Shown here: positions 1-64,000 of the stretch, piece after piece | Layout of the letters: each line of letters opens with the position of its first letter | Position numbering within the stretch: the stretch's first letter is position 1 | DNA from: Paenibacillus sp. JZ16 | Lineage (GTDB): Bacteria > Bacillota > Bacilli > Paenibacillales > Paenibacillaceae | DNA: 64,000 bases | Reading direction: 5' to 3' | Assembly (NCBI RefSeq): GCF_015326965.1 | Contig: NZ_CP017659.1 | Span: forward strand, 7,019,001 to 7,083,000 | Notes under the pieces: generated by a model | The model's database searches: none | Seen by the model: the letters and a program-made list of their open reading frames with translations, nothing else | What the model was told of the DNA's origin: nothing | Made by a program: the position numbers and the translations under genes

Positions 1-345
1 GCCAATCTGAAGGAATCGGATTTTCCGGAGGAGCTGCGCGGCGTTGCGACTTCGATTCGCATGGCTGGCGGAGCAACCGTCAACCGGACAGGGCTGATTC
101 AGTCCATTATGGCGGAGATGGAGGTTTTATATGAATTGTACAACGAGCAGGGCTTCGAGCCTATTGCCTCTCTCTGGGAAGCATTATCCGGCACGGTGGG
201 CAGGGAAGTTCAAGTGCAGACGGCCCGTGACCGTTTTAGCGGGATTGCCACAGGACTTAACCGGGACGGCGCGCTGCTGGTTCGCAATCATGATGACGAG
301 CTAATCCCCGTATATTCCGGTGAAATTCTTTTTGATACCAGGTAA
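1..345 (+). CDS. birA: BirA biotin-protein ligase/repressor, C-terminal part (5' truncated by window)
   Basis: The reading frame is open from base 1 to the TAA at 343-345, so the gene starts outside the window. The visible 114 residues fit the end of the biotin-protein ligase catalytic domain followed by the small SH3-like C-terminal domain, where a segment such as ATGLNRDGALLVR is typical. BirA activates biotin with ATP, transfers it to biotin carboxyl carrier protein, and in group II enzymes also represses biotin genes; the DNA-binding half is not visible here. The identification is supported by the next genes, since birA-panBCD-dinG is the Bacillus order. Confidence 0.85.
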   Translation, partial: ANLKESDFPEELRGVATSIRMAGGATVNRTGLIQSIMAEMEVLYELYNEQGFEPIASLWEALSGTVGREVQVQTARDRFSGIATGLNRDGALLVRNHDDELIPVYSGEILFDTR

Positions 346-355
346 ATGAAACATG

Positions 356-384
356 GTGAAATCGTGGCTCAAATTTGTTATACT
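356..384 (+). promoter_or_regulatory. Candidate sigma-A promoter of the pan operon
   Basis: GTGAAA at 356-361 and TATACT at 379-384 are separated by 17 bases. Transcription would begin near 391 and give a leader of about 240 bases before panB. The -35 box matches only four of six consensus positions, so this remains a candidate. Confidence 0.5.
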
Positions 385-390
385 ATGACC

Positions 391-590
391 AAGAGGCGGT
401 ATCGCCATGAGCGAATTGCACTCTTCAGCAAGTGGCAATGAACATTTTTTTAGAACACCTTCATAACTGTTATGCCGGTTACGTTGGATTCTGCTCTGAG
501 CCGAAAGGACCGAGACAGAAGGGACGATCGCGAGTGACTCTTTTTTGCCTTTCGGACTTTTTAGCAAGTATGTGCTAAAAGGTTTTTTTT
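391..590 (+). promoter_or_regulatory. Structured 5' leader of panBCD, probable attenuator
   Basis: Between the candidate promoter and panB lies a leader of about 200 bases with several hairpins: GGCG/CGCC near 397-407, a long-range pair CCGAAAGG (501-508) with CCTTTCGG (548-555), and immediately after it an intrinsic terminator at 557-590. A terminator inside the leader, 40 bases before the start codon, is the architecture of transcription attenuation. A conserved 'pan' RNA motif upstream of panB is known in Firmicutes, Chloroflexi and Deltaproteobacteria; I could not verify its consensus here. No T-box core (GGTGGTACCGCG) is present. Confidence 0.5.
557..590 (+). terminator. Intrinsic terminator in the pan leader
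   Basis: CTTTTTAGCA (557-566) pairs with TGCTAAAAGG (573-582) across a six-base loop and is followed by eight T. It sits upstream of panB rather than after an operon, so it is probably conditional, although it also lies 212 bases after the birA stop. Confidence 0.75.
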
Positions 591-630
591 ATTGTGTCTA
601 ACTTATTTACACAAAGGAGGCTGTGTCACA

Positions 631-1518
631 ATGGCAGGCAAACAACCACTGAACATCGTAAAGATGAAGAACATGAAGAAGAAGGGTGTACCGATCACCA
701 TGCTGACCGCGTATGATTATCCTTCCGCCAAACTGGCGGAGGAAGCGGATATTGATATGATATTGGTAGGAGATTCCCTCGGTAATGTCGTGCTTGGCTA
801 TAACTCCACCATTCCGGTTACGCTTGACGACATGGTATACCATACCCGTGCAGTCGCTCGTGGGGCGGAAGAAACGTTCATCGTAGCGGATATGCCGTTT
901 ATGACCTACCACGGAGATATTGATGAAAGTCTCCGCGGGGTGCGGAGATTGATGCAGGAAGGCCATGCGCATGCCGTCAAAATGGAAGGCGGAGAAGAAA
1001 TCGCCGGCACCGTGAAACGGATTGTACAGTCCGGCGTACCGGTGCTGGGCCATATCGGGCTGACGCCTCAGTCGGTGAATCAGATTGGCGGCTACCGCAT
1101 ACAGGGCAAGGATGCCCAAGACGCGCAGCGGCTCATGAATGATGCGAAGGCACTTGAAGCGGCTGGAGCATTTGCCATTGTATTGGAGCTGGTTACGGAA
1201 GAGGCGGCAGCAGAAATATCCAAAGCGCTGAGCATACCGACGATTGGCATCGGAGCGGGCCGCTACTGTGACGGTCAGGTGCTGGTATTCCATGATATAT
1301 TGAAGTACGCGTCCCCTTATCGGGACAAACGTTTCGTGAAAACCTACGCCGATGTCGGTTCCATCATCCGTGAAGGCATCACGCAGTACGTGAAGGAAGT
1401 GAAGGACCGCTCATTCCCGGCCGAGGAGCATGTTTTTAAGGCCGAGAATCATGCAGCTTCCGAAACGACAAGCACATTATATGGGAGTCAAAAGGAGAAG
1501 GTGGGCACGACATCATGA
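631..1518 (+). CDS. panB: 3-methyl-2-oxobutanoate hydroxymethyltransferase
   Basis: PanB transfers a hydroxymethyl group from 5,10-methylenetetrahydrofolate to 2-oxoisovalerate, giving ketopantoate, the first step of pantothenate synthesis. The 295-residue product has the expected length and family blocks: TMLTAYDYPSA near the N-terminus, the metal-binding LVGDSLG, then PVLGHIGLTPQS and IGIGAG. The frame is open further upstream (from 592), but AAAGGAGG at 613-620 fixes the start at ATG 631. The stop overlaps the panC start by four bases (ATGA). Expression is probably controlled by the leader terminator just upstream. Confidence 0.96.
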   Translation: MAGKQPLNIVKMKNMKKKGVPITMLTAYDYPSAKLAEEADIDMILVGDSLGNVVLGYNSTIPVTLDDMVYHTRAVARGAEETFIVADMPFMTYHGDIDESLRGVRRLMQEGHAHAVKMEGGEEIAGTVKRIVQSGVPVLGHIGLTPQSVNQIGGYRIQGKDAQDAQRLMNDAKALEAAGAFAIVLELVTEEAAAEISKALSIPTIGIGAGRYCDGQVLVFHDILKYASPYRDKRFVKTYADVGSIIREGITQYVKEVKDRSFPAEEHVFKAENHAASETTSTLYGSQKEKVGTTS

Positions 1519-2405
1519 AAGTGATTCGCACCATTGCGGAATTAAGATCAGAACTTAAGGACCGCCGAGAATCCGGCAGTGGTCCGGTAGGACTTGTGCC
1601 TACGATGGGTTATTTGCATGAAGGGCACGCCAGCCTGATGCGCAAGGCGCGGGAAATGGCAGGTACGGTGGTCGCCAGTATCTTTGTCAATCCGATTCAA
1701 TTCGGACCGGGTGAGGATTATGAGACCTACCCTCGGGATGAGGCACGCGATCTGGCGTTGGCGGAATCCGAAGGGGTGAATGTGGTTTTTATTCCCACGG
1801 TTCAGGAAATGTATCCCCAGCCGACCAAAACGAAGATTGCCGTATCGGAAATTACGTCATTATTGTGCGGGGCCTCCCGTCCCGGGCATTTTGACGGTGT
1901 TACCACGGTTGTTAATAAATTGTTTAATATCGTAAAACCTGACTATGCTTTCTTCGGAATGAAGGATGCCCAGCAGGTGGCCGTGATTGAGCAAATGGTG
2001 CAGGACTTGAACATGGACGTGACCATCGTGCCTTGTCCGATCATTCGCGAAGCTGACGGTCTCGCTCTAAGCTCGCGCAACGTGTATTTGAAGCCGGAAG
2101 AGCGGGAACAGGCACTTGTGCTGTCGGGCTCATTACGGACGGCTCAGGAGGCAATCCGGCAGGGACAAGCGACGACGGCAGGAGAGATCCGTGCGTTTCT
2201 TCGGGATTATATATCCCGGTCCCCGCTCGCAGACATTGATTATGCAGAATTGCTCACTTTCCCGGAACTTGTTCCTGTGGAAAATTCATATCGCATTGCG
2301 GATGAAGGCAGAACCGTCATTATGGCGCTGGCCGTACGATTTGGCCGTACCCGCCTCATTGACAATGCGTTACTTCAACCAAAAGTAGGGGGATCCCATG
2401 TTTAG
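1515..2405 (+). CDS. panC: Pantothenate synthetase (pantoate-beta-alanine ligase)
   Basis: PanC condenses pantoate with beta-alanine using ATP. The 296-residue protein shows the nucleotidyltransferase signature [10 protein letters not shown] (HxGH type) around residue 30, FVNPIQFGP, and the second conserved block FGMKDAQQ with SSRNVYL. It overlaps panB by four bases and panD by eight (2398-2405), so the three genes are translationally coupled. The C-terminal part carries the usual substrate-closing domain. Confidence 0.96.
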
Positions 2406-2781
2406 AACAATGATGAAATCCAAAATCCACCGCGCAACGGTGACGGAAGCCAATCTGAACTATGTGGGCAGCATTACCATTGATGAGGATCTGATGGAGG
2501 CTGCAGATCTTCTGGAGAATGAAAAAGTTCAAATCGTGAACAATAACAATGGCGCCCGTTTGGAAACGTACGTGATCAAAGGCGAACGCGGCAGCGGCGT
2601 GATTTGCCTGAACGGGGCAGCTGCAAGGCTTGTACAGCCTGGCGACAACGTCATCATCATTTCTTACGCCATGATGTCCAAAGAGGAATACGACAATCAC
2701 ACCCCAACGGTCGTGATCGTTGACGAATTGAATAAGCCGGTAAACACGGAATACCGTGAGGTTCACGCCGCGGTTCTCTAA
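2398..2781 (+). CDS. panD: Aspartate 1-decarboxylase proenzyme
   Basis: PanD makes beta-alanine from aspartate, supplying PanC. The 127-residue proenzyme contains the self-cleavage site Gly24-Ser25 in the context NYVGSITID; cleavage yields the pyruvoyl cofactor at Ser25. The conserved NGAAARL segment that contacts the active site is present around residue 74. It is the last gene of panBCD and overlaps panC by eight bases. An [11 protein letters not shown] start with internal Met5 and Met6 leaves some uncertainty about the exact first residue. Confidence 0.96.
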
Positions 2782-2843
2782 AGGTCTCCTAAGAACCAAA
2801 ATGTGTCGGGACCTTAAAGGGATGAAAAGACCGTCTTCTACAG

Positions 2844-2879
2844 AAAATGAGTGCAGGTCGACGCACTGATCTCATTTTT
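2844..2879 (+). terminator. Possible terminator after panD
   Basis: AAAATGAG...CTCATTTTT flanks an inner GTGC/GCAC hairpin. The stem is imperfect because an unpaired CTGAT sits on one side, but the position 62 bases after panD and the T run suit a terminator for panBCD. Confidence 0.45.
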
Positions 2880-2901
2880 CCGCTAAGGGTGGGATGCAGC
2901 T

Positions 2902-3531
2902 ATGTTTCAACATGTATTCGCTGAAATGAACAACATGTTAGATGAAATTGTGAAGCATTACCCTTCTGCTCAAGGTCCCCAAAAACAGGCGCTGGTACAA
3001 AACTGGAACATGCTTAAAAGCATGAGCGAGGGCATTATCGAGGAATGGCTCCATTTTGAAGAGAAGATGGCCATCTTCCGCGAGAGTGCCGCCTCGCCTC
3101 CTGTTTTTCCACCGACCGAAGCGCCTGAATTGCAGCTTGATGCATTTATTCGCGGTCAAGGTTATTACAAGTTGTTGATGTTCCAGCCGGCCATACAGCA
3201 GTTTGAGGCGGCCGCCACCGTATTTCCGGATAGCCTTCTGATCAAGCTGTATATTGCGATGTCCCATCTTTATTTGGGGCAAACCATACCGGCATCCGAT
3301 GTATTGGTGTCCATCCTGCCCCTGGCAGACAACAAAAAGATGCGGGCGATGATTTACAATGCGCTTGGATGCATCGAGGTGTTGAATGGACAGCAAGGGA
3401 AGGCCGAGGAGCATTTCGCACTGGCGATTCACAGCGACCCGACGCTTCCTGACCCCATTATCAATTTGGAGGTCTGCAAGCAGAATCGAGGGGAACTCCA
3501 GTACGGCAGCCAATTGATCTCTTTGCTGTAA
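2902..3531 (+). CDS. Tetratricopeptide-repeat protein
   Basis: This is a 209-residue soluble protein without signal peptide or membrane segment. Residues about 85-190 contain helical TPR-like units: GQGYYKLLMFQPAIQQFEAA, then a segment with IKLYIAMSHLYLGQ, then a later unit with GCIEVLNGQQGKAEEHFALA. The N-terminal 80 residues are a charged helical region. TPR proteins scaffold other proteins; no partner can be named. It lies alone between panD and dinG, each side with a terminator-like hairpin, in the position where Bacillus has ypmA, to which it bears no evident relation. Confidence 0.75.
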   Translation: MFQHVFAEMNNMLDEIVKHYPSAQGPQKQALVQNWNMLKSMSEGIIEEWLHFEEKMAIFRESAASPPVFPPTEAPELQLDAFIRGQGYYKLLMFQPAIQQFEAAATVFPDSLLIKLYIAMSHLYLGQTIPASDVLVSILPLADNKKMRAMIYNALGCIEVLNGQQGKAEEHFALAIHSDPTLPDPIINLEVCKQNRGELQYGSQLISLL

Positions 3532-3549
3532 AAATCAAGCCAAAACAAG

Positions 3550-3593
3550 AAGCGATGTCAGAGCTCATCCTTGAGACTTTGGTATCGCTTTTT
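3550..3593 (+). terminator. Possible terminator after the TPR gene
   Basis: AAGCGAT (3550-3556) pairs with ATCGCTT (3584-3590) and is followed by TTT; an inner CTCA/TGAG hairpin can form. It lies 19 bases after the stop codon. Confidence 0.5.
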
Positions 3594-3701
3594 GCCGTAT
3601 GGAGCTAACGGAGGAGAGCGGGGATTTTGTACCCGGAATGTTCAAAACCCGCAACTTCTGGTATGCTGTTAATTAGTCTGGAGGAAAGGGATTTTATCGA
3701 A

Positions 3702-6578
3702 ATGAAATTTGCCGTATTGGATTTTGAAACCACGGGCAACCAGTCAGCAGATGAGATCATTCAGGTTGGACTGGCCATCATCGAAGAGGATCGAAGCATC
3801 TCCCGCGTATACGGCACCTATGTCAATCCCGGGATTCCGATCCCTCCTTTTATTACCGGTTTGACCGGCATTTCCGACAGTGATGTAGCGGATGCTCCGT
3901 CATTGGAAGAAATGATGATGGGACTCGTGCCCATGCTCGACGATGTTGTATTGGTTGGGCACAATGTCGCTTTTGATTTTAACTTTTTGCAAAATGCACT
4001 CGATCGCTGCGGCTATTTACCGTTCAGCGGCCGAATTCTAGATACGATGCACTTCTTAAAAATATGTTTTCCCTCGCTTCCTTCTTATCAGCTTGGGATG
4101 GTGTCCTCTCATTTCGGCCTGGAGCATGACCGTCCGCATCAGGCGGACAGCGATGCACTTGCCACAGCCTATGCGCTGCTGAAATGCCTGGAGGAGATCG
4201 ATGAGCTTCCTCTGCTTACCGTGCAGCGGTTAAGCGACCTGTTTGCCGACGAGGACAGCGACTTGGCCTGGTTCTTTGACGGCATCCGTGCCGACAGGGA
4301 GCTCCAGGCAGTACAAGCCGGAGACACCCATACGTACTATCGTCAATTTGCCCTGGCCGTTGACGATTGGAACGATATAACGCCTGCCAGGGATGAGACG
4401 GAGCCTAATCCCTTGGCTGATGTAAGCTTTGAGCAATACATGAATGATGTCCGTGAACGTCTAAAGGAAACGCTGCCTCATTACGAGAGCAGGGATGCCC
4501 AGGACATGATGTTTCAGGAAGTGATGCAGGCACTCGATAACAATAAACATTTATTGATCGAAGCCGGCACGGGAACAGGCAAATCCCTCGGGTATTTGCT
4601 GCCGGCGATTTATCAAAGCGTGAAGCAGGAACAGAAGGTTATGGTGAGCACGCATACGATCAACCTTCAAGAACAGCTGCGTGACCGGGATATTCCCCTG
4701 CTCACCCAGGTTGTTCCTTTTCCTTTTAAAGCGGCTATTTTCAAGGGAAGAGGCCATTATTTGTGTTTGAGAAAATTTGAACATAAAATAAATAGAAGAG
4801 ATTTTCATTCCCCGAAGGAAGATGTGATCACCGCAGCGCAAATGCTGGTTTGGTTGACCCAGACGGAGAACGGGGATGATGAGGAGCTGAACCTTGGCGG
4901 CCGTGGAGGGGATTTCTGGGAGACCATCTCCAGCGATTCGGATTCCTGCCTGGGCCGTGCCTGCCCATGGTTCCGCAAATGCTATTATCACAGGGCCAAA
5001 CATGAAGCGGGCATCGCGGATGTTGTCATTACGAACCATTCGAAGCTGTTCACCGACGTGAAAGCGAATCACCAGCTGCTTCCGAGTTATGAGCGTCTCG
5101 TCATCGATGAAGCGCATCATCTGGAGGACGTCGCGGGCAAGCACCTTGGCTTGCAGATGAAATATTTTTCGGTTGTCCATACGTTGACCCGTATGTACAA
5201 AGACAGCCGAAGCGGTCAGCTTCCGGCTCTTCGCCAGCTGCTGCAAGCGTCGTCCCATGAGAAGGCTGTCGAGTGGTCTTCCATCATCGACCGGATTTAT
5301 CCGGATCTGATCACCGTCAAAGAGAATTGGGACCGGCTCAGCGACCAATTGTTCGGACTTCTTCCGGAGCGCGGAGACGCGACTCCGGGGGATGCCGGTC
5401 AATTCTCGCTTCGCTTATCGCCGCTGAAGAAGCCGAAGGATTGGAATTCGCTGGCCGAGCTGGAGCATCAAATCCATCTGACGCTGGGTGATGTCGTTCG
5501 CAAGGGTGACAAGCTGATTGCCGAAATGAAGGAAGATCTGGACGACTACAGCGCGGACAGTCTGTTAACAGACCTATCGGGTCTGTTTAAGGACCTGGCG
5601 GCACACCGCGAGGACCTGAGGACCTTCATGTCCCTGAACGATGAGGGCACGGTTTACTGGATGGAGGCGAACGGCAACTTCCGCGGCAAATCGCTGCAGC
5701 TTTATGCGGTGCCTGTCGACGTCAGCACCCACTTAAAGGAATTGTTTTTTGACAAAAAACAAAGCGTGATCCTGACATCGGCGACCTTGTCGGTGGACAA
5801 ATCGTTTCAGTTCATGATCGAGAACTTGGGTCTTCAGGAAGCGGCAGATAACGGCAACCTGAACACGGTCCTGCTGCCGTCCCCGTTTAATTACAGGGAG
5901 CAGGCTCTCCTTGTTGTGCCGCGCGATTTTCCGAGCGTGAAGGGCTCGGTCGGGGATGCACTCTTTGTGAATACACTTGTGCAATCATTGGCTGATACGG
6001 CCATCGCAACGCACGGTCGCATGCTTGTCCTGTTCACCTCGTACCGCATGCTGCGTCAGGTGCATGAGCCCTTGAAGGAGGCGCTGGGATCCAGCGATAT
6101 TACGGTACTGGGACAAGGGATGGACGGAACCAGCCGTACCAAGTTAATCCGGAGATTCCAGGATAGCAGCGCTTCGGTTCTGCTGGGCACCAGCTCCTTC
6201 TGGGAAGGAGTAGATATACCCGGTGAGGCGCTCACCTGCCTTGCCATCGTCCGGCTGCCGTTCCAGCCGCCGAATCACCCTCTGGTCGAAGCCAAGAGCG
6301 AGCTTCTGCAGCAGCAGAAGAAGAACCCGTTCATGAAGCTTTCGGTTCCGCAAGCGGTCATTCGCTTCAAACAGGGATTTGGCCGACTGGTACGGACCGC
6401 GCAGGATAAGGGGATTGTCATCGTTTACGATACTCGGGTCATTGAATCCTATTACGGGAAGTATTTCTTATATTCCTTGCCTGGACCGAAGATGGAGCAC
6501 ATGCCGACAGAGGGGATCGTTCCCCGAATTTCGAAATGGCTGCAGGAAGAGGCAGGCATAGGGAACCAAGCTGAATAA
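3702..6578 (+). CDS. dinG: DinG-family ATP-dependent helicase fused to a DEDDh exonuclease
   Basis: The 958-residue protein joins two enzymes. Residues 1-180 are a DnaQ-like 3'-5' exonuclease: DFETTG (Asp7, Glu9), GHNVAFDFNF, and the DEDDh motif HQADSD. The rest is a superfamily 2 helicase of the DinG/XPD type with Walker A EAGTGTGKS near residue 287, DEAH box VIDEAHHLEDVAG near 468, and C-terminal motifs LTSATL and VRLPFQPP. Four cysteines (YLCLR, then SCLGRACPWFRKC, spaced C-x4-C-x5-C) match the iron-sulfur pattern known from E. coli DinG. The frame extends upstream to a TTG at 3627, but GGAGGAAAGGG at 3680-3690 favours ATG 3702. It probably unwinds recombination or R-loop intermediates. 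Confidence 0.93.
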   Translation: MKFAVLDFETTGNQSADEIIQVGLAIIEEDRSISRVYGTYVNPGIPIPPFITGLTGISDSDVADAPSLEEMMMGLVPMLDDVVLVGHNVAFDFNFLQNALDRCGYLPFSGRILDTMHFLKICFPSLPSYQLGMVSSHFGLEHDRPHQADSDALATAYALLKCLEEIDELPLLTVQRLSDLFADEDSDLAWFFDGIRADRELQAVQAGDTHTYYRQFALAVDDWNDITPARDETEPNPLADVSFEQYMNDVRERLKETLPHYESRDAQDMMFQEVMQALDNNKHLLIEAGTGTGKSLGYLLPAIYQSVKQEQKVMVSTHTINLQEQLRDRDIPLLTQVVPFPFKAAIFKGRGHYLCLRKFEHKINRRDFHSPKEDVITAAQMLVWLTQTENGDDEELNLGGRGGDFWETISSDSDSCLGRACPWFRKCYYHRAKHEAGIADVVITNHSKLFTDVKANHQLLPSYERLVIDEAHHLEDVAGKHLGLQMKYFSVVHTLTRMYKDSRSGQLPALRQLLQASSHEKAVEWSSIIDRIYPDLITVKENWDRLSDQLFGLLPERGDATPGDAGQFSLRLSPLKKPKDWNSLAELEHQIHLTLGDVVRKGDKLIAEMKEDLDDYSADSLLTDLSGLFKDLAAHREDLRTFMSLNDEGTVYWMEANGNFRGKSLQLYAVPVDVSTHLKELFFDKKQSVILTSATLSVDKSFQFMIENLGLQEAADNGNLNTVLLPSPFNYREQALLVVPRDFPSVKGSVGDALFVNTLVQSLADTAIATHGRMLVLFTSYRMLRQVHEPLKEALGSSDITVLGQGMDGTSRTKLIRRFQDSSASVLLGTSSFWEGVDIPGEALTCLAIVRLPFQPPNHPLVEAKSELLQQQKKNPFMKLSVPQAVIRFKQGFGRLVRTAQDKGIVIVYDTRVIESYYGKYFLYSLPGPKMEHMPTEGIVPRISKWLQEEAGIGNQAE

Positions 6579-6640
6579 AGTGAAACCATGAACGAGCACA
6601 AACAAATGTAGTTATTAACCTATTATTAGGGGGAGCATGC

Positions 6641-7306
6641 ATGAAATCGGAAAAAATTTCGGAAGCCGTGGTCCGCAGATTACCTGTATACTTGCGCTAT
6701 TTGAATGAGCTTCAGAAAAGGGAGGTCTCCACGGTTTCCTCCCAGGAACTGGGGCAGAAACTGGACCTCAATCCTGCTCAAATTCGTAAGGACCTAGCGT
6801 ATTTCGGTGATTTTGGACGGAAAGGGATCGGATATGACGTATCTTATCTGATCGAGAAAATTCGCCAGATTCTAAAGCTGGACCAGAAGATCAATGTCGC
6901 ATTGATTGGGGCCGGTAATCTTGGACATGCATTATCGAATTACAATGCATTTCTGAAGGACAATATGAAGATTGTGGCGGTTTTCGATTCGTATTCTCCC
7001 AAAGTTGGTATGAAAATTAACAATTTGGTCGTACAGCCGATGGAGGAACTGGAGAAGACGGTTCATGAGTACGGCATTCGTATCGGGATTATCACCGTTC
7101 CGGATTTTGAGGCGCAGAATGTAGCGAATCAACTAATCGCGGCAGGCATCGAGGCTATCCTGAATTTTGCGCCGACCATCCTGAAAGCTCCACCCCATAT
7201 CCGGATCCATACGGCAGATTTTACTACGGATTTGCAGAGTTTGGCCTATTATTTGGATAACGGCAAGGAGGATGCAGCACATGACGACAACGAAGTGGAT
7301 GGTTAA
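6641..7306 (+). CDS. rex: Redox-sensing transcriptional repressor Rex
   Basis: Rex senses the NADH/NAD+ ratio and represses fermentation and respiration genes when NADH is low. The 221 residues comprise an N-terminal winged helix (residues 1-80, with the DNA-recognition segment NPAQIRKDLAYFGDFGRKGIGY) and a Rossmann domain with the dinucleotide motif GAGNLGHAL near residue 91, ending in the domain-swapped helix. The start follows GGGGGAGCATGC. The tail overlaps the next gene by 26 bases. A fermentative gene, ackA, lies 5 kb downstream. No clear Rex operator (TTGTGAA-N4-TTCACAA type) was found in the window. Confidence 0.95.
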   Translation: MKSEKISEAVVRRLPVYLRYLNELQKREVSTVSSQELGQKLDLNPAQIRKDLAYFGDFGRKGIGYDVSYLIEKIRQILKLDQKINVALIGAGNLGHALSNYNAFLKDNMKIVAVFDSYSPKVGMKINNLVVQPMEELEKTVHEYGIRIGIITVPDFEAQNVANQLIAAGIEAILNFAPTILKAPPHIRIHTADFTTDLQSLAYYLDNGKEDAAHDDNEVDG

Positions 7307-8582
7307 AAACGGAACGTTTGCGGTACTAGAGGAAGGCAGATCCGTGTTACACGGATATATGGTCGTGGAGAACGACCGGATCACTTACCTGGGTGAAGAA
7401 GAGCCGACTGTCCAAGAGGGAACAGAAATCATCGACGGAACCCATCTGTTTTTCCTGCCTGGATTGGTGAATACGCACGGACATGCGGCCATGTCGCTTC
7501 TTCGCGGGTATGGCGACGATCTGGCACTGCAAGTATGGCTTCAGGAAAAAATGTGGCCGATGGAAGCCAAATTCACGGCCGACGATGTATACTGGGGAAC
7601 CTCGCTCTCCGTGCTGGAGATGATTAAAGGCGGAACCACGACATTTGTGGATATGTATGATCATATGGATCAGGTTGCAAAGGTAGTGGAGGACTCAGGC
7701 ATGCGCGGCGTTCTGACGCGCGGTGTCATCGGATTATGTCCGCCTGAGGTGCAGCAGCAGAAGCTGGAAGAGGCGGTTGCATTCGCGAAAGACTGGCATG
7801 GTCAGGCTGACGGTAGAATTACGACGATGATCTCACCGCATGCACCCTATACGTGCCCGCCGGATTTCATCGAAAAATTCGTGCAAGCGTCACATGATTT
7901 GAATCTGCCTTTGCATACGCATATGTCCGAAACGGAAACGGAAGTAGCTCAGAACGTAAATGACTACGGACTTCGCCCTGTTGCCCATCTAGAGAAGCTT
8001 GGCATGTTCTCCCGTCCAACGCTGCTTGCGCATGCCGTCCATCTGACCGATGAAGAAATCGAAATTCTGGCCAAACATCAAGTTATGGTTTCGCATAATC
8101 CAGGCAGCAATTTGAAGCTTGCCAGCGGCATCGCTCGCGTGCCTGCACTGCTGAAAGCCGGGGTCACCGTGTCTTTGGGTACCGATGGACCTGCCAGCAA
8201 TAATAATCTGGATATGTTTGAAGAGATGCGGCTGGCCGCACTGATCCATAAAGGAGTAAGCGGGGATCCAACCGCAATTCCAGCATCCGAAGCGCTTCGG
8301 ATGGGTACAGAATATGGAGCCAAGTCAGCCTTCCTTACGGATATTGGTACGCTTGCGGTAGGCATGAAGGCAGATATGATCGCACTGAACACGGATCAGG
8401 CGCACTTCCTTCCGAAGACGGATTACATTTCTCATGCTATCTACTCCGCCAGTGCGAAGGATGTAGAGCATGTATGGGTTGACGGCAAGCAGGTAGTGAA
8501 GAATGGCGCGAGTCTCACTCTCGATGAGGAACGTATCCGCCGGGAAGCGCAGCGTGCCTTTGAGCGTCTTACAACCCTCTAG
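7281..8582 (+). CDS. mtaD: 5'-methylthioadenosine/S-adenosylhomocysteine deaminase (amidohydrolase)
   Basis: The 433-residue protein belongs to the metal-dependent amidohydrolase superfamily. Metal ligands are visible as HGH in NTHGHAAMSLLRG, His in LHTHMSETETE, LLAHAVHL, and Asp in LGTDGPASNNN. These MtaD-type blocks indicate deamination of MTA, SAH or adenosine to the inosine forms, which would make it an alternative MTA outlet beside the mtn genes 15 kb downstream. AAGGAGGA at 7265-7272 places the start at ATG 7281, not the ATG at 7272 that lies inside this site. It is translationally coupled to rex. The exact substrate cannot be read from sequence. Confidence 0.85.
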   Translation: MTTTKWMVKNGTFAVLEEGRSVLHGYMVVENDRITYLGEEEPTVQEGTEIIDGTHLFFLPGLVNTHGHAAMSLLRGYGDDLALQVWLQEKMWPMEAKFTADDVYWGTSLSVLEMIKGGTTTFVDMYDHMDQVAKVVEDSGMRGVLTRGVIGLCPPEVQQQKLEEAVAFAKDWHGQADGRITTMISPHAPYTCPPDFIEKFVQASHDLNLPLHTHMSETETEVAQNVNDYGLRPVAHLEKLGMFSRPTLLAHAVHLTDEEIEILAKHQVMVSHNPGSNLKLASGIARVPALLKAGVTVSLGTDGPASNNNLDMFEEMRLAALIHKGVSGDPTAIPASEALRMGTEYGAKSAFLTDIGTLAVGMKADMIALNTDQAHFLPKTDYISHAIYSASAKDVEHVWVDGKQVVKNGASLTLDEERIRREAQRAFERLTTL

Positions 8583-8613
8583 GGAATAATCAAGGGGAGC
8601 GAGGAAGACGGAT

Positions 8614-9132
8614 TTGAAGAAAAAAACGAAGTGGATATTGCTGAGTGTATCCGGCGTGCTGCTGTTACTGCTTGGTTTACAGCTCTATTATTCATATGTG
8701 ATGAAAGATGCTTGGAATGAAGAAAGAATGGCAATTGCTGCCGCCAAACAGCATGGCCAATTGGTTACGTCCGGGAAGACCTATAAATCGGTGTGGGGCG
8801 AGGACAATAACTATTGGGTGATAAGCGGGAAGGATCAGGACAATCAAGATCGTATGGTATGGGTGAAATTTACGGATGACAACGTACCTGTTGAAGGTGC
8901 CGACGCTGTCCAATCCGTTTTGTTGAATACGGGGTTGTCAGAAGACCAGATGCGGGAGCAGATTTATAACGAATTGCCTGGCGCAGAAATTAAGCGGCTG
9001 CTGCCTGGAATGTATGAGGGCGAGTATGCCTGGCAGCTGCAGTATGAACACAACGGTCAGCGCGGTTATCGGTTTTATCGTTTTCAAGACGGTAACACCA
9101 TCGGTAATGACATTATTCTTCCAAATCAATAA
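8614..9132 (+). CDS. YpmB-like membrane-anchored protein (DUF5590)
   Basis: This is a 172-residue protein with one N-terminal membrane segment (ILLSVSGVLLLLLGLQLYY, about residues 8-27) and an extracytoplasmic part resembling the two small PepSY-like units of Bacillus YpmB, ending GYRFYRFQDG. The function of the family is unknown. It begins with TTG at 8614 behind a GGGGAGCGAGG site. The order dinG-(x)-ypmB-(x)-asnS-dnaD matches Bacillus, which supports orthology. Confidence 0.7.
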   Translation: MKKKTKWILLSVSGVLLLLLGLQLYYSYVMKDAWNEERMAIAAAKQHGQLVTSGKTYKSVWGEDNNYWVISGKDQDNQDRMVWVKFTDDNVPVEGADAVQSVLLNTGLSEDQMREQIYNELPGAEIKRLLPGMYEGEYAWQLQYEHNGQRGYRFYRFQDGNTIGNDIILPNQ

Positions 9133-9142
9133 ATAAGAAGTA

Positions 9143-9184
9143 GAGAGGGGCCCTTTAATATTCGCGGGTTCCTCTCTTATTTTC
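9143..9184 (+). terminator. Terminator after the ypmB-like gene
   Basis: AGAGAGG (9143-9149) pairs with CCTCTCT (9171-9177), followed by TATTTTC. It lies 10 bases after the stop codon; the loop is long (21 bases). Confidence 0.5.
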
Positions 9185-9251
9185 TCTATAATTGTAAGCG
9201 TATTCAGAAATAATATGGAAAAACTGTTCTAAATATTTTCACAGACATGCA

Positions 9252-9279
9252 TGAAAAAGTATATAAGATGTGATATACT
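9252..9279 (+). promoter_or_regulatory. Candidate promoter for the 9397-11425 gene pair
   Basis: TGAAAA (9252-9257) and TATACT (9274-9279) are 16 bases apart. The -35 box is also the right arm of an inverted repeat TTTTCA-N10-TGAAAA (9236-9257), so a repressor could bind over it. The 118 bases between -10 and the start codon are AT-rich and hold no gene. Confidence 0.4.
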
Positions 9280-9396
9280 CATACTTGTACAAAATGAGCA
9301 TATAAACTACATGCATCCCTATATATCGTTGTTATATGTATTATTGTATTGCAACATGATAGACAAAATTTCATACAGAAATGAAGGAGGAACTTC

Positions 9397-9930
9397 ATGA
9401 AACTACGCATTGTACCTATCGTGCTGACTGTCGTGATCTCAGCATCGGTTCTCTTTGGCGGATGGTTTCTGTATCGGCAGATGGCTTTGCAAAATCCGCT
9501 GGCCAATGTTGTGTCACAATATGACGGCGTGAAGGATTCACATATAGATATTAAACAGAATACCGTTACTTTGAATCTTGATTTGGCTCCGGATACAAAT
9601 TTGCAAGGCTTGGTCCAGCATATTAAGAAGGAAGGCAAGTCTGTGATTGGCAATCGGGAATTGAAAATCCAGGTGGAGGATCATTCCTCGGAAGCACTGG
9701 ATCAATGGTGGGAGAAGGCGATGCTGTCAGTCGCTGAAGCGATGGATAATAAGCAGTATACCGATATTCAATCATCGCTCGAGCAGCTTGCTGCCCAGTC
9801 TCCGAATCTGAAAGCAAAAGCAACGATTGATGACACCAACGTCTATGTCAGCTTGTCAGACGGCAAGTCTGGTAAATTTATAATCTTGCCGCGTCAGTCT
9901 GGCAACATGGAGGTGTGGAATCATGCCTAA
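9397..9930 (+). CDS. Membrane-anchored protein of unknown function, partner of the FtsH-like gene
   Basis: I do not recognise a family. The 177 residues begin with an N-terminal membrane anchor (VPIVLTVVISASVLFGGWFLY, about residues 6-26) and continue as a soluble, probably extracytoplasmic alpha/beta domain: two short beta-rich stretches (SHIDIKQNTVTLNLDL and KATIDDTNVYVSLSDG) around a helical middle. The start has a strong AAGGAGGAAC site eight bases upstream. The stop lies eight bases inside the next gene, so both are translated together. A role as accessory or substitute extracytoplasmic domain of that protease is plausible but inferred only from this arrangement. Confidence 0.75.
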   Translation: MKLRIVPIVLTVVISASVLFGGWFLYRQMALQNPLANVVSQYDGVKDSHIDIKQNTVTLNLDLAPDTNLQGLVQHIKKEGKSVIGNRELKIQVEDHSSEALDQWWEKAMLSVAEAMDNKQYTDIQSSLEQLAAQSPNLKAKATIDDTNVYVSLSDGKSGKFIILPRQSGNMEVWNHA

Positions 9931-11425
9931 ATTAGCTAAAGAAATCATGTTAGGCTTTATTCCGGTTTTGCTGGTATTCCTTGTGTTTGTCGGCGTGAAC
10001 ATCGTGCCCCTGCTCATCGCTGCAGCACTTGTAGGCGGCTTGTTGTTTATCGCGAAGATGAAGGGCGGCATCGCAGTAGGCGCAGCGAATGAGCGGAAGC
10101 GGAAAAAGAGCGGACCTGCCAAGCTGACGTTCGAAGAAATCGGCGGGCAGGATAATGCGAAGCAAGAGCTGCGTGAAGCACTGGATTTTCTGATTCGTCA
10201 TGAAGACATTAAGAAATTCGGGATTCGTCCATTGAAGGGCATTCTTCTCACCGGGCCTCCGGGAACAGGGAAAACGTTGATGGCTAAAGCCGCTGCCCAT
10301 TACACCGATTCGATCTTTGTCGCTGCATCCGGCAGTGAATTTGTTGAGATGTATGTCGGTGTTGGTGCAGGGCGCATCCGGGATTTGTTCAAGGATGCCC
10401 GTAACCGTGCGGCAAAGGAAAACAAGCAAAACGCCATTATCTTCATCGATGAGATCGATGTCATTGGCGGTAAACGCGAAGGCGGCCAGCAGCGCGAGTA
10501 CGACCAGACGCTGAATCAGCTGCTAACCGAGATGGATGGCATCTATTCGCAGGATACTCCTCGTATTCTGGTAATTGCCGCGACAAACCGGAAAGAAATG
10601 CTGGATAGCGCACTGCTGCGTCCAGGGCGTTTCGACCGTCACATTCAGGTCGATCTGCCGGATAAGAAGGGACGCACTCATATTTTGAATCTGCATGCGG
10701 GCAATAAGCCGCTGCATGAAGATGTCGACTTGGAGAAAATCGCCGAAGAAGCATACGGCTTCTCGGGCGCACAACTCGAGAGCGTCATGAATGAAGCGGC
10801 CATTTACACGATGCGCGAGAATGAACAGTTTATCCATCAGCGTCATTTGTCCATGGCGATTGACAAGGTAATGATGGGTGAGCGTTCCGACCGTGAATCG
10901 AATTTGGAAGAGAAGAAGCGCGTTGCCATACATGAATTGGGACATGCTATTATGGCAGAGCTTGTGCGTCCCGGCAGTGTGAAGCAAGTTGCACTCAGCC
11001 CGCGTGGTAAAGCGCTAGGTTATGTTCGTCATAATCCGCAGGAGGAACAATATCTATACACGAAAACCTTCCTGGAAGAGCAAATTATGATTGCGCTTGG
11101 CGGTGCGGCCGCCGAAGAGATCTTTTACGGAGGCCGAAGCACAGGCTCAAGCAATGACTTTGAGCAATCGCTGAACATCGTGGAGACGATGATGAAGTCA
11201 GGTTTGACGTCGCTGGGCATTGTTAACATGAACATGGTAACAACTGAAGAGTTAATGAAAGAGAATAATGTGATTTTGGAAGAGTTAATGAACCGCACCA
11301 AGAATCTCTTGGAACAGAAACGGCCAATATTCGACAATTCACTTGATATCCTGTTGAAGGAAGAAATTCTCTCGGGGGAACAATTTCGTTGTCAATTTCG
11401 TGAAAACGCGCTTTTACCAGCATAA
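9923..11425 (+). CDS. FtsH-like membrane AAA+ zinc metalloprotease lacking the extracytoplasmic domain
   Basis: The 500-residue protein has all catalytic parts of FtsH: pore loop FVEMYVGVGAG, Walker A GPPGTGKT near residue 110, Walker B IIFIDEIDVIGG, second region of homology ATNRKEMLDSALLRPGRFDRH, zinc motif HELGH near residue 338, and the third-ligand segment SSNDF. Bacillus FtsH is about 637 residues with a 70-80 residue domain between its two membrane helices. Here the two hydrophobic segments (about residues 8-26 and 28-44) are separated by only a residue or two, and the C-terminal tail is also shorter. It overlaps the preceding membrane-anchored gene by eight bases. It is likely a second, specialised FtsH, not the housekeeping one. 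Confidence 0.85.
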   Translation: MPKLAKEIMLGFIPVLLVFLVFVGVNIVPLLIAAALVGGLLFIAKMKGGIAVGAANERKRKKSGPAKLTFEEIGGQDNAKQELREALDFLIRHEDIKKFGIRPLKGILLTGPPGTGKTLMAKAAAHYTDSIFVAASGSEFVEMYVGVGAGRIRDLFKDARNRAAKENKQNAIIFIDEIDVIGGKREGGQQREYDQTLNQLLTEMDGIYSQDTPRILVIAATNRKEMLDSALLRPGRFDRHIQVDLPDKKGRTHILNLHAGNKPLHEDVDLEKIAEEAYGFSGAQLESVMNEAAIYTMRENEQFIHQRHLSMAIDKVMMGERSDRESNLEEKKRVAIHELGHAIMAELVRPGSVKQVALSPRGKALGYVRHNPQEEQYLYTKTFLEEQIMIALGGAAAEEIFYGGRSTGSSNDFEQSLNIVETMMKSGLTSLGIVNMNMVTTEELMKENNVILEELMNRTKNLLEQKRPIFDNSLDILLKEEILSGEQFRCQFRENALLPA

Positions 11426-11450
11426 ATTGTTATGCTGGTTATTTTTTTTT
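11416..11450 (+). terminator. Strong terminator overlapping the stop codon of the FtsH-like gene
   Basis: ACCAGCATAA (11416-11425) pairs perfectly with TTATGCTGGT (11430-11439) across a four-base loop, followed by TATTTTTTTTT. The last codons and the TAA of the protease gene form the left arm. Confidence 0.9.
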
Positions 11451-11559
11451 ACTTTTTTGTCGTGCTAAGATATTATTATACTTTGTGCTCTGAAAATGTA
11501 TTTTTCGACAAATGGGGTACAATAAAGTATAGAGATAAGGAAAGGGTGGAGTAGAAACC

Positions 11560-12432
11560 ATGTACTTCAAAAAAATCGGCGTCGTAGGCGGCGGGACTAT
11601 GGGGCAGGGCATTGCGGAGATGCTGGCAGCCAAAGGTCTTGACGTACTGCTCGTAGAGAAAACTCCAGAGAAACTGGACTATTCATACCGAATGATCGAG
11701 ACCAGTCTAGATAAACAATTGGAGAAGTGGGGGATTACCCAGGCAGAGAAGAAATTGATACTGAACCGGATTCAAAAAGTAACTCATTTTGCCGAGCTTA
11801 GCACCTGCGATATGGTGATTGAGACCATTATAGAGGACTTGGAAGCGAAGAAAGAGGTCTTTACACAGCTTGATCAAGTATGTCCGAGCCATGTGATATT
11901 AGCAAGTAATACATCCACGCTTAGTTTGACGGAGCTCGCCAGCTCCACCAAATATCCTGAGCGTGTTATTGGCATGCACTTCATTCATCCTGTTTCCAAG
12001 GTAGACCTTGTTGAAATCATCCGCGGTCTGAAAACTTCCGATCATACGTTTACGGAAACGAAGCGCTTTGTTGAAGAAGTTTCGGATAAAAAAGGCATCA
12101 TGGTATATGAGTCTCCAGGTTTCGTTACAACCCGCATGATTACCCTCATGATCAATGAAGCGATGCACTTGCTGCAAGAGGGCGTGGCTTCGGCGGAGGA
12201 TATCGATGACGCAATGAGAATCGGATATAACTTCCAGCATGGACCGCTTGAGATGGCCGACCGTTTCGGTTTGGATTCCATTCTCGCTGCGCTGGAGCGC
12301 ATGTTCCGCGAGTACGGCGAACTGAAATACCGTCCATCGATTGTCTTGAAGAAACTGGTCCGCGCAGGGCAACTGGGCGTTAAAACCGGAGAAGGCTTTT
12401 TCAAGTACGATAAGGATGGTGACCGGGTATGA
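11560..12432 (+). CDS. 3-hydroxyacyl-CoA (3-hydroxybutyryl-CoA) dehydrogenase
   Basis: The 290-residue NAD-dependent enzyme interconverts 3-hydroxyacyl-CoA and 3-oxoacyl-CoA. It has the Rossmann motif GVVGGGTMGQGIAEM at residues 7-21, catalytic His in GMHFIHPVSKVDLVE, the NTSTLS segment, and the C-terminal helical domain with GVKTGEGFF. The length matches Hbd/MmgB-type single-domain enzymes. The start follows AAAGGGTGGAG. It overlaps ackA by four bases, so both are made together, an uncommon pairing that might suggest a fermentative or acetyl-CoA overflow role. Confidence 0.88.
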   Translation: MYFKKIGVVGGGTMGQGIAEMLAAKGLDVLLVEKTPEKLDYSYRMIETSLDKQLEKWGITQAEKKLILNRIQKVTHFAELSTCDMVIETIIEDLEAKKEVFTQLDQVCPSHVILASNTSTLSLTELASSTKYPERVIGMHFIHPVSKVDLVEIIRGLKTSDHTFTETKRFVEEVSDKKGIMVYESPGFVTTRMITLMINEAMHLLQEGVASAEDIDDAMRIGYNFQHGPLEMADRFGLDSILAALERMFREYGELKYRPSIVLKKLVRAGQLGVKTGEGFFKYDKDGDRV

Positions 12433-13637
12433 ATATTCTCGTAATTAATGCAGGTAGTTCTTCACTGAAGTATCAACTGTACAACATGACGGATGAATCC
12501 GTGCTGGCAAAGGGCTTGGTCGAACGGATCGGCATGGATTCCTCGATTCTGACGCATAAGCCGACGGGAAAACAGGATGTAACCGAAGTCAGCGAAATTC
12601 TGGAGCATACCACGGCCATCCGCAAAGTGCTGGGCATGCTCACGAACGAGGAGCACGGCGTGATCGATTCCATCGACAGCATTCAGGCCGTTGGACACCG
12701 CGTCGTGCACGGCGGGGAGTCTTTTAAAGAATCCGCGCTCGTTGACAGTGACGCCAAAGCGGAAATCCGCCGCTTGTTCGATTTGGCTCCGCTTCACAAT
12801 CCTGCATCGATGATGGGGATTAAGGCAGCAGAAACCAATATGCCGGGCGTCCCGCAGGTCGTTGTATTTGATACGGCGTTCCATCAGACGATGCCGGAGA
12901 AATCATACCTGTACGCTATTCCGAGAGTACTTTATAATAAATATAAAGTACGTCGTTACGGTGCGCACGGCACGTCCCACGCCTATGTCAGCCAGGCAGC
13001 GGCAGAATTTCTGAACCGGCCGCTGGAGGATCTGAAGATCATAACCTGCCATATCGGTAACGGTGCTTCCCTGACAGCAGTAAAAGGCGGGAAATCCATC
13101 GATACCTCCATGGGGATGACCCCGCTGGAAGGGCTCATGATGGGTACGCGCAGCGGTGATTTGGACCCTGCAATCGTACCGTTTGTCATGAATAAGGAAG
13201 AGCTGACCGTCAATGAAGTGAACTCCATGCTGAACAAGCACAGCGGCTTGCTGGCGATTTCCGGAATCAGCAGTGATATGCGTGAGATTACGGAAGGCAT
13301 GGAAAAAGGCGATCCGAACTCCACATTGGCCTTTGAAATGTATGAGTATCGCCTTCGTAAATACATCGGATCTTACGCTGCCGTCATGAATGGCGTGGAT
13401 GTCATCGTATTTACTGCGGGCGTCGGCGAGAATTCGGTCGTTCTTCGTCAAAGAGTGCTTGAGCAGCTTACCTATCTCGGAGTAGAATTGGATGAGGAGC
13501 TGAACAGCATTCGTTCCGGCGAGCCGCGCCGTATTTCTGCGGCAAATTCGAAGGTCGAGGTACTAGTGATCCCTACCAACGAAGAACTGGTTATTGCTCG
13601 GGATACGCATCGTATCGTACAAGCTTCCAACCGTTAA
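12429..13637 (+). CDS. ackA: Acetate kinase
   Basis: AckA interconverts acetyl phosphate + ADP and acetate + ATP. The 402-residue product begins with the ASKHA phosphate loop NAGSSSLKYQL and contains GHRVVHGGE, VVFDTAFHQTMP (catalytic Asp), RYGAHGTSH, CHIGNGAS and FTAGVGENS, all diagnostic. It starts inside the stop of the preceding dehydrogenase gene. No pta gene is in the window. Confidence 0.97.
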   Translation: MNILVINAGSSSLKYQLYNMTDESVLAKGLVERIGMDSSILTHKPTGKQDVTEVSEILEHTTAIRKVLGMLTNEEHGVIDSIDSIQAVGHRVVHGGESFKESALVDSDAKAEIRRLFDLAPLHNPASMMGIKAAETNMPGVPQVVVFDTAFHQTMPEKSYLYAIPRVLYNKYKVRRYGAHGTSHAYVSQAAAEFLNRPLEDLKIITCHIGNGASLTAVKGGKSIDTSMGMTPLEGLMMGTRSGDLDPAIVPFVMNKEELTVNEVNSMLNKHSGLLAISGISSDMREITEGMEKGDPNSTLAFEMYEYRLRKYIGSYAAVMNGVDVIVFTAGVGENSVVLRQRVLEQLTYLGVELDEELNSIRSGEPRRISAANSKVEVLVIPTNEELVIARDTHRIVQASNR

Positions 13638-13667
13638 ATAGTAGTGATATAAGGGAGAGATTTAAGC

Positions 13668-14963
13668 ATGGCCACCAAAAGTGTGATTCGTAACGTCAAC
13701 CAGCATGTCGGCGAGACCGTCACGATCGGCGCCTGGATCAACAACAAGCGTTCCAGCGGCAAGATCCAATTCCTGCAGCTTCGCGATGGATCCGGATATA
13801 TCCAGGGTGTTGTTGTGAAGAGCGAAGTATCCGAACAAGTATGGGATGACGCGAAAAGCCTGACACAGGAAAGCTCGTTGTACGTGACGGGTGTTATACG
13901 TGAAGAGCCGCGGAGCCAATCGGGTTACGAGATGACGGTTACCGGCATTGAAATCATACATCTTACGGAAAACTATCCGATTACGCCTAAAGAGCATGGC
14001 GTCGATTACTTAATGGACCATCGTCATCTGTGGCTTCGTACCCAGAAACAACGTGCGATCATGGTAATCCGTGCTGAAATTATCCGCGCGGTTCAAGATT
14101 ACTTTGATTCCAACGGATTTACGCTGGTGGATCCGCCGATTTTGACCCCAACTTCCGCGGAGGGTACAACGAATCTGTTCCACACGAAGTATTTTGATGA
14201 AGATGCTTATTTGACCCAGAGTGGGCAGTTATACATGGAGGCTGCCGCTATGGCGCTCGGTAAGGTATACTCCTTCGGTCCGACGTTCCGTGCCGAGAAG
14301 TCCAAAACTCGCCGTCACCTGATCGAGTTCTGGATGATTGAGCCTGAGATGGCCTTCACGGACCATGAGGAGAGCCTTCAGGTACAGGAGCAGTTCATTA
14401 GTCATGTGGTGCAGTCCGTGGTTAAAAACTGCCGCCAGGAGCTTGAAACGATCGGTCGTGATATTTCGAAGCTGGAGGCGATCCAGGCACCATTCCCGCG
14501 GATCACGTACGATGAGGCCATTGAATTCCTGCATACGCAAGATTTTGATATTCCTTGGGGTGAGGATTTTGGCGCGCCTCATGAAACGGCCATTGCCGAG
14601 AAGTATGACAAGCCGGTCTTTATTACCCATTACCCGGCGGGAATCAAGGCTTTCTACATGAAGCCGGATCCGAATCGTCCGGAAGTCGTTCTGTGTGCGG
14701 ATATGATCGCTCCGGAAGGTTATGGCGAGATTATTGGCGGATCGCAGCGGATCGACGATCCGCAGCTGCTTGAAGAGCGCTTCAAGGAGCATGATCTGTC
14801 GATGGAAACCTATCAATGGTATATGGATTTGCGTAAATACGGCACCGTTCCTCATTCCGGCTTCGGTCTAGGTCTTGAGCGTACCGTTGCCTGGATTTGC
14901 GGTTTGGACCATGTGCGTGAAACGATTCCGTTCCCACGTACTCTGTACCGGTTGTACCCGTAA
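13668..14963 (+). CDS. asnS: Asparaginyl-tRNA synthetase
   Basis: This class II synthetase charges tRNA-Asn. The 431 residues (Bacillus AsnS has 430) contain an N-terminal OB-fold anticodon-binding domain ([24 protein letters not shown] style) and the catalytic domain with motif 2 [21 protein letters not shown] and motif 3 [16 protein letters not shown]. No T-box precedes it. It follows ackA by 30 bases and precedes dnaD, the conserved Bacillales order. Confidence 0.96.
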
Positions 14964-14981
14964 GCCGTGAGAGGTGAGTCT

Positions 14982-15731
14982 ATGGACCACGACGGTAACG
15001 TGGACACAGGCGTGAATGGGTGGACGGCCGGCGCCGCTGCCGGCATGAGTCAAGGAATGGCGATCATTCCTTATGCCTTGCTCAAGCATTACCGGTCACT
15101 TGGTTTAAGCGACCGTGAAGCCATGCTGGTCATTCATTTGATTGGTTATCAGCAGGTGGAGTTCAAGGCGTTTCCTTCGCTGGAGGAGCTTGCGGAAGTG
15201 ACGGGGGCTCCCACCGAATTCATCGCTACCAGCTTGCAGCGCTTGATGAAGGTAGGGCTGATCGGGATTGATGAGTATGTGGACGAAACCCAGGGGATTC
15301 ATTACGAGCGCTACAATCTCCACGGATTGTATGAAAAGCTCGCTTCGTGCCTGGCTGAAGAGCACAAAGCAAAGACCCCAGAAGGAACCAAGTTTGCGTC
15401 TCCGCTTTTGAATGCCCGCCCTGCTACCAGCAAATCAGCTGTTTCGGGGGATTCTGTTCCTGAGAAGGAAGAGCGGAATTTGTTCACCATTTTCGAAAAA
15501 GAGTTTGGCCGCCCGCTGTCGCCCATGGAGCTGGAAACGATCTCCGGCTGGGTTGATGCGGATCGCTATCCGGACGAGTTAATCCTATTGGCTCTGAAAG
15601 AAGCGGTATTTGCGGGCAAACTGCATTTCCGCTACATTGACCGGATCCTGCTTGAATGGAGCCGCAACCGGGTGCGTACCGCACAGGATGCCAAAGCCTA
15701 TACGCAGAAATTTAGAAATATCGGAAGATAG
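14982..15731 (+). CDS. dnaD: DNA replication initiation/remodelling protein DnaD
   Basis: DnaD helps load the replicative helicase at oriC and restarting forks. The 249-residue product has the N-terminal winged-helix domain (residues about 25-120, with ALLKHYRSLGLSDREAMLV) and the C-terminal DDBH2 domain (FTIFEKEFGRPLSPMELETI). GAGGTGA at 14971-14977 supports ATG 14982 over the upstream in-frame GTG at 14967. In Bacillus, nth follows dnaD; here nth is about 27 kb further on. Confidence 0.92.
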   Translation: MDHDGNVDTGVNGWTAGAAAGMSQGMAIIPYALLKHYRSLGLSDREAMLVIHLIGYQQVEFKAFPSLEELAEVTGAPTEFIATSLQRLMKVGLIGIDEYVDETQGIHYERYNLHGLYEKLASCLAEEHKAKTPEGTKFASPLLNARPATSKSAVSGDSVPEKEERNLFTIFEKEFGRPLSPMELETISGWVDADRYPDELILLALKEAVFAGKLHFRYIDRILLEWSRNRVRTAQDAKAYTQKFRNIGR

Positions 15732-15737
15732 ATCAGA

Positions 15738-15765
15738 AGCACGTCCGCTACGGGCGTGCTTTTTT
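15738..15765 (+). terminator. Terminator after dnaD
   Basis: AGCACGTCC/GGGCGTGCT hairpin with a five-base loop, followed by TTTTT, just after the dnaD stop. Confidence 0.85.
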
Positions 15766-15874
15766 GTGTGCATGATCTGTTCTATTCATGCAGTTTAAGT
15801 CCTATGATTAGCAGGAGAACTTCCCGGGATCAACGAATGGATATAGGTGCAGCACGCTAGAAGGGGAGTTGGAG

Positions 15875-16564
15875 ATGAGATACAAGGCCATTATTTTTGA
15901 TCTGGATAACACGTTATTAGACTATAGTCAGAGTGAAAGGATATGCATGCAGCAAGCGCTGGAGCACTACCGGCTGCATGAGGATCTGACGTGGGAGGAA
16001 TTCTGGAGCACGTTCGGACCGATTAATTTTAATTATTGGATGAACCGAATTCAGAACAATCACGATATTAGGCAGGTGCTGGAGCATTCCTTCACGGATA
16101 CCTTCCTAAGGTTGAAGCGGGAGTTCAATCAATTCCGGGAGATATCGGAAACTTACTGGGGGTTGTTTTGCAGTTCCAACCATATGGAGCCTAATGCCGA
16201 CCTTATTTTGGAGCATCTGCATGGTGACTTTGCGCTAGGGGTCATATCCAACGGCATTGGCGAAGCACAGCGTAAACGCCTGACAACAGGAGGATTGTTT
16301 CATTATTTTGACTCCTTCATCATTTCGGATGAGGTGAAGTGCTGGAAGCCAGACCCGCAGATCTTTGAACTCGCATTGCAGGAATTGGCGGTAGGTCCAG
16401 GCGAGGTGTTATACATAGGGGATTCGCTTACGGATGATTATGAAGGAGCAACGAGAGCCGGAATTGATTTTTGTTATTATAATCGCCGGGGTACCCCTTT
16501 AAGTGATCATCATCGTCCTGCTTATGTGATCAGGAATCTCCTGGAGATCAAGGATCTGGCTTAG
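15875..16564 (+). CDS. HAD-family phosphatase (YjjG-like)
   Basis: This 229-residue haloacid dehalogenase-type hydrolase has motif I FDLDNTLLDY (residues 8-17), motif II VISNGIG, motif III Lys in KCWKPDPQIF, and motif IV YIGDSLTDDYEGA. The C1-type cap and the sequence around motif I resemble YjjG/YfnB noncanonical nucleotide phosphatases, but the substrate cannot be deduced. AAGGGGAG at 15861-15868 supports ATG 15875. It is followed 27 bases later by a second, unlike HAD gene. Confidence 0.8.
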   Translation: MRYKAIIFDLDNTLLDYSQSERICMQQALEHYRLHEDLTWEEFWSTFGPINFNYWMNRIQNNHDIRQVLEHSFTDTFLRLKREFNQFREISETYWGLFCSSNHMEPNADLILEHLHGDFALGVISNGIGEAQRKRLTTGGLFHYFDSFIISDEVKCWKPDPQIFELALQELAVGPGEVLYIGDSLTDDYEGATRAGIDFCYYNRRGTPLSDHHRPAYVIRNLLEIKDLA

Positions 16565-16591
16565 GAATCATGCATGGAGGAGGATAATCTA

Positions 16592-17248
16592 ATGAGATAC
16601 AATCATATTTTATTTGATTTGGATGGCACCTTGACTGATCCGCGTGAAGGCATTACGAAAGCCGTAAGTTATGCACTCGGTCAGCATGGGATTATCGTAA
16701 ACGATCTATCCGAGCTGGAATGTTTTATCGGTCCTCCGCTCCAGGCGACCTTTATCGAAAAATATCATTTTAGTGAAGCCGAGGCTTGGGGCGCCGTATT
16801 GAGCTACCGTGAATATTATAAGGACACCGGCCTTTATGAAAATGAGGTGTATGGTGGAATACGTGAGCTATTGGGTTTGCTGTTATCCCAAGGGCGCCGC
16901 TTGTATGTCGCTACCTCCAAACCTACGGTTTTTGCCGAGACAGTCCTTGAGCATTTTCAGCTAACCGCTTATTTTTCCATGGTGTGCGGGAGCGAACTGG
17001 ACGGTTCCCGGTCCGCCAAGACTGAAATCATTCAGCACGTTCTGGATACATGCCGGATTCATACATCGGAAGCCGTTATGATTGGAGACCGGAAGCATGA
17101 TCTGATTGGAGCGCGAAACTGCGGGATACACAGTATTGCTGCAGGGTATGGGTATGGTTCCGAAGAGGAGCTGGCGGCATGCAAGCCCATCTATTATTTT
17201 AAAACCGTGGAGGAAATGCTTCGGTCGTTTGCAAGCTTAGCGGTTTAA
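16592..17248 (+). CDS. HAD-family phosphatase (phosphoglycolate phosphatase-like)
   Basis: The 218-residue HAD hydrolase has motif I FDLDGTLTDPREG, motif II VATSKPT, and motif IV MIGDRKHDLIGA. The cap contains FIGPPLQATF, a block seen in PGP/PpaX-type enzymes. GGAGGAGGA at 16575-16583 fixes the start at ATG 16592. It is probably co-transcribed with the preceding HAD gene; the substrate is unknown. Confidence 0.8.
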   Translation: MRYNHILFDLDGTLTDPREGITKAVSYALGQHGIIVNDLSELECFIGPPLQATFIEKYHFSEAEAWGAVLSYREYYKDTGLYENEVYGGIRELLGLLLSQGRRLYVATSKPTVFAETVLEHFQLTAYFSMVCGSELDGSRSAKTEIIQHVLDTCRIHTSEAVMIGDRKHDLIGARNCGIHSIAAGYGYGSEEELAACKPIYYFKTVEEMLRSFASLAV

Positions 17249-17356
17249 TATCGGCTTATCAGGATGAGACTGAGCCCTTCGATTTTTCGCCTAACATCGG
17301 TTATAATGGTCATAACCAGTCGGAATGTCATAATTTGTGAAGGGAGGGGTAAGATC

Positions 17357-17449
17357 ATGATGGGAAGATTGCAGATGTGCTCTATGCAAAGTCTATATGA
17401 TGAACAACGGCGGTTGTTTGCATGGAGCGATGAGAAAGTTACCGCCTGA
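17357..17449 (+). CDS. Possible 30-residue small protein
   Basis: ATG 17357 follows AGGGAGGGG by seven bases and opens a 30-codon frame ending at TGA 17447-17449 (MMGRLQMCSMQSLYDEQ...). The good ribosome-binding site is the only argument for translation; the peptide is hydrophilic and resembles nothing I know. Confidence 0.3.
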   Translation: MMGRLQMCSMQSLYDEQRRLFAWSDEKVTA

Positions 17450-17530
17450 TTACCTCGTGTAGAGAGGCCGTTTATCTAATGGACTTTGCATCCTTAAAAC
17501 CTTATTTTAATTTTAAGGAGCAGAGCTACC

Positions 17531-17800
17531 ATGAAATATATAAACGCGGATATTATCCTTCCAGAGGAATTGTTGAAGGAAGTACAGAAATATGTACAGG
17601 GCGGGATGGTGTATATCCCGAAACCTGAAGGGTTACGCAAGAAATGGGGAGAAAACTCGGGAAGCCGGGTGTATTTGAAAAAAAGAAACCTGGAGATCCG
17701 GCAGTTGTTTGCGTCGGGCGCTACCATTGACCAGCTTTCTTCTCAATTTTGTTTATCCTGCGATTCCATCAAAAAAATTGTATATACCAAAAACAAGTAA
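17531..17800 (+). CDS. CD3324-family protein with helix-turn-helix tail
   Basis: The 89-residue protein begins MKYINADIILPEELLKEVQ and contains KYVQGGMVYIPKP and WGENSGSR, matching the small CD3324 family often found in Firmicutes. Its C-terminal third (RQLFASGATIDQLSSQFCLS) reads as a helix-turn-helix, so DNA binding is likely. No target is known. AAGGAG lies about 10 bases before the ATG. Confidence 0.7.
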   Translation: MKYINADIILPEELLKEVQKYVQGGMVYIPKPEGLRKKWGENSGSRVYLKKRNLEIRQLFASGATIDQLSSQFCLSCDSIKKIVYTKNK

Positions 17801-17944
17801 TGCAAAGTCACATTGGAACTGATTCTGATGTGGCTTTTTCTTATGTATAAAAGTCATTTTAAACCAACCGTTATATAGGAAGTACAGTTGCTGAGCAATT
17901 ATAATCATTCAAGAACGTTCAAACCATGGAGCAGAGGTGAGTAT

Positions 17945-18979
17945 ATGAATGATTTTTTTCAATTTGTAACAGAAGAACAACGATGTGCGCTGCTCGATAA
18001 AGCCAAAAGGGTTGCAATATCGGCACTTCAGCAATATAACCTGAGATGGGTTGAGATTGAATATATCGGTATTTCGGACACGATTACATATCGAGTTAGG
18101 ACGAGCTTAGATAAAACATACTTGTTGAGAATCCATTCGGATCGACGGTGCAGTCATGAAATAGACTTAGAGCTTCAATTCCTGGATGCCCTTATTACAG
18201 CAGGTATCAAAGTGCCGACAGGTATAACCACTCCAAGTGGGTTAAGATGGTTGAAAATCGGTACGGAGGATGGATTCACCTCCACCCATGTCACCGTGAT
18301 GAAATGGGTGGAGGGTGTGCATGTCCATGAAGCACTTACAGAAGATCAAGCTTATCAGGTAGGTGTCTTGATGGCCAGAATGCATGAAACTGCACTTGAC
18401 TTCAAAAGTTCTTCTGATCTTCGTAAGCCCGTATGGGGGATGAACAGTTATAAAGAAGCGCTCGCCAAGCTGGAACGGTATGCGGGAACTTTTTTGTCGG
18501 AAGTCTCATGGTCACTGTATCAACTCGCAGCTGAAAAAGTTATATCCCAGCTTGATCATATGAAGGCTGATGATTGCAACTACGGTCTCATTCATGCCGA
18601 TTTACATTTGGGGAATGTAGTATTTGAAGGGGAAGTTCCTCATCCGATTGATTTTGGTAGATGTGGCTACGGTTTTTTTCTTTACGATCTGGCGGCGGTT
18701 ATGTTATCACTTGTTCCGTACCAAAGATTTAAAGTGCTTCAAGGATATGAAAGCATACGATTGTTGGGATCGGATTATTTTCAGTCTCTGGAGTGTTTTT
18801 TCATCATGATCATGATGGAGAATTATAGCCACCATGCCTCCAATCCAAGAGAGACAGAAAGTATAAAGGGTGAGCAAATCTATGCGCTAGCTTATATTCA
18901 TGAATATTTGCACGGACGCCCGTTTCTGCTGAATGTGGTAGAGCCCATAGAAATAGACGATGCACCAATCTCTAGTTGA
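17945..18979 (+). CDS. Phosphotransferase (aminoglycoside phosphotransferase/choline kinase fold)
   Basis: The 344-residue protein has the kinase-like catalytic loop HADLHLGNVVF near residue 219 and the DFG-like segment IDFGRCGYGFFLYDLA, with an N-terminal lobe containing TYLLRIHS for ATP contact. Members phosphorylate small molecules (antibiotics, homoserine, fructosamine, choline); the actual substrate is open. GAGGTGAG upstream of ATG 17945 fixes the start, although the frame continues to TTG 17888. The region 17.5-19.9 kb looks more AT-rich than the housekeeping genes around it. Confidence 0.75.
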   Translation: MNDFFQFVTEEQRCALLDKAKRVAISALQQYNLRWVEIEYIGISDTITYRVRTSLDKTYLLRIHSDRRCSHEIDLELQFLDALITAGIKVPTGITTPSGLRWLKIGTEDGFTSTHVTVMKWVEGVHVHEALTEDQAYQVGVLMARMHETALDFKSSSDLRKPVWGMNSYKEALAKLERYAGTFLSEVSWSLYQLAAEKVISQLDHMKADDCNYGLIHADLHLGNVVFEGEVPHPIDFGRCGYGFFLYDLAAVMLSLVPYQRFKVLQGYESIRLLGSDYFQSLECFFIMIMMENYSHHASNPRETESIKGEQIYALAYIHEYLHGRPFLLNVVEPIEIDDAPISS

Positions 18980-19042
18980 TCCGGCCATAATAGAAGGGTA
19001 TCATGATATCATAATACGTGTTACAGAATGGGAGAGAATTGC

Positions 19043-19867
19043 TTGCAAGTTACGAACCGCCCAGGTGAACATATCACCTGCTTGATCATCATGATTGCCA
19101 CCATCGTATGGGTTCAATGGACATCATTCCTTCTATCCGCGGCGTGGGGAATCGGACTGATCCTGTTAATATATACATTGTGCAAGCTAAGAAGCGTACG
19201 CAAGATATCGACTCAAATAAATGACACGGCCATCGTGGCCCTTATCATGGTGATAGGTTATATGCTCTATCATTCTTCTGGTGAAATCATCAAACATGGA
19301 TTAGCGGGGGACGATGCCTGGGCCATCATCCTATCGAGGTTAAGCCTGATATTATTTGTATTACCCTTTGCACTGGCGGCCATGTTAACGAAGAAAAAAC
19401 CGTTATACCTTGCCACGGGTTCATGGGGAACAACGATTTATTTTCCATGGATATTCAAAGGCCCGGTACAAGACCCGATCTGGCGTTTCATGCTCATTTT
19501 CCTGGTTGTCGTCTGTTCCATTTTTTCATTCTTTATTGACTGGGGACAGCCGCATTTTCTCGTTCTTATCGGTTATGCACTATCATTTGCGCTGATCAAT
19601 GCCGTCCTTGAGGAGCTGCTGTGGCGGGGATACATACTTAGTCATTTTGTAAGTGGATTTGGTGAGCTGAAAGGGCTCGGCATCGCCGGAGTTACCTTTG
19701 GTTTATACCACTACCACCTTGGTTTTTCATGGCCAGTTTGTCTGCTGTTTTCAATCTTTGGGATCATGATGGGTGGCGTGGCTATTCGTTCCAAAGGGTT
19801 GATTCCCGTGATGGTTATGCATTTTGTGATGAATGTTTTATTTGTTCTTAGCGGCATGATCCTGTAA
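19043..19867 (+). CDS. CPBP-family intramembrane metalloprotease
   Basis: This polytopic membrane protein (about eight hydrophobic segments) has the three CPBP/Abi motifs: EELLWRG (EExxxR), FGLYHYH (FxxxH) and MHFVMN (HxxxN). The family processes prenylated proteins or serves in bacteriocin self-immunity. GGGAGAG at 19030-19036 favours TTG 19043; ATG 19028 lies in frame 15 bases upstream but has no ribosome-binding site. The protein would be 274 (or 279) residues. Confidence 0.8.
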   Translation: MQVTNRPGEHITCLIIMIATIVWVQWTSFLLSAAWGIGLILLIYTLCKLRSVRKISTQINDTAIVALIMVIGYMLYHSSGEIIKHGLAGDDAWAIILSRLSLILFVLPFALAAMLTKKKPLYLATGSWGTTIYFPWIFKGPVQDPIWRFMLIFLVVVCSIFSFFIDWGQPHFLVLIGYALSFALINAVLEELLWRGYILSHFVSGFGELKGLGIAGVTFGLYHYHLGFSWPVCLLFSIFGIMMGGVAIRSKGLIPVMVMHFVMNVLFVLSGMIL

Positions 19868-19876
19868 CTTCCTAAG

Positions 19877-19903
19877 AAGGGCGTCGATAGACGTTCTTTT
19901 TTT
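19877..19903 (+). terminator. Terminator after the CPBP protease gene
   Basis: AAGGGCGTC (19877-19885) pairs with GACGTTCTT (19890-19898, two G-T pairs) across a four-base loop, followed by seven T. Confidence 0.75.
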
Positions 19904-19989
19904 GTTTTGACCGGTATGGGTAGACTATGGGACGAGCAATTTTGCGCTTGCTTTATATTTATTAAATATTTTTTTAAAAAAAGTGCAGG

Positions 19990-20008
19990 GTCAGCTTTCA
20001 GAGCTGAC
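19990..20008 (+). repeat. Perfect inverted repeat in the sigma-factor leader
   Basis: GTCAGCT (19990-19996) and AGCTGAC (20002-20008) are separated by five bases. The repeat lies just before the AAGGAGGGGAG ribosome-binding site of the ECF sigma gene and could form a hairpin or bind a regulator. There is no T run. Confidence 0.6.
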
Positions 20009-20038
20009 GTCTATGTATTTGGGAAGGAGGGGAGAGTT

Positions 20039-20593
20039 ATTGATGCTGAAACGTTAATCACGCGTATCCTGCAAGGTGATCAAGAAGCCTTTCGGGAACT
20101 GGTGAACCATTACAGCCAGCACGTGTTCCATACGGCATACTCGGTCCTGCGGGATGCCAAGGAAGCGGAAGATGCGTCGCAGGAAGTGTTTATTCAAGTA
20201 TACAAAGCTCTCCCCCAGTACCGATCTGAAGGCTTTAAAACCTGGATTACACGCATCACGCTAAATAAAGCGATTGATATGAAGAGGAAGCTTTCCCGTA
20301 AACCGCCGGAGCAGCTGCATGGCGAACATGATGAAGTGCTGGATAAACTCCCTTCCCGGGACGAAGACGTGGTTTCTCTGCTCGTACATAAGGAGAGAAG
20401 AGAGGAACTTCGAGAGAAAATTAAACAATTGCCGGACAATCACCGCGCCATTATAACGGCTTTTTATTTGGAAGAGAAAAACTACGAACAAATCGCAGCC
20501 GAGCTGGATGTCACGGTCAAGACGGTGGAATCGAAATTATACCGGGCCAGACAATGGATTCGGAAATCTTGGAAGGAGGAGGAATGGAAATGA
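20039..20593 (+). CDS. ECF-type RNA polymerase sigma factor, apparent ATT start
   Basis: The 184-residue product is an extracytoplasmic-function sigma factor: region 2 spans residues about 9-75 (AFRELVNHYSQHVFHTAYSVL, AEDASQEVFIQVYKALPQY, FKTWITRITLNKAID) and region 4 about 120-175 (LPDNHRAIITAFYLEEKNYEQIAAELDVTVKTVESKLYRAR). The frame runs upstream to TTG 19907 and ATG 19916, but that stretch crosses a terminator tail, AT-rich DNA and the leader repeat. A strong GGAAGGAGGGGAG site at 20022-20034 points to ATT at 20039 as the start. The stop overlaps the anti-sigma gene. It probably answers to envelope stress. Confidence 0.85.
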   Translation: MDAETLITRILQGDQEAFRELVNHYSQHVFHTAYSVLRDAKEAEDASQEVFIQVYKALPQYRSEGFKTWITRITLNKAIDMKRKLSRKPPEQLHGEHDEVLDKLPSRDEDVVSLLVHKERREELREKIKQLPDNHRAIITAFYLEEKNYEQIAAELDVTVKTVESKLYRARQWIRKSWKEEEWK

Positions 20594-21048
20594 ACGTAAA
20601 GGATAACGAGCTTAAGATGCTGACGGCACGATATGTTAGAGGAGAAGGCTCGGCAGAAGAACGGTCTTCTTATGAAGAGCTCATGTTATCGGATGACAGC
20701 GTGCTGGAGATCTACATGCAGGTACTGGCGGAGCTGGATTCCGAACTCCCTGGCCTGTCAGACCCGGAAGCTTTTACGCAGCAGGTGGTGGAACACGAAC
20801 AAATTAAGCCATACACCCATAGAGCACCTCTGCGGATTCAGGAACGCCCGAAGCGATGGTACGAACGCGCGATCGTTCACTACACCATTGCCGCCTCCAT
20901 TACCATGCTGTTTCTCTTCACCGGGGCTTTTGACCGACTTCTTCCCGGCGAAATGAATCATGATGTTCCATTATCCGAAACACCTTCCTACAGTGAGCAA
21001 TGGGTAGAAAAAACAACGGGCTGGCTTGACCAGCTATTGTCCAGATAA
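20590..21048 (+). CDS. Probable anti-sigma factor (single-pass membrane protein)
   Basis: The 152-residue protein has a cytoplasmic N-terminal helical domain (about residues 1-60, MLTARYVRGEGSAEERSSYEELM, resembling the start of zinc-less anti-sigma domains) and one membrane segment (HYTIAASITMLFLFTGAF) near residue 105. The remaining 35 residues would be outside. No HxxxCxxC zinc motif is present. ATG 20590 overlaps the sigma stop as ATGA and lies seven bases after GGAGGAGGA. Assignment rests on position and topology. Confidence 0.7.
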   Translation: MNVKDNELKMLTARYVRGEGSAEERSSYEELMLSDDSVLEIYMQVLAELDSELPGLSDPEAFTQQVVEHEQIKPYTHRAPLRIQERPKRWYERAIVHYTIAASITMLFLFTGAFDRLLPGEMNHDVPLSETPSYSEQWVEKTTGWLDQLLSR

Positions 21049-21071
21049 GAAAAAAGAAAGGAAGATGCCAA

Positions 21072-22187
21072 GTGCAACCGCAAAAAAGTAAAGGGTTTGC
21101 CTTTATATTAAATATCCTTCCGGGCCTCGGCCATTATTATTGGGGGAGAAAGGGACGCGCCCTGCTATATCCGTTCTTGTTCTTCGGAAGCCTGTTCGGT
21201 GGATTTGTGCTTGGGATCATGACGGCTTCCGACGCGGTTTTTGCGCTGGGAATTATCGGAGCCTTAATGATCTGGGGAATCAGCATGCTTGACCTGCTAA
21301 TTGCTTTGATCCGGTATACGCCTATAACGATTATCCACGATGAATATGGACGTCCGATGGAGATTCGTCAGGAAAAGAGTGATGAGTCAGAACGCTTTTA
21401 TACCATATTGCTGTCCTTCATACCCGGTTTGGGGCATTTTCAACTGGGATTGATGCAGCGAGGGTTGTCATTCCTGATCGCATTCTTCGGACTTGGAACG
21501 ATTCTGCTGTTCTTGACAGGCTTGACTCACGAATCGGTATTCCTGCTGTTTCTGGGCATGCTGCCTATTATTTGGCTCTACTGCATGTTTGATGTGGTTC
21601 AGCTGGTTCACCGTAAGCAAGCTGGAGAATTTCTTATCGATCGTACGCTGTTTGATGAGCTCGAGAGCGGCAGAGAGAGCGGACGCCGGAGTAAAGTGTT
21701 TGCCACCTTGTTATCGGCGTTTCCCGGAGCGGGTCAAATGTATTTGGGATTGCAAAAACGCGGACTGCAGCTCATGGTCCTATTTCTTGGCAGCATTTAT
21801 GTGTTGGATGTACTCAAGCTGTCGCTGTTCCTGTTCTTGATTCCGTTGATCTGGTTTTATGCATTCTTTGACGGTCTGCAGCAAGTAAGCCGTTACGGCA
21901 GGGAGCCGCTGCGCGATCGACCGATCATCTCGGGACTTGGGAATCAGCAGCGCTGGCTCGGACTTGGACTGCTTGTACTCGGTATCTATTTCGTATTTAG
22001 CAGTGTTGTGATGCCTTATATCGATACACATTTTCCTCATCTGCAGCTGGATTACCGCATTCGTTCCTACTTGAAGACCGCGATTATCGCCGTTCTTCTT
22101 ATCGGAGGAGGAATCAAGCTGATGACTGGCTCGAAAAAGGATTCGTTAAGGGGAGAGCGCTCATATTATGATACCGACAACGAATGA
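21072..22187 (+). CDS. Polytopic membrane protein with three internal repeats
   Basis: The 371-residue protein starts with GTG 21072 and lies 23 bases after the anti-sigma gene. Three units each open with a glycine-rich turn and two hydrophobic segments: LPGLGHYYWGRKGRA (residue ~15), IPGLGHFQLGLMQRG (~117) and FPGAGQMYLGLQKRG (~217). This pattern resembles the TM2-domain turn (PGxGxxYLG). A final pair of hydrophobic segments follows near residues 300 and 335. No function is known; the position suggests it belongs to the ECF sigma response, as a sensor or effector. Confidence 0.7.
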   Translation: MQPQKSKGFAFILNILPGLGHYYWGRKGRALLYPFLFFGSLFGGFVLGIMTASDAVFALGIIGALMIWGISMLDLLIALIRYTPITIIHDEYGRPMEIRQEKSDESERFYTILLSFIPGLGHFQLGLMQRGLSFLIAFFGLGTILLFLTGLTHESVFLLFLGMLPIIWLYCMFDVVQLVHRKQAGEFLIDRTLFDELESGRESGRRSKVFATLLSAFPGAGQMYLGLQKRGLQLMVLFLGSIYVLDVLKLSLFLFLIPLIWFYAFFDGLQQVSRYGREPLRDRPIISGLGNQQRWLGLGLLVLGIYFVFSSVVMPYIDTHFPHLQLDYRIRSYLKTAIIAVLLIGGGIKLMTGSKKDSLRGERSYYDTDNE

Positions 22188-22368
22188 GATGTCCATTCAA
22201 GATTTGGGAAACATTCATCGAAGTCTGAACGGCAATGGCGAGTAGGTACACTCTCCAGGGGACTATCCTTGCTCGTACCCGGTATATATTCAGCATTCTT
22301 CTCATCGGGTTTCTGACCTTCTGCACAGAACCAAAAATAGATATGAACGAGATATGGAGGGAGATATC

Positions 22369-22509
22369 GTGGCCAAGAATCTGTATTACCTGTTGTATAT
22401 TGCTCTATTTGTTGTGACTTGTTTGTTTATCTTCAATGCTTATGCATCACCGGATCAGGTACCTGCGCCTTCGATCTCTTTAACGGAGCATGAGCAGAAT
22501 CGCCTATAG
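22369..22509 (+). CDS. 46-residue membrane peptide
   Basis: GTG 22369 follows GGAGGGAG by about seven bases and opens 46 codons to TAG 22507-22509. The peptide has a positively charged start (VAKNLYY), one hydrophobic segment (LLYIALFVVTCLFIFNAYA) and a short polar tail (PDQVPAPSISLTEHEQ). Alanine residues before SPDQ could make a signal-peptidase site, so it may be secreted or stay anchored. A strong terminator follows at once. No family is recognised. Confidence 0.55.
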   Translation: MAKNLYYLLYIALFVVTCLFIFNAYASPDQVPAPSISLTEHEQNRL

Positions 22510-22520
22510 TTTATATAAAG

Positions 22521-22562
22521 AAAAAACCTGTAAACGATTTTGAATCGTTTTACAGGTTTTTT
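22521..22562. terminator. Bidirectional terminator between convergent genes
   Basis: AAAAAACCTGTAAACGATT pairs with AATCGTTTTACAGGTTTTTT around a short loop; A and T tracts on both sides let it work in both directions. The minus-strand SdpI-like gene has its stop codon (22550-22552) inside the stem. Confidence 0.85.
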
Positions 22563-22843
22563 AATTTTCGTTCAACGAGTATGTATATCAGGATAAAAAC
22601 GATCACGGTAGCAATGCCTGTCGTCATGAAATGGCCGGTAAGCCTGGCGATCAGCAGCAGGATGACTCCAAAAATCATCAGCAGCAGACTGACATAGGCG
22701 TTGGCAACTTTAAAGTTCCGTTCATTTTTGAGAGATGACGTAGTTTTATACGCATAAAAACTCTTGGAACTTTTGGGCGGAATCAAAAAGAGGACCAAAC
22801 CATACAAAACAAATACGATGCCAATGGCTAAACTTTCGAGCAT
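22550..22843 (-). CDS. SdpI-family membrane protein
   Basis: The 97-residue protein has three hydrophobic segments (about residues 6-22, 52-68 and 72-90) and between the first and second the block FYAYKTTSSLKNERNFKVAN, which corresponds to the conserved GYRTxxSMKNxxxWxxAN motif of SdpI. SdpI proteins in Bacillus give immunity to the SdpC toxin, but most family members have no known role. It has its own start context (TAGGAGTG) and is separated from mtnB upstream by an inverted repeat. Confidence 0.7.
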   Translation of the reverse strand: MLESLAIGIVFVLYGLVLFLIPPKSSKSFYAYKTTSSLKNERNFKVANAYVSLLLMIFGVILLLIARLTGHFMTTGIATVIVFILIYILVERKLKNL

Positions 22844-22871
22844 CCCTACACACTCCTAACGGAAATATAAC

Positions 22872-22913
22872 GCCGGATGCACCCCAAGAACGCTGGATAA
22901 GGGAGCATCCGGC
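22872..22913 (-). terminator. Inverted repeat after mtnB, possible terminator
   Basis: GCCGGATGC (22872-22880) and GCATCCGGC (22905-22913) form a perfect nine-base stem with a 24-base loop, 33 bases beyond the mtnB stop. Read on the minus strand it is followed only by GTTATATTTCC, so termination may be weak. Confidence 0.5.
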
Positions 22914-22946
22914 TGTTCAAGCCCTATATCTGCAAATATGAATATA

Positions 22947-23603
22947 TTACTTGGATCCGGCTGCATTCAGAAGCAGACGACGGTAGGCGTATTCGAATAT
23001 AAACTCAAATGCCTCCAGATGTTTCTTGGCTTCGAATGCATTTTTGCCCCAGGCATAGATGCCGTGGTTACGCAGCAATATGCCGGGTACCGCAGGATCG
23101 AGCGCATCCGGAACGAGCTCTGCAATCCGTGGAATCTCTGCGTAGTTCGGCAGGATCGGAATGCGAATCGCGGCGTCCTCTTCCCAAATATTAAAGGCTT
23201 TGATCAGCTCGATTCCTTGGGCAGGGACATAACCTTGTTCCCCATACCAATCGCTGATCAGATTGTTATCAATGGTGTGCACATGGAAAATGGCACCGCA
23301 GCCGGTCTTGCGATAAATTTCGCAGTGAATCAAGGTTTCCGCGCTAGGTTTTAAGCCGGTTGCTTCGCAAGGCACGCCGTTCTGATCCACAAAAAGATAA
23401 TCTTCAGGCGTATGTACCGACTTGTCTTTTCCGCTGGCTGTCACCGCAAAATAAAACTGCTCCGGGTTGAACTCGCCAACACGGACAGATAGATTACCGC
23501 TGGTGCCGGGGAACCAGTTTCTAGAAGCGAACAGTTCCTTGATCCCTCTAAGATCCTGCAGGGCAGCTTGTTTCTGTTCAAGCTGGATATCTGAAAATGC
23601 CAC
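22947..23603 (-). CDS. mtnB: Methylthioribulose-1-phosphate dehydratase
   Basis: MtnB, a class II aldolase-fold zinc enzyme, dehydrates 5-methylthioribulose-1-phosphate to diketo-methylthiopentyl-1-phosphate in methionine salvage. The 218 residues show NWFPGTSGNLSVR, KPSAETLIHCEIY, the zinc ligands in IFHVHT, and ILLRNHGIYAWG. The start is GTG directly after the mtnX stop (TAA-GTG), behind AGGAGGTG inside mtnX. It is the last gene of the proBAC-mtnWXB operon. Confidence 0.92.
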   Translation of the reverse strand: MAFSDIQLEQKQAALQDLRGIKELFASRNWFPGTSGNLSVRVGEFNPEQFYFAVTASGKDKSVHTPEDYLFVDQNGVPCEATGLKPSAETLIHCEIYRKTGCGAIFHVHTIDNNLISDWYGEQGYVPAQGIELIKAFNIWEEDAAIRIPILPNYAEIPRIAELVPDALDPAVPGILLRNHGIYAWGKNAFEAKKHLEAFEFIFEYAYRRLLLNAAGSK

Positions 23604-24284
23604 TTACAGCACCTCCTGTTTAAACTTGTCTTTCATGTCGTTCTGGATATCGGTAAATGTCTCGAAGGGTACATGATGTACGCCTATCTTCCTGCATTGC
23701 TCGGTGAGCGATGAGCGGGAATAAACCAGATCCGCTTGCTTGGCACCTTCAAAATCGGTCAGGCTGTCACCGATCAGAATGCGGTAATACCGGTCGGCCG
23801 GAAAACGGTCCATCACCGTGACCTTGCACATGCCGCAGTCGTTATGGCAGGATTCCTTGCAAGGATGAGGCCAGGTAATCTCAATGTGATCCCCTTCGAA
23901 ATTGGAGCCGTTGCAGAAGATATGGTCTGCCGGGATGCCAAAAGGCTTCAGCAGAGGATCGACAAAGAAATCGATGCCGCCGCTTGTAACGTAGAATTCA
24001 ATCTGTTCGGATTTTAAATAATCCAGGAATGCACTGAAGCCTTCCCGAATCCCTGCATGGTTTAGAACATATTCGGTAATTTCTTCTCTCATGGAGGAAG
24101 GGAAGAGCGCGAACATGCGGCCTACGCCTTCCCGAATTGAAATGGTGCGGTCAAGCGTGTCCTGCATGATCGACTCAAAGCCTTCCGGTTTGAAGTGCTT
24201 CATAATGGCGACGATGTTATCGTTGTTTGTGATGGTTCCGTCGAAATCACAAAAAATGATCGGCTGTTTATCTCCAGATGTCAT
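23604..24284 (-). CDS. mtnX: 2-hydroxy-3-keto-5-methylthiopentenyl-1-phosphate phosphatase
   Basis: MtnX removes phosphate from the product of MtnW to give the acireductone. The 226-residue HAD-type protein has motif I FCDFDGTITNND, motif II VTSGGIDFF, and motif IV IGDSLTDFEGA, with the cysteine-rich insert CKESCHNDCGMCK characteristic of MtnX. It overlaps mtnW by four bases. Confidence 0.93.
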   Translation of the reverse strand: MTSGDKQPIIFCDFDGTITNNDNIVAIMKHFKPEGFESIMQDTLDRTISIREGVGRMFALFPSSMREEITEYVLNHAGIREGFSAFLDYLKSEQIEFYVTSGGIDFFVDPLLKPFGIPADHIFCNGSNFEGDHIEITWPHPCKESCHNDCGMCKVTVMDRFPADRYYRILIGDSLTDFEGAKQADLVYSRSSLTEQCRKIGVHHVPFETFTDIQNDMKDKFKQEVL

Positions 24285-25495
24285 ACTTCTCCTCCCCAGA
24301 TGTCCAATGCGGCTTTCAGCTCTTCGTGTTCCTCGGCAAAGTGGGCGAGTGGCACGGATTTCATCGTCGCCTCGATCGCTTGTACAAAGGCTTTGCCGCC
24401 CGCTTCGGTTCCCATCGGATGTCCGTGGATTCCGCCGCCAGCGTTAACGACCACATCGGTGCCAAAGTCCCGGATGATGCGGGGAACGAGTCCAGGATGA
24501 ATTCCTGCGGATGGTACCGGCATGCTTCGTTTCACGCCAAGTTTAGCGCTGTGCAGCTCGTCGCGTATCGCGAGATTCTCTTCTCTCGGCATCGTTACCG
24601 ATCCGTAAGGAGAAGGGAAGAGCACCAGATCCGCGCCGGCAATCCGCATCAGCTGGCCGAGCAGCAGCGGAGCCGTTATCCCATAGTACGGAGAAGGATA
24701 AATGGCCCCGGCAAGCGCAGGGTGAGCCGCAATAGGCACGGTGATATCCGGATCACTGCTTAACTCTTGCAAAACGTCATACCCATAGGACAGCACATTA
24801 AAGAGCAGGGCGTTAGCGCCGGCATCAATCGCACGCAGCGCTTGCTCACGCAGCCTCGACGTCCGTCCGGTCAGATTGGCTGCATACAGCAGTTTTTTGC
24901 CTGTCTGTTGTTCCACGTCGGCAGCAGCCTGGATGCACATGCTGACCCGTTTTTCGATTGGGGTGAGGTCGTTCTCGAACAGGATTTCATCATCTTTGAT
25001 AAGATCCACCCCACCAAGCGCCTGACGGATAAATTGGGCTCTAAGCTCGTCCGCATTCAGTCCGATTACTGACTTGAATATGCTCATGAGCAGAGGGCGG
25101 TCATGGACGCCGAGTAGATCGCGGACTCCGTCGATGCCATATTTCGGTCCGGGAAACGCACTCAAGAAGTCGGGAGACAAATCCAGGGAAGTCAGTTTGA
25201 TGCGCCCGTCCATGGAAATTTTGCCGAACACGGTCACCAGCAGGGCTGGGATATCCCGGCTGAAATTAATGTCCGGATAAGCAATGCTGACGTCCGCATA
25301 CCGGCTGCCTGGCTCCCAGCCCTCGTGAACCTGAATGTCAACAACTTCGCCAAGATGCTTCTGCATCGCTTCACGCTTGGCTTGCGGCAGCTCGGTCCAG
25401 CTGCCGACCGTCATGCCAACGGCGATGGAAGTCGCCTTCTTACGAAAATCCGCCTGGTCGTCATAGATTCGGTACGTTGCGATACAGCGGCTCAT
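24281..25495 (-). CDS. mtnW: 2,3-diketo-5-methylthiopentyl-1-phosphate enolase (RuBisCO-like protein)
   Basis: MtnW is the RuBisCO-like enolase of the Bacillus-type methionine salvage pathway. The 404 residues include the metal-site block GGVDLIKDDE, the first-lysine region KYGIDGVRDLLG, and FPSPYGSVTMPREEN replacing true RuBisCO loop residues. It overlaps proC by four bases (ATGA), which places methionine salvage in the proline operon. MtnW/MtnX separate enzymes replace the MtnC fusion used elsewhere. Confidence 0.94.
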   Translation of the reverse strand: MSRCIATYRIYDDQADFRKKATSIAVGMTVGSWTELPQAKREAMQKHLGEVVDIQVHEGWEPGSRYADVSIAYPDINFSRDIPALLVTVFGKISMDGRIKLTSLDLSPDFLSAFPGPKYGIDGVRDLLGVHDRPLLMSIFKSVIGLNADELRAQFIRQALGGVDLIKDDEILFENDLTPIEKRVSMCIQAAADVEQQTGKKLLYAANLTGRTSRLREQALRAIDAGANALLFNVLSYGYDVLQELSSDPDITVPIAAHPALAGAIYPSPYYGITAPLLLGQLMRIAGADLVLFPSPYGSVTMPREENLAIRDELHSAKLGVKRSMPVPSAGIHPGLVPRIIRDFGTDVVVNAGGGIHGHPMGTEAGGKAFVQAIEATMKSVPLAHFAEEHEELKAALDIWGGEV

Positions 25496-26361
25496 GAGAT
25501 CTGCTCCTTCAGCATGGCGCCCATTTCTTTGGAACGCTCAGCACAGCGGTTCACGGCGGCAATGACGGTTTCGAAGAAATCGCCTTTATCGAGCGTTTCG
25601 AGGGCCGCTTGCGTTGATCCGTTCGGCGATGTAATTTTCGCACGAAGCGATGAAGGCTGTTCCCCGGTCTGCTGCACCATCCGGGCGGCGCCCAGAATGG
25701 TTTGGAGTGTCAGCTCGCGGCTTTGTTCCGGCGTCAAGCCGCCGCGGATCCCTGCGGCAGTCATGGCTTCCATCATGTAATAGAAGTAAGCCGGACCACT
25801 GCCGGATATACCGGTCAGGATATCCATCTTCTCTTCTTCAATGACCGTTACATTACCAACAGCTTCGAACAAGGTCATGACCAGTTGGCGCTGTTCTTCG
25901 CTGATTTCCTTCGAGAACGCGATTCCTGTGGAACCAAGCCCGATGGAGGCGGATGTATTCGGCATCGTACGTGCAATGGGCTGCTGGGTTCCAAGCAGCG
26001 TCTGCGTCGTATAAATCGAAAGTCCGGCAATCACGGAGATGATCAATTGATCGCTTGAGAGCTTCGGTCCCAGTTCTTTTAACGCTTTAGCAGCATCCTT
26101 CGGTTTCATGGCAAGCACGATCACCGGTGAAGTTTTCAGAATTTCGATTTTAGCGGCATCGTCGTTATTGATCTGGACACCATAGCGCTCACTCAGTTCC
26201 TGAAGGCGTTGAACATTGCTCCGATTAAGCATCGTAATATTCTCAGGAAGCACGACAGAACGGCTGACTAATCCTCGTACGATCGCTTCGGCCATCGAGC
26301 CGGCGCCGTAGAAGGTGATTGCTTTATCTATTAAAGGTCGGTTCTGCGGGGATTGGCACAT
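25492..26361 (-). CDS. proC: Pyrroline-5-carboxylate reductase
   Basis: ProC reduces pyrroline-5-carboxylate to proline with NAD(P)H, the last step of proline synthesis. The 289 residues contain FYGAGSMAEAIVRGL (Rossmann motif), VLAMKP, and the signature block GISGSGPAYFYYMMEAM, followed by TSPNGSTQAALE. AAAGGAGGAAAT precedes the start. It is 35 bases downstream of proA and overlaps mtnW. Confidence 0.95.
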   Translation of the reverse strand: MCQSPQNRPLIDKAITFYGAGSMAEAIVRGLVSRSVVLPENITMLNRSNVQRLQELSERYGVQINNDDAAKIEILKTSPVIVLAMKPKDAAKALKELGPKLSSDQLIISVIAGLSIYTTQTLLGTQQPIARTMPNTSASIGLGSTGIAFSKEISEEQRQLVMTLFEAVGNVTVIEEEKMDILTGISGSGPAYFYYMMEAMTAAGIRGGLTPEQSRELTLQTILGAARMVQQTGEQPSSLRAKITSPNGSTQAALETLDKGDFFETVIAAVNRCAERSKEMGAMLKEQIS

Positions 26362-26396
26362 CGTTATTTCCTCCTTTATGGCTTTAGATGAATGAT

Positions 26397-27644
26397 TTAT
26401 TCGCGTATTTGACCACTACCGATAATAACATATTTGGAGGAAGTAAGCGCGGGTAATCCCATAGGACCTCTGGCATGCAGCTTCTGGGTGCTGATCCCGA
26501 TTTCGGCGCCGAAGCCAAATTCAAAGCCATCGGTGAAACGGGTCGAAGCGTTATGATAAACAGCAGCTGCGTCTACTTCCTGCAAGAAGCGCTGCGCATG
26601 ATCCTTATCCTCCGTAACGATACATTCCGAATGCTTTGTGCCATTAATCGAAATATGCTCAATGGCCTCATCCAGGTGATCCACGATTTTGATGTTTAAG
26701 ATATAGTCGTTGTACTCGGTAGCGTAATCCTCAGACGTCGCTTTTACAGCCCAAGGAACGTAATCCAGGGTACGCTGACATCCTCGCAGCTCGACGTTAC
26801 GCTCGCGGAATGCTTCAGCCAGCACGGTCAGATGTGATTTGGCATAATCAGCATGGACGAGCAGGGTTTCCATGGAATTGCAGACCGAAGGGCGCTGCAC
26901 CTTGGCATTGAGACTGATGGCAACTGCCATGTCCGGCTCTGCCGATGCATCTATATAGGTATGACATATCCCGGCTCCGGTTTCGATCACGGGCACCGTG
27001 GCATTTAACACAACGTTCTGGATCAGCGAGCTCCCGCCGCGAGGGATAATGACATCCAGCAGTCCGTTGAGCTTCAGCATTTCATCCACGGAGGAACGGT
27101 TCGGGTCCTCGATAAGCTGAAGCGCATCCTTAGGCAGTGCGGTGCGTTCCATAGCTTCGTGAAGCACCTCGATGATTTTGCGGTTGGAGGAGAGGGCGGA
27201 AGAACCCCCGCGGAGTACGACCGCGTTGCCTGTCTTCAAGCACAGTCCGGCTGCATCGACCGTCACATTTGGACGTGCTTCATAAATGATGCCGATCACG
27301 CCAAGGGGAACACGTTTCTTGACGATGTTCAGTCCGTTCGGGCGATCGATCGTTTCCAAGGTGTCGCCGATTGGGTCCGGCAGCTTCACGATTTGGCGTA
27401 AGCCTTCGGCAATGCCCTCGATTCTGGTTTCATTCAGTGCCAATCGGTCCAGGAGGGAGGCGGAGGTGCCAAGCTCCTTCCCACGACGTAGATCCTCCGC
27501 GTTTGCTTCCATAATATCAGCTGTCCGTTGGATCAGTGCGTCTGCCATGATGAGCAGAGCCTGATTTTTCTCCTCGGTGCTCAGTCTGCCAAGACCGAAT
27601 GCGGCCTGTTTGGCCAGCTTGGCTTTATTGCGAACCTCACTCAT
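26397..27644 (-). CDS. proA: Gamma-glutamyl phosphate reductase
   Basis: ProA reduces glutamyl 5-phosphate to glutamate semialdehyde. The 415-residue aldehyde-dehydrogenase-fold protein has the expected blocks: PLGVIGIIYEARPNVT, LRGGSSALSSNR, the catalytic cysteine region QRPSVCNSMETLLVH, and HARGPMGLPALTSSK at the C-terminus. It follows proB by 57 bases and precedes proC by 35, with no terminator in either gap. Confidence 0.96.
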   Translation of the reverse strand: MSEVRNKAKLAKQAAFGLGRLSTEEKNQALLIMADALIQRTADIMEANAEDLRRGKELGTSASLLDRLALNETRIEGIAEGLRQIVKLPDPIGDTLETIDRPNGLNIVKKRVPLGVIGIIYEARPNVTVDAAGLCLKTGNAVVLRGGSSALSSNRKIIEVLHEAMERTALPKDALQLIEDPNRSSVDEMLKLNGLLDVIIPRGGSSLIQNVVLNATVPVIETGAGICHTYIDASAEPDMAVAISLNAKVQRPSVCNSMETLLVHADYAKSHLTVLAEAFRERNVELRGCQRTLDYVPWAVKATSEDYATEYNDYILNIKIVDHLDEAIEHISINGTKHSECIVTEDKDHAQRFLQEVDAAAVYHNASTRFTDGFEFGFGAEIGISTQKLHARGPMGLPALTSSKYVIIGSGQIRE

Positions 27645-27701
27645 AATAATTCCTCCTTAGATGGATGATTAGGAAAAGCATTATTGGTTATGGGAACCAG
27701 A

Positions 27702-28805
27702 TTATTTTAACGTGATCCATTCATCTCGGTGAATGACCTCAAGCCGATGGATTTCCCCGATGATGCCGATCACTTGACTGCTCGGCAAACCGAGCACGGC
27801 TTGCAACTGGTCCTCATCGTAATTGACGATCCCCCTGCCGAGCCTTTCGTTGTTCATATTAACGACTTCCACCACGTCCCCGGCATGGAAGCTGCCTTCG
27901 ATCCGTTTAATGCCAACGGGAAGGAGGCTGTGGCCTCCGTGAATCAGCGCCTTCTCGGCGCCCGGATCGACAACGATCCGGCCTAGCGGCGAGGACATAA
28001 AGCCGAGCCACTGCTTTTTCATCGGCAGAGAGGATAGGTGGGTAGCAAAATAGGTGCCTTTACCTGCATGCTCAAGCGCCTTAAGCAAATCGCCGGTCTC
28101 GCTGGCTTTGCCAACGAAGACGGGGACACCGCCGCGGGTGGCGATTTTGGCAGCATCGATTTTCGATCGCATGCCGCCTGTACCTACGCTGGAACCAGCG
28201 CCTCCTGCCATGCTGTAAATCTCATCGGTAATTTCATCAATTTCCTCATATTTCGTTGCATCCGGCGACTTGCGTGGATCAGCCGTGTACAAACCATCCG
28301 TATCGGTCAGGATGATTAATTGCTGGGCGCGGACCAAGTTCGCAACCAGAGCGGATAACGTATCGTTATCGCCAAATTTCAGTTCGTCAATGGAAACGGT
28401 GTCGTTCTCATTAATAATCGGAATAACGCCTTGCTTCAGAAGCTCCGTAATCGTCATGTTGGCATTATTCATGCGTTTGCGGTTCGCGAAGTCGCCTCTC
28501 GTCAACAGAATTTGCGCGGCCTTCAATTGATGGGAGGCCAGCGCATTCTGGTAAGCACGCATCAGCAGCGCTTGGCCCAGTGCGGCGGATGCTTGCTTCT
28601 CATGCAGCAGCTTCGGTCTGCTCTCGTAGCCGATCTCTCGAAACCCTGCTGCGACGGCGCCGGATGTCACGAGCAGAACCTCATGACCGGCTTTGCGGAG
28701 AGCGGCAAGCTCTCCGGCAAAGAAGGCGATGGAATCAAGATTAAGTCCGCCCTCGTCTGTCGTAAGGGAGCTGCTTCCGATTTTTACGACGATGCGCGAT
28801 AGCAT
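27702..28805 (-). CDS. proB: Glutamate 5-kinase
   Basis: ProB phosphorylates glutamate and is the feedback-controlled entry to proline. The 367 residues contain the kinase domain (VVKIGSSSLT at the start, VTSGAVAAGFREIG, INENDTVSIDELKFGDND, GGMRSKIDAAKIAT) and a C-terminal PUA domain. The frame stays open a further 119 codons upstream, through the T-box leader, but AAGGAAGTGATC places the start at the ATG whose first base is 28805. Expression is governed by the proline T-box upstream. Confidence 0.95.
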   Translation of the reverse strand: MLSRIVVKIGSSSLTTDEGGLNLDSIAFFAGELAALRKAGHEVLLVTSGAVAAGFREIGYESRPKLLHEKQASAALGQALLMRAYQNALASHQLKAAQILLTRGDFANRKRMNNANMTITELLKQGVIPIINENDTVSIDELKFGDNDTLSALVANLVRAQQLIILTDTDGLYTADPRKSPDATKYEEIDEITDEIYSMAGGAGSSVGTGGMRSKIDAAKIATRGGVPVFVGKASETGDLLKALEHAGKGTYFATHLSSLPMKKQWLGFMSSPLGRIVVDPGAEKALIHGGHSLLPVGIKRIEGSFHAGDVVEVVNMNNERLGRGIVNYDEDQLQAVLGLPSSQVIGIIGEIHRLEVIHRDEWITLK

Positions 28806-28864
28806 CGTGATCACTTCCTTGTATTTATGATGGGTAGGTATAGCTGTAACGAATCCATTTCCTG

Positions 28865-29127
28865 AAAACAAAAAAACTTTCGTCCTGTATGAAAAAGGAC
28901 GAAAGTTTGACTTCCGCGGTACCACCTTTGTTGATGAGCGCAGCTCATCCGGCTTTAACCCTGTAACAGAAGGCACTGTCCTGGCAAGCCAGGCCGCTCG
29001 GGGGTAGGTTTCGGAAAGGGGGTCACGGCAAATTCTTTCAGCCCATGGAATTCGCTCTCTGGTCATCGTGCCATATGCTTTCGTACTGGTCCCGTCATTG
29101 CGTTTTTGAAAACTGCATTCAATTGTT
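28865..29127 (-). promoter_or_regulatory. T-box riboswitch, proline (CCU) specifier, controlling proBAC-mtnWXB
   Basis: On the minus strand the leader has the T-box core AAAGGTGGTACCGCGG (28914-28929), which binds the tRNA acceptor end, followed by the terminator hairpin at 28874-28908. Stem I contains the AGTA and GAGAGCGA elements and ends CCGAAACCTACCCCCGAGC, where CCT at 29006-29008 stands in the specifier position. CCU reads proline and matches the adjacent genes. Uncharged tRNA-Pro would stabilise the antiterminator and allow transcription of the six-gene operon. Confidence 0.92.
28874..28908 (-). terminator. T-box terminator hairpin
   Basis: On the minus strand AAACTTTCGTCCT pairs with AGGACGAAAGTTT around a nine-base loop and continues into a T run. 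The competing antiterminator uses the T-box core just upstream. Confidence 0.9.
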
Positions 29128-29133
29128 ATTGCA

Positions 29134-29162
29134 AGAATAGCACATCGTTTTTGTTTTTTCAA
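29134..29162 (-). promoter_or_regulatory. Promoter of the proB T-box transcript
   Basis: Read on the minus strand: TTGAAA (29157-29162), 17-base spacer, TATTCT (29134-29139), with TG one base before the -10 (extended -10). It lies between the mtnE stop and the T-box. Confidence 0.75.
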
Positions 29163-29173
29163 AAGGAAAAAGG

Positions 29174-30367
29174 TTAACCGAACAGGTTCAGCTTGCCGAT
29201 TCGGTAGGCGGCTTCCTGCATTCGCTCTTCGCTGCTTAACAGGCCGACGCGGACATATCCTTCGCCGTGATCGCCAAAGCCGACACCAGGCGCAACCGCG
29301 ACCTTGGCCTCCTCAAGCAGCAGATCGGCAAAGGATACCGAAGTAAAGCCCTTCGGTACCGGCAGCCAGCTGAAAAAGGAGCCAGCCGGTTTTTGAGCTT
29401 CCCAGCCGATTTCGGACAGGGCGCCATAGAAGGCATCCCTTCTCGATTGGTAGCGTGCCACCAACTCCTCAACGCAGTCTTGCGGCGAGGTGAGAGCCGT
29501 GGCCGCTGCTGCCTGAATGCCGCCGAACAGGCTGACATAGATGTGGTCCTGCAGCATATTGATCAGCGAGATGATTTTTTTGTTCCCCAGGGCAAAGCCA
29601 ACGCGCCATCCGGCCATATTATAGGTTTTGGAGAGCGTGTAAAATTCCACGCCAACTTCTTTGGCTCCTTCTGCCTGCAAAAAGCTGACTGGACGATCTC
29701 CATCAAACCCGATCGCTCCATAAGCAAAATCGCTGGCTACAACGATCCCGTGTTCGGCGGCGAATGCTACCGTATCCTCGTAGAAGGACAGGGGAGCGAC
29801 GGCGGATGTCGGATTATTCGGGTAATTTAAGAACATCAGCTTCGCTTTTTCTCTGTCTGCTGGTGTGATCGCGCCATAGTCGGGAAGAAACCGGTTCGCA
29901 GCGGTTAACGGCATGAATTTCATCTGGGCACGGGCCAGTGCAACGCCTGACCAGTAATCCGGATAACCGGGGTCCGGGACAAGACATACATCGCCCGGAT
30001 TCAGAAGCACTTGCGGAAGCTGTACAAGCCCTGTTTTTCCTCCAAACAGAATCGCTACCTCCGTCTCCGGATCCAGATCCACGTTGTAGTCTTCCTTATA
30101 TCGATGCGCAATGGCTTCTTTAAGAAAGGAAAAGCCGGTAAAAGGCGAATATTTGTGAAACTGCGGATTGTCGGCCGCTTCCTTCAAGCTGGATACGATA
30201 TGAGGCGGTGTGGGCTGATCGGGATTTCCCTGTCCGAGATTGATCACATCATGTCCCTGCGCCACTTGGCGGTTTACCTTGGAGACCAAGGTCGCGAAAA
30301 ATTGCGTGGGCAGCTGGGACATCATCTCGGCCGGCTCTATTTGGAATTCGTTTAATTTGTTGTTCAT
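29174..30367 (-). CDS. mtnE: PLP-dependent aminotransferase, probable methionine-salvage transaminase
   Basis: This 397-residue class I/II aminotransferase has GKTGLVQLPQVLLNPGD, the NYPNNPTSAVAP loop, VASDFAYGAIGFDG, and the PLP lysine in SKTYNMAGWRVGF. MtnE transaminates 4-methylthio-2-oxobutanoate to methionine and is about 398 residues in Bacillus; the divergent mtnU and nearby mtnWXB support that role. Other PatA-like aminotransferases look similar, so the substrate is inferred from context. No SAM riboswitch was found upstream. Confidence 0.8.
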   Translation of the reverse strand: MNNKLNEFQIEPAEMMSQLPTQFFATLVSKVNRQVAQGHDVINLGQGNPDQPTPPHIVSSLKEAADNPQFHKYSPFTGFSFLKEAIAHRYKEDYNVDLDPETEVAILFGGKTGLVQLPQVLLNPGDVCLVPDPGYPDYWSGVALARAQMKFMPLTAANRFLPDYGAITPADREKAKLMFLNYPNNPTSAVAPLSFYEDTVAFAAEHGIVVASDFAYGAIGFDGDRPVSFLQAEGAKEVGVEFYTLSKTYNMAGWRVGFALGNKKIISLINMLQDHIYVSLFGGIQAAAATALTSPQDCVEELVARYQSRRDAFYGALSEIGWEAQKPAGSFFSWLPVPKGFTSVSFADLLLEEAKVAVAPGVGFGDHGEGYVRVGLLSSEERMQEAAYRIGKLNLFG

Positions 30368-30621
30368 TGCAGTTTCATCACTCCGTTATCTAATTACGCT
30401 CGAATACAGCTGATATTGAAAACAATTAGGATTAATTTAACACGATTTATCAGGGGTGTATAGAGGGAAATGGTGCTTGGGTGTTGCAGCAACAGGGCGG
30501 GGGAGGCTATGATGATGACATATAGAGAACGGATGAATTCCTGAAAAAGAGCCCGATCATGGATTTCATGATTACATCGGCGCTGGTGCTGGATTCAACC
30601 GGAATAACAGGAGGCTGCAAG

Positions 30622-31434
30622 ATGACTGGAGAAGCAAAGGCTCAATTGAATATCGCACTTATCCAAGCCGATATTGAAATAGGAAACGTAAAGGCCAATA
30701 TGAGTAAAATGCTCGGCATGATGGAGCAGGCCGCAGCGGCTGATAGGAAGCCGGACGTCATCGTGCTGCCGGAAATGTGGAATACGGGGTATGCGCTGGA
30801 CCGAATTCAAGAGCTTGCCGATCCCATGGGACAGGAAACCTCTCGCATGCTGAGCGAATTTGCACGAAAACATCGTATTCAAGTCGTAGGCGGGTCTGTA
30901 GCCGAACGAATCGAAGATCGGATTTATAACAGCATGTATGTATTTAACCGGAGCGGGGAGCAGATCGCCAAATATTCCAAAATTCACCTGTTCCGCCTGA
31001 TGGATGAAGAGAAGTTTCTGCAAGCTGGGCAGCAGCCCGTAACCTTTGAGCTGGAACAATTAAAAGCGGGCGCGTCGATCTGTTACGATATACGGTTCCC
31101 CGAGCTGTCCCGCACCCTCGCACTCGGCGGCGCTCAAGTGCTGTTTGTGCCAGCGGAGTGGCCGCATCCGCGACTGCATCATTGGAGAACGCTGCTCATG
31201 GCCAGAGCGATCGAGAACCAAATGTATGTCGTTGCGTGTAATCGAGTTGGAACCAGCGGAGAAACGGGCTTTTTCGGCCACTCCATGATCATCGATCCAT
31301 GGGGGGAGGTCATTGCCGAAGGGGATGAGCAGGAAATGATCCTGACCGGTACGCTGGATTGCGGTCTTACGGATGAAGTGAGAGGACGCATTCCGGTTTT
31401 TGAAGACCGCCGTCCGAATTTGTATTTTCAATAA
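30622..31434 (+). CDS. mtnU: Carbon-nitrogen hydrolase, MtnU-type (omega-amidase-like)
   Basis: The 270-residue nitrilase-superfamily protein has the catalytic triad Glu in VLPEMWNTGY, Lys in YSKIHLFR, and Cys in ASICYDIRFPEL. MtnU/YkrU is linked to methionine salvage in Bacillus, and related omega-amidases hydrolyse 2-oxoglutaramate, the by-product when glutamine donates nitrogen to MtnE. CAGGAGG at 30609-30614 sets the start at ATG 30622; an upstream in-frame ATG at 30559 lacks a site. Divergent from mtnE, with 254 bases between them. Confidence 0.8.
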   Translation: MTGEAKAQLNIALIQADIEIGNVKANMSKMLGMMEQAAAADRKPDVIVLPEMWNTGYALDRIQELADPMGQETSRMLSEFARKHRIQVVGGSVAERIEDRIYNSMYVFNRSGEQIAKYSKIHLFRLMDEEKFLQAGQQPVTFELEQLKAGASICYDIRFPELSRTLALGGAQVLFVPAEWPHPRLHHWRTLLMARAIENQMYVVACNRVGTSGETGFFGHSMIIDPWGEVIAEGDEQEMILTGTLDCGLTDEVRGRIPVFEDRRPNLYFQ

Positions 31435-31526
31435 AAGTGATGATGGTTAAACTCCTCTAAAAAATGAAGTTTCATCTGGGCAGAGGCGGGTATACTATGG
31501 GTAATCCGTCTGAGAGGAGGCTTTGA

Positions 31527-31715
31527 ATGATGGCAGACAACAACCAATTCGACAGCCAAAACCATGAGCAGGAAGAAGAGCAGAAACAACAGTTCCGCAA
31601 CTTTGTGGAAAACGTTGCCGGGGGCGGCAACGGAAAGAACGAGTCGATTCAAGATCAGTCCCGTACTGCGGATGAACAGAACCGATTGATTGACCAGCAT
31701 AATTTGCGCAAATAA
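31527..31715 (+). CDS. Small hydrophilic protein of unknown function
   Basis: This 62-residue protein is strongly charged and rich in Gln, Asn and Glu (NHEQEEEQKQQF), with a glycine patch (VAGGGNGKN) in the middle. It has no cysteine, signal peptide or membrane segment and looks disordered. GAGAGGAGG lies six bases before ATG 31527 (ATG 31530 is also possible), and a TATACT-like -10 occurs near 31491. A long terminator follows. Confidence 0.6.
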   Translation: MMADNNQFDSQNHEQEEEQKQQFRNFVENVAGGGNGKNESIQDQSRTADEQNRLIDQHNLRK

Positions 31716-31757
31716 AACTCCGTTTAAAACGAAATGGGAGTGCTATAATTTCACGTT

Positions 31758-31809
31758 GAGAAGAAGCTCAGCTTGGTCTTGTTCGTTGACCTTGGCTGAG
31801 CTTCTTCTC
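31758..31809. terminator. Bidirectional terminator between the small gene and lysR
   Basis: GAGAAGAAGCTCAGC (31758-31772) pairs perfectly with GCTGAGCTTCTTCTC (31795-31809), a 15-base stem with an inner GGTC/GACC pair. TTTATT follows on the plus strand. It separates convergent genes. Confidence 0.85.
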
Positions 31810-31831
31810 TTTATTCATGGGGCAGCGTGCA

Positions 31832-32761
31832 CTAGTCCTGAACGCTCTCCACAACCAGCTTGTCCATGACCTGCTTAAAAGTGTCGATGAACGCATCCGC
31901 CGCTTTGGACAAATAGCGGCCGTTTCGGTAAGCCACAACCAGCGTGCGGCTCGGAACGGGATCAGCGAGCGGCAAGTAGACAGGAATAAACTCGCTGCGT
32001 TTCGCACGGGCGATAAAACGAGGCACCAGCGTTATGCCCATTCCGGTTGCGACCAGCGATTGGAGCGTCTCGATGTTGCTGCTCTCGAATACAACGTTCG
32101 GTTCAAAGCCTGCCTCCCGACATATATCAAAGGTGAGCTTCCGGAAGCCCTGTCCTTTTTTGAGGACAACAAACGCTTCGTTCCGGATTTCATCGATTGT
32201 GATGGGCCGTACGGGATCGGAGGCTGCCCGCAGCGCAAGCGGGTGCTGCGGAGGAACAGCCAAGTCGATCATTTCCTCACCGATGGGAATCCAGGACAGC
32301 GACGGCTCGGACAGCGGCAGCGCCAGGAGGCTAAGATCGGCCTTGCCGCTGGCCGTCAGCTTCTCCAGGTTCATGGAGGAGTCTTCCAACAGGGTGATCT
32401 CAATATCCGGATATCCCTTTTTAAAGGCAGGCAAAACCCGTGGCAGCAGGTGAGAACCTGTAATCGGCATGCTGCCGACTACGACCTTACCCTTTCGAAG
32501 CTGGGAGATGTCCGACATCTCCTGCTTCAGCTGCTCGACGGCGTCCATGATCTTCTGGGCATGCTCGACGAAGCTGGCTCCGGCATGGGTAAGCTCAACG
32601 TTGCTCGTATTGCGCTGGAACAGCAGCACGCCGAGCTCTTTCTCCAGCTTGGAGAGCTGCTGGCTCAAGGAAGGCTGGGCGATATGAAGCTTCTCCGCGG
32701 CTCGGGAAAAATTTTTATCCGCCGCGATTTGCAGCGTATATTGCAGTTGTCTCAGTTCCAT
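31832..32761 (-). CDS. LysR-family transcriptional regulator
   Basis: The 309-residue protein starts MELRQLQYTLQIAADKNFS with the typical winged helix-turn-helix (AEKLHIAQPSLSQQLSKLEKELG) and continues as a periplasmic-binding-protein-like effector domain (about residues 90-300). The N-terminus resembles GltC/CysL/YwqM-type regulators. It is divergent from leuCD with 185 bases between, so it probably controls them and itself. The ligand is unknown. Confidence 0.88.
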   Translation of the reverse strand: MELRQLQYTLQIAADKNFSRAAEKLHIAQPSLSQQLSKLEKELGVLLFQRNTSNVELTHAGASFVEHAQKIMDAVEQLKQEMSDISQLRKGKVVVGSMPITGSHLLPRVLPAFKKGYPDIEITLLEDSSMNLEKLTASGKADLSLLALPLSEPSLSWIPIGEEMIDLAVPPQHPLALRAASDPVRPITIDEIRNEAFVVLKKGQGFRKLTFDICREAGFEPNVVFESSNIETLQSLVATGMGITLVPRFIARAKRSEFIPVYLPLADPVPSRTLVVAYRNGRYLSKAADAFIDTFKQVMDKLVVESVQD

Positions 32762-32802
32762 TTAAGCATCACTCCGTTATAGCTGAATCCTATTACTTTT
32801 AT

Positions 32803-32815
32803 AGATATTATATCT
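32803..32815. promoter_or_regulatory. Candidate LysR operator between lysR and leuC
   Basis: AGATAT-T-ATATCT is a perfect 13-base inverted repeat that ends against the -35 box of the leuC promoter, the usual position of a LysR activation site. Confidence 0.5.
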
Positions 32816-32844
32816 TGGAACAATGAAGAAGGAAATGATATATT
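32815..32844 (+). promoter_or_regulatory. Candidate leuC promoter
   Basis: TTGGAA (32815-32820) and TATATT (32839-32844) are 18 bases apart. Transcription would start about 95 bases before leuC. Confidence 0.5.
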
Positions 32845-32890
32845 ACTATCAACGTAAAGATGATGCGTTGTAGATCTTCCTTATATTTAA

Positions 32891-32915
32891 AGAAGATAAC
32901 AAGCAATTATCTTCT
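32891..32915 (+). promoter_or_regulatory. Hairpin in the leuC leader
   Basis: AGAAGATAA (32891-32899) pairs with TTATCTTCT (32907-32915) around seven bases. No T run follows, so it is a leader structure and not a terminator. No leucine T-box was found. Confidence 0.45.
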
Positions 32916-32946
32916 CATGGACGTAAAGAACAATGGGGTGATGATG

Positions 32947-34371
32947 ATGAGTAAGAAGACAATGTTCGAAAAAATTTGGGATAACCACGTTATTCATCAA
33001 GAGGAAGGCAAGCCGGGTATTTTGTACATTGACCTGCATTTGGTTCACGAGGTAACTTCACCGCAAGCATTTGAGGGTTTGCGTCTTAGCGGCCGTAAAG
33101 TACGCCGTCCTGAACTGACCTTCGCAACGATGGATCACAACGTTCCAACGAAAGACCGTTTTAATATTACGGATCCGATTTCGAAGCAGCAAATCGATAC
33201 ACTGACCAAGAACTGTCAGGATTTTGGCGTTACCCTGTATGATCTCGATACGATTGATCAAGGCGTTGTGCACGTCATGGGGCCGGAACTTGGCTTAACG
33301 CATCCGGGCAAAACGATTGTATGCGGCGACAGCCATACATCCACACACGGTGCATTCGGCGCCCTTGCGTTCGGTATCGGAACAAGCGAGGTTGAGCATG
33401 TTCTGGCAACCCAATGTTTGCAGCAGGCCAAAGCAAAGACCATGGAAGTGCGCTTTGTCGGTCGCCGCAATCCGGGCGTAACGGCCAAGGATATGATCCT
33501 TGGCGTAATTGCGAAATACGGAACGGATTTTGCAACAGGTTATGTTATTGAGTATACGGGTGAAGCGATCCGCGAATTGTCGATGGAAGAGCGCATGACC
33601 GTGTGCAACATGTCCATCGAAGGCGGAGCCAGAGCGGGCATGATCGCTCCGGATGAAACGACGTTTGAATACTTGCGCGGACGTCAATATGTTCCGCAAG
33701 GCGAAGCTTTTGATGCTGCAGTAGCCGCTTGGAAAGAGCTTGTGACAGACGAAGGCGCCGAGTTCGACGTGGTGGTTGAGTTCGATGTAGAATCTCTGAT
33801 CCCGCAAGTAACTTGGGGAACGAGCCCGGGTATGGGTACTGACATTTCCTCGACGGTTCCTAACCCTGCGGATTTCAAGACCGAGAATGAGCGCAAGGCA
33901 GCGGAGAAAGCGCTGGAGTATATGGCGCTTGTGCCAGGGACGCCAATGTCCGAAATTCCGATCGATTATGTCTTTATCGGTTCTTGCACGAATGGACGCA
34001 TTGAAGATTTGCGTGCGGCAGCAGCCGTAGCGAAGGGCCATAAAGTGTCCAGCAATGTGACAGCCATCGTTGTTCCCGGATCAGGCCGAGTGAAGATCCA
34101 GGCTGAACAAGAAGGGCTCGACAAAATTTTTGTTGAAGCGGGTTTCGAATGGCGTGAAGCAGGCTGCAGTATGTGTCTCGCGATGAATCCGGATGTACTG
34201 AAGCCGGGACAACGCTGCGCATCCACGTCCAATCGTAACTTCGAAGGACGCCAAGGCCGCGGCGGCAGAACGCATCTCGTGTCGCCGGCAATGGCAGCGG
34301 CAGCTGCGGTTAAAGGACACTTTGTGGATGTACGTGACTGGAACTTTGCAGCCGAAGAAGTTGTGAGCTAA
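32947..34371 (+). CDS. leuC: 3-isopropylmalate dehydratase, large subunit
   Basis: LeuC with LeuD isomerises 2-isopropylmalate to 3-isopropylmalate in leucine synthesis. The 474 residues are aconitase-like with [13 protein letters not shown], the iron-sulfur cysteines in FIGSCTNGR and GCSMCLAMN, and [25 protein letters not shown] upstream of three successive ATG codons supports ATG 32947 ([10 protein letters not shown]); the frame reaches 32860 but without a site. leuA and leuB are not in the window. Confidence 0.96.
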
Positions 34372-34391
34372 GAAGGACGGAGGAGAAGTTT

Positions 34392-34994
34392 ATGCAAGCA
34401 TTTACGAAATTACACGGTATTGTCGCACCTGTAGACCGGGTGAATGTAGATACGGACGCCATTATTCCGAAACAGTTTTTGAAACGGATTGAACGTACAG
34501 GATTTGGACAGTTTCTGTTTTACGAGTGGCGGTTTGATGAAGAGGGAGGCAATATCGACACCTTCTCGCTGAACCAGCCTCGTTACCAAGGCTCGACCAT
34601 TCTGATTTCCCGTGCCAACTTTGGCTGTGGTTCTTCCCGTGAGCATGCCCCTTGGGCGATTCTCGATTACGGATTCCGCGTGGTCATCGCTCCATCGTTT
34701 GCTGACATTTTCTACAATAACTGCTTTAAGAACGGGATTCTTCCGATCAAACTGTCGGAGGAGCAGGTGGAAGAATTGTTCCAGCGCACAGAAGGTAATG
34801 AAGGATATAAGCTGAACGTCGATCTGGAGAGCAAAACGATAACGGATGATCAAGGACTCCATATTGACTTTGATCTTGACGAGCACCGCCGTCAATTCCT
34901 GCTTCAAGGGCTGGATGACATCGGTTTGACGCTGCAGCATGAAAGTGCAATCGATGCATACGAGAAGAAGCATGGGGAGCGTCTGTTCGCTTAA
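34392..34994 (+). CDS. leuD: 3-isopropylmalate dehydratase, small subunit
   Basis: The 200-residue swivelling domain partner of LeuC has [14 protein letters not shown], the substrate loop [15 protein letters not shown], and [13 protein letters not shown]. It lies 20 bases after leuC behind GGAGGAGAAG and is followed by a strong terminator, so the operon is leuC-leuD only. Confidence 0.97.
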
Positions 34995-35031
34995 TCTCGC
35001 AATTCCACTGCAAAAGGTTACAAGATTATTA

Positions 35032-35070
35032 AACTTCCATTTCCTGTGTAGGAAATGGAAGTTTTTTTTG
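35032..35070 (+). terminator. Terminator after leuD
   Basis: AACTTCCATTTCCT (35032-35045) pairs perfectly with AGGAAATGGAAGTT (35050-35063), followed by a T run. Confidence 0.92.
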
Positions 35071-35230
35071 GTATTATGGAATTAATATGCAGCGGCAGCC
35101 AAGAGGAATCATTGTTTTATGTCAGTATTTGTCCGGCAGCGTCTGTCGGGAATGTGCTGATTTACATATTTTTAGTTTTATTGCTAGATTTGCTTTTCAA
35201 ATTTAATCATGGGATGATCGAGGTGGATTC

Positions 35231-36667
35231 ATGAAGAAGTTAGGGTTTGTAATGATGTTGATAGTCTTCTTGCTGGCGTTTCCGAAAAGTGGTGAAGCCA
35301 GTTCTTCAAATGCGGCCATTTTTCTTGACGGGGAACCATTGAATTTGTCTTCGGGCGTCCAGGTAGCCAACATGAAAGGTAACGTGATGATTCCGATCCG
35401 CGTGGTATCCGAGAATCTCGGCTTCAAGGTAGGTTGGGAGAAGGCCAGCCAAACCGTTACCGTTGAGAACAGCGAGAAGACGGTCCGCATGGTGGTCGGC
35501 AGCCATCAGGCAGAATTGAATGGTGCTCAGGTTGATCTGAATTTACCACCTGTCTTGAATGGGAAGAGCACGCTTGTGCCGCTTCGGTTTGTTAGTGAAC
35601 AGATGGGGCTTGATGTGAAATGGGACAACCAGACGAAGGCAGTGTTCCTCTCCAGCTCCCTACCACCGGTCTCTGAAGGAGAGGTCGATCCAGGTGCCGG
35701 AAACAATCCGGGCAGTCAAACACCTCCGCCTGTCGAAACAGGGAACCAGGCAGCCATGACGGGGCTCAGCTTTAGCGACAACCGGTTGATGATTGCTACA
35801 GAAGGTGCGGTTACGCCAAATGTCTTTAAAGTGACAGGACCCGATCGGATTGTTATCGATCTTCCCGATACCGTATTCTCTTCTGCATTCCTGGCTGGAC
35901 ATGCTGTGAATCCGCAAAGCGGCGGCGAGATGGAAATCACGGATTATCCCGATGTTATGAAAGTACGATATGCCGTGTTCAGTGACAATCCGTCAACTGT
36001 GCGTATTGTCATCGACCTGACAGGACCTACAAATTATGGAGTAACCCAAGAAGCGGGGCTCATTATTGTTGACCTGAACGCAGAGGGAGAAATCCTCGTA
36101 CCGCCCGTTCCCCCGGTGACCGGCAACGGCAAGAAGACGGTTGTTATTGATGCCGGTCACGGCGGCAGTCAGCCGGGCGCGATCAGCGCAAACGGTAATC
36201 AAGAGAAGGTTCTTAATCTTAATATTGCTTTGAAAGTGGAAGCCTTGCTGAGAAAAGAAAAGAACATTAATGTTGTGATGACGCGGAGCGACGATTCAAC
36301 GCTGGGTCTTAGCGATCGCGTGAAAGTGGCGAATTCCATAAAGGCCGATATATTTGTATCGATTCACGGAAACAGCAACAATTCCAGCAGTCCGCACGGC
36401 ACAGAGACTTACTTCACGAGAGATGCCAGCAAACCTTTGGCGAACGTGATGCATAAACATCTTGTCAAGGCGACTGAACTCATGGATCGGGGAGTCAAAT
36501 ATAGCAGTCTTCATGTGACGAGAGAAACGACGATGCCGGCTGTCCTGCTCGAGATTGGCTTTTTAAGCAACAAGGGTGACGAAGCCCAGTTGTTTGAAGA
36601 CGATTTCCAGAATCGTGTTGCACAAGGTATTGTAGCGGGTATTAAAGAATATCTTCAAGTACAATAA
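35231..36667 (+). CDS. N-acetylmuramoyl-L-alanine amidase, copy 1 (stalk + AMIN + Amidase_3)
   Basis: This 478-residue secreted cell-wall hydrolase has a signal peptide (FVMMLIVFLLAFPKSGEAS), a copper-amine-oxidase-N-like domain (residues ~25-145, IPIRVVSENLGF and LVPLRFVSEQMGL), a Pro-rich linker, an AMIN domain (~175-290) that binds the wall, and a zinc amidase domain (~300-475) with VIDAGHGG, Glu in NQEKVLNLN, SIHGNSN, and the catalytic Glu in LLEIGFLSN. It would cut the lactyl-alanine bond of peptidoglycan. SIHGN has Gly where family members, including copy 2, have Ala. A GerMN lipoprotein gene follows. Confidence 0.92.
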   Translation: MKKLGFVMMLIVFLLAFPKSGEASSSNAAIFLDGEPLNLSSGVQVANMKGNVMIPIRVVSENLGFKVGWEKASQTVTVENSEKTVRMVVGSHQAELNGAQVDLNLPPVLNGKSTLVPLRFVSEQMGLDVKWDNQTKAVFLSSSLPPVSEGEVDPGAGNNPGSQTPPPVETGNQAAMTGLSFSDNRLMIATEGAVTPNVFKVTGPDRIVIDLPDTVFSSAFLAGHAVNPQSGGEMEITDYPDVMKVRYAVFSDNPSTVRIVIDLTGPTNYGVTQEAGLIIVDLNAEGEILVPPVPPVTGNGKKTVVIDAGHGGSQPGAISANGNQEKVLNLNIALKVEALLRKEKNINVVMTRSDDSTLGLSDRVKVANSIKADIFVSIHGNSNNSSSPHGTETYFTRDASKPLANVMHKHLVKATELMDRGVKYSSLHVTRETTMPAVLLEIGFLSNKGDEAQLFEDDFQNRVAQGIVAGIKEYLQVQ

Positions 36668-36707
36668 TGTGTACAAGATTTGATGAACTTAGAGGGGGAC
36701 GAAAGTC

Positions 36708-37394
36708 ATGAACAAAAAATATTGGATGACAGGATTGCTGGCGCTGCTGCTTGCATTTAGTGCCGGCTGTGGACAGAAGCCGACTGCAGCCCCTGCCGAG
36801 ACAAATCCGGAGACCGCAACAGAAGAAGTACAAACGCCGCAAGATAATCCGGAAGAAACGGCGGCTGATGATCATAAGGAAGATGAAGCAATACCTGTAA
36901 ACGCGGGCGAGGGAACAAGCACACCACCGCAGAGCACAACCGGTGAAAGCACTGGGACCCCTGTGGATACAAAGGATGTGAATGCAACGGAGGACCAAGC
37001 GAAGAAGGCCAATATTAAACTCTATTATACGGACCCTGAGATGATCGATCTGAAAGAGGCAAGCAAAGAGATCACGTACTCGGGTGAAGAAGATAAATAT
37101 AAGAAAGCCTTTGAAGGACTTCAAACGAGCAGTGATGCCGAACTAAGTCCACTATGGTCGGATAAGATTACGCTGAAGTCACTTAAGTTTGATAAAGGAG
37201 CTTTGACGCTGGATATCACCAAACCAGCCGAAGCCAACCTCGGATCCGGAGGGGAAATGTTTGCGATTGATGCCTTGCAGAAAACCTTCTTCCAGTTCGA
37301 TGAGGTGCAGTCTCTGGAATTGCTAGTAGATGGTAATCAGATCGAAAGTTTAATGGGACATGTTGAGCTGGAGCATCCAATGACTCGGAAGTAG
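36708..37394 (+). CDS. GerMN-domain lipoprotein, copy 1
   Basis: The 228-residue lipoprotein has a signal with lipobox FSAGC, an acidic low-complexity linker of about 75 residues (rich in Glu, Thr, Pro), and a C-terminal GerMN domain (~100-228: IKLYYTDPEMIDL, LKFDKGALTLDIT, AIDALQKTFFQFDEV). GerMN domains occur in spore germination and wall-enzyme partners. It lies 40 bases after amidase 1 and is followed by a terminator, so amidase and lipoprotein form one unit. Confidence 0.85.
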   Translation: MNKKYWMTGLLALLLAFSAGCGQKPTAAPAETNPETATEEVQTPQDNPEETAADDHKEDEAIPVNAGEGTSTPPQSTTGESTGTPVDTKDVNATEDQAKKANIKLYYTDPEMIDLKEASKEITYSGEEDKYKKAFEGLQTSSDAELSPLWSDKITLKSLKFDKGALTLDITKPAEANLGSGGEMFAIDALQKTFFQFDEVQSLELLVDGNQIESLMGHVELEHPMTRK

Positions 37395-37431
37395 TTATAA
37401 GGTACTATTAACGAAATTCAAATGAAGGACC

Positions 37432-37469
37432 AAACACCTATTTCAGTTTTTGAAATAGGTGTTTTTTTG
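37432..37469 (+). terminator. Terminator after the first amidase/GerMN pair
   Basis: AAACACCTATTTCA (37432-37445) pairs with TGAAATAGGTGTTT (37451-37464), followed by T residues. Confidence 0.92.
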
Positions 37470-37595
37470 GTAAAAAGGGAACAATTTCGCAACTTTCATC
37501 GTGACTTTGCGTCTATAGGTTGTCAGGTAATGTCGGACAGGCTGAGTGCAGAAACGCCAATCTGTGGCAAAATAATAGGATGGTAGGGGTGAAGG

Positions 37596-38975
37596 ATGAA
37601 GAAGTTCGGTTTTTTAATGTTTCTGGTTGTCATTATGATTGCGTTTCCTAAAATGGCGGATGCGAGTTCGTACAGCGCAAAGATTTACCTGGATGGTCAA
37701 CAAATCAATCTGTCATCTGGCGTGAAGGTCGAGAACAATAACGGCACCGTCATGGTTCCGATCCGTGTCATATCCGAGAATCTGGGATTTGACGTGTACT
37801 GGAACAAGGCGACCAAGACGGTAACTGTCCAAGACGGCTCGCAGACAGTAACGATGGTGATTGGAAGTCAGCAAGCTGACATCAACGGTCAGCGCGTACA
37901 AATGACCAAGGCACCTGTTCTACGCGGTGGAACAACACTGGTTCCCATCCGGTTTGTAAGTGAGCAGATGGGCCTTCAAGTAAGATGGGATAACGCGCAG
38001 AAGTCCGTCTATCTGACCTCGTCCTACGACGGGAGTAACCCTAGTGAAGAGCCTGGCGTAACTACGTCGACTGTGGACGGCATCAGTTTCAGCGAAAACA
38101 GGCTGATGGTCGCCGTTACGGGCAATGCCAAGCCGAATGTATCAAAGCTTAGCAATCCGGACCGTATCGTCATCGATATGGTGAACACGAATTTCTCGGA
38201 TACGTTCAGCAGCAATGCCAGCTTTGATGACGTGATGAAGACCGGTCAGATGGACGTAACGGGATATCCGGATGTCAAATCCGTACGTTATTCCTTGTAC
38301 AACAGCAACCCGATGACCGTGCGCATTGTCATTGATCTCAACTATGGCAAAAATTACACCGTTTCAGGCCTTGAGAACGGATCGGGCCTATTCATTGTGG
38401 ATTTGAATACGGGCTCCAACCCTACACCTGGTACAGGCGGGAAGAAGCTTGTGGTCATAGATGCGGGTCATGGAGACCACGATCCGGGAGCAATCGGGGT
38501 AACGAAGAAGAGGGAGAAGGATTTCAACCTCGCAATGGCGCTGAAAGTTGAGAAATTGTTGGCCAAAGAACAAAATATCGAAGTCGTTTTGACTCGCAGT
38601 AACGATACTTTCCTCGAGCTGAAGGATCGCGCAAAAATTGCGAATGATCTGAAGGCTGATGTTTTCATATCGATACATGCTAATAGCGGCCCTTCCACTG
38701 CAAGCGGAACCGAAACCTATTACTACCATGAATCTGACAAAGCGCTGGCGAATGCACTCCATAAAGAGATCGTAAAGGCTATGGGCTTAAAGGATCGCGG
38801 AGTGAGATACGGCAATTTCCATGTCATTCGCGAGACCAAAATGCCTGGCGCTCTGCTGGAAGTCGGGTTCCTGAGCAACAAGACCGATGAGAGCAAGCTA
38901 TTTGATCCGGCAACGCAGGATCGGGTAGCCGAGGCCATTGTCAGAGGCATCAAAAATTATTTGAAGGTTGATTAA
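37596..38975 (+). CDS. N-acetylmuramoyl-L-alanine amidase, copy 2
   Basis: The 459-residue product repeats the layout of copy 1: signal peptide (FLMFLVVIMIAFPKMADAS), stalk domain (IPIRVISENLGF, LVPIRFVSEQMGLQV), AMIN domain (starting about residue 155) and Amidase_3 domain with VIDAGHGDHDPG, Glu in KREKDFNLA, SIHANSG, and LLEVGFLSNK. The linkers are shorter than in copy 1. The start follows TAGGGGTGAAGG. The two copies are clear paralogues with substantial divergence, so the duplication is not recent. Confidence 0.92.
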   Translation: MKKFGFLMFLVVIMIAFPKMADASSYSAKIYLDGQQINLSSGVKVENNNGTVMVPIRVISENLGFDVYWNKATKTVTVQDGSQTVTMVIGSQQADINGQRVQMTKAPVLRGGTTLVPIRFVSEQMGLQVRWDNAQKSVYLTSSYDGSNPSEEPGVTTSTVDGISFSENRLMVAVTGNAKPNVSKLSNPDRIVIDMVNTNFSDTFSSNASFDDVMKTGQMDVTGYPDVKSVRYSLYNSNPMTVRIVIDLNYGKNYTVSGLENGSGLFIVDLNTGSNPTPGTGGKKLVVIDAGHGDHDPGAIGVTKKREKDFNLAMALKVEKLLAKEQNIEVVLTRSNDTFLELKDRAKIANDLKADVFISIHANSGPSTASGTETYYYHESDKALANALHKEIVKAMGLKDRGVRYGNFHVIRETKMPGALLEVGFLSNKTDESKLFDPATQDRVAEAIVRGIKNYLKVD

Positions 38976-39005
38976 CGAGATCGTGATTGCAGGAGGTGGC
39001 TACTT

Positions 39006-39605
39006 TTGAATAAAAAAATATGGTCGGCTGGCCTATTGGCAGCCGTAATGCTGATTGGTGCCGGTTGCGGACAGAAACCCGGAGCAGCTCCAAACGATAC
39101 ACCGGAGCAAATAACGCCTGCACCCGATAATCAGACAGGACAGGATCATAGTGGAGCGTCGAACGGATCAGGCGGATCGTCTACGGGCAGCGGCAGCGAA
39201 GTGACAACGCCGGAAGCAAAAACAGAGAGCATCAAAGCCTATTACACGGATCCAGATTTGATGGAGCTGGTAGAAGGTACGGCCGAAATTTCGTATAAGG
39301 AAGATCAAGAAAAATACGAAGCGGCCTATCAAGCATTGCAAAAGAGCGATAAGGCCGATATGGTTCCCCTGTGGGAGAAGATCGGACTGAATTCGTTGAA
39401 ATTTGAAAACGGAGCTCTGACGCTCGATGTGACGGTTCCGGACGAAGCTAACCTGGGTGCAGGCGGCGAGTCGTTTGCCATCGATGCGATCAAAAAAACC
39501 TTTTTCCAGTTTGACGAAGTGAAATCACTTCAAATTCTGGTGGATGGTCAGCAGACCGAATCGTTAATGGGTCATGTCGATTTGGAAAATCCGATGACTC
39601 GGTAA
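39006..39605 (+). CDS. GerMN-domain lipoprotein, copy 2
   Basis: The 199-residue lipoprotein has lipobox IGAGC, a Gly/Ser-rich linker (NGSGGSSTGSGSE) instead of the acidic linker of copy 1, and a GerMN domain nearly parallel to copy 1 (AYYTDPDLMELV, LKFENGALTLDVT, FAIDAIKKTFFQFDEV, ESLMGHVDLENPMTR). The start is TTG 39006 behind AGGAGGTGG. It lies 30 bases after amidase 2. Confidence 0.85.
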   Translation: MNKKIWSAGLLAAVMLIGAGCGQKPGAAPNDTPEQITPAPDNQTGQDHSGASNGSGGSSTGSGSEVTTPEAKTESIKAYYTDPDLMELVEGTAEISYKEDQEKYEAAYQALQKSDKADMVPLWEKIGLNSLKFENGALTLDVTVPDEANLGAGGESFAIDAIKKTFFQFDEVKSLQILVDGQQTESLMGHVDLENPMTR

Positions 39606-39683
39606 TGATGGTTGAAGGAGATCACGATCTGCTGTCGAATATTAGTATATGATGAAGCAGTAGTTATTGAGAGGGGAAAGAAA

Positions 39684-42413
39684 ATGGTACTTAGACACAG
39701 CAAACATGTTCATTCCAAAAAAGTGGTCTCCGCCGTCATGGCCGGACTTATAGCATTCGGAGGCGGGGCTTCGATCGTCTCGGCAGATGAAGAAGCGTCA
39801 AATGCGACAACGGCAAATGCATCCCAAACGGCCATAAACGCATTCAGTGACGTTAATGCCGGATATTGGGGAGAAAAGTATATTTATCAGTTAGCAGCAC
39901 AGGGGATCGTGACCGGGAATAACGGAAAGTTTCGTCCGAACGATCCCGTAACGCAGCAGGAAGCCGTAACGATGGCGATCCGGTTCTTAAGCATGCAGGA
40001 TCAATTAAGCAACGGCGCTGCGACATTACCGACAAATATTAAAGTGAATGATTATTTTACGAAGTATGTTGAACTGGCTTTTCAGCAAAACCTGCTCGAC
40101 AAGCAAAAAGAATCCGGATATACGGACGAGAAAGTCATTTGGGGCGCGCAGAAAGCATCCCGGGAATGGATAACCGAAGTCCTTGTCCGTTCCATTGGAC
40201 GTACGGCGGAGGCTGATGCAGCTAAAAATAAAGCGACAGGCTTTGCGGATAACGCCAAGATATCCCCGGATCGTCTGGGATATGTCAATGTAGCCGTTGA
40301 GTTAGGTCTTGCAAAAGGCTTGAACGGCAACAAGTTCGATCCGCAAGGGGCCGTTACCCGTGCCCAGCTTGCAACGTTCCTCAGCCGTGCCCAGGCCTAC
40401 ATTACCACAAATTACGAGAACCAATACAAAGGTTCTATCGCTTCGATCGAGAACGGCAAGCTGGAGCTTTATGCCGATGGCAAGCTGAATTCATTCAAGC
40501 TGGATAATTCGACAGCGTATTTCACCTCGGATTCGGAGAAGAGATTGCAATTCTCGGAGATCAATCCTTACACACAAGCAGTGGTCATCGTGAATAACGG
40601 AACGGCTGCTTACGTAGAAATTACGGATTCGACCCAGCAAGTGGAGCGGCTTGACCGCACATATGCACGTTTGTCGCCGAACAACGTCATTTGGTTGGAT
40701 ACTGGCAGCACCTTTGAAGAGTTGAGTTACGAGCCAAGCACGGTGTTCCTGGATCAGAACGGAACCAAGATCGATCCGAAGACGCTTGCTGCCGGCAGTC
40801 TGCTTACGATTGAACGCGAAACGTACAGCCCGCAGAAGAAAATCGTGTCAATCCGGGTGAAGAGCGGCTTGGTTAACAAGACGGGAGCAGGCGTCGTTCA
40901 GAACGTGGATACGGTAAACAAAAGAGTAACCCTTAAGGATAGCACCGGTTATGAGGATACGTACACGTGGGATGATGCCACCGTCATTCGATATCAGAAT
41001 CAGATTTTGGCTCCGGCTGAATTGAAGAGCGGCTACACCGTGAACTTTTCGGTAGAAAACAGCGTTCTGCAGACGATGGAAGTTACGCAAAGCGTCGATC
41101 GTACCGTGCAGGCAATGCTTTATTCCATTGAAGAGAACGGGAAGACCATCACATACAAGCGAAGTGGAAGTACACAGCTCGAAACGAAGTATCTGGCAGA
41201 GAAGCCGGAAATCTTTATTAACGGCGTGGCTAAACCTGTTCTGTCCGATTTACTCGCTGATGCCGTATCCGGTGACCAGGTAACACTGACCATTAACGCT
41301 GAGGAAAAAATTTCGAAAATCGAAGTAACGGGTCGTCAAATCGAGCAGTTGGATGCCGTTACCGTCGTAAATTACGACGGGAAGACGCACTGGCTGACCG
41401 TCAAGGATGCGAACAACCAGCCTCGTGTAATCGTCTTGGATGACAAGACGAAGCTGGACTCGAGCTACGGAACCACGCTGGATAAAGTTGGACCACTGCT
41501 TGTCTCGGGACGCAAGGTAAGTGTCTCCCTGATTGGTACCCGCGTACTCTCATTAGAAGTGGTATACAAAGTAGAAGGTAAAATTAACAGCATTAACACA
41601 TCCAAGCAAGTGATTTCGATTATGACCGCTAACGGTAAAGCGGAAGAAATCTCTTACTACAATAGTCCGATTGTGGAAATCTTCGGCAGATCAGGCGCAT
41701 CCCTGGCAGATTTGCGGATTGGTGACGAAGTGTTAGCCCAGCTGTCGAACAATCAGGATTACTTACAGAGCTTAAAACTCAAAACTTCCGCACAATTTGA
41801 GGTTGTTTCAACGGAACCCACAAGGAACCGTATTCGAGTGAAAGCAAACGGCTCCACAAGCGATATTTATACCGATAAATCCATATTGACCGGCGAAACC
41901 GGACAAGCAATTCTGCTCGCTGATTTGCGTCCGGGAGCACTCGTTAATATAACGTTCCAAGGCTTAACGCCTGTAGCGGTAGCTGAAGTTAAATTGACGC
42001 TTGGCGAAGTGACAAGCGTTGATGCTTCCGCAAATGCATTGACCACGAAGGATTATTCAGGCAATAGCCAGACGTTAGGTGTAAGCGGCGGAGTTAAAGT
42101 CGTTAAGAATGGTTCAACGGCTTCGAATTTAAGCGCATTGACCTCAGGAGATCGCGTAGAGATTCGAAAAGACATTCAGGGCGTTACCATTATCCAGGTT
42201 CTGGAGAAGGTTGAACGTGCATTCTGGCAGGCAAGCAATACGGAAATTCAAGTAAAACGCAAATCGATTAACGATAATTTCCGGTATGTATTATCGGATA
42301 AAGTATTTGTTCATCAAGGTGACACTACTTTGTCCGTGCAATCCCTTAAGGAAAATGATAATATTGTACTGTACTTAAACAACGGTGTCGTTGTTGAGAT
42401 CGTAAAACAGTAA
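39684..42413 (+). CDS. S-layer-homology protein with repeated beta modules
   Basis: The 909-residue secreted protein starts with a signal peptide (KKVVSAVMAGLIAFGGGASIVSA) and SLH motifs at about residues 50-250: FSDVNAGYWGEKYI with VTGNNGKFRPNDPVTQQEAV, a weaker middle copy, and FADNAKISPDRLGYVNVA with FDPQGAVTRAQLATFLSRA. SLH domains hold proteins on pyruvylated wall polymer. The remaining 650 residues are a series of about eight degenerate beta-rich units of 60-75 residues, each like GxVxSVDxxxNxLTxKDxxG followed by a D/T-x-hydrophobic strand. No enzyme domain is evident. GAGGGGAAAG supports ATG 39684; the frame continues to 39612 without a site. Confidence 0.88.
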   Translation: MVLRHSKHVHSKKVVSAVMAGLIAFGGGASIVSADEEASNATTANASQTAINAFSDVNAGYWGEKYIYQLAAQGIVTGNNGKFRPNDPVTQQEAVTMAIRFLSMQDQLSNGAATLPTNIKVNDYFTKYVELAFQQNLLDKQKESGYTDEKVIWGAQKASREWITEVLVRSIGRTAEADAAKNKATGFADNAKISPDRLGYVNVAVELGLAKGLNGNKFDPQGAVTRAQLATFLSRAQAYITTNYENQYKGSIASIENGKLELYADGKLNSFKLDNSTAYFTSDSEKRLQFSEINPYTQAVVIVNNGTAAYVEITDSTQQVERLDRTYARLSPNNVIWLDTGSTFEELSYEPSTVFLDQNGTKIDPKTLAAGSLLTIERETYSPQKKIVSIRVKSGLVNKTGAGVVQNVDTVNKRVTLKDSTGYEDTYTWDDATVIRYQNQILAPAELKSGYTVNFSVENSVLQTMEVTQSVDRTVQAMLYSIEENGKTITYKRSGSTQLETKYLAEKPEIFINGVAKPVLSDLLADAVSGDQVTLTINAEEKISKIEVTGRQIEQLDAVTVVNYDGKTHWLTVKDANNQPRVIVLDDKTKLDSSYGTTLDKVGPLLVSGRKVSVSLIGTRVLSLEVVYKVEGKINSINTSKQVISIMTANGKAEEISYYNSPIVEIFGRSGASLADLRIGDEVLAQLSNNQDYLQSLKLKTSAQFEVVSTEPTRNRIRVKANGSTSDIYTDKSILTGETGQAILLADLRPGALVNITFQGLTPVAVAEVKLTLGEVTSVDASANALTTKDYSGNSQTLGVSGGVKVVKNGSTASNLSALTSGDRVEIRKDIQGVTIIQVLEKVERAFWQASNTEIQVKRKSINDNFRYVLSDKVFVHQGDTTLSVQSLKENDNIVLYLNNGVVVEIVKQ

Positions 42414-42445
42414 ATTATCGACCTGGGATTGCTCGAGAAACACCG

Positions 42446-42480
42446 TCTTGATGCGGGGATTTCCGCATCAAGATTTTTTT
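42446..42480 (+). terminator. Terminator after the SLH gene
   Basis: TCTTGATGCGG (42446-42456) pairs perfectly with CCGCATCAAGA (42463-42473), followed by eight or more T. It closes the envelope cluster and lies inside the upstream extension of the nth frame, which excludes an earlier nth start. Confidence 0.93.
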
Positions 42481-42498
42481 TTGCGGGAGGGAAATCAT

Positions 42499-43170
42499 AT
42501 GAATGCGGCAACGGTACGGCATATTTTGGACACGATGGAGAGCATGTTTCCGGATGCACATTGCGAACTGCATCACAGCAATGCGTTTGAGCTGACCATC
42601 GCCGTGCTGCTGTCCGCCCAGTGCACGGATGAAACGGTTAATAAAGTGACAAAGGATCTGTTTCAGAAATACAAAACGCCTCTGGATTATGTATCGGTAC
42701 CGATCGAGGAACTTGAGCAGGATATTAGGCGGATCGGATTATACCGGAATAAGGCCAAACATATTCAGAATTTGTGCAGGATTCTGATCGAACAGTATGG
42801 CGGTGAGGTACCGGAAGCTCATGATGAGCTGGTCAAATTACCTGGGGTTGGACGTAAGACAGCCAATGTCGTCGTTTCCAATGCCTTTGGTGTGCCTGCC
42901 ATCGCGGTAGACACGCATGTGGAGCGGGTTTCCAAGCGACTTGGACTGGCCGCCTGGAAAGATTCCGTGCTGGAAGTGGAGAAAAAGCTGATGAAGCGGG
43001 TACCGCGTGAAGAATGGACGCTGACCCATCATCGGATCATTTTTTTCGGACGGTATCACTGCAAGGCTCAAAATCCGCAATGCCCGGTATGCCCATTGCT
43101 GGATGTTTGCCGTGAAGGAAAGAAACGTATGAAAACCTTAGCAGTCAGGAAGAATAAGGAACAACTGTAA
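42499..43170 (+). CDS. nth: Endonuclease III
   Basis: Nth is a DNA glycosylase/AP lyase for oxidised pyrimidines. The 223 residues have the helix-hairpin-helix LPGVGRKTANVV with the catalytic Lys, the catalytic Asp in AVDTHVERV, and the 4Fe-4S cysteine cluster C-x6-C-x2-C-x5-C (CKAQNPQCPVCPLLDVC). GGGAGGG at 42485-42491 supports ATG 42499. In Bacillus nth follows dnaD directly; here about 27 kb of other genes intervene. Confidence 0.96.
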   Translation: MNAATVRHILDTMESMFPDAHCELHHSNAFELTIAVLLSAQCTDETVNKVTKDLFQKYKTPLDYVSVPIEELEQDIRRIGLYRNKAKHIQNLCRILIEQYGGEVPEAHDELVKLPGVGRKTANVVVSNAFGVPAIAVDTHVERVSKRLGLAAWKDSVLEVEKKLMKRVPREEWTLTHHRIIFFGRYHCKAQNPQCPVCPLLDVCREGKKRMKTLAVRKNKEQL

Positions 43171-43257
43171 AACAGCAAGAAATAGACAAAAAAGAGGTTC
43201 ATCTGATTCGTTGGGAACACGGTACTTTAATGAATAGCTAGCGAAATGGACATAATT

Positions 43258-43278
43258 GCAAGCAAGCGCAATGCTTGC
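43258..43278 (+). terminator. Hairpin after nth, weak terminator candidate
   Basis: GCAAGCA (43258-43264) pairs with TGCTTGC (43272-43278), followed by CTTTGT. The remaining sequence between nth and 43423 holds a TTTAGC...GCTAAA pair (about 43301-43400) that could close a leader structure; I match it to no known riboswitch. Confidence 0.4.
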
Positions 43279-43422
43279 CTTTGTCTCCGGATTTCTATCT
43301 TTAGCCGCATGGGTGAATGGAAATCTGGAAACAACAGTGATCAAAAGTCGGTTTTTCGCGAGGTAAAAGAGACGGTATCCTGGATCGGCATGAGCTAAAT
43401 TTAAAAGAGGATGGGATTACAC

Positions 43423-43704
43423 ATGAAATGCATCTCTGTTTACACCGACAATTTTGAATTGTTCTCAGATATTTTTGAACATGTGGTGGAGAGCCAAAGC
43501 CAGCTGAGTGAGAATGAAGAGCAAGAAGTCGAAGGCGTGACGTTCAGTCATTCCGGGGATGCTCCCGAGCATTATCTGGAGCGTATGTCGCAGAAGCCTG
43601 AAGTGGTGGTCATGCGCGATAAATCACGCGGGTTAACCATTCTGCAGCACGGAAATGTCTTTGAAATTTTAATTCCGGCAGAAGAAAACACCGTTGTATC
43701 TTAA
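43423..43704 (+). CDS. Conserved-looking small protein of unknown function
   Basis: I do not recognise this 93-residue acidic soluble protein (MKCISVYTDNFELFSDIFEHV...). It has alternating strands and helices (VTFSHSGDAPEHYLERM, VVVMRDKSRGLTILQHGNVFEILIP), no membrane segment and one Cys. ATG 43423 is chosen over ATG 43411 because AAGAGG (43404-43409) is too close to the latter. A long hairpin follows at 43820. Confidence 0.6.
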   Translation: MKCISVYTDNFELFSDIFEHVVESQSQLSENEEQEVEGVTFSHSGDAPEHYLERMSQKPEVVVMRDKSRGLTILQHGNVFEILIPAEENTVVS

Positions 43705-43819
43705 GTTCTTCAAATTTGATGTTTTAAAATATGAGATAAACCTGGTTCTTCAGGGTGATCGAGTGTGTACTTTCACCTCATTCCTCCTGTATGTGCCGGC
43801 ATTAAGAAGGTTTGGACCC

Positions 43820-43860
43820 ATGGCAGGCAAGGAAGATCACTTCCTTGACCTGCCATTTTG
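43820..43860 (+). terminator. Long hairpin upstream of the dynamin gene
   Basis: ATGGCAGGCAAGGAAG (43820-43835) pairs with CTTCCTTGACCTGCCAT (43840-43856, one bulged A) and ends in TTTTG. It probably ends the preceding small gene; the rest of 43705-43999 shows nothing else. Confidence 0.65.
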
Positions 43861-43999
43861 CATAGATAAAGGACTGTTATATCAAGACAACGGCCGAAAA
43901 TGAAATGCAATGATTCCTTTACAGTGCAAGCGGTGATAAAATAAAATGATGTGAATAGAATGTGTCAGAAATTGAGAGATCAATGGACAGGAGCGAGAA

Positions 44000-46900
44000 A
44001 TGACATTGAAGTTGATGGCTGAGCATGAAATCGGATACAGTGTTACGGAACTAACCAGAGTTCGGGACCGTTTTGTGGAGTGGAATGACGAATCTTCCTC
44101 CGCTTTGACGGAGGATTTAATACGCAAGGGTACAGGTGGTGAGCTGACGCTGGCCTTCTGCGGACATTTTTCCGCAGGGAAGTCGAGCATGATTAATGCG
44201 CTTTGCGGCAAAAAGGTACTGCCCTCGGGTCCGGTACCGACAAGTGCGAATGTGGTTACAATCCGAAGCGGTGAGCCGCGGGCGTTGATTCACCGATCTG
44301 CTGCGGAGCCTGGAGAGCCTTTGACGGTAACAATCGACGAACTTGCCGAATACTGCAAGGAGGGCCGGGAGTATTCCGCGATTGAAGTGTGGGATGATGT
44401 GCCGCTGCTTGGCGAAGATGGCGTCTTGATGGATACCCCCGGGGTTGACTCAACGGATGACGGGCACCGGCTTGCCACGCATTCTGCCCTCCATATGGCT
44501 GACATCGTTTTTTACGTCATGGATTATAATCATGTGCAGTCCGAGAGTAATCTGATGTTTGCCAAGAGTTTGTCCGATTGGGGCAAACCGCTGTATCTGA
44601 TCGTCAATCAGATCGACAAGCATCGTGATGACGAGTTGACGCTTTCTGCTTATCTGAATGACGTGAAGAAGGCGTTCGCCCAGTGGAAGATCACGTATAA
44701 GGGGCTGCTATGCACTTCGCTTAAAGCTCAGGATCATCCCTATAATCAATGGGGGCTTCTAAAGTCCTTGATCGGTGAACTGATATCTCATAAGGAACCG
44801 TTGCTGCGCTACAGCGTATCCTGCTCCATTCGTCATGCTGCCGATCAGCATGTAGAGGCCTATACCAGAAGCCATCAGGAAGAGAAGGAGCGGCTGCTGG
44901 AGGAAATGGGCGGCGAGGAGGCCGCAGCGGCGATGAAAGCGCGGCTGCAGGAGCTGGAGGATCAAAAAAGAACCGTCCAGCTGATGCCAGAGACCGTTCG
45001 CTCGGAGCTGCGCAAAGAAGCGGATGCCCTTCTGGCAAACGCCAATCTGACGCCGGCGGATGTTCGGGATTTAAGTCTGGCTTTTCTGGAAAGCCGCAAA
45101 AGCGGTTTTAAAGTCGGGTTTCTGTTCACAGGCGGCAAGACGGAAGAGGAGCGTCGGCGCCGTCTCGAGGCTTTCTATCATCGATTGGAGGAACAGACCG
45201 CATCGCAGATCGATTGGCATCTGCGTTCGCTGTTCCGTAAAAGCGTGGAACAGCATACGGAGTGGAATACCGAATGGGAGAGCCTGATGGACGCTGAGCT
45301 TCCCGGTGTGCGGGAGGATATGATTACGCGGATCGTGAATCCGGAAGCGACGGTGTCCGGCGAATACGTACTGAACTATAACCGGGAGCTGGCCGAGGAA
45401 ATCAAGGGCAGCTACCGCAGGGCCGTGTTGGTGCTGGCCGACCGGCTGAAGGCGGTATTGACGGACGCTGCGGCCGTCCGTCTGCAGGACCTGGAGCGCC
45501 AGGGTGCCGAGCTCCTGGCGCAATCTGCGGCTTCCGCCAGCTATGCAGCCCTGCAGCAGGCGGAAGCCGCCCGTGCGGCCGAGCTGGCGCAGCTGCTCCC
45601 GCCGCGCACCTCCCTCACTCCCGGCCTCCTGCCGGAGGTGAGGGAGCCGGAAGGGCAGCCCGCGCCAGCGGCTGCCCAGGGCGGTGCCCCGGCGGCGCAG
45701 CCGGGGCACGGGCGCACGGCGCCCCGCGCCGCCGGGACGCAGGCGGCGGCACCGCAGCGGCGCCAGCGGCTGGATGCCGCGGCAGCCGAGCTGCGCGCGG
45801 CGGCCGCGCTGCTGGCGCCGCATCCCGCGCTGGCATCGGCCGCGCGGGATATAACCGCCCGCGCGGATGCGCTTGCGGGCGGCTCGTTCACTTTGGCGCT
45901 GTTCGGCGCGTTCAGCGCCGGGAAGTCCTCCTTCGCCAATGCTCTGCTTGGCGAGTCGGTATTGCCGGTATCACCGCACCCGACAACGGCGGCGGTGAAC
46001 CGGATTGTGGCACCGGCAGAAGGGAAAACCCATGGTACCGCAGACGTGCGCATGAAGAGCCGCGAGATGTGGTGGGACGATTTGAAGTACTCCTTCAGCG
46101 TGCTGGGTCTCCAAGAACCAACTCCGAGCAATTGGCGAAGCGCGGCAGAAGCATTGAATCCGGCCGGTATTCATCCGGCAGGATTGCCGCATTATGGGTT
46201 TCTGAAGGCTGCGGCAGCCGGCTTTGACATGATGGAGACCAAACTGGGTATGACAGAAACCGTAGAGCTGGCGGAATATCGGGGCTATGTGGCCGACGAA
46301 ACCAAATCCTGTTTTGTTGACGGGATAGATCTGTATTACAGCTGTCCGATGACAGAGCAGGGGATCGTGCTGGTGGATACGCCTGGAGCCGATTCCCTTC
46401 ATGCCCGGCACACCGGCGTAACGTTCAATTATATTAAAAATGCGGACGCTATCGTATACGTAACGTATTACAACCATGCTTTCTCCAAAGCGGATCGGCA
46501 ATTCCTGTCCCAGCTGGGCAGGGTTAAAGACAGCTTTGCGCTGGATAAAATGTTTTTTATCGTCAATGCCGCAGATCTTGCACAATCCGAAGAGGAACTG
46601 GATGAGGTGGTGAAGCATGTTCGTACCAACCTGACGTCCAGCGGGGTAGGCAGCCCGCATATCTTCCCTGTTTCCAGTTTGGCAGCGCTGGATAGTAAGC
46701 TGTATGGGGATGAAGCGAAATTGCAGGAATCGGGGTTCCCGGTATTCGAAGATGCGCTTAGCCGTTTTGCGGTTGAAGAGCTGCCAAGGCTTTCAGAGCG
46801 CGCCGGTTATGATGAACTGGCTTCGGTGAGGGATCGAATCAGAGCTTGGGCCGATATGGCAGCCCAGGATGAGACCACGCGTGAGCGTAAAATCGTGGAG

Positions 46901-47647
46901 CTGGAAGAGGTTCACAAACGAGCCCTATCCCGTCTTGCGGCTTTAACGGAGATTAACATGTCCCGTGATATCGCGCAGGAAAGCAGCGAGCTGCTGTTTC
47001 ATGTACGGCAGCGGCTGGATTATGCCATGAACCGTTTCTTTCAGGAGTCGTTTAATCCTTCCGTGCTTCGGGAGGACGCAGGTCACCTGAAATCGGCCTT
47101 TGCGGCTTGCGGGCGTGATTTGATGCGGACGATGTCCACGGAGCTGGATCAGGAGTTATGGGCAACAACGCTTCGATTAGAGATGGCCGGCCGCAAATTA
47201 ACCGAAGACGCAGCGCTTAAAGCAGCAGCGGATATCAACGGTATGGCCGAGGGCTTGTCCCTTGCCATCCGGCGGGATAAGGACTGGTCATCGCCGGAGC
47301 TGGAAGAAACGGAATTGCAAATACAAGGGGATTGGTTGGCCTTCTGGTCGACATTTAAGAACCCGAAGCATTTCTTTGAGGGCAGCGGAAGCTCCAAGCT
47401 TCGAGAAGCGGCAGAGCCGAAGGTGAAGGAAGCCGTGGCGAGTGTGGTGAGCATTCGGGAAGAGCAGCTGACGGACCACTATGTTCGGATGAGTGTACGT
47501 TCATTGCAGCATCATGTATCGGTGTTGGAGGAACAGCTGAAGGAATCCATGGCTGCCATCCTCGGTTCGCTGCAGGACGGTCAGTCTCCGTTGTTGTGGA
47601 GTAAGCTGGCGAATGAGCTGGAAGCTATGATTCAGGCGGCTCGGTAA
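44000..47647 (+). CDS. Double-GTPase bacterial dynamin (DynA-like)
   Basis: This 1215-residue protein contains two dynamin-type GTPase modules. Module 1: P-loop CGHFSAGKSS at residues ~54-63, DTPGVDS, VNQIDKH. Module 2: P-loop FGAFSAGKSS at ~636-645, DTPGADS, VNAADLA. Each is followed by a helical stalk. Bacillus DynA (about 1190 residues) has the same plan and tethers and fuses membranes, protecting against membrane-damaging agents and phage. Between modules (residues ~490-630, bases about 45480-45900) lies an Ala/Pro/Gln/Arg-rich linker encoded by very GC-rich DNA. The start follows AGGAGCGAG. Confidence 0.92.
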   Translation: MTLKLMAEHEIGYSVTELTRVRDRFVEWNDESSSALTEDLIRKGTGGELTLAFCGHFSAGKSSMINALCGKKVLPSGPVPTSANVVTIRSGEPRALIHRSAAEPGEPLTVTIDELAEYCKEGREYSAIEVWDDVPLLGEDGVLMDTPGVDSTDDGHRLATHSALHMADIVFYVMDYNHVQSESNLMFAKSLSDWGKPLYLIVNQIDKHRDDELTLSAYLNDVKKAFAQWKITYKGLLCTSLKAQDHPYNQWGLLKSLIGELISHKEPLLRYSVSCSIRHAADQHVEAYTRSHQEEKERLLEEMGGEEAAAAMKARLQELEDQKRTVQLMPETVRSELRKEADALLANANLTPADVRDLSLAFLESRKSGFKVGFLFTGGKTEEERRRRLEAFYHRLEEQTASQIDWHLRSLFRKSVEQHTEWNTEWESLMDAELPGVREDMITRIVNPEATVSGEYVLNYNRELAEEIKGSYRRAVLVLADRLKAVLTDAAAVRLQDLERQGAELLAQSAASASYAALQQAEAARAAELAQLLPPRTSLTPGLLPEVREPEGQPAPAAAQGGAPAAQPGHGRTAPRAAGTQAAAPQRRQRLDAAAAELRAAAALLAPHPALASAARDITARADALAGGSFTLALFGAFSAGKSSFANALLGESVLPVSPHPTTAAVNRIVAPAEGKTHGTADVRMKSREMWWDDLKYSFSVLGLQEPTPSNWRSAAEALNPAGIHPAGLPHYGFLKAAAAGFDMMETKLGMTETVELAEYRGYVADETKSCFVDGIDLYYSCPMTEQGIVLVDTPGADSLHARHTGVTFNYIKNADAIVYVTYYNHAFSKADRQFLSQLGRVKDSFALDKMFFIVNAADLAQSEEELDEVVKHVRTNLTSSGVGSPHIFPVSSLAALDSKLYGDEAKLQESGFPVFEDALSRFAVEELPRLSERAGYDELASVRDRIRAWADMAAQDETTRERKIVELEEVHKRALSRLAALTEINMSRDIAQESSELLFHVRQRLDYAMNRFFQESFNPSVLREDAGHLKSAFAACGRDLMRTMSTELDQELWATTLRLEMAGRKLTEDAALKAAADINGMAEGLSLAIRRDKDWSSPELEETELQIQGDWLAFWSTFKNPKHFFEGSGSSKLREAAEPKVKEAVASVVSIREEQLTDHYVRMSVRSLQHHVSVLEEQLKESMAAILGSLQDGQSPLLWSKLANELEAMIQAAR

Positions 47648-47767
47648 TGGCGGATCTTATGCCATAACATGTGCACACAACGAAAGGTGTAGATGTTGGA
47701 GTCTGAAGCTTCCATACGAATAACGATGTTATGCAGGTCTAAACTCCAATCGCATACTTTTCCATCA

Positions 47768-47807
47768 AAGGGCGTCCCAAATGCCATCCTGGCGGGGCGC
47801 CTTTTTT
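47768..47807 (+). terminator. Terminator after the dynamin gene
   Basis: AAGGGCGTCCC pairs with GGGGCGCCTT around an inner GCCA/TGGC hairpin, followed by six T. Confidence 0.75.
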
Positions 47808-48075
47808 CCTATGCTCGTTCGGGTGGATAAGGTCAAGAGGATGGTATGACATATTTTAATCCGTTACAACGTTCGCACTGGGGTGAAAACGGCTTAGGAT
47901 TTTACCCTTTTTCAAGCATGTTCAAAAAAGTCGGAAATCGTGGATGAAGCCTGATGGTTGAAGGGACTGACAATGTGATTATATCCCCTAGTATTAATGA
48001 GAATTTCCGATGATTTCATTATGAAACAAAGATAAGTTATACTATTTGCCCCCTTTAGGTCCTTTTGGCTCATTT

Positions 48076-48145
48076 ATGGCGGTTTTCCCTCTTTGCCGCG
48101 GGTTCAGGTCGATGATAAACTTCATAAATGCTACATAACCTGAAC
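48076..48145 (+). promoter_or_regulatory. Possible leader peptide and hairpin before the ABC exporter
   Basis: ATG 48076 opens a 20-codon frame (ends TAA 48136-48138, last residues MINFINAT). GTTCAGGT (48102-48109) inside it pairs with ACCTGAAC (48138-48145), which begins on the last base of its stop codon and lies 20 bases before the exporter's AAAGGAGG. Ribosome position on the frame could therefore decide the hairpin. No good ribosome-binding site precedes ATG 48076, so this is tentative. Confidence 0.35.
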
Positions 48146-48170
48146 GAAAATAATCCAAAGGAGGATAAAC

Positions 48171-49949
48171 ATGAATGTTCTCAGGCAACTGCAGGGCTTC
48201 TTTTGGGAGAAACGAAGTTATCTTTTTCTTTCCATGCTGTGTCTGGCGATTGCAACCGCTTTAGGACTTGTCTATCCGCATCTGTTAAAAGTGCTGATTG
48301 ACGATGCAATCAAGCTGGAGAATTACGGTATCGTACCGCAGCTGGCACTCACTGTGCTGGGTGTGGTCATCCTTAAAGCTTTCATGCAGTTTTTGCACGG
48401 ATTTTTTGGGGGGAGGCTGGGGAACTACCTGGCTTATGCGCTACGAAACGCCTGCTATGAAAAATTGCAATTTCTATCGTTCCGTTACTATGACACGGCT
48501 CGGACCGGGGATTTGATGTCACGGCTGACGGGCGATTTGGAAGCGATTCGAATGTTTATCGGCTTCGGTTTTGCTCAGCTGCTCAATCTGGTATTGATGG
48601 TGACTTTCGGTTCCATTATGATGTTTACCATTAGCTGGAAATTGACGCTCGTAACTTTGGTAGCGATGCCATTTTTGGTTGTGGCGGCTCTAAAGTTCGA
48701 ATCCAAGATCCATCCGGCGTTCCAGGAGATGCGTCTGGCACTAAGCTCGCTGACGACCGCGGTTCAGGAGAATATCACGGGTGTTCGTACCGTAAAGTCT
48801 TTTGCTCGCGAACCTCACGAAGTGGAGAAATTCTCCGAACGGAATGAGCGTTACAAAACCAACCAGATATTTGCCTCTTCCCTATGGGCCCGTTACTTCC
48901 CGATGATGGAGCTCTTCGCGAATATCAGTGTCGTCATTTTGCTAGCCGTCGGCGGAGCGATGGTCATCCAAGGTTCCATGACGGTAGGGGAACTGGCAGC
49001 TTTCTTTACTTTGATCTGGTACATAATCGGCCCGCTTTGGGGAATCGGGTTTCACATTAATAACTACACGCAGTCCAAGGCATCGGGTGAACGGGTATTG
49101 GAGCTGCTGAATCAGCCGATCGATGTCGAAGACCGTGAGCGTGCGGTAGATTTGGTGCCAAGCGAGGTGAAGGGTCATGTCGTATTTGATAATGTCACCT
49201 TTGCTTACGGTAACAAGATGGCGGCCGTCAAAGATATTAATCTGGATGCTCGTCCCGGCTCCGTGATTGGCCTGCTTGGGGGAACGGGGTCTGGTAAATC
49301 GACCATTATCCAGCTCTTGATGCATGCCTACAATGTGAATCAGGGCAGCATCAAACTAGACGGCATGAACATTAATGATATAAAGATCCGGAGTCTGCGC
49401 AGCCAGATTGCCACGGTCTTTCAGGAGACCTTCTTGTTCTCGTCCAGCATCCGCAACAATATTTCTTACGGCATGAAGGACGTTAGCATGGAAGAAATTA
49501 TCCGTGTTGCAAAGCTGGCCAAAGCCCATGACTTTATTATGGAAATGAAGGATGGTTACGATACCATTGTCGGCGAACGGGGGATGGGACTTTCCGGCGG
49601 ACAGAAGCAGCGGATTGCGATTGCACGAGCCCTTCTGAAAGATCCGAAAATCCTGATCCTGGATGATGCCACCAGTGCTGTAGATATGGAAACCGAGCAT
49701 GAAATTCAGTCCGGCTTCCAGGAAGTCATGAACGGCAGAACGACATTTATTATCGCTCACCGGATTTCTTCTTTGCGTCATGCGGATGAAATTCTCGTTC
49801 TGGATGAGGGAAGAGTTGTGCAGCGCGGCAAGCATAACGATTTGATTGCAGTGCCGGGGCCTTATCAGGATGTATACAAAATACAATATGCGGACCTTAT
49901 TGCGAAGCAAGCTCAAGCAGGAGGCACGCAAGGGCAGGTGCAAGCATGA
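48171..49949 (+). CDS. ABC multidrug exporter half-transporter A (degenerate-site subunit)
   Basis: The 592 residues contain a six-helix exporter domain (~15-310) and an ATPase domain with Walker A GGTGSGKST (~370), signature LSGGQKQR, and Walker B LILDDATSAVD (~500). The usual catalytic Glu after Walker B is Asp here, as in BmrC/YheI-type subunits that pair with a normal partner. AAAGGAGG precedes the ATG. It overlaps the second half-transporter by four bases. Expected function: export of drugs or lipids by the heterodimer. Confidence 0.88.
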   Translation: MNVLRQLQGFFWEKRSYLFLSMLCLAIATALGLVYPHLLKVLIDDAIKLENYGIVPQLALTVLGVVILKAFMQFLHGFFGGRLGNYLAYALRNACYEKLQFLSFRYYDTARTGDLMSRLTGDLEAIRMFIGFGFAQLLNLVLMVTFGSIMMFTISWKLTLVTLVAMPFLVVAALKFESKIHPAFQEMRLALSSLTTAVQENITGVRTVKSFAREPHEVEKFSERNERYKTNQIFASSLWARYFPMMELFANISVVILLAVGGAMVIQGSMTVGELAAFFTLIWYIIGPLWGIGFHINNYTQSKASGERVLELLNQPIDVEDRERAVDLVPSEVKGHVVFDNVTFAYGNKMAAVKDINLDARPGSVIGLLGGTGSGKSTIIQLLMHAYNVNQGSIKLDGMNINDIKIRSLRSQIATVFQETFLFSSSIRNNISYGMKDVSMEEIIRVAKLAKAHDFIMEMKDGYDTIVGERGMGLSGGQKQRIAIARALLKDPKILILDDATSAVDMETEHEIQSGFQEVMNGRTTFIIAHRISSLRHADEILVLDEGRVVQRGKHNDLIAVPGPYQDVYKIQYADLIAKQAQAGGTQGQVQA

Positions 49950-51811
49950 ACGCCAATGTAAATACTGAACCGCATCAAAAGCAAAAGATTCCGAGGCCGC
50001 GGAAGCCTTCGGAAGAAACGAATGAACGTTTTGTATACAAGGACGACGATGCGATTGAAAAGCCGTTTAACTGGGCGCAGCTGACGCGTCTGATCTCGTA
50101 TATGAAACCTTACGCCAAACAGATTCTCCCGTTGATCGGCCTTATGATGGTCATCGGTACCATAACGAAGCTGGCCATTCCGTTCTTGACCAGTTTGGCA
50201 ATCGACCAGGCCATAGACCCGAGGGATGGCAACCCGAGCTTAACCCTATTGTATCAGATTACAATCGCGGTTCTTGCGATGTATATCATTCAATGGGTTG
50301 CAGGAATATTTCGTATCAGATTTACGAATATCATCGGTCAGCGGGTCATTTATGACCTGCGAGCAGATCTGTTCCAGCACATTCAGCGCTTATCCTTCAA
50401 TTTCTTCGACAAGCGTCCGGCTGGATCTGTGCTGGTCCGGGTTACGAATGATGTTAACTCCCTGCAGGATTTGTTTACCAACGGGGTTGTCAACCTGATC
50501 ATCGACTGCGTGCAGTTAGTAGGTATTGTCGTTATTCTTCTGTTAATAAACTGGAAGCTCGGTCTTGCTGTTATTGTCACGGTACCGATCATGTTCTTCA
50601 TCTCGACGAAACTCCGTGTACGCATCCGGCGTGCATGGCAGGATGTACGGATTCGGAACTCGCGGATTAACTCTCACTTGAATGAATCGATTCAGGGGAT
50701 CCGCGTAACCCAAGCTTACACGCAAGAAGAAGAGAATATGAAGTTCTTTGATAACATGAACATGGACAGCAAAAAGTCCTGGGATAAAGCGTCCGCCATG
50801 AACCAAGGGTTTGGGCCTCTTATCGAAATTACCGGCGGTTTCGGTTCATTGATCTTGTTCTGGCTCGGTGCCGTGTTGATCCAGCAAGGCGAGCTCACCA
50901 TCGGTCTGTTAATTGCCTTCACCCAATATGTCGGAAACTTCTGGGAGCCGATCAACCGGCTTGGCCAAATGTATAACCAATTGCTTGTCGCCATGGCTTC
51001 CTCTGAACGTATTTTTGAGTTTATTGACGAGAAGCCGAGCATTGATGATCAGCCTGGGGCGAAGAAATTGCCAACGATTAAAGGGGACATCAAGCTGGAG
51101 AATGTGGTGTTCGAATACGAAAAAGGACGTCAGGCTCTCAAAGGGATCAATCTGAATGTAAAGGCAGGCCAGTCGATTGCGCTTGTCGGTCATACCGGAT
51201 CAGGCAAGAGTACTATCATTAATCTGCTCAGCCGATTCTATGATATTACCGAAGGTAAGCTAACGATTGACGGATACGATATCCAATCGGTGACGGTGGA
51301 AAGCCTCCGCAATCAGATTGGCATCGTGCTGCAGGATACCTTTATATTCTCCGGCACGATTCGCGATAATATCCGGTTTGGCCGTCTGGATGCGACCAAT
51401 GAGGAGATTGAGGATGTAGCCAAGGCGGTCGGCGCCCATGAATTCATCGTTCAGATGCCGGGGGGTTACGATACCGAGGTTGAAGAACGCGGGAATATGC
51501 TGTCTATGGGTCAGCGGCAGCTGCTGTCCTTTGCCAGGGCGCTCCTTGCCGATCCGCGGATTCTGATTCTGGATGAAGCAACGGCGAGTATCGATACCGA
51601 GACGGAGTTGAAAATTCAAGAAGCTCTTAAAGTGCTGCTTCAGGGCCGAACCTCCTTCATCGTGGCGCACCGTTTATCAACGATCCGCCATGCCGATCAT
51701 ATCGTTGTGCTGGATCACGGTAAGATTATCGAAGAAGGAAATCACAGCCAGCTTATGCAGAAGCAGGGTACGTACCATGGGTTGATTGAAGCACAATACC
51801 GATTTTTGTAA
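49946..51811 (+). CDS. ABC multidrug exporter half-transporter B (catalytic subunit)
   Basis: The 621-residue partner has a charged N-terminal extension of about 45 residues, six membrane helices, Walker A GHTGSGKST (~418) and Walker B LILDEATASID (~540) with the normal catalytic Glu. Its signature is LSMGQRQ, not LSGGQ. In BmrCD-type heterodimers the signature that completes the consensus site comes from the other subunit, and the pattern here fits that asymmetry. No terminator follows at once; the next gene has its own possible control site. Confidence 0.88.
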   Translation: MNANVNTEPHQKQKIPRPRKPSEETNERFVYKDDDAIEKPFNWAQLTRLISYMKPYAKQILPLIGLMMVIGTITKLAIPFLTSLAIDQAIDPRDGNPSLTLLYQITIAVLAMYIIQWVAGIFRIRFTNIIGQRVIYDLRADLFQHIQRLSFNFFDKRPAGSVLVRVTNDVNSLQDLFTNGVVNLIIDCVQLVGIVVILLLINWKLGLAVIVTVPIMFFISTKLRVRIRRAWQDVRIRNSRINSHLNESIQGIRVTQAYTQEEENMKFFDNMNMDSKKSWDKASAMNQGFGPLIEITGGFGSLILFWLGAVLIQQGELTIGLLIAFTQYVGNFWEPINRLGQMYNQLLVAMASSERIFEFIDEKPSIDDQPGAKKLPTIKGDIKLENVVFEYEKGRQALKGINLNVKAGQSIALVGHTGSGKSTIINLLSRFYDITEGKLTIDGYDIQSVTVESLRNQIGIVLQDTFIFSGTIRDNIRFGRLDATNEEIEDVAKAVGAHEFIVQMPGGYDTEVEERGNMLSMGQRQLLSFARALLADPRILILDEATASIDTETELKIQEALKVLLQGRTSFIVAHRLSTIRHADHIVVLDHGKIIEEGNHSQLMQKQGTYHGLIEAQYRFL

Positions 51812-51818
51812 AAACGGC

Positions 51819-51835
51819 TTAACAAAGGTTTAACA
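51819..51835 (+). promoter_or_regulatory. Candidate PhoP box upstream of the GNAT gene
   Basis: TTAACA (51819-51824) and TTAACA (51830-51835) are exact direct repeats separated by five bases, the TT(A/C/T)ACA-N5-TT(A/C/T)ACA pattern bound by PhoP in Bacillus. It lies 118 bases before the next start codon and directly after the ABC exporter stop. Confidence 0.45.
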
Positions 51836-51952
51836 AAACCGACACAAATGTAAAAAAAATGTCGCTCGATACTTGCAATCTTCTTCATAAACTTACAAAA
51901 TAGAAGTAGAGTTTACTCAGAATTCATAGAAGAAGGGAAGCATGAGGGTATA

Positions 51953-52414
51953 ATGAGCATCGAAAGCGTATTATCTGCGCCTGCACTGCTGATTCGAAAC
52001 TTTGAGAAGAATGATTTGGAAGCTGTCACATCCTTGATGCGCGAACTGAATTATCCGACCACGCTGAATGTCATGCGTGAACGGATGGAAGCGATGAACG
52101 ACAATCCTTTGTACGGCAATCTGATTGCTGAAGTTGATGGTGTTGTTGTTGGTATGATCATGCTTCGTCAAGTCAAATCCTTCACTATGACCGAACCGGT
52201 CACTCAAATTACTTCGGTTATTGTAACCTCAAGCTACCGCGGCCAAGGAATTGGCAAAAGATTGATTCGCGGTGCAGAGACATGGGGAAGACAGCATGGT
52301 AGCCACCTCTTGTTTCTCACAAGCGGCAACCGGGAAGAACTTGCTCCCGCACATGCATTTTATGAGCATATTGGATTTGAAAAGGCTGGATATCAGTTTA
52401 GTAAAAAGCTGTAA
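51953..52414 (+). CDS. GNAT-family N-acetyltransferase
   Basis: The 153-residue protein has the GNAT fold: LLIRNFEKNDLEAVTSLMREL at the start, VDGVVVGMIML, the acetyl-CoA motif SSYRGQGIGKRLI (~92-104) and AFYEHIGFEKAGY near the end. The substrate is unknown. GAGGGTATA precedes ATG 51953. Confidence 0.85.
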   Translation: MSIESVLSAPALLIRNFEKNDLEAVTSLMRELNYPTTLNVMRERMEAMNDNPLYGNLIAEVDGVVVGMIMLRQVKSFTMTEPVTQITSVIVTSSYRGQGIGKRLIRGAETWGRQHGSHLLFLTSGNREELAPAHAFYEHIGFEKAGYQFSKKL

Positions 52415-52431
52415 TCCAGGGGCTTTTCATG

Positions 52432-52463
52432 AACCCATCCCATTTTTGGGATGGGTTTTTTCT
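52432..52463 (+). terminator. Terminator after the GNAT gene
   Basis: AACCCATCCCA (52432-52442) pairs perfectly with TGGGATGGGTT (52447-52457) around four T, followed by a T run. Confidence 0.93.
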
Positions 52464-52621
52464 TTGTCATGGCCTAAAAATCGATCGAAAGACCACCGAT
52501 ATAAAAAGAGATTCATCGCTTGAATCAGGCATCGACCACTACATATGATCTGGGACAAGTGCCGACTTGATCACCTATGTATAGGTAGGAATTCAAGGTC
52601 GCTTTTCCAACAATTGTAGGA

Positions 52622-52649
52622 TTGCCCAAGGTATCAAATGTGTTACAAT
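52622..52649 (+). promoter_or_regulatory. Candidate promoter of the CAP-domain gene
   Basis: TTGCCC (52622-52627) and TACAAT (52644-52649) are 16 bases apart, about 115 bases before the start codon. No gene or recognisable riboswitch was found in 52464-52767. Confidence 0.5.
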
Positions 52650-52767
52650 GTGTTCGTACGAGATTACAAAAATGTAACTATTGTTTGATCGTCCAGCACC
52701 CTTGAAATTCATCTTAGAACGGGCGGTCAAGCAAACTCACAACTATGAGCATAGGAGATGAGCATTT

Positions 52768-53511
52768 ATGAACAACCATTGGATAAAGAAAATCGCAGGC
52801 GGCAGCATTGCTGCTGTACTGGCTGTCGGTATCATGCTGCCCACTACGGCATCCGCAGCACCTGCTGAGAGCAATAATTATGTAAATTGGCAGCAAAAGA
52901 TCCAGAAGTTCCTGGAAAGCCAAGGTTTTGAATCCCAGTTTAAATGGGTGGTTCAGAAGCCGCAAACGGAAAAACCTCAGGCAGACAAACCTGTTGAAAC
53001 TCCGCAAACCAGCAAGCCAGAAACCACTAAACCAGAAGCGACGCAACCTGAAACCAGCAAACCGGAAACAAGCAAGCCTGAGACTAGCGCTCCATCTACA
53101 AAACCGTCCCAGCCTTCCGAGCCTGCGGGTACAACGGAACAATCGAATTTTGCTTCCGAGGTTGTCACATTGGTGAACAAAGAACGTGCGAATGCAGGTC
53201 TGAAGCCGCTCACGGTCCATGCTAAGCTAACAACCGTAGCGCTGGATAAAGCGAAGGATATGAGTAATAACAATTACTTCAGCCACACTTCACCGACACA
53301 TGGTTCGCCATTTGATATGATGAAAGCTTACGGTATTTCTTACGGCTATGCCGGCGAGAATATTGCTAAAGGGCAACGTACGCCTCAAGAAGTAATGAAC
53401 TCCTGGATGAATAGCCAAGGTCATCGTGAAAACATCCTGTCTCCGAATTTCACCATGATCGGTGTTGGATATTATAACGGATATTGGGTTCAAGAATTCA
53501 TCAGTCAATAA
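52768..53511 (+). CDS. Secreted CAP-domain protein (YkwD/SafA-like)
   Basis: The 247-residue product has a signal peptide ending in ASAAPAES, a linker of about 60 residues built on the repeat KPETS/KPETT, and a C-terminal CAP (SCP/PR1) domain: VTLVNKERANAGLKPL, FSHTSPTHGSPFDMM, YAGENIAKGQ, and GHRENILSPNFTMIGVG. CAP proteins in Bacillales occur on spores or the cell wall; biochemical activity is unclear. The start follows ATAGGAGATGAG. Confidence 0.9.
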   Translation: MNNHWIKKIAGGSIAAVLAVGIMLPTTASAAPAESNNYVNWQQKIQKFLESQGFESQFKWVVQKPQTEKPQADKPVETPQTSKPETTKPEATQPETSKPETSKPETSAPSTKPSQPSEPAGTTEQSNFASEVVTLVNKERANAGLKPLTVHAKLTTVALDKAKDMSNNNYFSHTSPTHGSPFDMMKAYGISYGYAGENIAKGQRTPQEVMNSWMNSQGHRENILSPNFTMIGVGYYNGYWVQEFISQ

Positions 53512-53538
53512 GCACTTATCTTGTTTCATATGAAAAGG

Positions 53539-53583
53539 CTGCCCCGGTCACGCATCGAAAGATTGCGTCCGGGGCAGTCTTCT
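53539..53583 (+). terminator. Terminator after the CAP gene
   Basis: CTGCCCCGG (53539-53547) pairs with CCGGGGCAG (53569-53577) and the inner ACGCA/TGCGT continues the stem; TCTTCTTT follows. Confidence 0.88.
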
Positions 53584-53658
53584 TTGCGTGTTTTGATTTG
53601 CAAATTTTATATAGAAGTCTTAAGGTAATGTAATGAGGAGTTTTGTAGGGGGAATGTC

Positions 53659-54510
53659 ATGAAATCATCTGCATGGATATGGCGAATCACTGCCTCCGTG
53701 TCGGTTATTGTAACGATTGTGCTCATTATCGGTTTTATGTATGCGTTCAAAGATATTAATGATCCGCAAGGACAGCCCTTGCTGACCGGTGGCGGATCCG
53801 AGGCGTCCGAAGAAGAGACAGCGCCGGAACAGCCGGGGAGCGATCCGTCACAACCGGTTTTGCCCCAAGATTTAAAGGTAACTGCGATTGGAGATTCACT
53901 GGCCAAGGGAACAGGGGACAACACCGGGAGCGGTTTTGTCCGCCGAAGCGTGGATCAATTAAATGGCGATGGACGAACAGCGAGCCTGCTGGCAAATCTG
54001 GCCATAAACGGAATGACCACCGAAGCACTGCTTCCCAAGCTGGATGACAAGGGAATACAGTATGCCTTGAAGCAAGCCAATGTGATTATGCTTTCGATCG
54101 GAGGCAATGATATATTTCAAGGCAGCGGGCTGATGGACGGGGCGGCGAATTCCGATGAGTTGGAGCTCGAACCTGCCAAGCTGATGGCCGCATTGCCGCA
54201 GGCCTCTGAACGCCTGCAGGCGATTCTGGAGAAGATTCGCGCCATTAATCCGGATGCCCGAATCGTTTATATCGGTCTCTATCATCCTTTTTCCGATTTG
54301 GAGGATTTGCTCATACCCGGCAATATCGTGGTCTCTGCCTGGAATCATTCGGTCATGGAGATTGTGAACCGGGATCCCAATATGACATTGGTCCCTACGT
54401 TTGATCTGTTTCAGCACAAGCTGGGCGAGTATCTGTCCTCGGACCATTTTCATCCGAACGGGGAAGGATATCAGGCTATTGCGGATCGAATTGTAGAGGG
54501 TATGCTCTAG
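53659..54510 (+). CDS. SGNH/GDSL hydrolase, membrane-anchored
   Basis: The 283-residue protein has an N-terminal membrane anchor (VSVIVTIVLIIGFMYAF), an acidic Pro-rich spacer, and an SGNH esterase domain with block I IGDSLAKGTG, block III GGND, and block V DHFHPNGEGY with the Asp-His pair. It resembles Bacillus YpmR-type lipases/esterases acting outside the membrane. The substrate is unknown. GTAGGGGG lies before the ATG. Confidence 0.85.
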   Translation: MKSSAWIWRITASVSVIVTIVLIIGFMYAFKDINDPQGQPLLTGGGSEASEEETAPEQPGSDPSQPVLPQDLKVTAIGDSLAKGTGDNTGSGFVRRSVDQLNGDGRTASLLANLAINGMTTEALLPKLDDKGIQYALKQANVIMLSIGGNDIFQGSGLMDGAANSDELELEPAKLMAALPQASERLQAILEKIRAINPDARIVYIGLYHPFSDLEDLLIPGNIVVSAWNHSVMEIVNRDPNMTLVPTFDLFQHKLGEYLSSDHFHPNGEGYQAIADRIVEGML

Positions 54511-54546
54511 GCATGATGAGGATGTCATATGGGGAGTTGGAAAACG

Positions 54547-55515
54547 ATGAATGAACAAGCTCAAGAAATCGTGTTATCTGTCCAGCATGTAAAAAAGAAA
54601 ATCGGTCGAAAATGGATTATACATGATGTGTCGTTCGACGTGCGCGCAGGCGAAATTTTCGGGTTCTTGGGGCCGAACGGGGCAGGAAAGACGACCACGA
54701 TCCGGATGCTGGTTGATCTGATCAAACCGACCTCCGGCAAGATCGAGGTCTGCGGTTATGATGTGAACCGCCAGCAGGAGCAGGCGCTGCGTTATATCGG
54801 TTCCATCGTGGAGAATCCTGAAATGTATTCATATATGACGGGGTGGGAAAATCTTGAGCATTTTGCGCGAATGCAGCCCGGCATTGACCAGCAGCGAATA
54901 CAGGAAGTTGTGGATACGGTGAGATTGGATCGAAGAATTCATGACAAGGTGAGCACGTATTCTCTGGGAATGCGGCAGCGGCTCGGGATAGCCCAAGCCC
55001 TGCTCGGCAGACCGAGGCTGCTCATTCTTGACGAGCCGACAAACGGTCTTGATCCGAAAGGGATCAAAGAGATGCGGCAGTTCATCCATCGGTTAGCCGA
55101 GGAAGGGTTGGCTGTTTTTGTCTCGAGTCATCTGCTGAGCGAAATCCAGCTGTTATGCGATCGCGTGGCGATCATCAGCAGCGGAAGAGTGCTTGCGGTT
55201 GGCGAGGTCGAAGAATTGATTGCCGGCAACAGCGATCATGTGATCTGGGATCTGAATCCCGCCGTGCAAGGGAAACGGATATTGCAAAAGCTGGATTATT
55301 GCCACATCGTCGAACGCCCCGAGGACGTGCTCGACGATAATTTGCTCGCAGGCATGTCTCCGGACGCTGTTGTGACCCGTATGAGCACTACATACACGTC
55401 AAGAGCTGTGGAACGGCTGGTAGCTGCGGGAGTACAGGTCCGGGAGGTTCATCGGATCAATCCTACGCTGGAGCAGCTGTTCCTGCAGATGACGGAGGGT
55501 GAGAGTATTGAGTAA
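54547..55515 (+). CDS. ABC transporter ATP-binding protein (BcrA/CcmA type)
   Basis: The 322-residue ATPase has Walker A GPNGAGKTT near residue 42, signature YSLGMRQRLGIAQ, Walker B LLILDEPTNGLD, and a C-terminal extension of about 90 residues typical of ABC-2 antibiotic-type exporters. GGGGAG upstream favours ATG 54547; an ATG at 54529 is in frame but overlaps that site. It overlaps the permease gene by eight bases. Confidence 0.87.
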   Translation: MNEQAQEIVLSVQHVKKKIGRKWIIHDVSFDVRAGEIFGFLGPNGAGKTTTIRMLVDLIKPTSGKIEVCGYDVNRQQEQALRYIGSIVENPEMYSYMTGWENLEHFARMQPGIDQQRIQEVVDTVRLDRRIHDKVSTYSLGMRQRLGIAQALLGRPRLLILDEPTNGLDPKGIKEMRQFIHRLAEEGLAVFVSSHLLSEIQLLCDRVAIISSGRVLAVGEVEELIAGNSDHVIWDLNPAVQGKRILQKLDYCHIVERPEDVLDDNLLAGMSPDAVVTRMSTTYTSRAVERLVAAGVQVREVHRINPTLEQLFLQMTEGESIE

Positions 55516-56497
55516 CCTGTTGCCCCTGATCAAAAACGAGTGCATCAAAATTATCAAACGAAAGCGGTTTTATGTTGTCCTTCTCGTTCTTCTTGTTCTG
55601 GTTCCTATGTTTACTTATGCCCAGATGAAGTCAGCTGAACGGAGCCGGGAGAAGTTCAACAGTGATTGGCGGCTTGAACTTCAGCAGCGAATCACGGATA
55701 ATGAGAATTCGCTTAGCAGTGACAGGGTGCCGGATGAATGGAAACGATATAGGCAAATCTTTATTCAGCAAATGCAGTATTATTTGCAGCATGATGTGAA
55801 TCCTAATCAACCAAACGGGGTTACGTTTACACGGGAATTTTTGAATAATGCGATATCCCTGTTTATCCCGCTGCTCATTATGGCTATCGCCTCGGATATC
55901 GTCTCCGGTGAACGGACGACCGGTACCATCAAAATGCTGCTGACAAGGCCTGTGAAGCGATGGAAGGTGCTGCTCAGCAAACTGATCGCCTTGATCATGT
56001 TTACGTCTCTTATTGTCGTTTCCACCTTTGTCATAGCCTATCTGATCTCCGGCCTAGCCTTCGGATACAAGGGATTTGACATACCGGTATTCACGGGATT
56101 CCAAATTGTTGGGTCTGATGTGGATATGTCCGGCGTTCATGCTGTTCCACAGTGGAAGTATTTGCTGATGCAGGGTGGATTGGTGTGGTTTGTCGGCGTA
56201 TGCGTCGGTATGCTGGCTTTTATGGTGTCCGTGCTGGTTCGAAGCACGGCGGCGAGCATTGTGATCATGATGGCCGCATTGATTGCCGGAAATATTCTGA
56301 CGAATATGGCATCGGCCTGGAGCAGCGCGAAATATTTGTTCATGGTAAACCTCAATTTAACGAATTATTTAGCAGGCAATTTGCCGCCAATTGAGGGGAT
56401 GACTTTGAATTTTTCCCTTGCCGTATTGGCCGTCTGGGCCATTTGTGCGGTTATTGTTTCATTCAGTGTCTTTACGAGAAGGGATATCTTGAATTAA
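55508..56497 (+). CDS. ABC-2 type transporter permease
   Basis: The 329-residue membrane protein has a first helix (FYVVLLVLLVLVPMFTYA), a long outside loop of about 85 residues, and five further helices in the C-terminal 200 residues, with SGERTTGTIKMLLTRPVKRWKVLLSKL between helices 2 and 3 as usual for ABC-2 permeases. GGAGGG at 55494-55499 places the start at TTG 55508, overlapping the ATPase stop. Cargo unknown. Confidence 0.85.
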   Translation: MSNLLPLIKNECIKIIKRKRFYVVLLVLLVLVPMFTYAQMKSAERSREKFNSDWRLELQQRITDNENSLSSDRVPDEWKRYRQIFIQQMQYYLQHDVNPNQPNGVTFTREFLNNAISLFIPLLIMAIASDIVSGERTTGTIKMLLTRPVKRWKVLLSKLIALIMFTSLIVVSTFVIAYLISGLAFGYKGFDIPVFTGFQIVGSDVDMSGVHAVPQWKYLLMQGGLVWFVGVCVGMLAFMVSVLVRSTAASIVIMMAALIAGNILTNMASAWSSAKYLFMVNLNLTNYLAGNLPPIEGMTLNFSLAVLAVWAICAVIVSFSVFTRRDILN

Positions 56498-56612
56498 AAT
56501 GGACAAAGCATGAAACATTTGTTTGCATTTTTTAGGGAACAGCGTTCTTCTAAAATATTGAAATGTAGAAATAGAAATACACGAGATACGTGAAATTGAA
56601 GGAGGAGCATGA

Positions 56613-58592
56613 ATGGTCGAACAGATCGATATGTTTGCAGAGTCATCGAAGAACGGCGGTAACAACCGTTCAGGATACGATGCTGACGACATTCAAGTGC
56701 TCGAAGGCCTCGTTGCGGTGCGCAAACGGCCAGGCATGTACATAGGGAGCACAAGCTCGTCAGGCTTGCATCATCTGGTATGGGAAATTGTGGACAACGC
56801 CGTAGACGAGCATTTGGCCAAGTACTGCTCGAGAATTGAAATTACATTGCATAAAGACGGATCCGCGACGGTATACGACAACGGACGCGGTATTCCAACC
56901 GGAATGCACAAGACAGGCATCCCCACCCCGCAGGTTGTATTTACGATTTTGCATGCCGGCGGTAAATTCGGTGGTTCCGGATATAAGAAGTCCGGCGGTC
57001 TTCATGGCGTTGGCGCATCCGTAACCAATGCGCTGTCCGAGTGGCTGGAGGTGGAAATTTACCGTGACGGTAAAATTCATCGCCAACGATTTGAATACTG
57101 GCAGGACAAAAAAGGAAAAGAGCATGTCGGGGAACCTGTAACGGGTCTTGAGGTGCTTGGCAATACGAACAAAACAGGGACGAAGATTACGTTTAAACCG
57201 GATGCGCGCGTGTTTACCGCGGGAACGCATCTGAACTACGACACGCTTGCAGAGCGCTTACAGGAAATTGCCTTCCTGAACTCCGGACTCCGGATTGTAT
57301 TGAAAGACGAGCGCAGCGGCAACGGGGAAGAGTTTTTCTATGAAGGCGGCGCAAGCCAGTTCGTTCAGTTCCTGAATGAAGGCAAGGACGTGCTGCATGA
57401 TGTGATCCATTTTTACGCGGAGAAGGATGATATCGAAGTTGAAATCGCCCTTCAATATAATGCGGGATATACCGAAACGTTGGCTTCTTTCGTTAACTCC
57501 ATCCCGACGCGCGGGGGTGGTACGCATGAGACGGGTTTTAAGACAGCTTACACCCGTGTCATGAATGATTATGCCCGCAAGAACAATCTTTTGAAGGAAA
57601 AGGACAAGAACCTGGAAGGCAATGATCTTCGGGAAGGCATGATGACCGTGATCAGCGTCAAGATGGCTGAGGTCGAATTTGTCGGACAGACCAAGGACCA
57701 GCTGGGAAGCGCTTCTGCACGCAGTGCGGTTGACAGCATTGTCACCGAGAAGATGCAAATCTTCCTCGAGGAGAATCCGCAGATCGCACAAACGCTGCTG
57801 AAGAAGGCCATCCAGGCTTCCAAAGCGCGTGAAGCGGCCCGTAAAGCAAGGGACGAGATGCGCAGCGGCAAGAAGCGAAGCGAAAGCTCCAATCTGGGCG
57901 GCAAGCTGACGCCTGCGCAGTCCAAGGACTTTACGAGAACCGAATTGTTTATAGTCGAAGGGGACTCCGCTGGCGGTTCTGCGAAGCAGGGACGGGATTC
58001 GAAAATCCAGGCTATACTGCCTCTTAAAGGGAAACCGATGAATCCGGAGAAATCGAAGCTGGCCGACATCCTGAAGAATGATGAATACCGAGCAATTGTA
58101 TCTGCCATTGGTGCAGGGATCGGTACGGAGTTTACCGCCGGGGACAGCAATTATTCGAAAATCATCATCATGACGGATGCGGATACGGATGGCGCTCATA
58201 TTCAGGTGCTGCTGCTTACGTTCTTCTACAGATACATGAAACCTTTAATTGATGAAGGCCGCGTCTACCTTGCGCAGCCTCCTCTGTATAAAATCGCCAG
58301 CAAATCCGGGAAGCTGGAAACCGTTCGGTATGCCTGGACGGATGAGCAGCTGGCTAATTATTTGAAGGAATTCAAAAACTTTGAGCTGCAGCGTTACAAA
58401 GGTCTGGGCGAGATGAACCCGGAGCAATTATGGGAAACGACGATGAACCCGGAAACACGGACATTGCTGCAGGTACAAATCGATGATGCTGCCAAAGCGG
58501 AGCGTCGTGTGTCTACGCTGATGGGAGATAAAGTAGATCCCCGCAAACGGTGGATCGTAGAAAATGTCAACTTCGCAGAGTTTGAGGAATAG
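56613..58592 (+). CDS. parE: DNA topoisomerase IV subunit B
   Basis: ParE is the ATPase subunit of topoisomerase IV, which decatenates daughter chromosomes. The 659 residues include the GHKL ATPase domain ([45 protein letters not shown]), the transducer, and the TOPRIM domain ([25 protein letters not shown]). Length and the [13 protein letters not shown] end fit ParE rather than GyrB, and parC follows directly. AAGGAGGAGC precedes the ATG. Confidence 0.94.
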
Positions 58593-58603
58593 AAGGTGAA
58601 GGA

Positions 58604-61063
58604 ATGAGTTTATCTGAGCAATTTTTGCCGGCTTTTCTGGAAGAGGTCGTAGGTGATCGATTTGGCCGGTATTCCAAGTATATTATTCAGGACCGAGCGA
58701 TCCCGGACGTTCGTGACGGGCTGAAGCCCGTTCAGCGCCGGATCCTGTATGCCATGTACGATTCGGGTAACACACCGGATAAACCATACCGTAAATCGGC
58801 GAAAACCGTCGGGGATGTCATGGGTAATTACCATCCGCACGGGGACTCATCGATTTATGAAGGTATGGTTCGGATGGCTCAGCCATGGAAGATGGGACAT
58901 GTGCTCGTGGACGGCCACGGAAACTGGGGTTCCCAGGATGATGATCCCGCCGCAGCGATGCGTTATACCGAGGCAAGGCTATCGCCGATTGCCATGGAGC
59001 TGCTTCGGGATATCGAGAAGCGGACCGTACTGTTTAAGGATAATTTTGATAACACGGCCAAGGAACCGGTTGTGCTGCCTTCACGGTACCCAAACCTGCT
59101 TGTGAACGGAGCTAGCGGGATATCCGCGGGTTTTGCCACTGAAATCCCGCCTCACAATCTGCGGGAAGTGATCGATGCTTGTATTGCCGTAATGCAGAAG
59201 CCGGAGATTGAGCTGGCGGAGATTATGACCTTTATCAAAGGTCCGGACTTCCCGACCAGCGGAATCATCATGGGCGGCGAAGGCATTTTGGACGCCTATC
59301 GGACAGGCAAAGGCCGCGTTTATCTACGGTCGAAGACGGACATTGAATCGCTTCGCGGCGGCAAGCAGCAGATTGTCATCACGGAAATTCCTTATCAGGT
59401 CGTTAAGTCACGGCTTGTTACCACGATGGAGAACATACGACTGGAGAAAAAAGTCGAGGGCATCGCCGAGGTTCGCGATGAGAGCGGACGAGAAGGACTT
59501 CGCATCGTCGTTGAGCTGAAGAAGGATGCCGACGCAAACGGGATTCTTGCTTATTTGTTCAAGAAAACCGATCTGCAAATAACGTACAACTTCAATATGG
59601 TTGCAATCGTGAATAAAACCCCTCAACAGCTGGGGCTTAAAGACATGTTATCTGCCTATATCCAGCATCAGCGTGAGGTCGTCACGCACCGGACCCAGTA
59701 TGAGCTGGAGAAAGCAGAGGATCGGGCGCACGTATTGGAAGGCCTGGTTAAGGCTTTAAATATCCTGGATGAGGTCATTGCGGCGATCAAAGCGTCCAAG
59801 AATCGCCAGGATGCCCAGAACAATCTGCAATGGATGTTCGGTTTCACGGAGAGACAAGCCGATTCCATATTGACCTTGCAATTATACCGCCTTACGAACC
59901 TTGAAATTCATTCCCTGCAAAAAGAGCTGGACGAGTTAATGAAGAAAATCGAGGGCTTGCGTGCGATACTGGACAGCGATAAGAAGCTGATTGCCGTCAT
60001 TCGCAAAGAGCTGCTTGAAATTCGCGAGAAATACGGCATCGACCGGCGTTCTGTCATTCAGGAAGAAGTGGAAGAGATCAAGGTTAATCTTGAAGTGCTG
60101 GTGAACGCAGAGGACGTGCTCGTAACTCTGTCTAATGAAGGCTACATCAAGCGCACCAGCATGTTATCCTTCACCCGAAGCGGCGGTGAGCTGGAAAGCT
60201 CAGGCGTTAAGGAAGGGGATTACATCACACGTCTGTTTGAAGTCAATACCCTGGAGAATCTGCTTATATTCACGAGCCGTGGGCAGTATTTCTTATTGCC
60301 GGTTCACCAGATTCCGGAATACAAATGGAAAGATGCCGGTACGGCCATCGTTAACGTGATTCAGGTACCGAAAGAGGATCACATCGTATCGGTCATTCCG
60401 GTTTCGAACTTTGAAGAAGAGGGCAAGTCGCTTGTGTTTGTCAGCCGCAAAGGTCAAGTGAAGCGCACAGAGCTCAAGGAGTATGTTACCAAGCGGGCTG
60501 GCGCTGTTGCTGCAGCCAAGGTCGCTGCGGAAGACAGCATTATCCAGGTCGTTGTGAGTGATAACAATAAAGATATTGTGCTAATCTCGAAAGAAGGGAT
60601 GAGCATCCGGTTTAATGAGCAGGAAGTCAACGCGATGGGACGCGTTTCCGGCGGGGTTCGAGGAATTCAGCTCCGTGACGGGGATGAAGTCGTTGCGGCA
60701 TTATGGGTGGAGAACGATGAGGGTGAGATTTTGACTATCACGGATCTTGGCTATGGCAAGCGCAGCTTGCTGTTGGATTACCAGACGCAAAGCCGCGGCG
60801 GAAAAGGCATGGCTACGTTTGAGTTTAAGGAAGGCAAGCGGGTGAAGCCTAACGGCAGCGCCATTGTCGGAGCTTTCTATTGCCGTGAACCGCTGCAGAT
60901 TATGGCGTACAGCGAAGACGGGCAAGCCCATCTGATTCACACCGAAAAAGTTCCGATCGCGGAACGTAAATCGATAGGCAAACTGCTTGCCGAAGTTGGC
61001 AAGCAAGGACGGATTGTCGATCTGGTAACTCTTCCGCATGCGGAGTCAGGTAAAGAAAGTTAA
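58604..61063 (+). CDS. parC: DNA topoisomerase IV subunit A
   Basis: ParC is the DNA-cutting subunit. The 819 residues contain the 5Y-CAP domain with [14 protein letters not shown], the quinolone-determining segment [13 protein letters not shown] (Ser and Glu at the usual resistance positions, so apparently wild type), and the catalytic Tyr in [11 protein letters not shown]. The C-terminal 320 residues form the DNA-wrapping beta-pinwheel with repeats such as [12 protein letters not shown]. It lies 11 bases after parE. Confidence 0.95.
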
Positions 61064-61086
61064 ACAAAATTGCGTAACATCCTTTT

Positions 61087-61102
61087 CTTGGAAATTTCCA
61101 AG
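61087..61102. repeat. 16-base perfect palindrome after parC
   Basis: CTTGGAAATTTCCAAG is self-complementary and lies between the parC stop and its terminator. With no loop it is more likely a protein site than an RNA hairpin, but no regulated gene is close. Confidence 0.5.
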
Positions 61103-61128
61103 TTTGGACAAGATAAGATAGACGGACG

Positions 61129-61164
61129 AAAAGCACCTTCGATGATATTTGTCGAGGTGCTTTT
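61129..61164 (+). terminator. Terminator after parC
   Basis: AAAAGCACCTTCGA pairs with TCGAGGTGCTTTT (one bulge) around a nine-base loop. The remaining bases to 61483 show no gene; they contain the 5' region of the MarR gene. Confidence 0.75.
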
Positions 61165-61483
61165 GCTATATTTTGCGTTTCCCGCAACATTTGAGCTGTT
61201 ATTTATACTATTTGACATATGCCTGACTGTGTCGAAGTAGGGTGAACCTTGAAAAACGCCGTCATATAAGGGTTGGCGGGTTTTGTCGCTTGATTGGAAA
61301 TTATATTTTTTAACGAAAAAAGAAGGATATTGAGAGGGTGCCCGCGAAAAGTTAATCCTATAAACTATTATGGAATCATGACTAGGGTTCAAACGAAACC
61401 CATTCACAAAAAGTACAGCGCAACATCCACGGACGGTATCCGATGTTTGATCATGACAGCATTATTGAAGGGACGGGATAAAT

Positions 61484-61915
61484 ATGCATACTGCCGAATT
61501 CGCCAAGGTGTGGTCCAAGCTGGCCAAGGATTATAAGCTCCATATGGAAGCCGGATTAGCACCGACATTGACGGAATCGCAACTGATGGTGCTGGAGGTG
61601 CTTGCTGAATTAAAGCGAATGAAACCTTCCGATTTCATTCCTTACCTGGCCACAAGTCCGGCAGCCGTAACCATGCTATTGGACCGGATGGAGAAGAATG
61701 GATTGATCAAACGGGAACGGGACGCGAATGACAGACGGATCGTCTGGGTGACGATTTCCTATAAAGGGCGTGAGGAATATACACGCGGATTACAGGTTAG
61801 GGATGAGTACCTTTCCCAAATTTTGAACCGCATATCCTCGCATAATCAGCAGCTGCTTGTCTATCTGTTAGGAAAGATTAGTACAGCTCCAAAGGAAGTT
61901 CTGGTTGAGGTATAA
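61484..61915 (+). CDS. MarR-family transcriptional regulator
   Basis: The 143-residue winged-helix protein has the MarR layout: helical start, DNA-binding core (LTESQLMVLEVLAELKRMKPSDFIPYLATSPAAVTMLLDRMEKNGLIKRERDANDRR) at about residues 29-86, beta wing with DRRIVWVTIS, and a dimerising C-terminal helix. No ligand or target is evident; the next gene is on the other strand. AAGGGACGGG lies before the ATG. Confidence 0.88.
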   Translation: MHTAEFAKVWSKLAKDYKLHMEAGLAPTLTESQLMVLEVLAELKRMKPSDFIPYLATSPAAVTMLLDRMEKNGLIKRERDANDRRIVWVTISYKGREEYTRGLQVRDEYLSQILNRISSHNQQLLVYLLGKISTAPKEVLVEV

Positions 61916-62071
61916 GTATAAGTTCTAAAGCTAAAGCTAACGTTCTAAACGTAGAATAGCCCCCTGGGCGGCTGCAGACGGCAGCTCACCCTTGAGGGCT
62001 GTTACATATTTTTATACTTATGGAACATTATCGTTATATCTCGTTTCGAATCTTTACATGACGTATTGAGA

Positions 62072-63433
62072 TTATGACTTAAGCAACCATAAAGCCGGCA
62101 CGTTGGAGGGTTCCCAACCAGGCAGGGACGTGTGGGCTTGCCGGCACTCATAGGTGTTGTCGCCATATGTGACTAAGGCTCCTAGCTGGTATGAAGTGTT
62201 TGGTGCCCAAGCCGGAGTTTCCGGTGTGGAGCCGTCCGCCGTGGTAACTTGCAGTTCATTGCTTGCAGCGGAGACGTTGCCAGCCGCATCACGAGCTTTA
62301 ACAGTGAAGCTATAGGCTGTGTTGGGTGATAACCCGCCGACCGTATAGGAAAGCGTGCCGCCGGATACCGTGGTCACCAGCGTTGTGCCCCGATAAACCT
62401 CATAGCCGCTAACGCCGACATTATCCGTGGAATTGTTCCAGGCTAATGATACGCTGGTTGAAGTAGAGCCGACTGATCGTAGATTGGCGGGAGCCGTCGG
62501 AGCTTGAGTGTCCGGTACCGGATTGGATGTGGCAATCGTTAACGGATTGCTCGCCGTGGAGACATTGCCTGCTCCATCGCGTGCTTTTACCGTAAAGGTA
62601 TAGGAGGTTGACGCTTGCAGACCGGTGACGGTATGGCTTAAGGTTGATCCTGATACGGTTGTTACTAGATTAGATCCTTGATAGATTTCATAACCTGTTA
62701 CCCCCACATTATCCGTGGCAGCGTTCCAGGAGAGCGAGATGCTGGTGCTGGTGACGCCTGTGGATCTTAAGTTACCGGGTACGGTTGGAGCTTGCGTGTC
62801 CTGATTTCCGCTGCCGTTATTCAGGTTCACATCGATTACGTTATAGAAGGCGTTGCCTGTATCGGCGATCTCCCACACAGCCAAGATCAGATAGTAGCCG
62901 GTGCGGTCGGTAGGAACATTACAGGTGTGGGTTACGGTGTTCGGCGGACGTTTGCCACCGTCATTGAAGGAGCAGAACAATTCGAGATCTGCGCGTGCGA
63001 GGGGTTTGCTGGAATCCCAGCCTTTTTTCGTAATATAATATTTCCAATCGGATGTGGCGTGAGCTGCGGTCAGCACCCATTTAAATGTATTGGGTCCGCC
63101 ATTCATGTTCACTTTACTCCAGCGGGTAGGTGATTGTTCATTGAGCTCGTGAAAAATTCCAGCACCAGCAATCTGACCATCCGCCGGTCCACCGACGGGG
63201 AAGTTACCTTTTCCCTCGAGGGAATGCGGTTCATATATGATTCTGCCGCAGTTGGTGTTCTCTCCGAGCTTACACTTATAACCACGACTGGCTGGTGATT
63301 CAATATACCCATGAGCGGAGACGCTGCTTGCCGTGATGATCATGATGGTGAAGAACAACAGCGTGCTTCCTAAAAAAATCCACAGCGGTTTCAAATGCAA
63401 GCGGCGATTTGTTTGATATTGAACCTGATCCAT
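62072..63433 (-). CDS. Chitin-active lytic polysaccharide monooxygenase (AA10) with FnIII and CBM5/12
   Basis: This 453-residue secreted enzyme oxidatively cleaves chitin (or cellulose) using copper. The signal peptide ends ASSVSA and the mature protein begins with the copper-binding His41 (HGYIESPASR); the second histidine-brace residue is His125 in LTAAHATSDWKYY. The AA10 domain (41-~208) is followed by two fibronectin III modules (~215-305, ~312-400), both with TDNVGVxGYE, and a C-terminal chitin-binding module (WAPNTSYQLGALVTYGDNTYECRQAHTS). An own promoter and operator-like repeat lie upstream. Confidence 0.93.
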   Translation of the reverse strand: MDQVQYQTNRRLHLKPLWIFLGSTLLFFTIMIITASSVSAHGYIESPASRGYKCKLGENTNCGRIIYEPHSLEGKGNFPVGGPADGQIAGAGIFHELNEQSPTRWSKVNMNGGPNTFKWVLTAAHATSDWKYYITKKGWDSSKPLARADLELFCSFNDGGKRPPNTVTHTCNVPTDRTGYYLILAVWEIADTGNAFYNVIDVNLNNGSGNQDTQAPTVPGNLRSTGVTSTSISLSWNAATDNVGVTGYEIYQGSNLVTTVSGSTLSHTVTGLQASTSYTFTVKARDGAGNVSTASNPLTIATSNPVPDTQAPTAPANLRSVGSTSTSVSLAWNNSTDNVGVSGYEVYRGTTLVTTVSGGTLSYTVGGLSPNTAYSFTVKARDAAGNVSAASNELQVTTADGSTPETPAWAPNTSYQLGALVTYGDNTYECRQAHTSLPGWEPSNVPALWLLKS

Positions 63434-63606
63434 AACAAATACCTCCTTGAATATTTAATGTGAAATTCAGCGGACACTTGTTGCTGATCAAACCTCCCTG
63501 AGCTGTGAGTTTTCTTGCCCTGTTACACATCATAAACAACCGAGCCGACCGTGTAACCATTCATGAACAGCTTTTGATCATCCTCCTCCTTGGCACCATT
63601 GATCTA

Positions 63607-63631
63607 TATAAACTCGCAAGCAGAGTTTATA
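63607..63631 (-). promoter_or_regulatory. Operator-like inverted repeat upstream of the LPMO gene
   Basis: TATAAACTC (63607-63615) and GAGTTTATA (63623-63631) form a perfect nine-base inverted repeat with a seven-base spacer. It lies immediately downstream of the -10 box on the minus strand, over the expected transcription start, a good repressor position. An RNA hairpin is the alternative. Confidence 0.55.
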
Positions 63632-63636
63632 CCATG

Positions 63637-63664
63637 ATTGTACAAATCATCTAAAAAATGTTAA
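63637..63664 (-). promoter_or_regulatory. Candidate LPMO promoter
   Basis: On the minus strand TTAACA (63659-63664), 16-base spacer, TACAAT (63637-63642). The transcript would have a leader of about 195 bases without a recognised riboswitch. A 14-base palindrome GATAATATATTATC lies further upstream at 63710-63723. Confidence 0.55.
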
Positions 63665-63771
63665 ACTATGTAGTTTCTATTTTTCGGCATTCTTTGATAA
63701 AAGTAAAGGGATAATATATTATCGTAGAGGGATACAATATTACAGTATTTGCCATCATGAAACAGAAGTAT

Positions 63772-63809
63772 AAAAAAACCGAAATCCAAGGCTGGATTTC
63801 GGTTTTTTT
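63772..63809. terminator. Bidirectional terminator after the RluA-type gene
   Basis: CCGAAATCCA (63779-63788) pairs perfectly with TGGATTTCGG (63793-63802) with A and T tracts of seven on either side. It serves the minus-strand gene that ends at 63831. Confidence 0.92.
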
Positions 63810-63830
63810 GAGTTCTATGGATAGGACCAA

Positions 63831-64000
63831 TCATGTGGACGCCAGCTTCTCCATCGAGAACAGGCTCCAGGGATAGTCGGAGGGCGGCATGGAACGAATG
63901 GAGATCTCCTCTTTGGTAACGGGATGAGGAAATCCGACCAATACGGACCATAAGGCAATCTGCTGGCCAGCTTTGTTCACCTTGCTTCCATACTTCTGAT
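63831..64000 (-). CDS. RluA-family pseudouridine synthase, C-terminal end (truncated by window)
   Basis: Read on the minus strand, the last 55 codons before TGA (63831-63833) give KYGSKVNKAGQQIALWSV, then VGFPHPVTKEEISIR and YPWSLF. The order Tyr-Gly, AGQQIALW and HPVTKE is the end of the RluA catalytic domain, which isomerises uridines in rRNA or tRNA. The catalytic Asp lies outside the window, so activity and subtype cannot be judged. Confidence 0.7.
   Translation of the reverse strand, partial: QKYGSKVNKAGQQIALWSVLVGFPHPVTKEEISIRSMPPSDYPWSLFSMEKLAST

What the first reader, a model, noticed from the sequence alone, without database searches (positions are those of the whole stretch)
22947..29162. 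A proline T-box appears to control an operon that joins proline synthesis to methionine salvage
Seen: promoter TTGAAA-N17-TATTCT, T-box core AAAGGTGGTACCGCGG, specifier CCT at 29006-29008, then proB-proA-proC-mtnW-mtnX-mtnB all on one strand, with gaps of 57 and 35 bases and then overlaps of four bases or direct abutment. No second promoter, terminator or SAM riboswitch was seen inside. Known: T-boxes respond to uncharged tRNA; mtn genes in Bacillus are usually under SAM riboswitches. Inference: methionine salvage enzymes here rise with proline starvation, or internal promoters uncouple them. A metabolic reason is not obvious.
Basis: partly seen in the sequence, partly recalled or inferred. 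Interest (0 to 1): 0.75.

Follow-up and report, generated by a model that had tools for sequence, protein, structure and literature searches.

The report
Proline T-box inside methionine-salvage gene cluster
In a Paenibacillus genome and its relatives, an RNA switch that senses proline-tRNA and the proline-making genes sit in the middle of the methionine-recycling genes, in the place where other bacilli often carry a SAM-sensing switch, so the two pathways are probably switched together.

Summary
A proline-specifier T-box (28892-29107, minus strand) with its own promoter and terminator heads proB-proA-proC-mtnW-mtnX-mtnB. The order is not local: of 153 Paenibacillales mtnW loci examined (some species twice), 152 have proC and one has proA next to mtnW. 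Of 138 loci analysed for the leader, 132 carry the T-box core, each with a proline specifier. In 20 Bacilli loci chosen outside the order, none has pro genes beside mtnW; 14 have a SAM riboswitch directly before mtnW, six of them between mtnE and mtnW, the slot that T-box-proBAC occupies here. No SAM riboswitch was found near mtnW or mtnK in the Paenibacillales checked. In 15 same-genus loci without mtnE and mtnWXB, T-box-proBAC remains. Best reading: an ancient operon insertion displaced SAM control and put mtnWXB under a proline tRNA attenuator. Transcription was not measured; a candidate promoter at the end of proA could partly uncouple the genes.

The parts
30559..31434 (+). mtnU, nitrilase/omega-amidase family gene, divergent from mtnE
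   Evidence: Amidohydrolase/nitrilase-type NCBIfam matches, all below their cut-offs; named MtnU from its place beside mtnE, where genes 47% and 53% identical also lie in L204 and L206
30425..30470 (-). conserved block in the mtnU-mtnE intergenic region, possible promoter/operator; approximate limits
   Evidence: Nearly invariant in an alignment of the window and six relatives; exact motif only here in the genome, not seen before mtnK or mtnD
29174..30367 (-). mtnE, aminotransferase of methionine salvage, directly upstream of the T-box promoter
   Evidence: PRK08068 transaminase 657 bits, cut-off 494; 64-68% identical genes next to mtnW or its SAM riboswitch in 9 of 20 outgroup loci
29134..29162 (-). 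promoter TTGAAA-17-TATTCT of the T-box leader
   Evidence: a promoter-like match in 91 of 132 relatives' leaders against 1.3 expected in base shuffles, also present in L176, L192 and L193, which have no mtnE
28892..29107 (-). T-box leader RNA, proline type
   Evidence: RF00230, 93.3 bits, E 4e-19
29006..29008 (-). specifier codon CCU (proline)
   Evidence: Rfam alignment; in an alignment with 132 relatives' leaders the same columns read CCU in 108 of 133, CCC in 24, CCA in one
28914..28929 (-). T-box core AAAGGTGGTACCGCGG (5' side of antiterminator)
   Evidence: core with at most 2 mismatches in 132 of 138 loci
28874..28908 (-). intrinsic terminator stem followed by a run of T; its 5' arm is shared with the antiterminator
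   Evidence: Fold -16.5 kcal/mol, z -4.7; terminator-like hairpin in 127 of 132 relatives' leaders against 0.4 expected
27702..28805 (-). proB, glutamate 5-kinase
   Evidence: TIGR01027, 448 bits
26397..27644 (-). proA, glutamate-5-semialdehyde dehydrogenase
   Evidence: NF001221, 612 bits
26409..26450 (-). candidate internal promoter inside the 3' end of proA (TGTTATTAT at 26430-26422)
   Evidence: Lowest synonymous variability of 2225 windows over seven genes in the window and six close relatives; not conserved in wider relatives; not found by the sigma-70 scan
25492..26361 (-). proC (ProI-like), pyrroline-5-carboxylate reductase
   Evidence: TIGR00112, 268 bits, over its cut-off
24281..25495 (-). 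mtnW, diketo-methylthiopentyl-phosphate enolase; overlaps proC by 4 bases
   Evidence: TIGR03332, 544 bits
23604..24284 (-). mtnX phosphatase; overlaps mtnW by 4 bases
   Evidence: NF007103, 331 bits, cut-off 292; TIGR03333 273 bits, below its cut-off of 303
22947..23603 (-). mtnB dehydratase; abuts mtnX
   Evidence: TIGR03328, 194.5 bits, cut-off 137; NF005244, 281.6 bits, cut-off 281

Best explanation
A proline T-box attenuator plus proBAC was inserted, in an ancestor of Paenibacillales, into the methionine-salvage cluster between mtnE and mtnWXB, taking the slot held by a SAM riboswitch in many other Bacilli. Transcripts from the T-box promoter, and any that read through from mtnE, meet the T-box terminator. 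When tRNA-Pro is charged most stop there; when uncharged tRNA-Pro pairs with the CCU specifier and the antiterminator, transcription continues through proBAC into mtnWXB. So mtnWXB has lost SAM control and is, at least in part, set by proline charging. Shown by sequence: the T-box with specifier, promoter-like site and terminator; the gene order; its conservation; the SAM riboswitch in the slot in outgroups. Inferred: ancestry and direction of the insertion, co-transcription through mtnWXB, readthrough from mtnE, and the response in the cell.
For: T-box, specifier, terminator and promoter-like site in the window. Pro genes directly before mtnWXB in 80 of 80 named Paenibacillales loci, with proB in reach in 79 and mtnE upstream in 78. 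T-box core before proB in 79 of 80, at most one mismatch. proC adjacent to mtnW in 30 of 30 small loci, 20 of 20 order-level loci, 17 of 18 further family loci, the other having proA, and 5 of 5 same-genus loci with mtnW. proC-mtnW spacing, measured from alignment starts, has a median of 4.5 bases and is at most 30 in 112 of 122 loci. Proline specifier in 132 of 132 leaders; antiterminator 3' arm in 132 of 132 and terminator-like hairpin in 127 of 132. Outgroups: pro genes beside mtnW in 0 of 20; SAM riboswitch directly upstream of mtnW in 14 of 20, six of them between mtnE and mtnW. No SAM riboswitch over gathering score in 14 Paenibacillales loci scanned, nor near mtnW in the 18 genomes for which I had both places; none within 20 kb of mtnK in 35 genomes. 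In 15 same-genus loci without mtnE and mtnWXB, T-box core and proBAC remain in 15 of 15.
Against: No transcript data. A candidate internal promoter at the 3' end of proA could drive proC-mtnWXB in the P. lautus clade. Two order-level loci have proB-proA-proC-mtnW but no T-box core before proB (L148, L155). The Rfam score only just passes the gathering score; in 14 relatives' loci scanned only six T-box matches reach it, one of them the farther of two cores in L138. The T-box persists without mtn genes, so it can be maintained for proBAC alone. Six of 20 outgroups lack a SAM riboswitch before mtnW, three of them with mtnE directly next to mtnW, so a plain mtnE-mtnW ancestor is also possible. 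The whole-genome SAM search of 56 genomes used stricter filters that lose some weak matches.
Confidence: 0.66

Rival explanations
1. The gene order is real but regulation is uncoupled: an internal promoter (e.g. at the 3' end of proA) or readthrough from the mtnE promoter gives enough mtnWXB at all times, and the T-box matters only for proline synthesis.
For: The 3' end of proA (26450-26409) has the lowest synonymous variability of 2225 overlapping windows in the window and six close relatives, 0.43 against a mean of 1.65 (sd 0.38), and holds TGTTATTAT. T-box-proBAC persists without mtn genes. mtnK-mtnA and mtnD in this genome have no SAM riboswitch or T-box in front, so loose control of salvage may be tolerated.
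Confidence: 0.27
2. Proline-methionine co-regulation is adaptive: a shared need (for instance glutamate/glutamine use or stress) makes salvage useful when proline is short.
For: Conservation over many genera and six families of the order.
Against: I found no metabolic link; conservation could follow from translational coupling. At least 20 same-genus genomes lack mtnW, and 15 same-genus loci keep the T-box and proBAC without mtnE and mtnWXB.
Confidence: 0.15
3. The leader is a chance match or a decayed T-box without function.
For: Score 93.3 against a gathering score of 93.
Against: Core, proline specifier, antiterminator, terminator and promoter-like site are kept in relatives; B. subtilis proBA and proI have tRNA-Pro-responsive T-boxes (PMC9245794, passages).
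Confidence: 0.02

Closest known systems
T-box leaders of B. subtilis proBA and proI
   Same: tRNA-Pro-responsive transcription control of proline synthesis genes (PMC9245794, passages seen)
   Different: There the regulated units are proBA and proI; here the unit sits inside an mtn cluster and runs on into mtnWXB
SAM riboswitch-controlled mtnWXBD and mtnK of Bacillus (e.g. B. methanolicus)
   Same: Same mtnW-X-B gene run (PMC4342826 lists (SAM)-mtnW-mtnX-mtnB-mtnD and (SAM)-mtnK, passages seen; L204 here)
   Different: Here no SAM riboswitch, mtnD lies elsewhere, and T-box-proBAC stands between mtnE and mtnW
Methionine genes under methionine T-boxes in Firmicutes (Lactobacillales regulon; Staphylococcus aureus)
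   Same: A T-box governing methionine-related genes (PMC3766115, passage; PMC3771891 seen only as a search listing with the start of its abstract)
   Different: Those are described as methionine or initiator-tRNA T-boxes; here the specifier is proline

Membership tests
T-box leader (RF00230) | covariance model match over the gathering score | tested here: met
   93.3 against 93 bits, full length
T-box leader (RF00230) | conserved core and antiterminator exclusive with an intrinsic terminator | tested here: met
   kept in relatives
T-box leader (RF00230) | specifier codon cognate to the downstream gene function | tested here: met
   CCU = proline, next genes proBAC
T-box leader (RF00230) | response to uncharged tRNA | not testable with these tools
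   Needs an experiment
Methionine salvage operon mtnWXB(D) | MtnW, MtnX, MtnB enzymes encoded in order | tested here: met
   NCBIfam
Methionine salvage operon mtnWXB(D) | mtnD at the end of the operon | tested here: not met
   The only ARD-family (MtnD) match in the genome is at G000:C1:7161047, beside a metH-like gene by my reading of its translation
S-box (SAM riboswitch) regulon | SAM riboswitch upstream of mtnW or mtnK | tested here: not met
   Only two RF00162 matches in the genome, before metN-like and metA-like genes by my reading of the translations
Single operon proBAC-mtnWXB | one transcript across all genes | not testable with these tools
   Only spacing, overlap and conservation seen

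The most novel reading that the evidence does not exclude
Across the order Paenibacillales, methionine salvage left SAM control and came under the charging state of tRNA-Pro, through insertion of a T-box-proBAC operon into the SAM riboswitch slot: an order-wide exchange of one RNA sensor for an unrelated one, with a physiological link between proline supply and methionine recycling.
Probability: 0.33. Interest if true: 0.75.

Novelty: new variant of a known kind. Interest (0 to 1): 0.57.

Why it matters
It appears to be a deeply conserved case in which an operon insertion exchanged the RNA sensor of a metabolic pathway for a sensor of an unrelated amino acid. It makes testable whether riboswitch regulons are rewired adaptively or by position alone. 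It also cautions against assigning function from the leader: a proline T-box in Paenibacillales may govern methionine enzymes. The genomes that lost the mtn genes on both sides of proBAC are natural controls.

Tried and rejected
A SAM riboswitch missed near the mtn genes: rejected, two in the whole genome, both elsewhere. A plasmid origin of the block: no match in the plasmid collection in near mode. A shared DNA motif for all salvage genes: the block between mtnU and mtnE was not seen before mtnK or mtnD; the genome search (up to 2 mismatches) gave one exact hit, here, one with a single mismatch at 3167683, not followed, and 42 with two. A promoter directly before mtnW: the sigma-70 scan gave 9 promoter-like sites in 8.5 kb against 7.7 expected, none on the operon strand within 1 kb upstream of mtnW; synonymous constraint at the end of proC is weaker than at the end of proA. 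A first crude test for a T run after the core (68 of 132) was uninformative because of where it looked and was replaced. Two pattern searches for the specifier read 91 and 131 of 132, in part out of register; they are replaced by the alignment (all 132 relatives CCN; L164 reads CCA there, with a CCC one base before). My promoter pattern found 91 of 132 leaders; many of the 41 others are L030-like loci, and L030 reads TATGTT at the -10.

Limits of the survey. 217 of 295 family genomes and 184 of 246 order genomes have mtnW, sets that overlap; I looked at 153 loci, not all. Two further families of the order (G333, G334) had mtnW but their places were not listed, so they were not looked at. Several species occur twice; of 132 leaders 124 are distinct over their last 230 bases. 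The 20 outgroup loci were chosen by me across families; eight of them score below the MtnW cut-off but have mtnX and mtnB beside mtnW. For G492 and G493 (L192, L195) absence of mtn genes was seen at the locus only.

Literature: ten full-text searches listed no paper that describes this arrangement as far as titles and starts of abstracts show; Paenibacillus with mtnW, and Paenibacillus with SAM riboswitch and methionine salvage, gave no paper. The library holds only open-licence papers, and two searches matched over a thousand papers of which 15 and 12 were listed.

Full report
What is there. The window is a stretch of a 7.42-Mb single-contig genome; its MtnW is 99% identical to those of Paenibacillus lautus NBRC 15380 and Paenibacillus sp. 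EZ-K15, so it is a P. lautus-like organism (inference). On the minus strand run mtnE (30367-29174), a T-box leader (29107-28892), proB, proA, proC, mtnW, mtnX and mtnB, with mtnU divergent upstream. The T-box matches RF00230 over its full length at 93.3 bits, gathering score 93. Its -35 begins after 11 bases from the mtnE stop codon, its specifier is CCU, and its terminator folds at -16.5 kcal/mol, z -4.7. No terminator-like site was found between mtnE and the T-box, so transcripts of mtnE probably run into the T-box.

Conservation inside the order. Of the 80 named loci closest by MtnW, 80 have proC and proA before mtnW, 79 reach proB, 78 have mtnE upstream, and 79 have the T-box core with at most one mismatch. 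All 30 small loci with the best MtnW scores of the family survey have proC next to mtnW. So do 20 of 20 loci from five other families of the order and 17 of 18 from genera of the window's family; the eighteenth (L164) has proA next to mtnW and no proC found there. Five of five same-genus loci with mtnW also do. Of 138 loci analysed for the leader, 132 have the core. Four cannot show proB, three because the contig ends (L088, L143, L171) and one because of masked bases (L145); two (L148, L155) have proB but no core. Aligned to the window, the specifier columns read CCU in 108 of 133 rows (window included), CCC in 24 and CCA in one. All 132 have the antiterminator's 3' arm and 127 a terminator-like hairpin against 0.4 expected in shuffles; the five misses show an interrupted or long-looped hairpin before a T run when read by eye. 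proC and mtnW lie a median of 4.5 bases apart, with a range of -4 to 232.

What stands there elsewhere. Of 20 mtnW loci that I chose from Bacilli outside the order, none has pro genes next to mtnW. In 14 (L196, L200-L206, L208-L212, L215) a SAM riboswitch directly precedes mtnW, and in six of these (L202, L203, L204, L206, L212, L215) mtnE lies directly before it. In seven of the 11 loci that show mtnK, a SAM riboswitch precedes mtnK too. L197, L207 and L214 have mtnE next to mtnW without one; L198, L199 and L213 also lack one. A B. methanolicus transcriptome lists (SAM)-mtnWXBD and (SAM)-mtnK (PMC4342826, passages). In this genome there are two SAM riboswitches, one before a metN-like and one before a metA-like gene by my reading of the translations. 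In the 18 relatives for which I had both places, the SAM riboswitches are on other contigs or far from mtnW, and in 35 genomes none is within 20 kb of mtnK, the nearest being about 23 kb away. So neither mtn unit shows SAM control here.

A natural control. One search lists 20 genomes of the window's own genus without mtnW and six with it; 58 further genomes without a match were not listed. In 12 of those lacking it, chosen for that reason, and in three more (L192, L193, L195), the locus holds the T-box and proBAC without mtnE or mtnWXB; a LysR-family gene lies upstream in 15 of 15, as in the window, and a sigma-factor gene downstream is found in six. mtnU is kept in two (L186, L192). In those 12 genomes MtnK is also absent over the cut-off, whereas the eight same-genus genomes with mtnW that I could compare all have it; one genome without mtnW (G266) keeps an MtnK match. 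So the salvage pathway tends to be lost as a whole from around an intact T-box-proBAC, and the T-box can be held by the proline genes alone.

Relation to known systems. Proline T-boxes before proBA and proI are known in B. subtilis (PMC9245794, passages) and methionine T-boxes before methionine genes are known in Firmicutes (PMC3766115, passages). A transcriptome of P. riograndensis reports, among the leaders it confirmed, T-boxes before serA and valS and a SAM riboswitch before metA (PMC5670726, passages), which neither supports nor contradicts this. A survey of T-boxes has no mention of proline by name, mtn or Paenibacillus in its main text (PMC2494555, find). The parts are all known kinds; the combination, and the exchange of a SAM riboswitch for a proline T-box across an order, I did not find in print (ten searches, listed under tried and rejected).

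Noticed in passing
window 393-522 (+): A pan motif RNA (RF01749, 38.7 bits), recalled as a leader of pantothenate synthesis genes.
   Followed up: no
window 30425-30470: A block in the mtnU-mtnE intergenic region nearly invariant in the window and six relatives; possible shared promoter or binding site. One single-mismatch match elsewhere in the genome, at 3167683.
   Followed up: partly
L148 (G375), leader before proB: A promoter-like site and a terminator hairpin are seen but the T-box core is not found: possibly a decayed T-box in front of an intact proBAC-mtnWXB run.
   Followed up: no
L138 14074-18448: Two T-box cores in a 4.4-kb stretch between mtnE and proB; the farther one scores 97 bits in Rfam.
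   Followed up: no
L157 9518-10054 (-): The genome's only mtnD lies divergent to a metH-like gene, far from mtnWXB.
   Followed up: no
L146, L147, L153 (between proB and proA); L079 (between proA and proC): Extra stretches of 1.6-1.8 kb inside the pro genes, content not examined.
   Followed up: no
L164 10635-10720: proBA-mtnWXB with no proC found between proA and mtnW.
   Followed up: no
L202 5328-5454 (-): A Bacillaceae-1 RNA match (38.9 bits) between the SAM riboswitch and mtnW in an outgroup locus.
   Followed up: no
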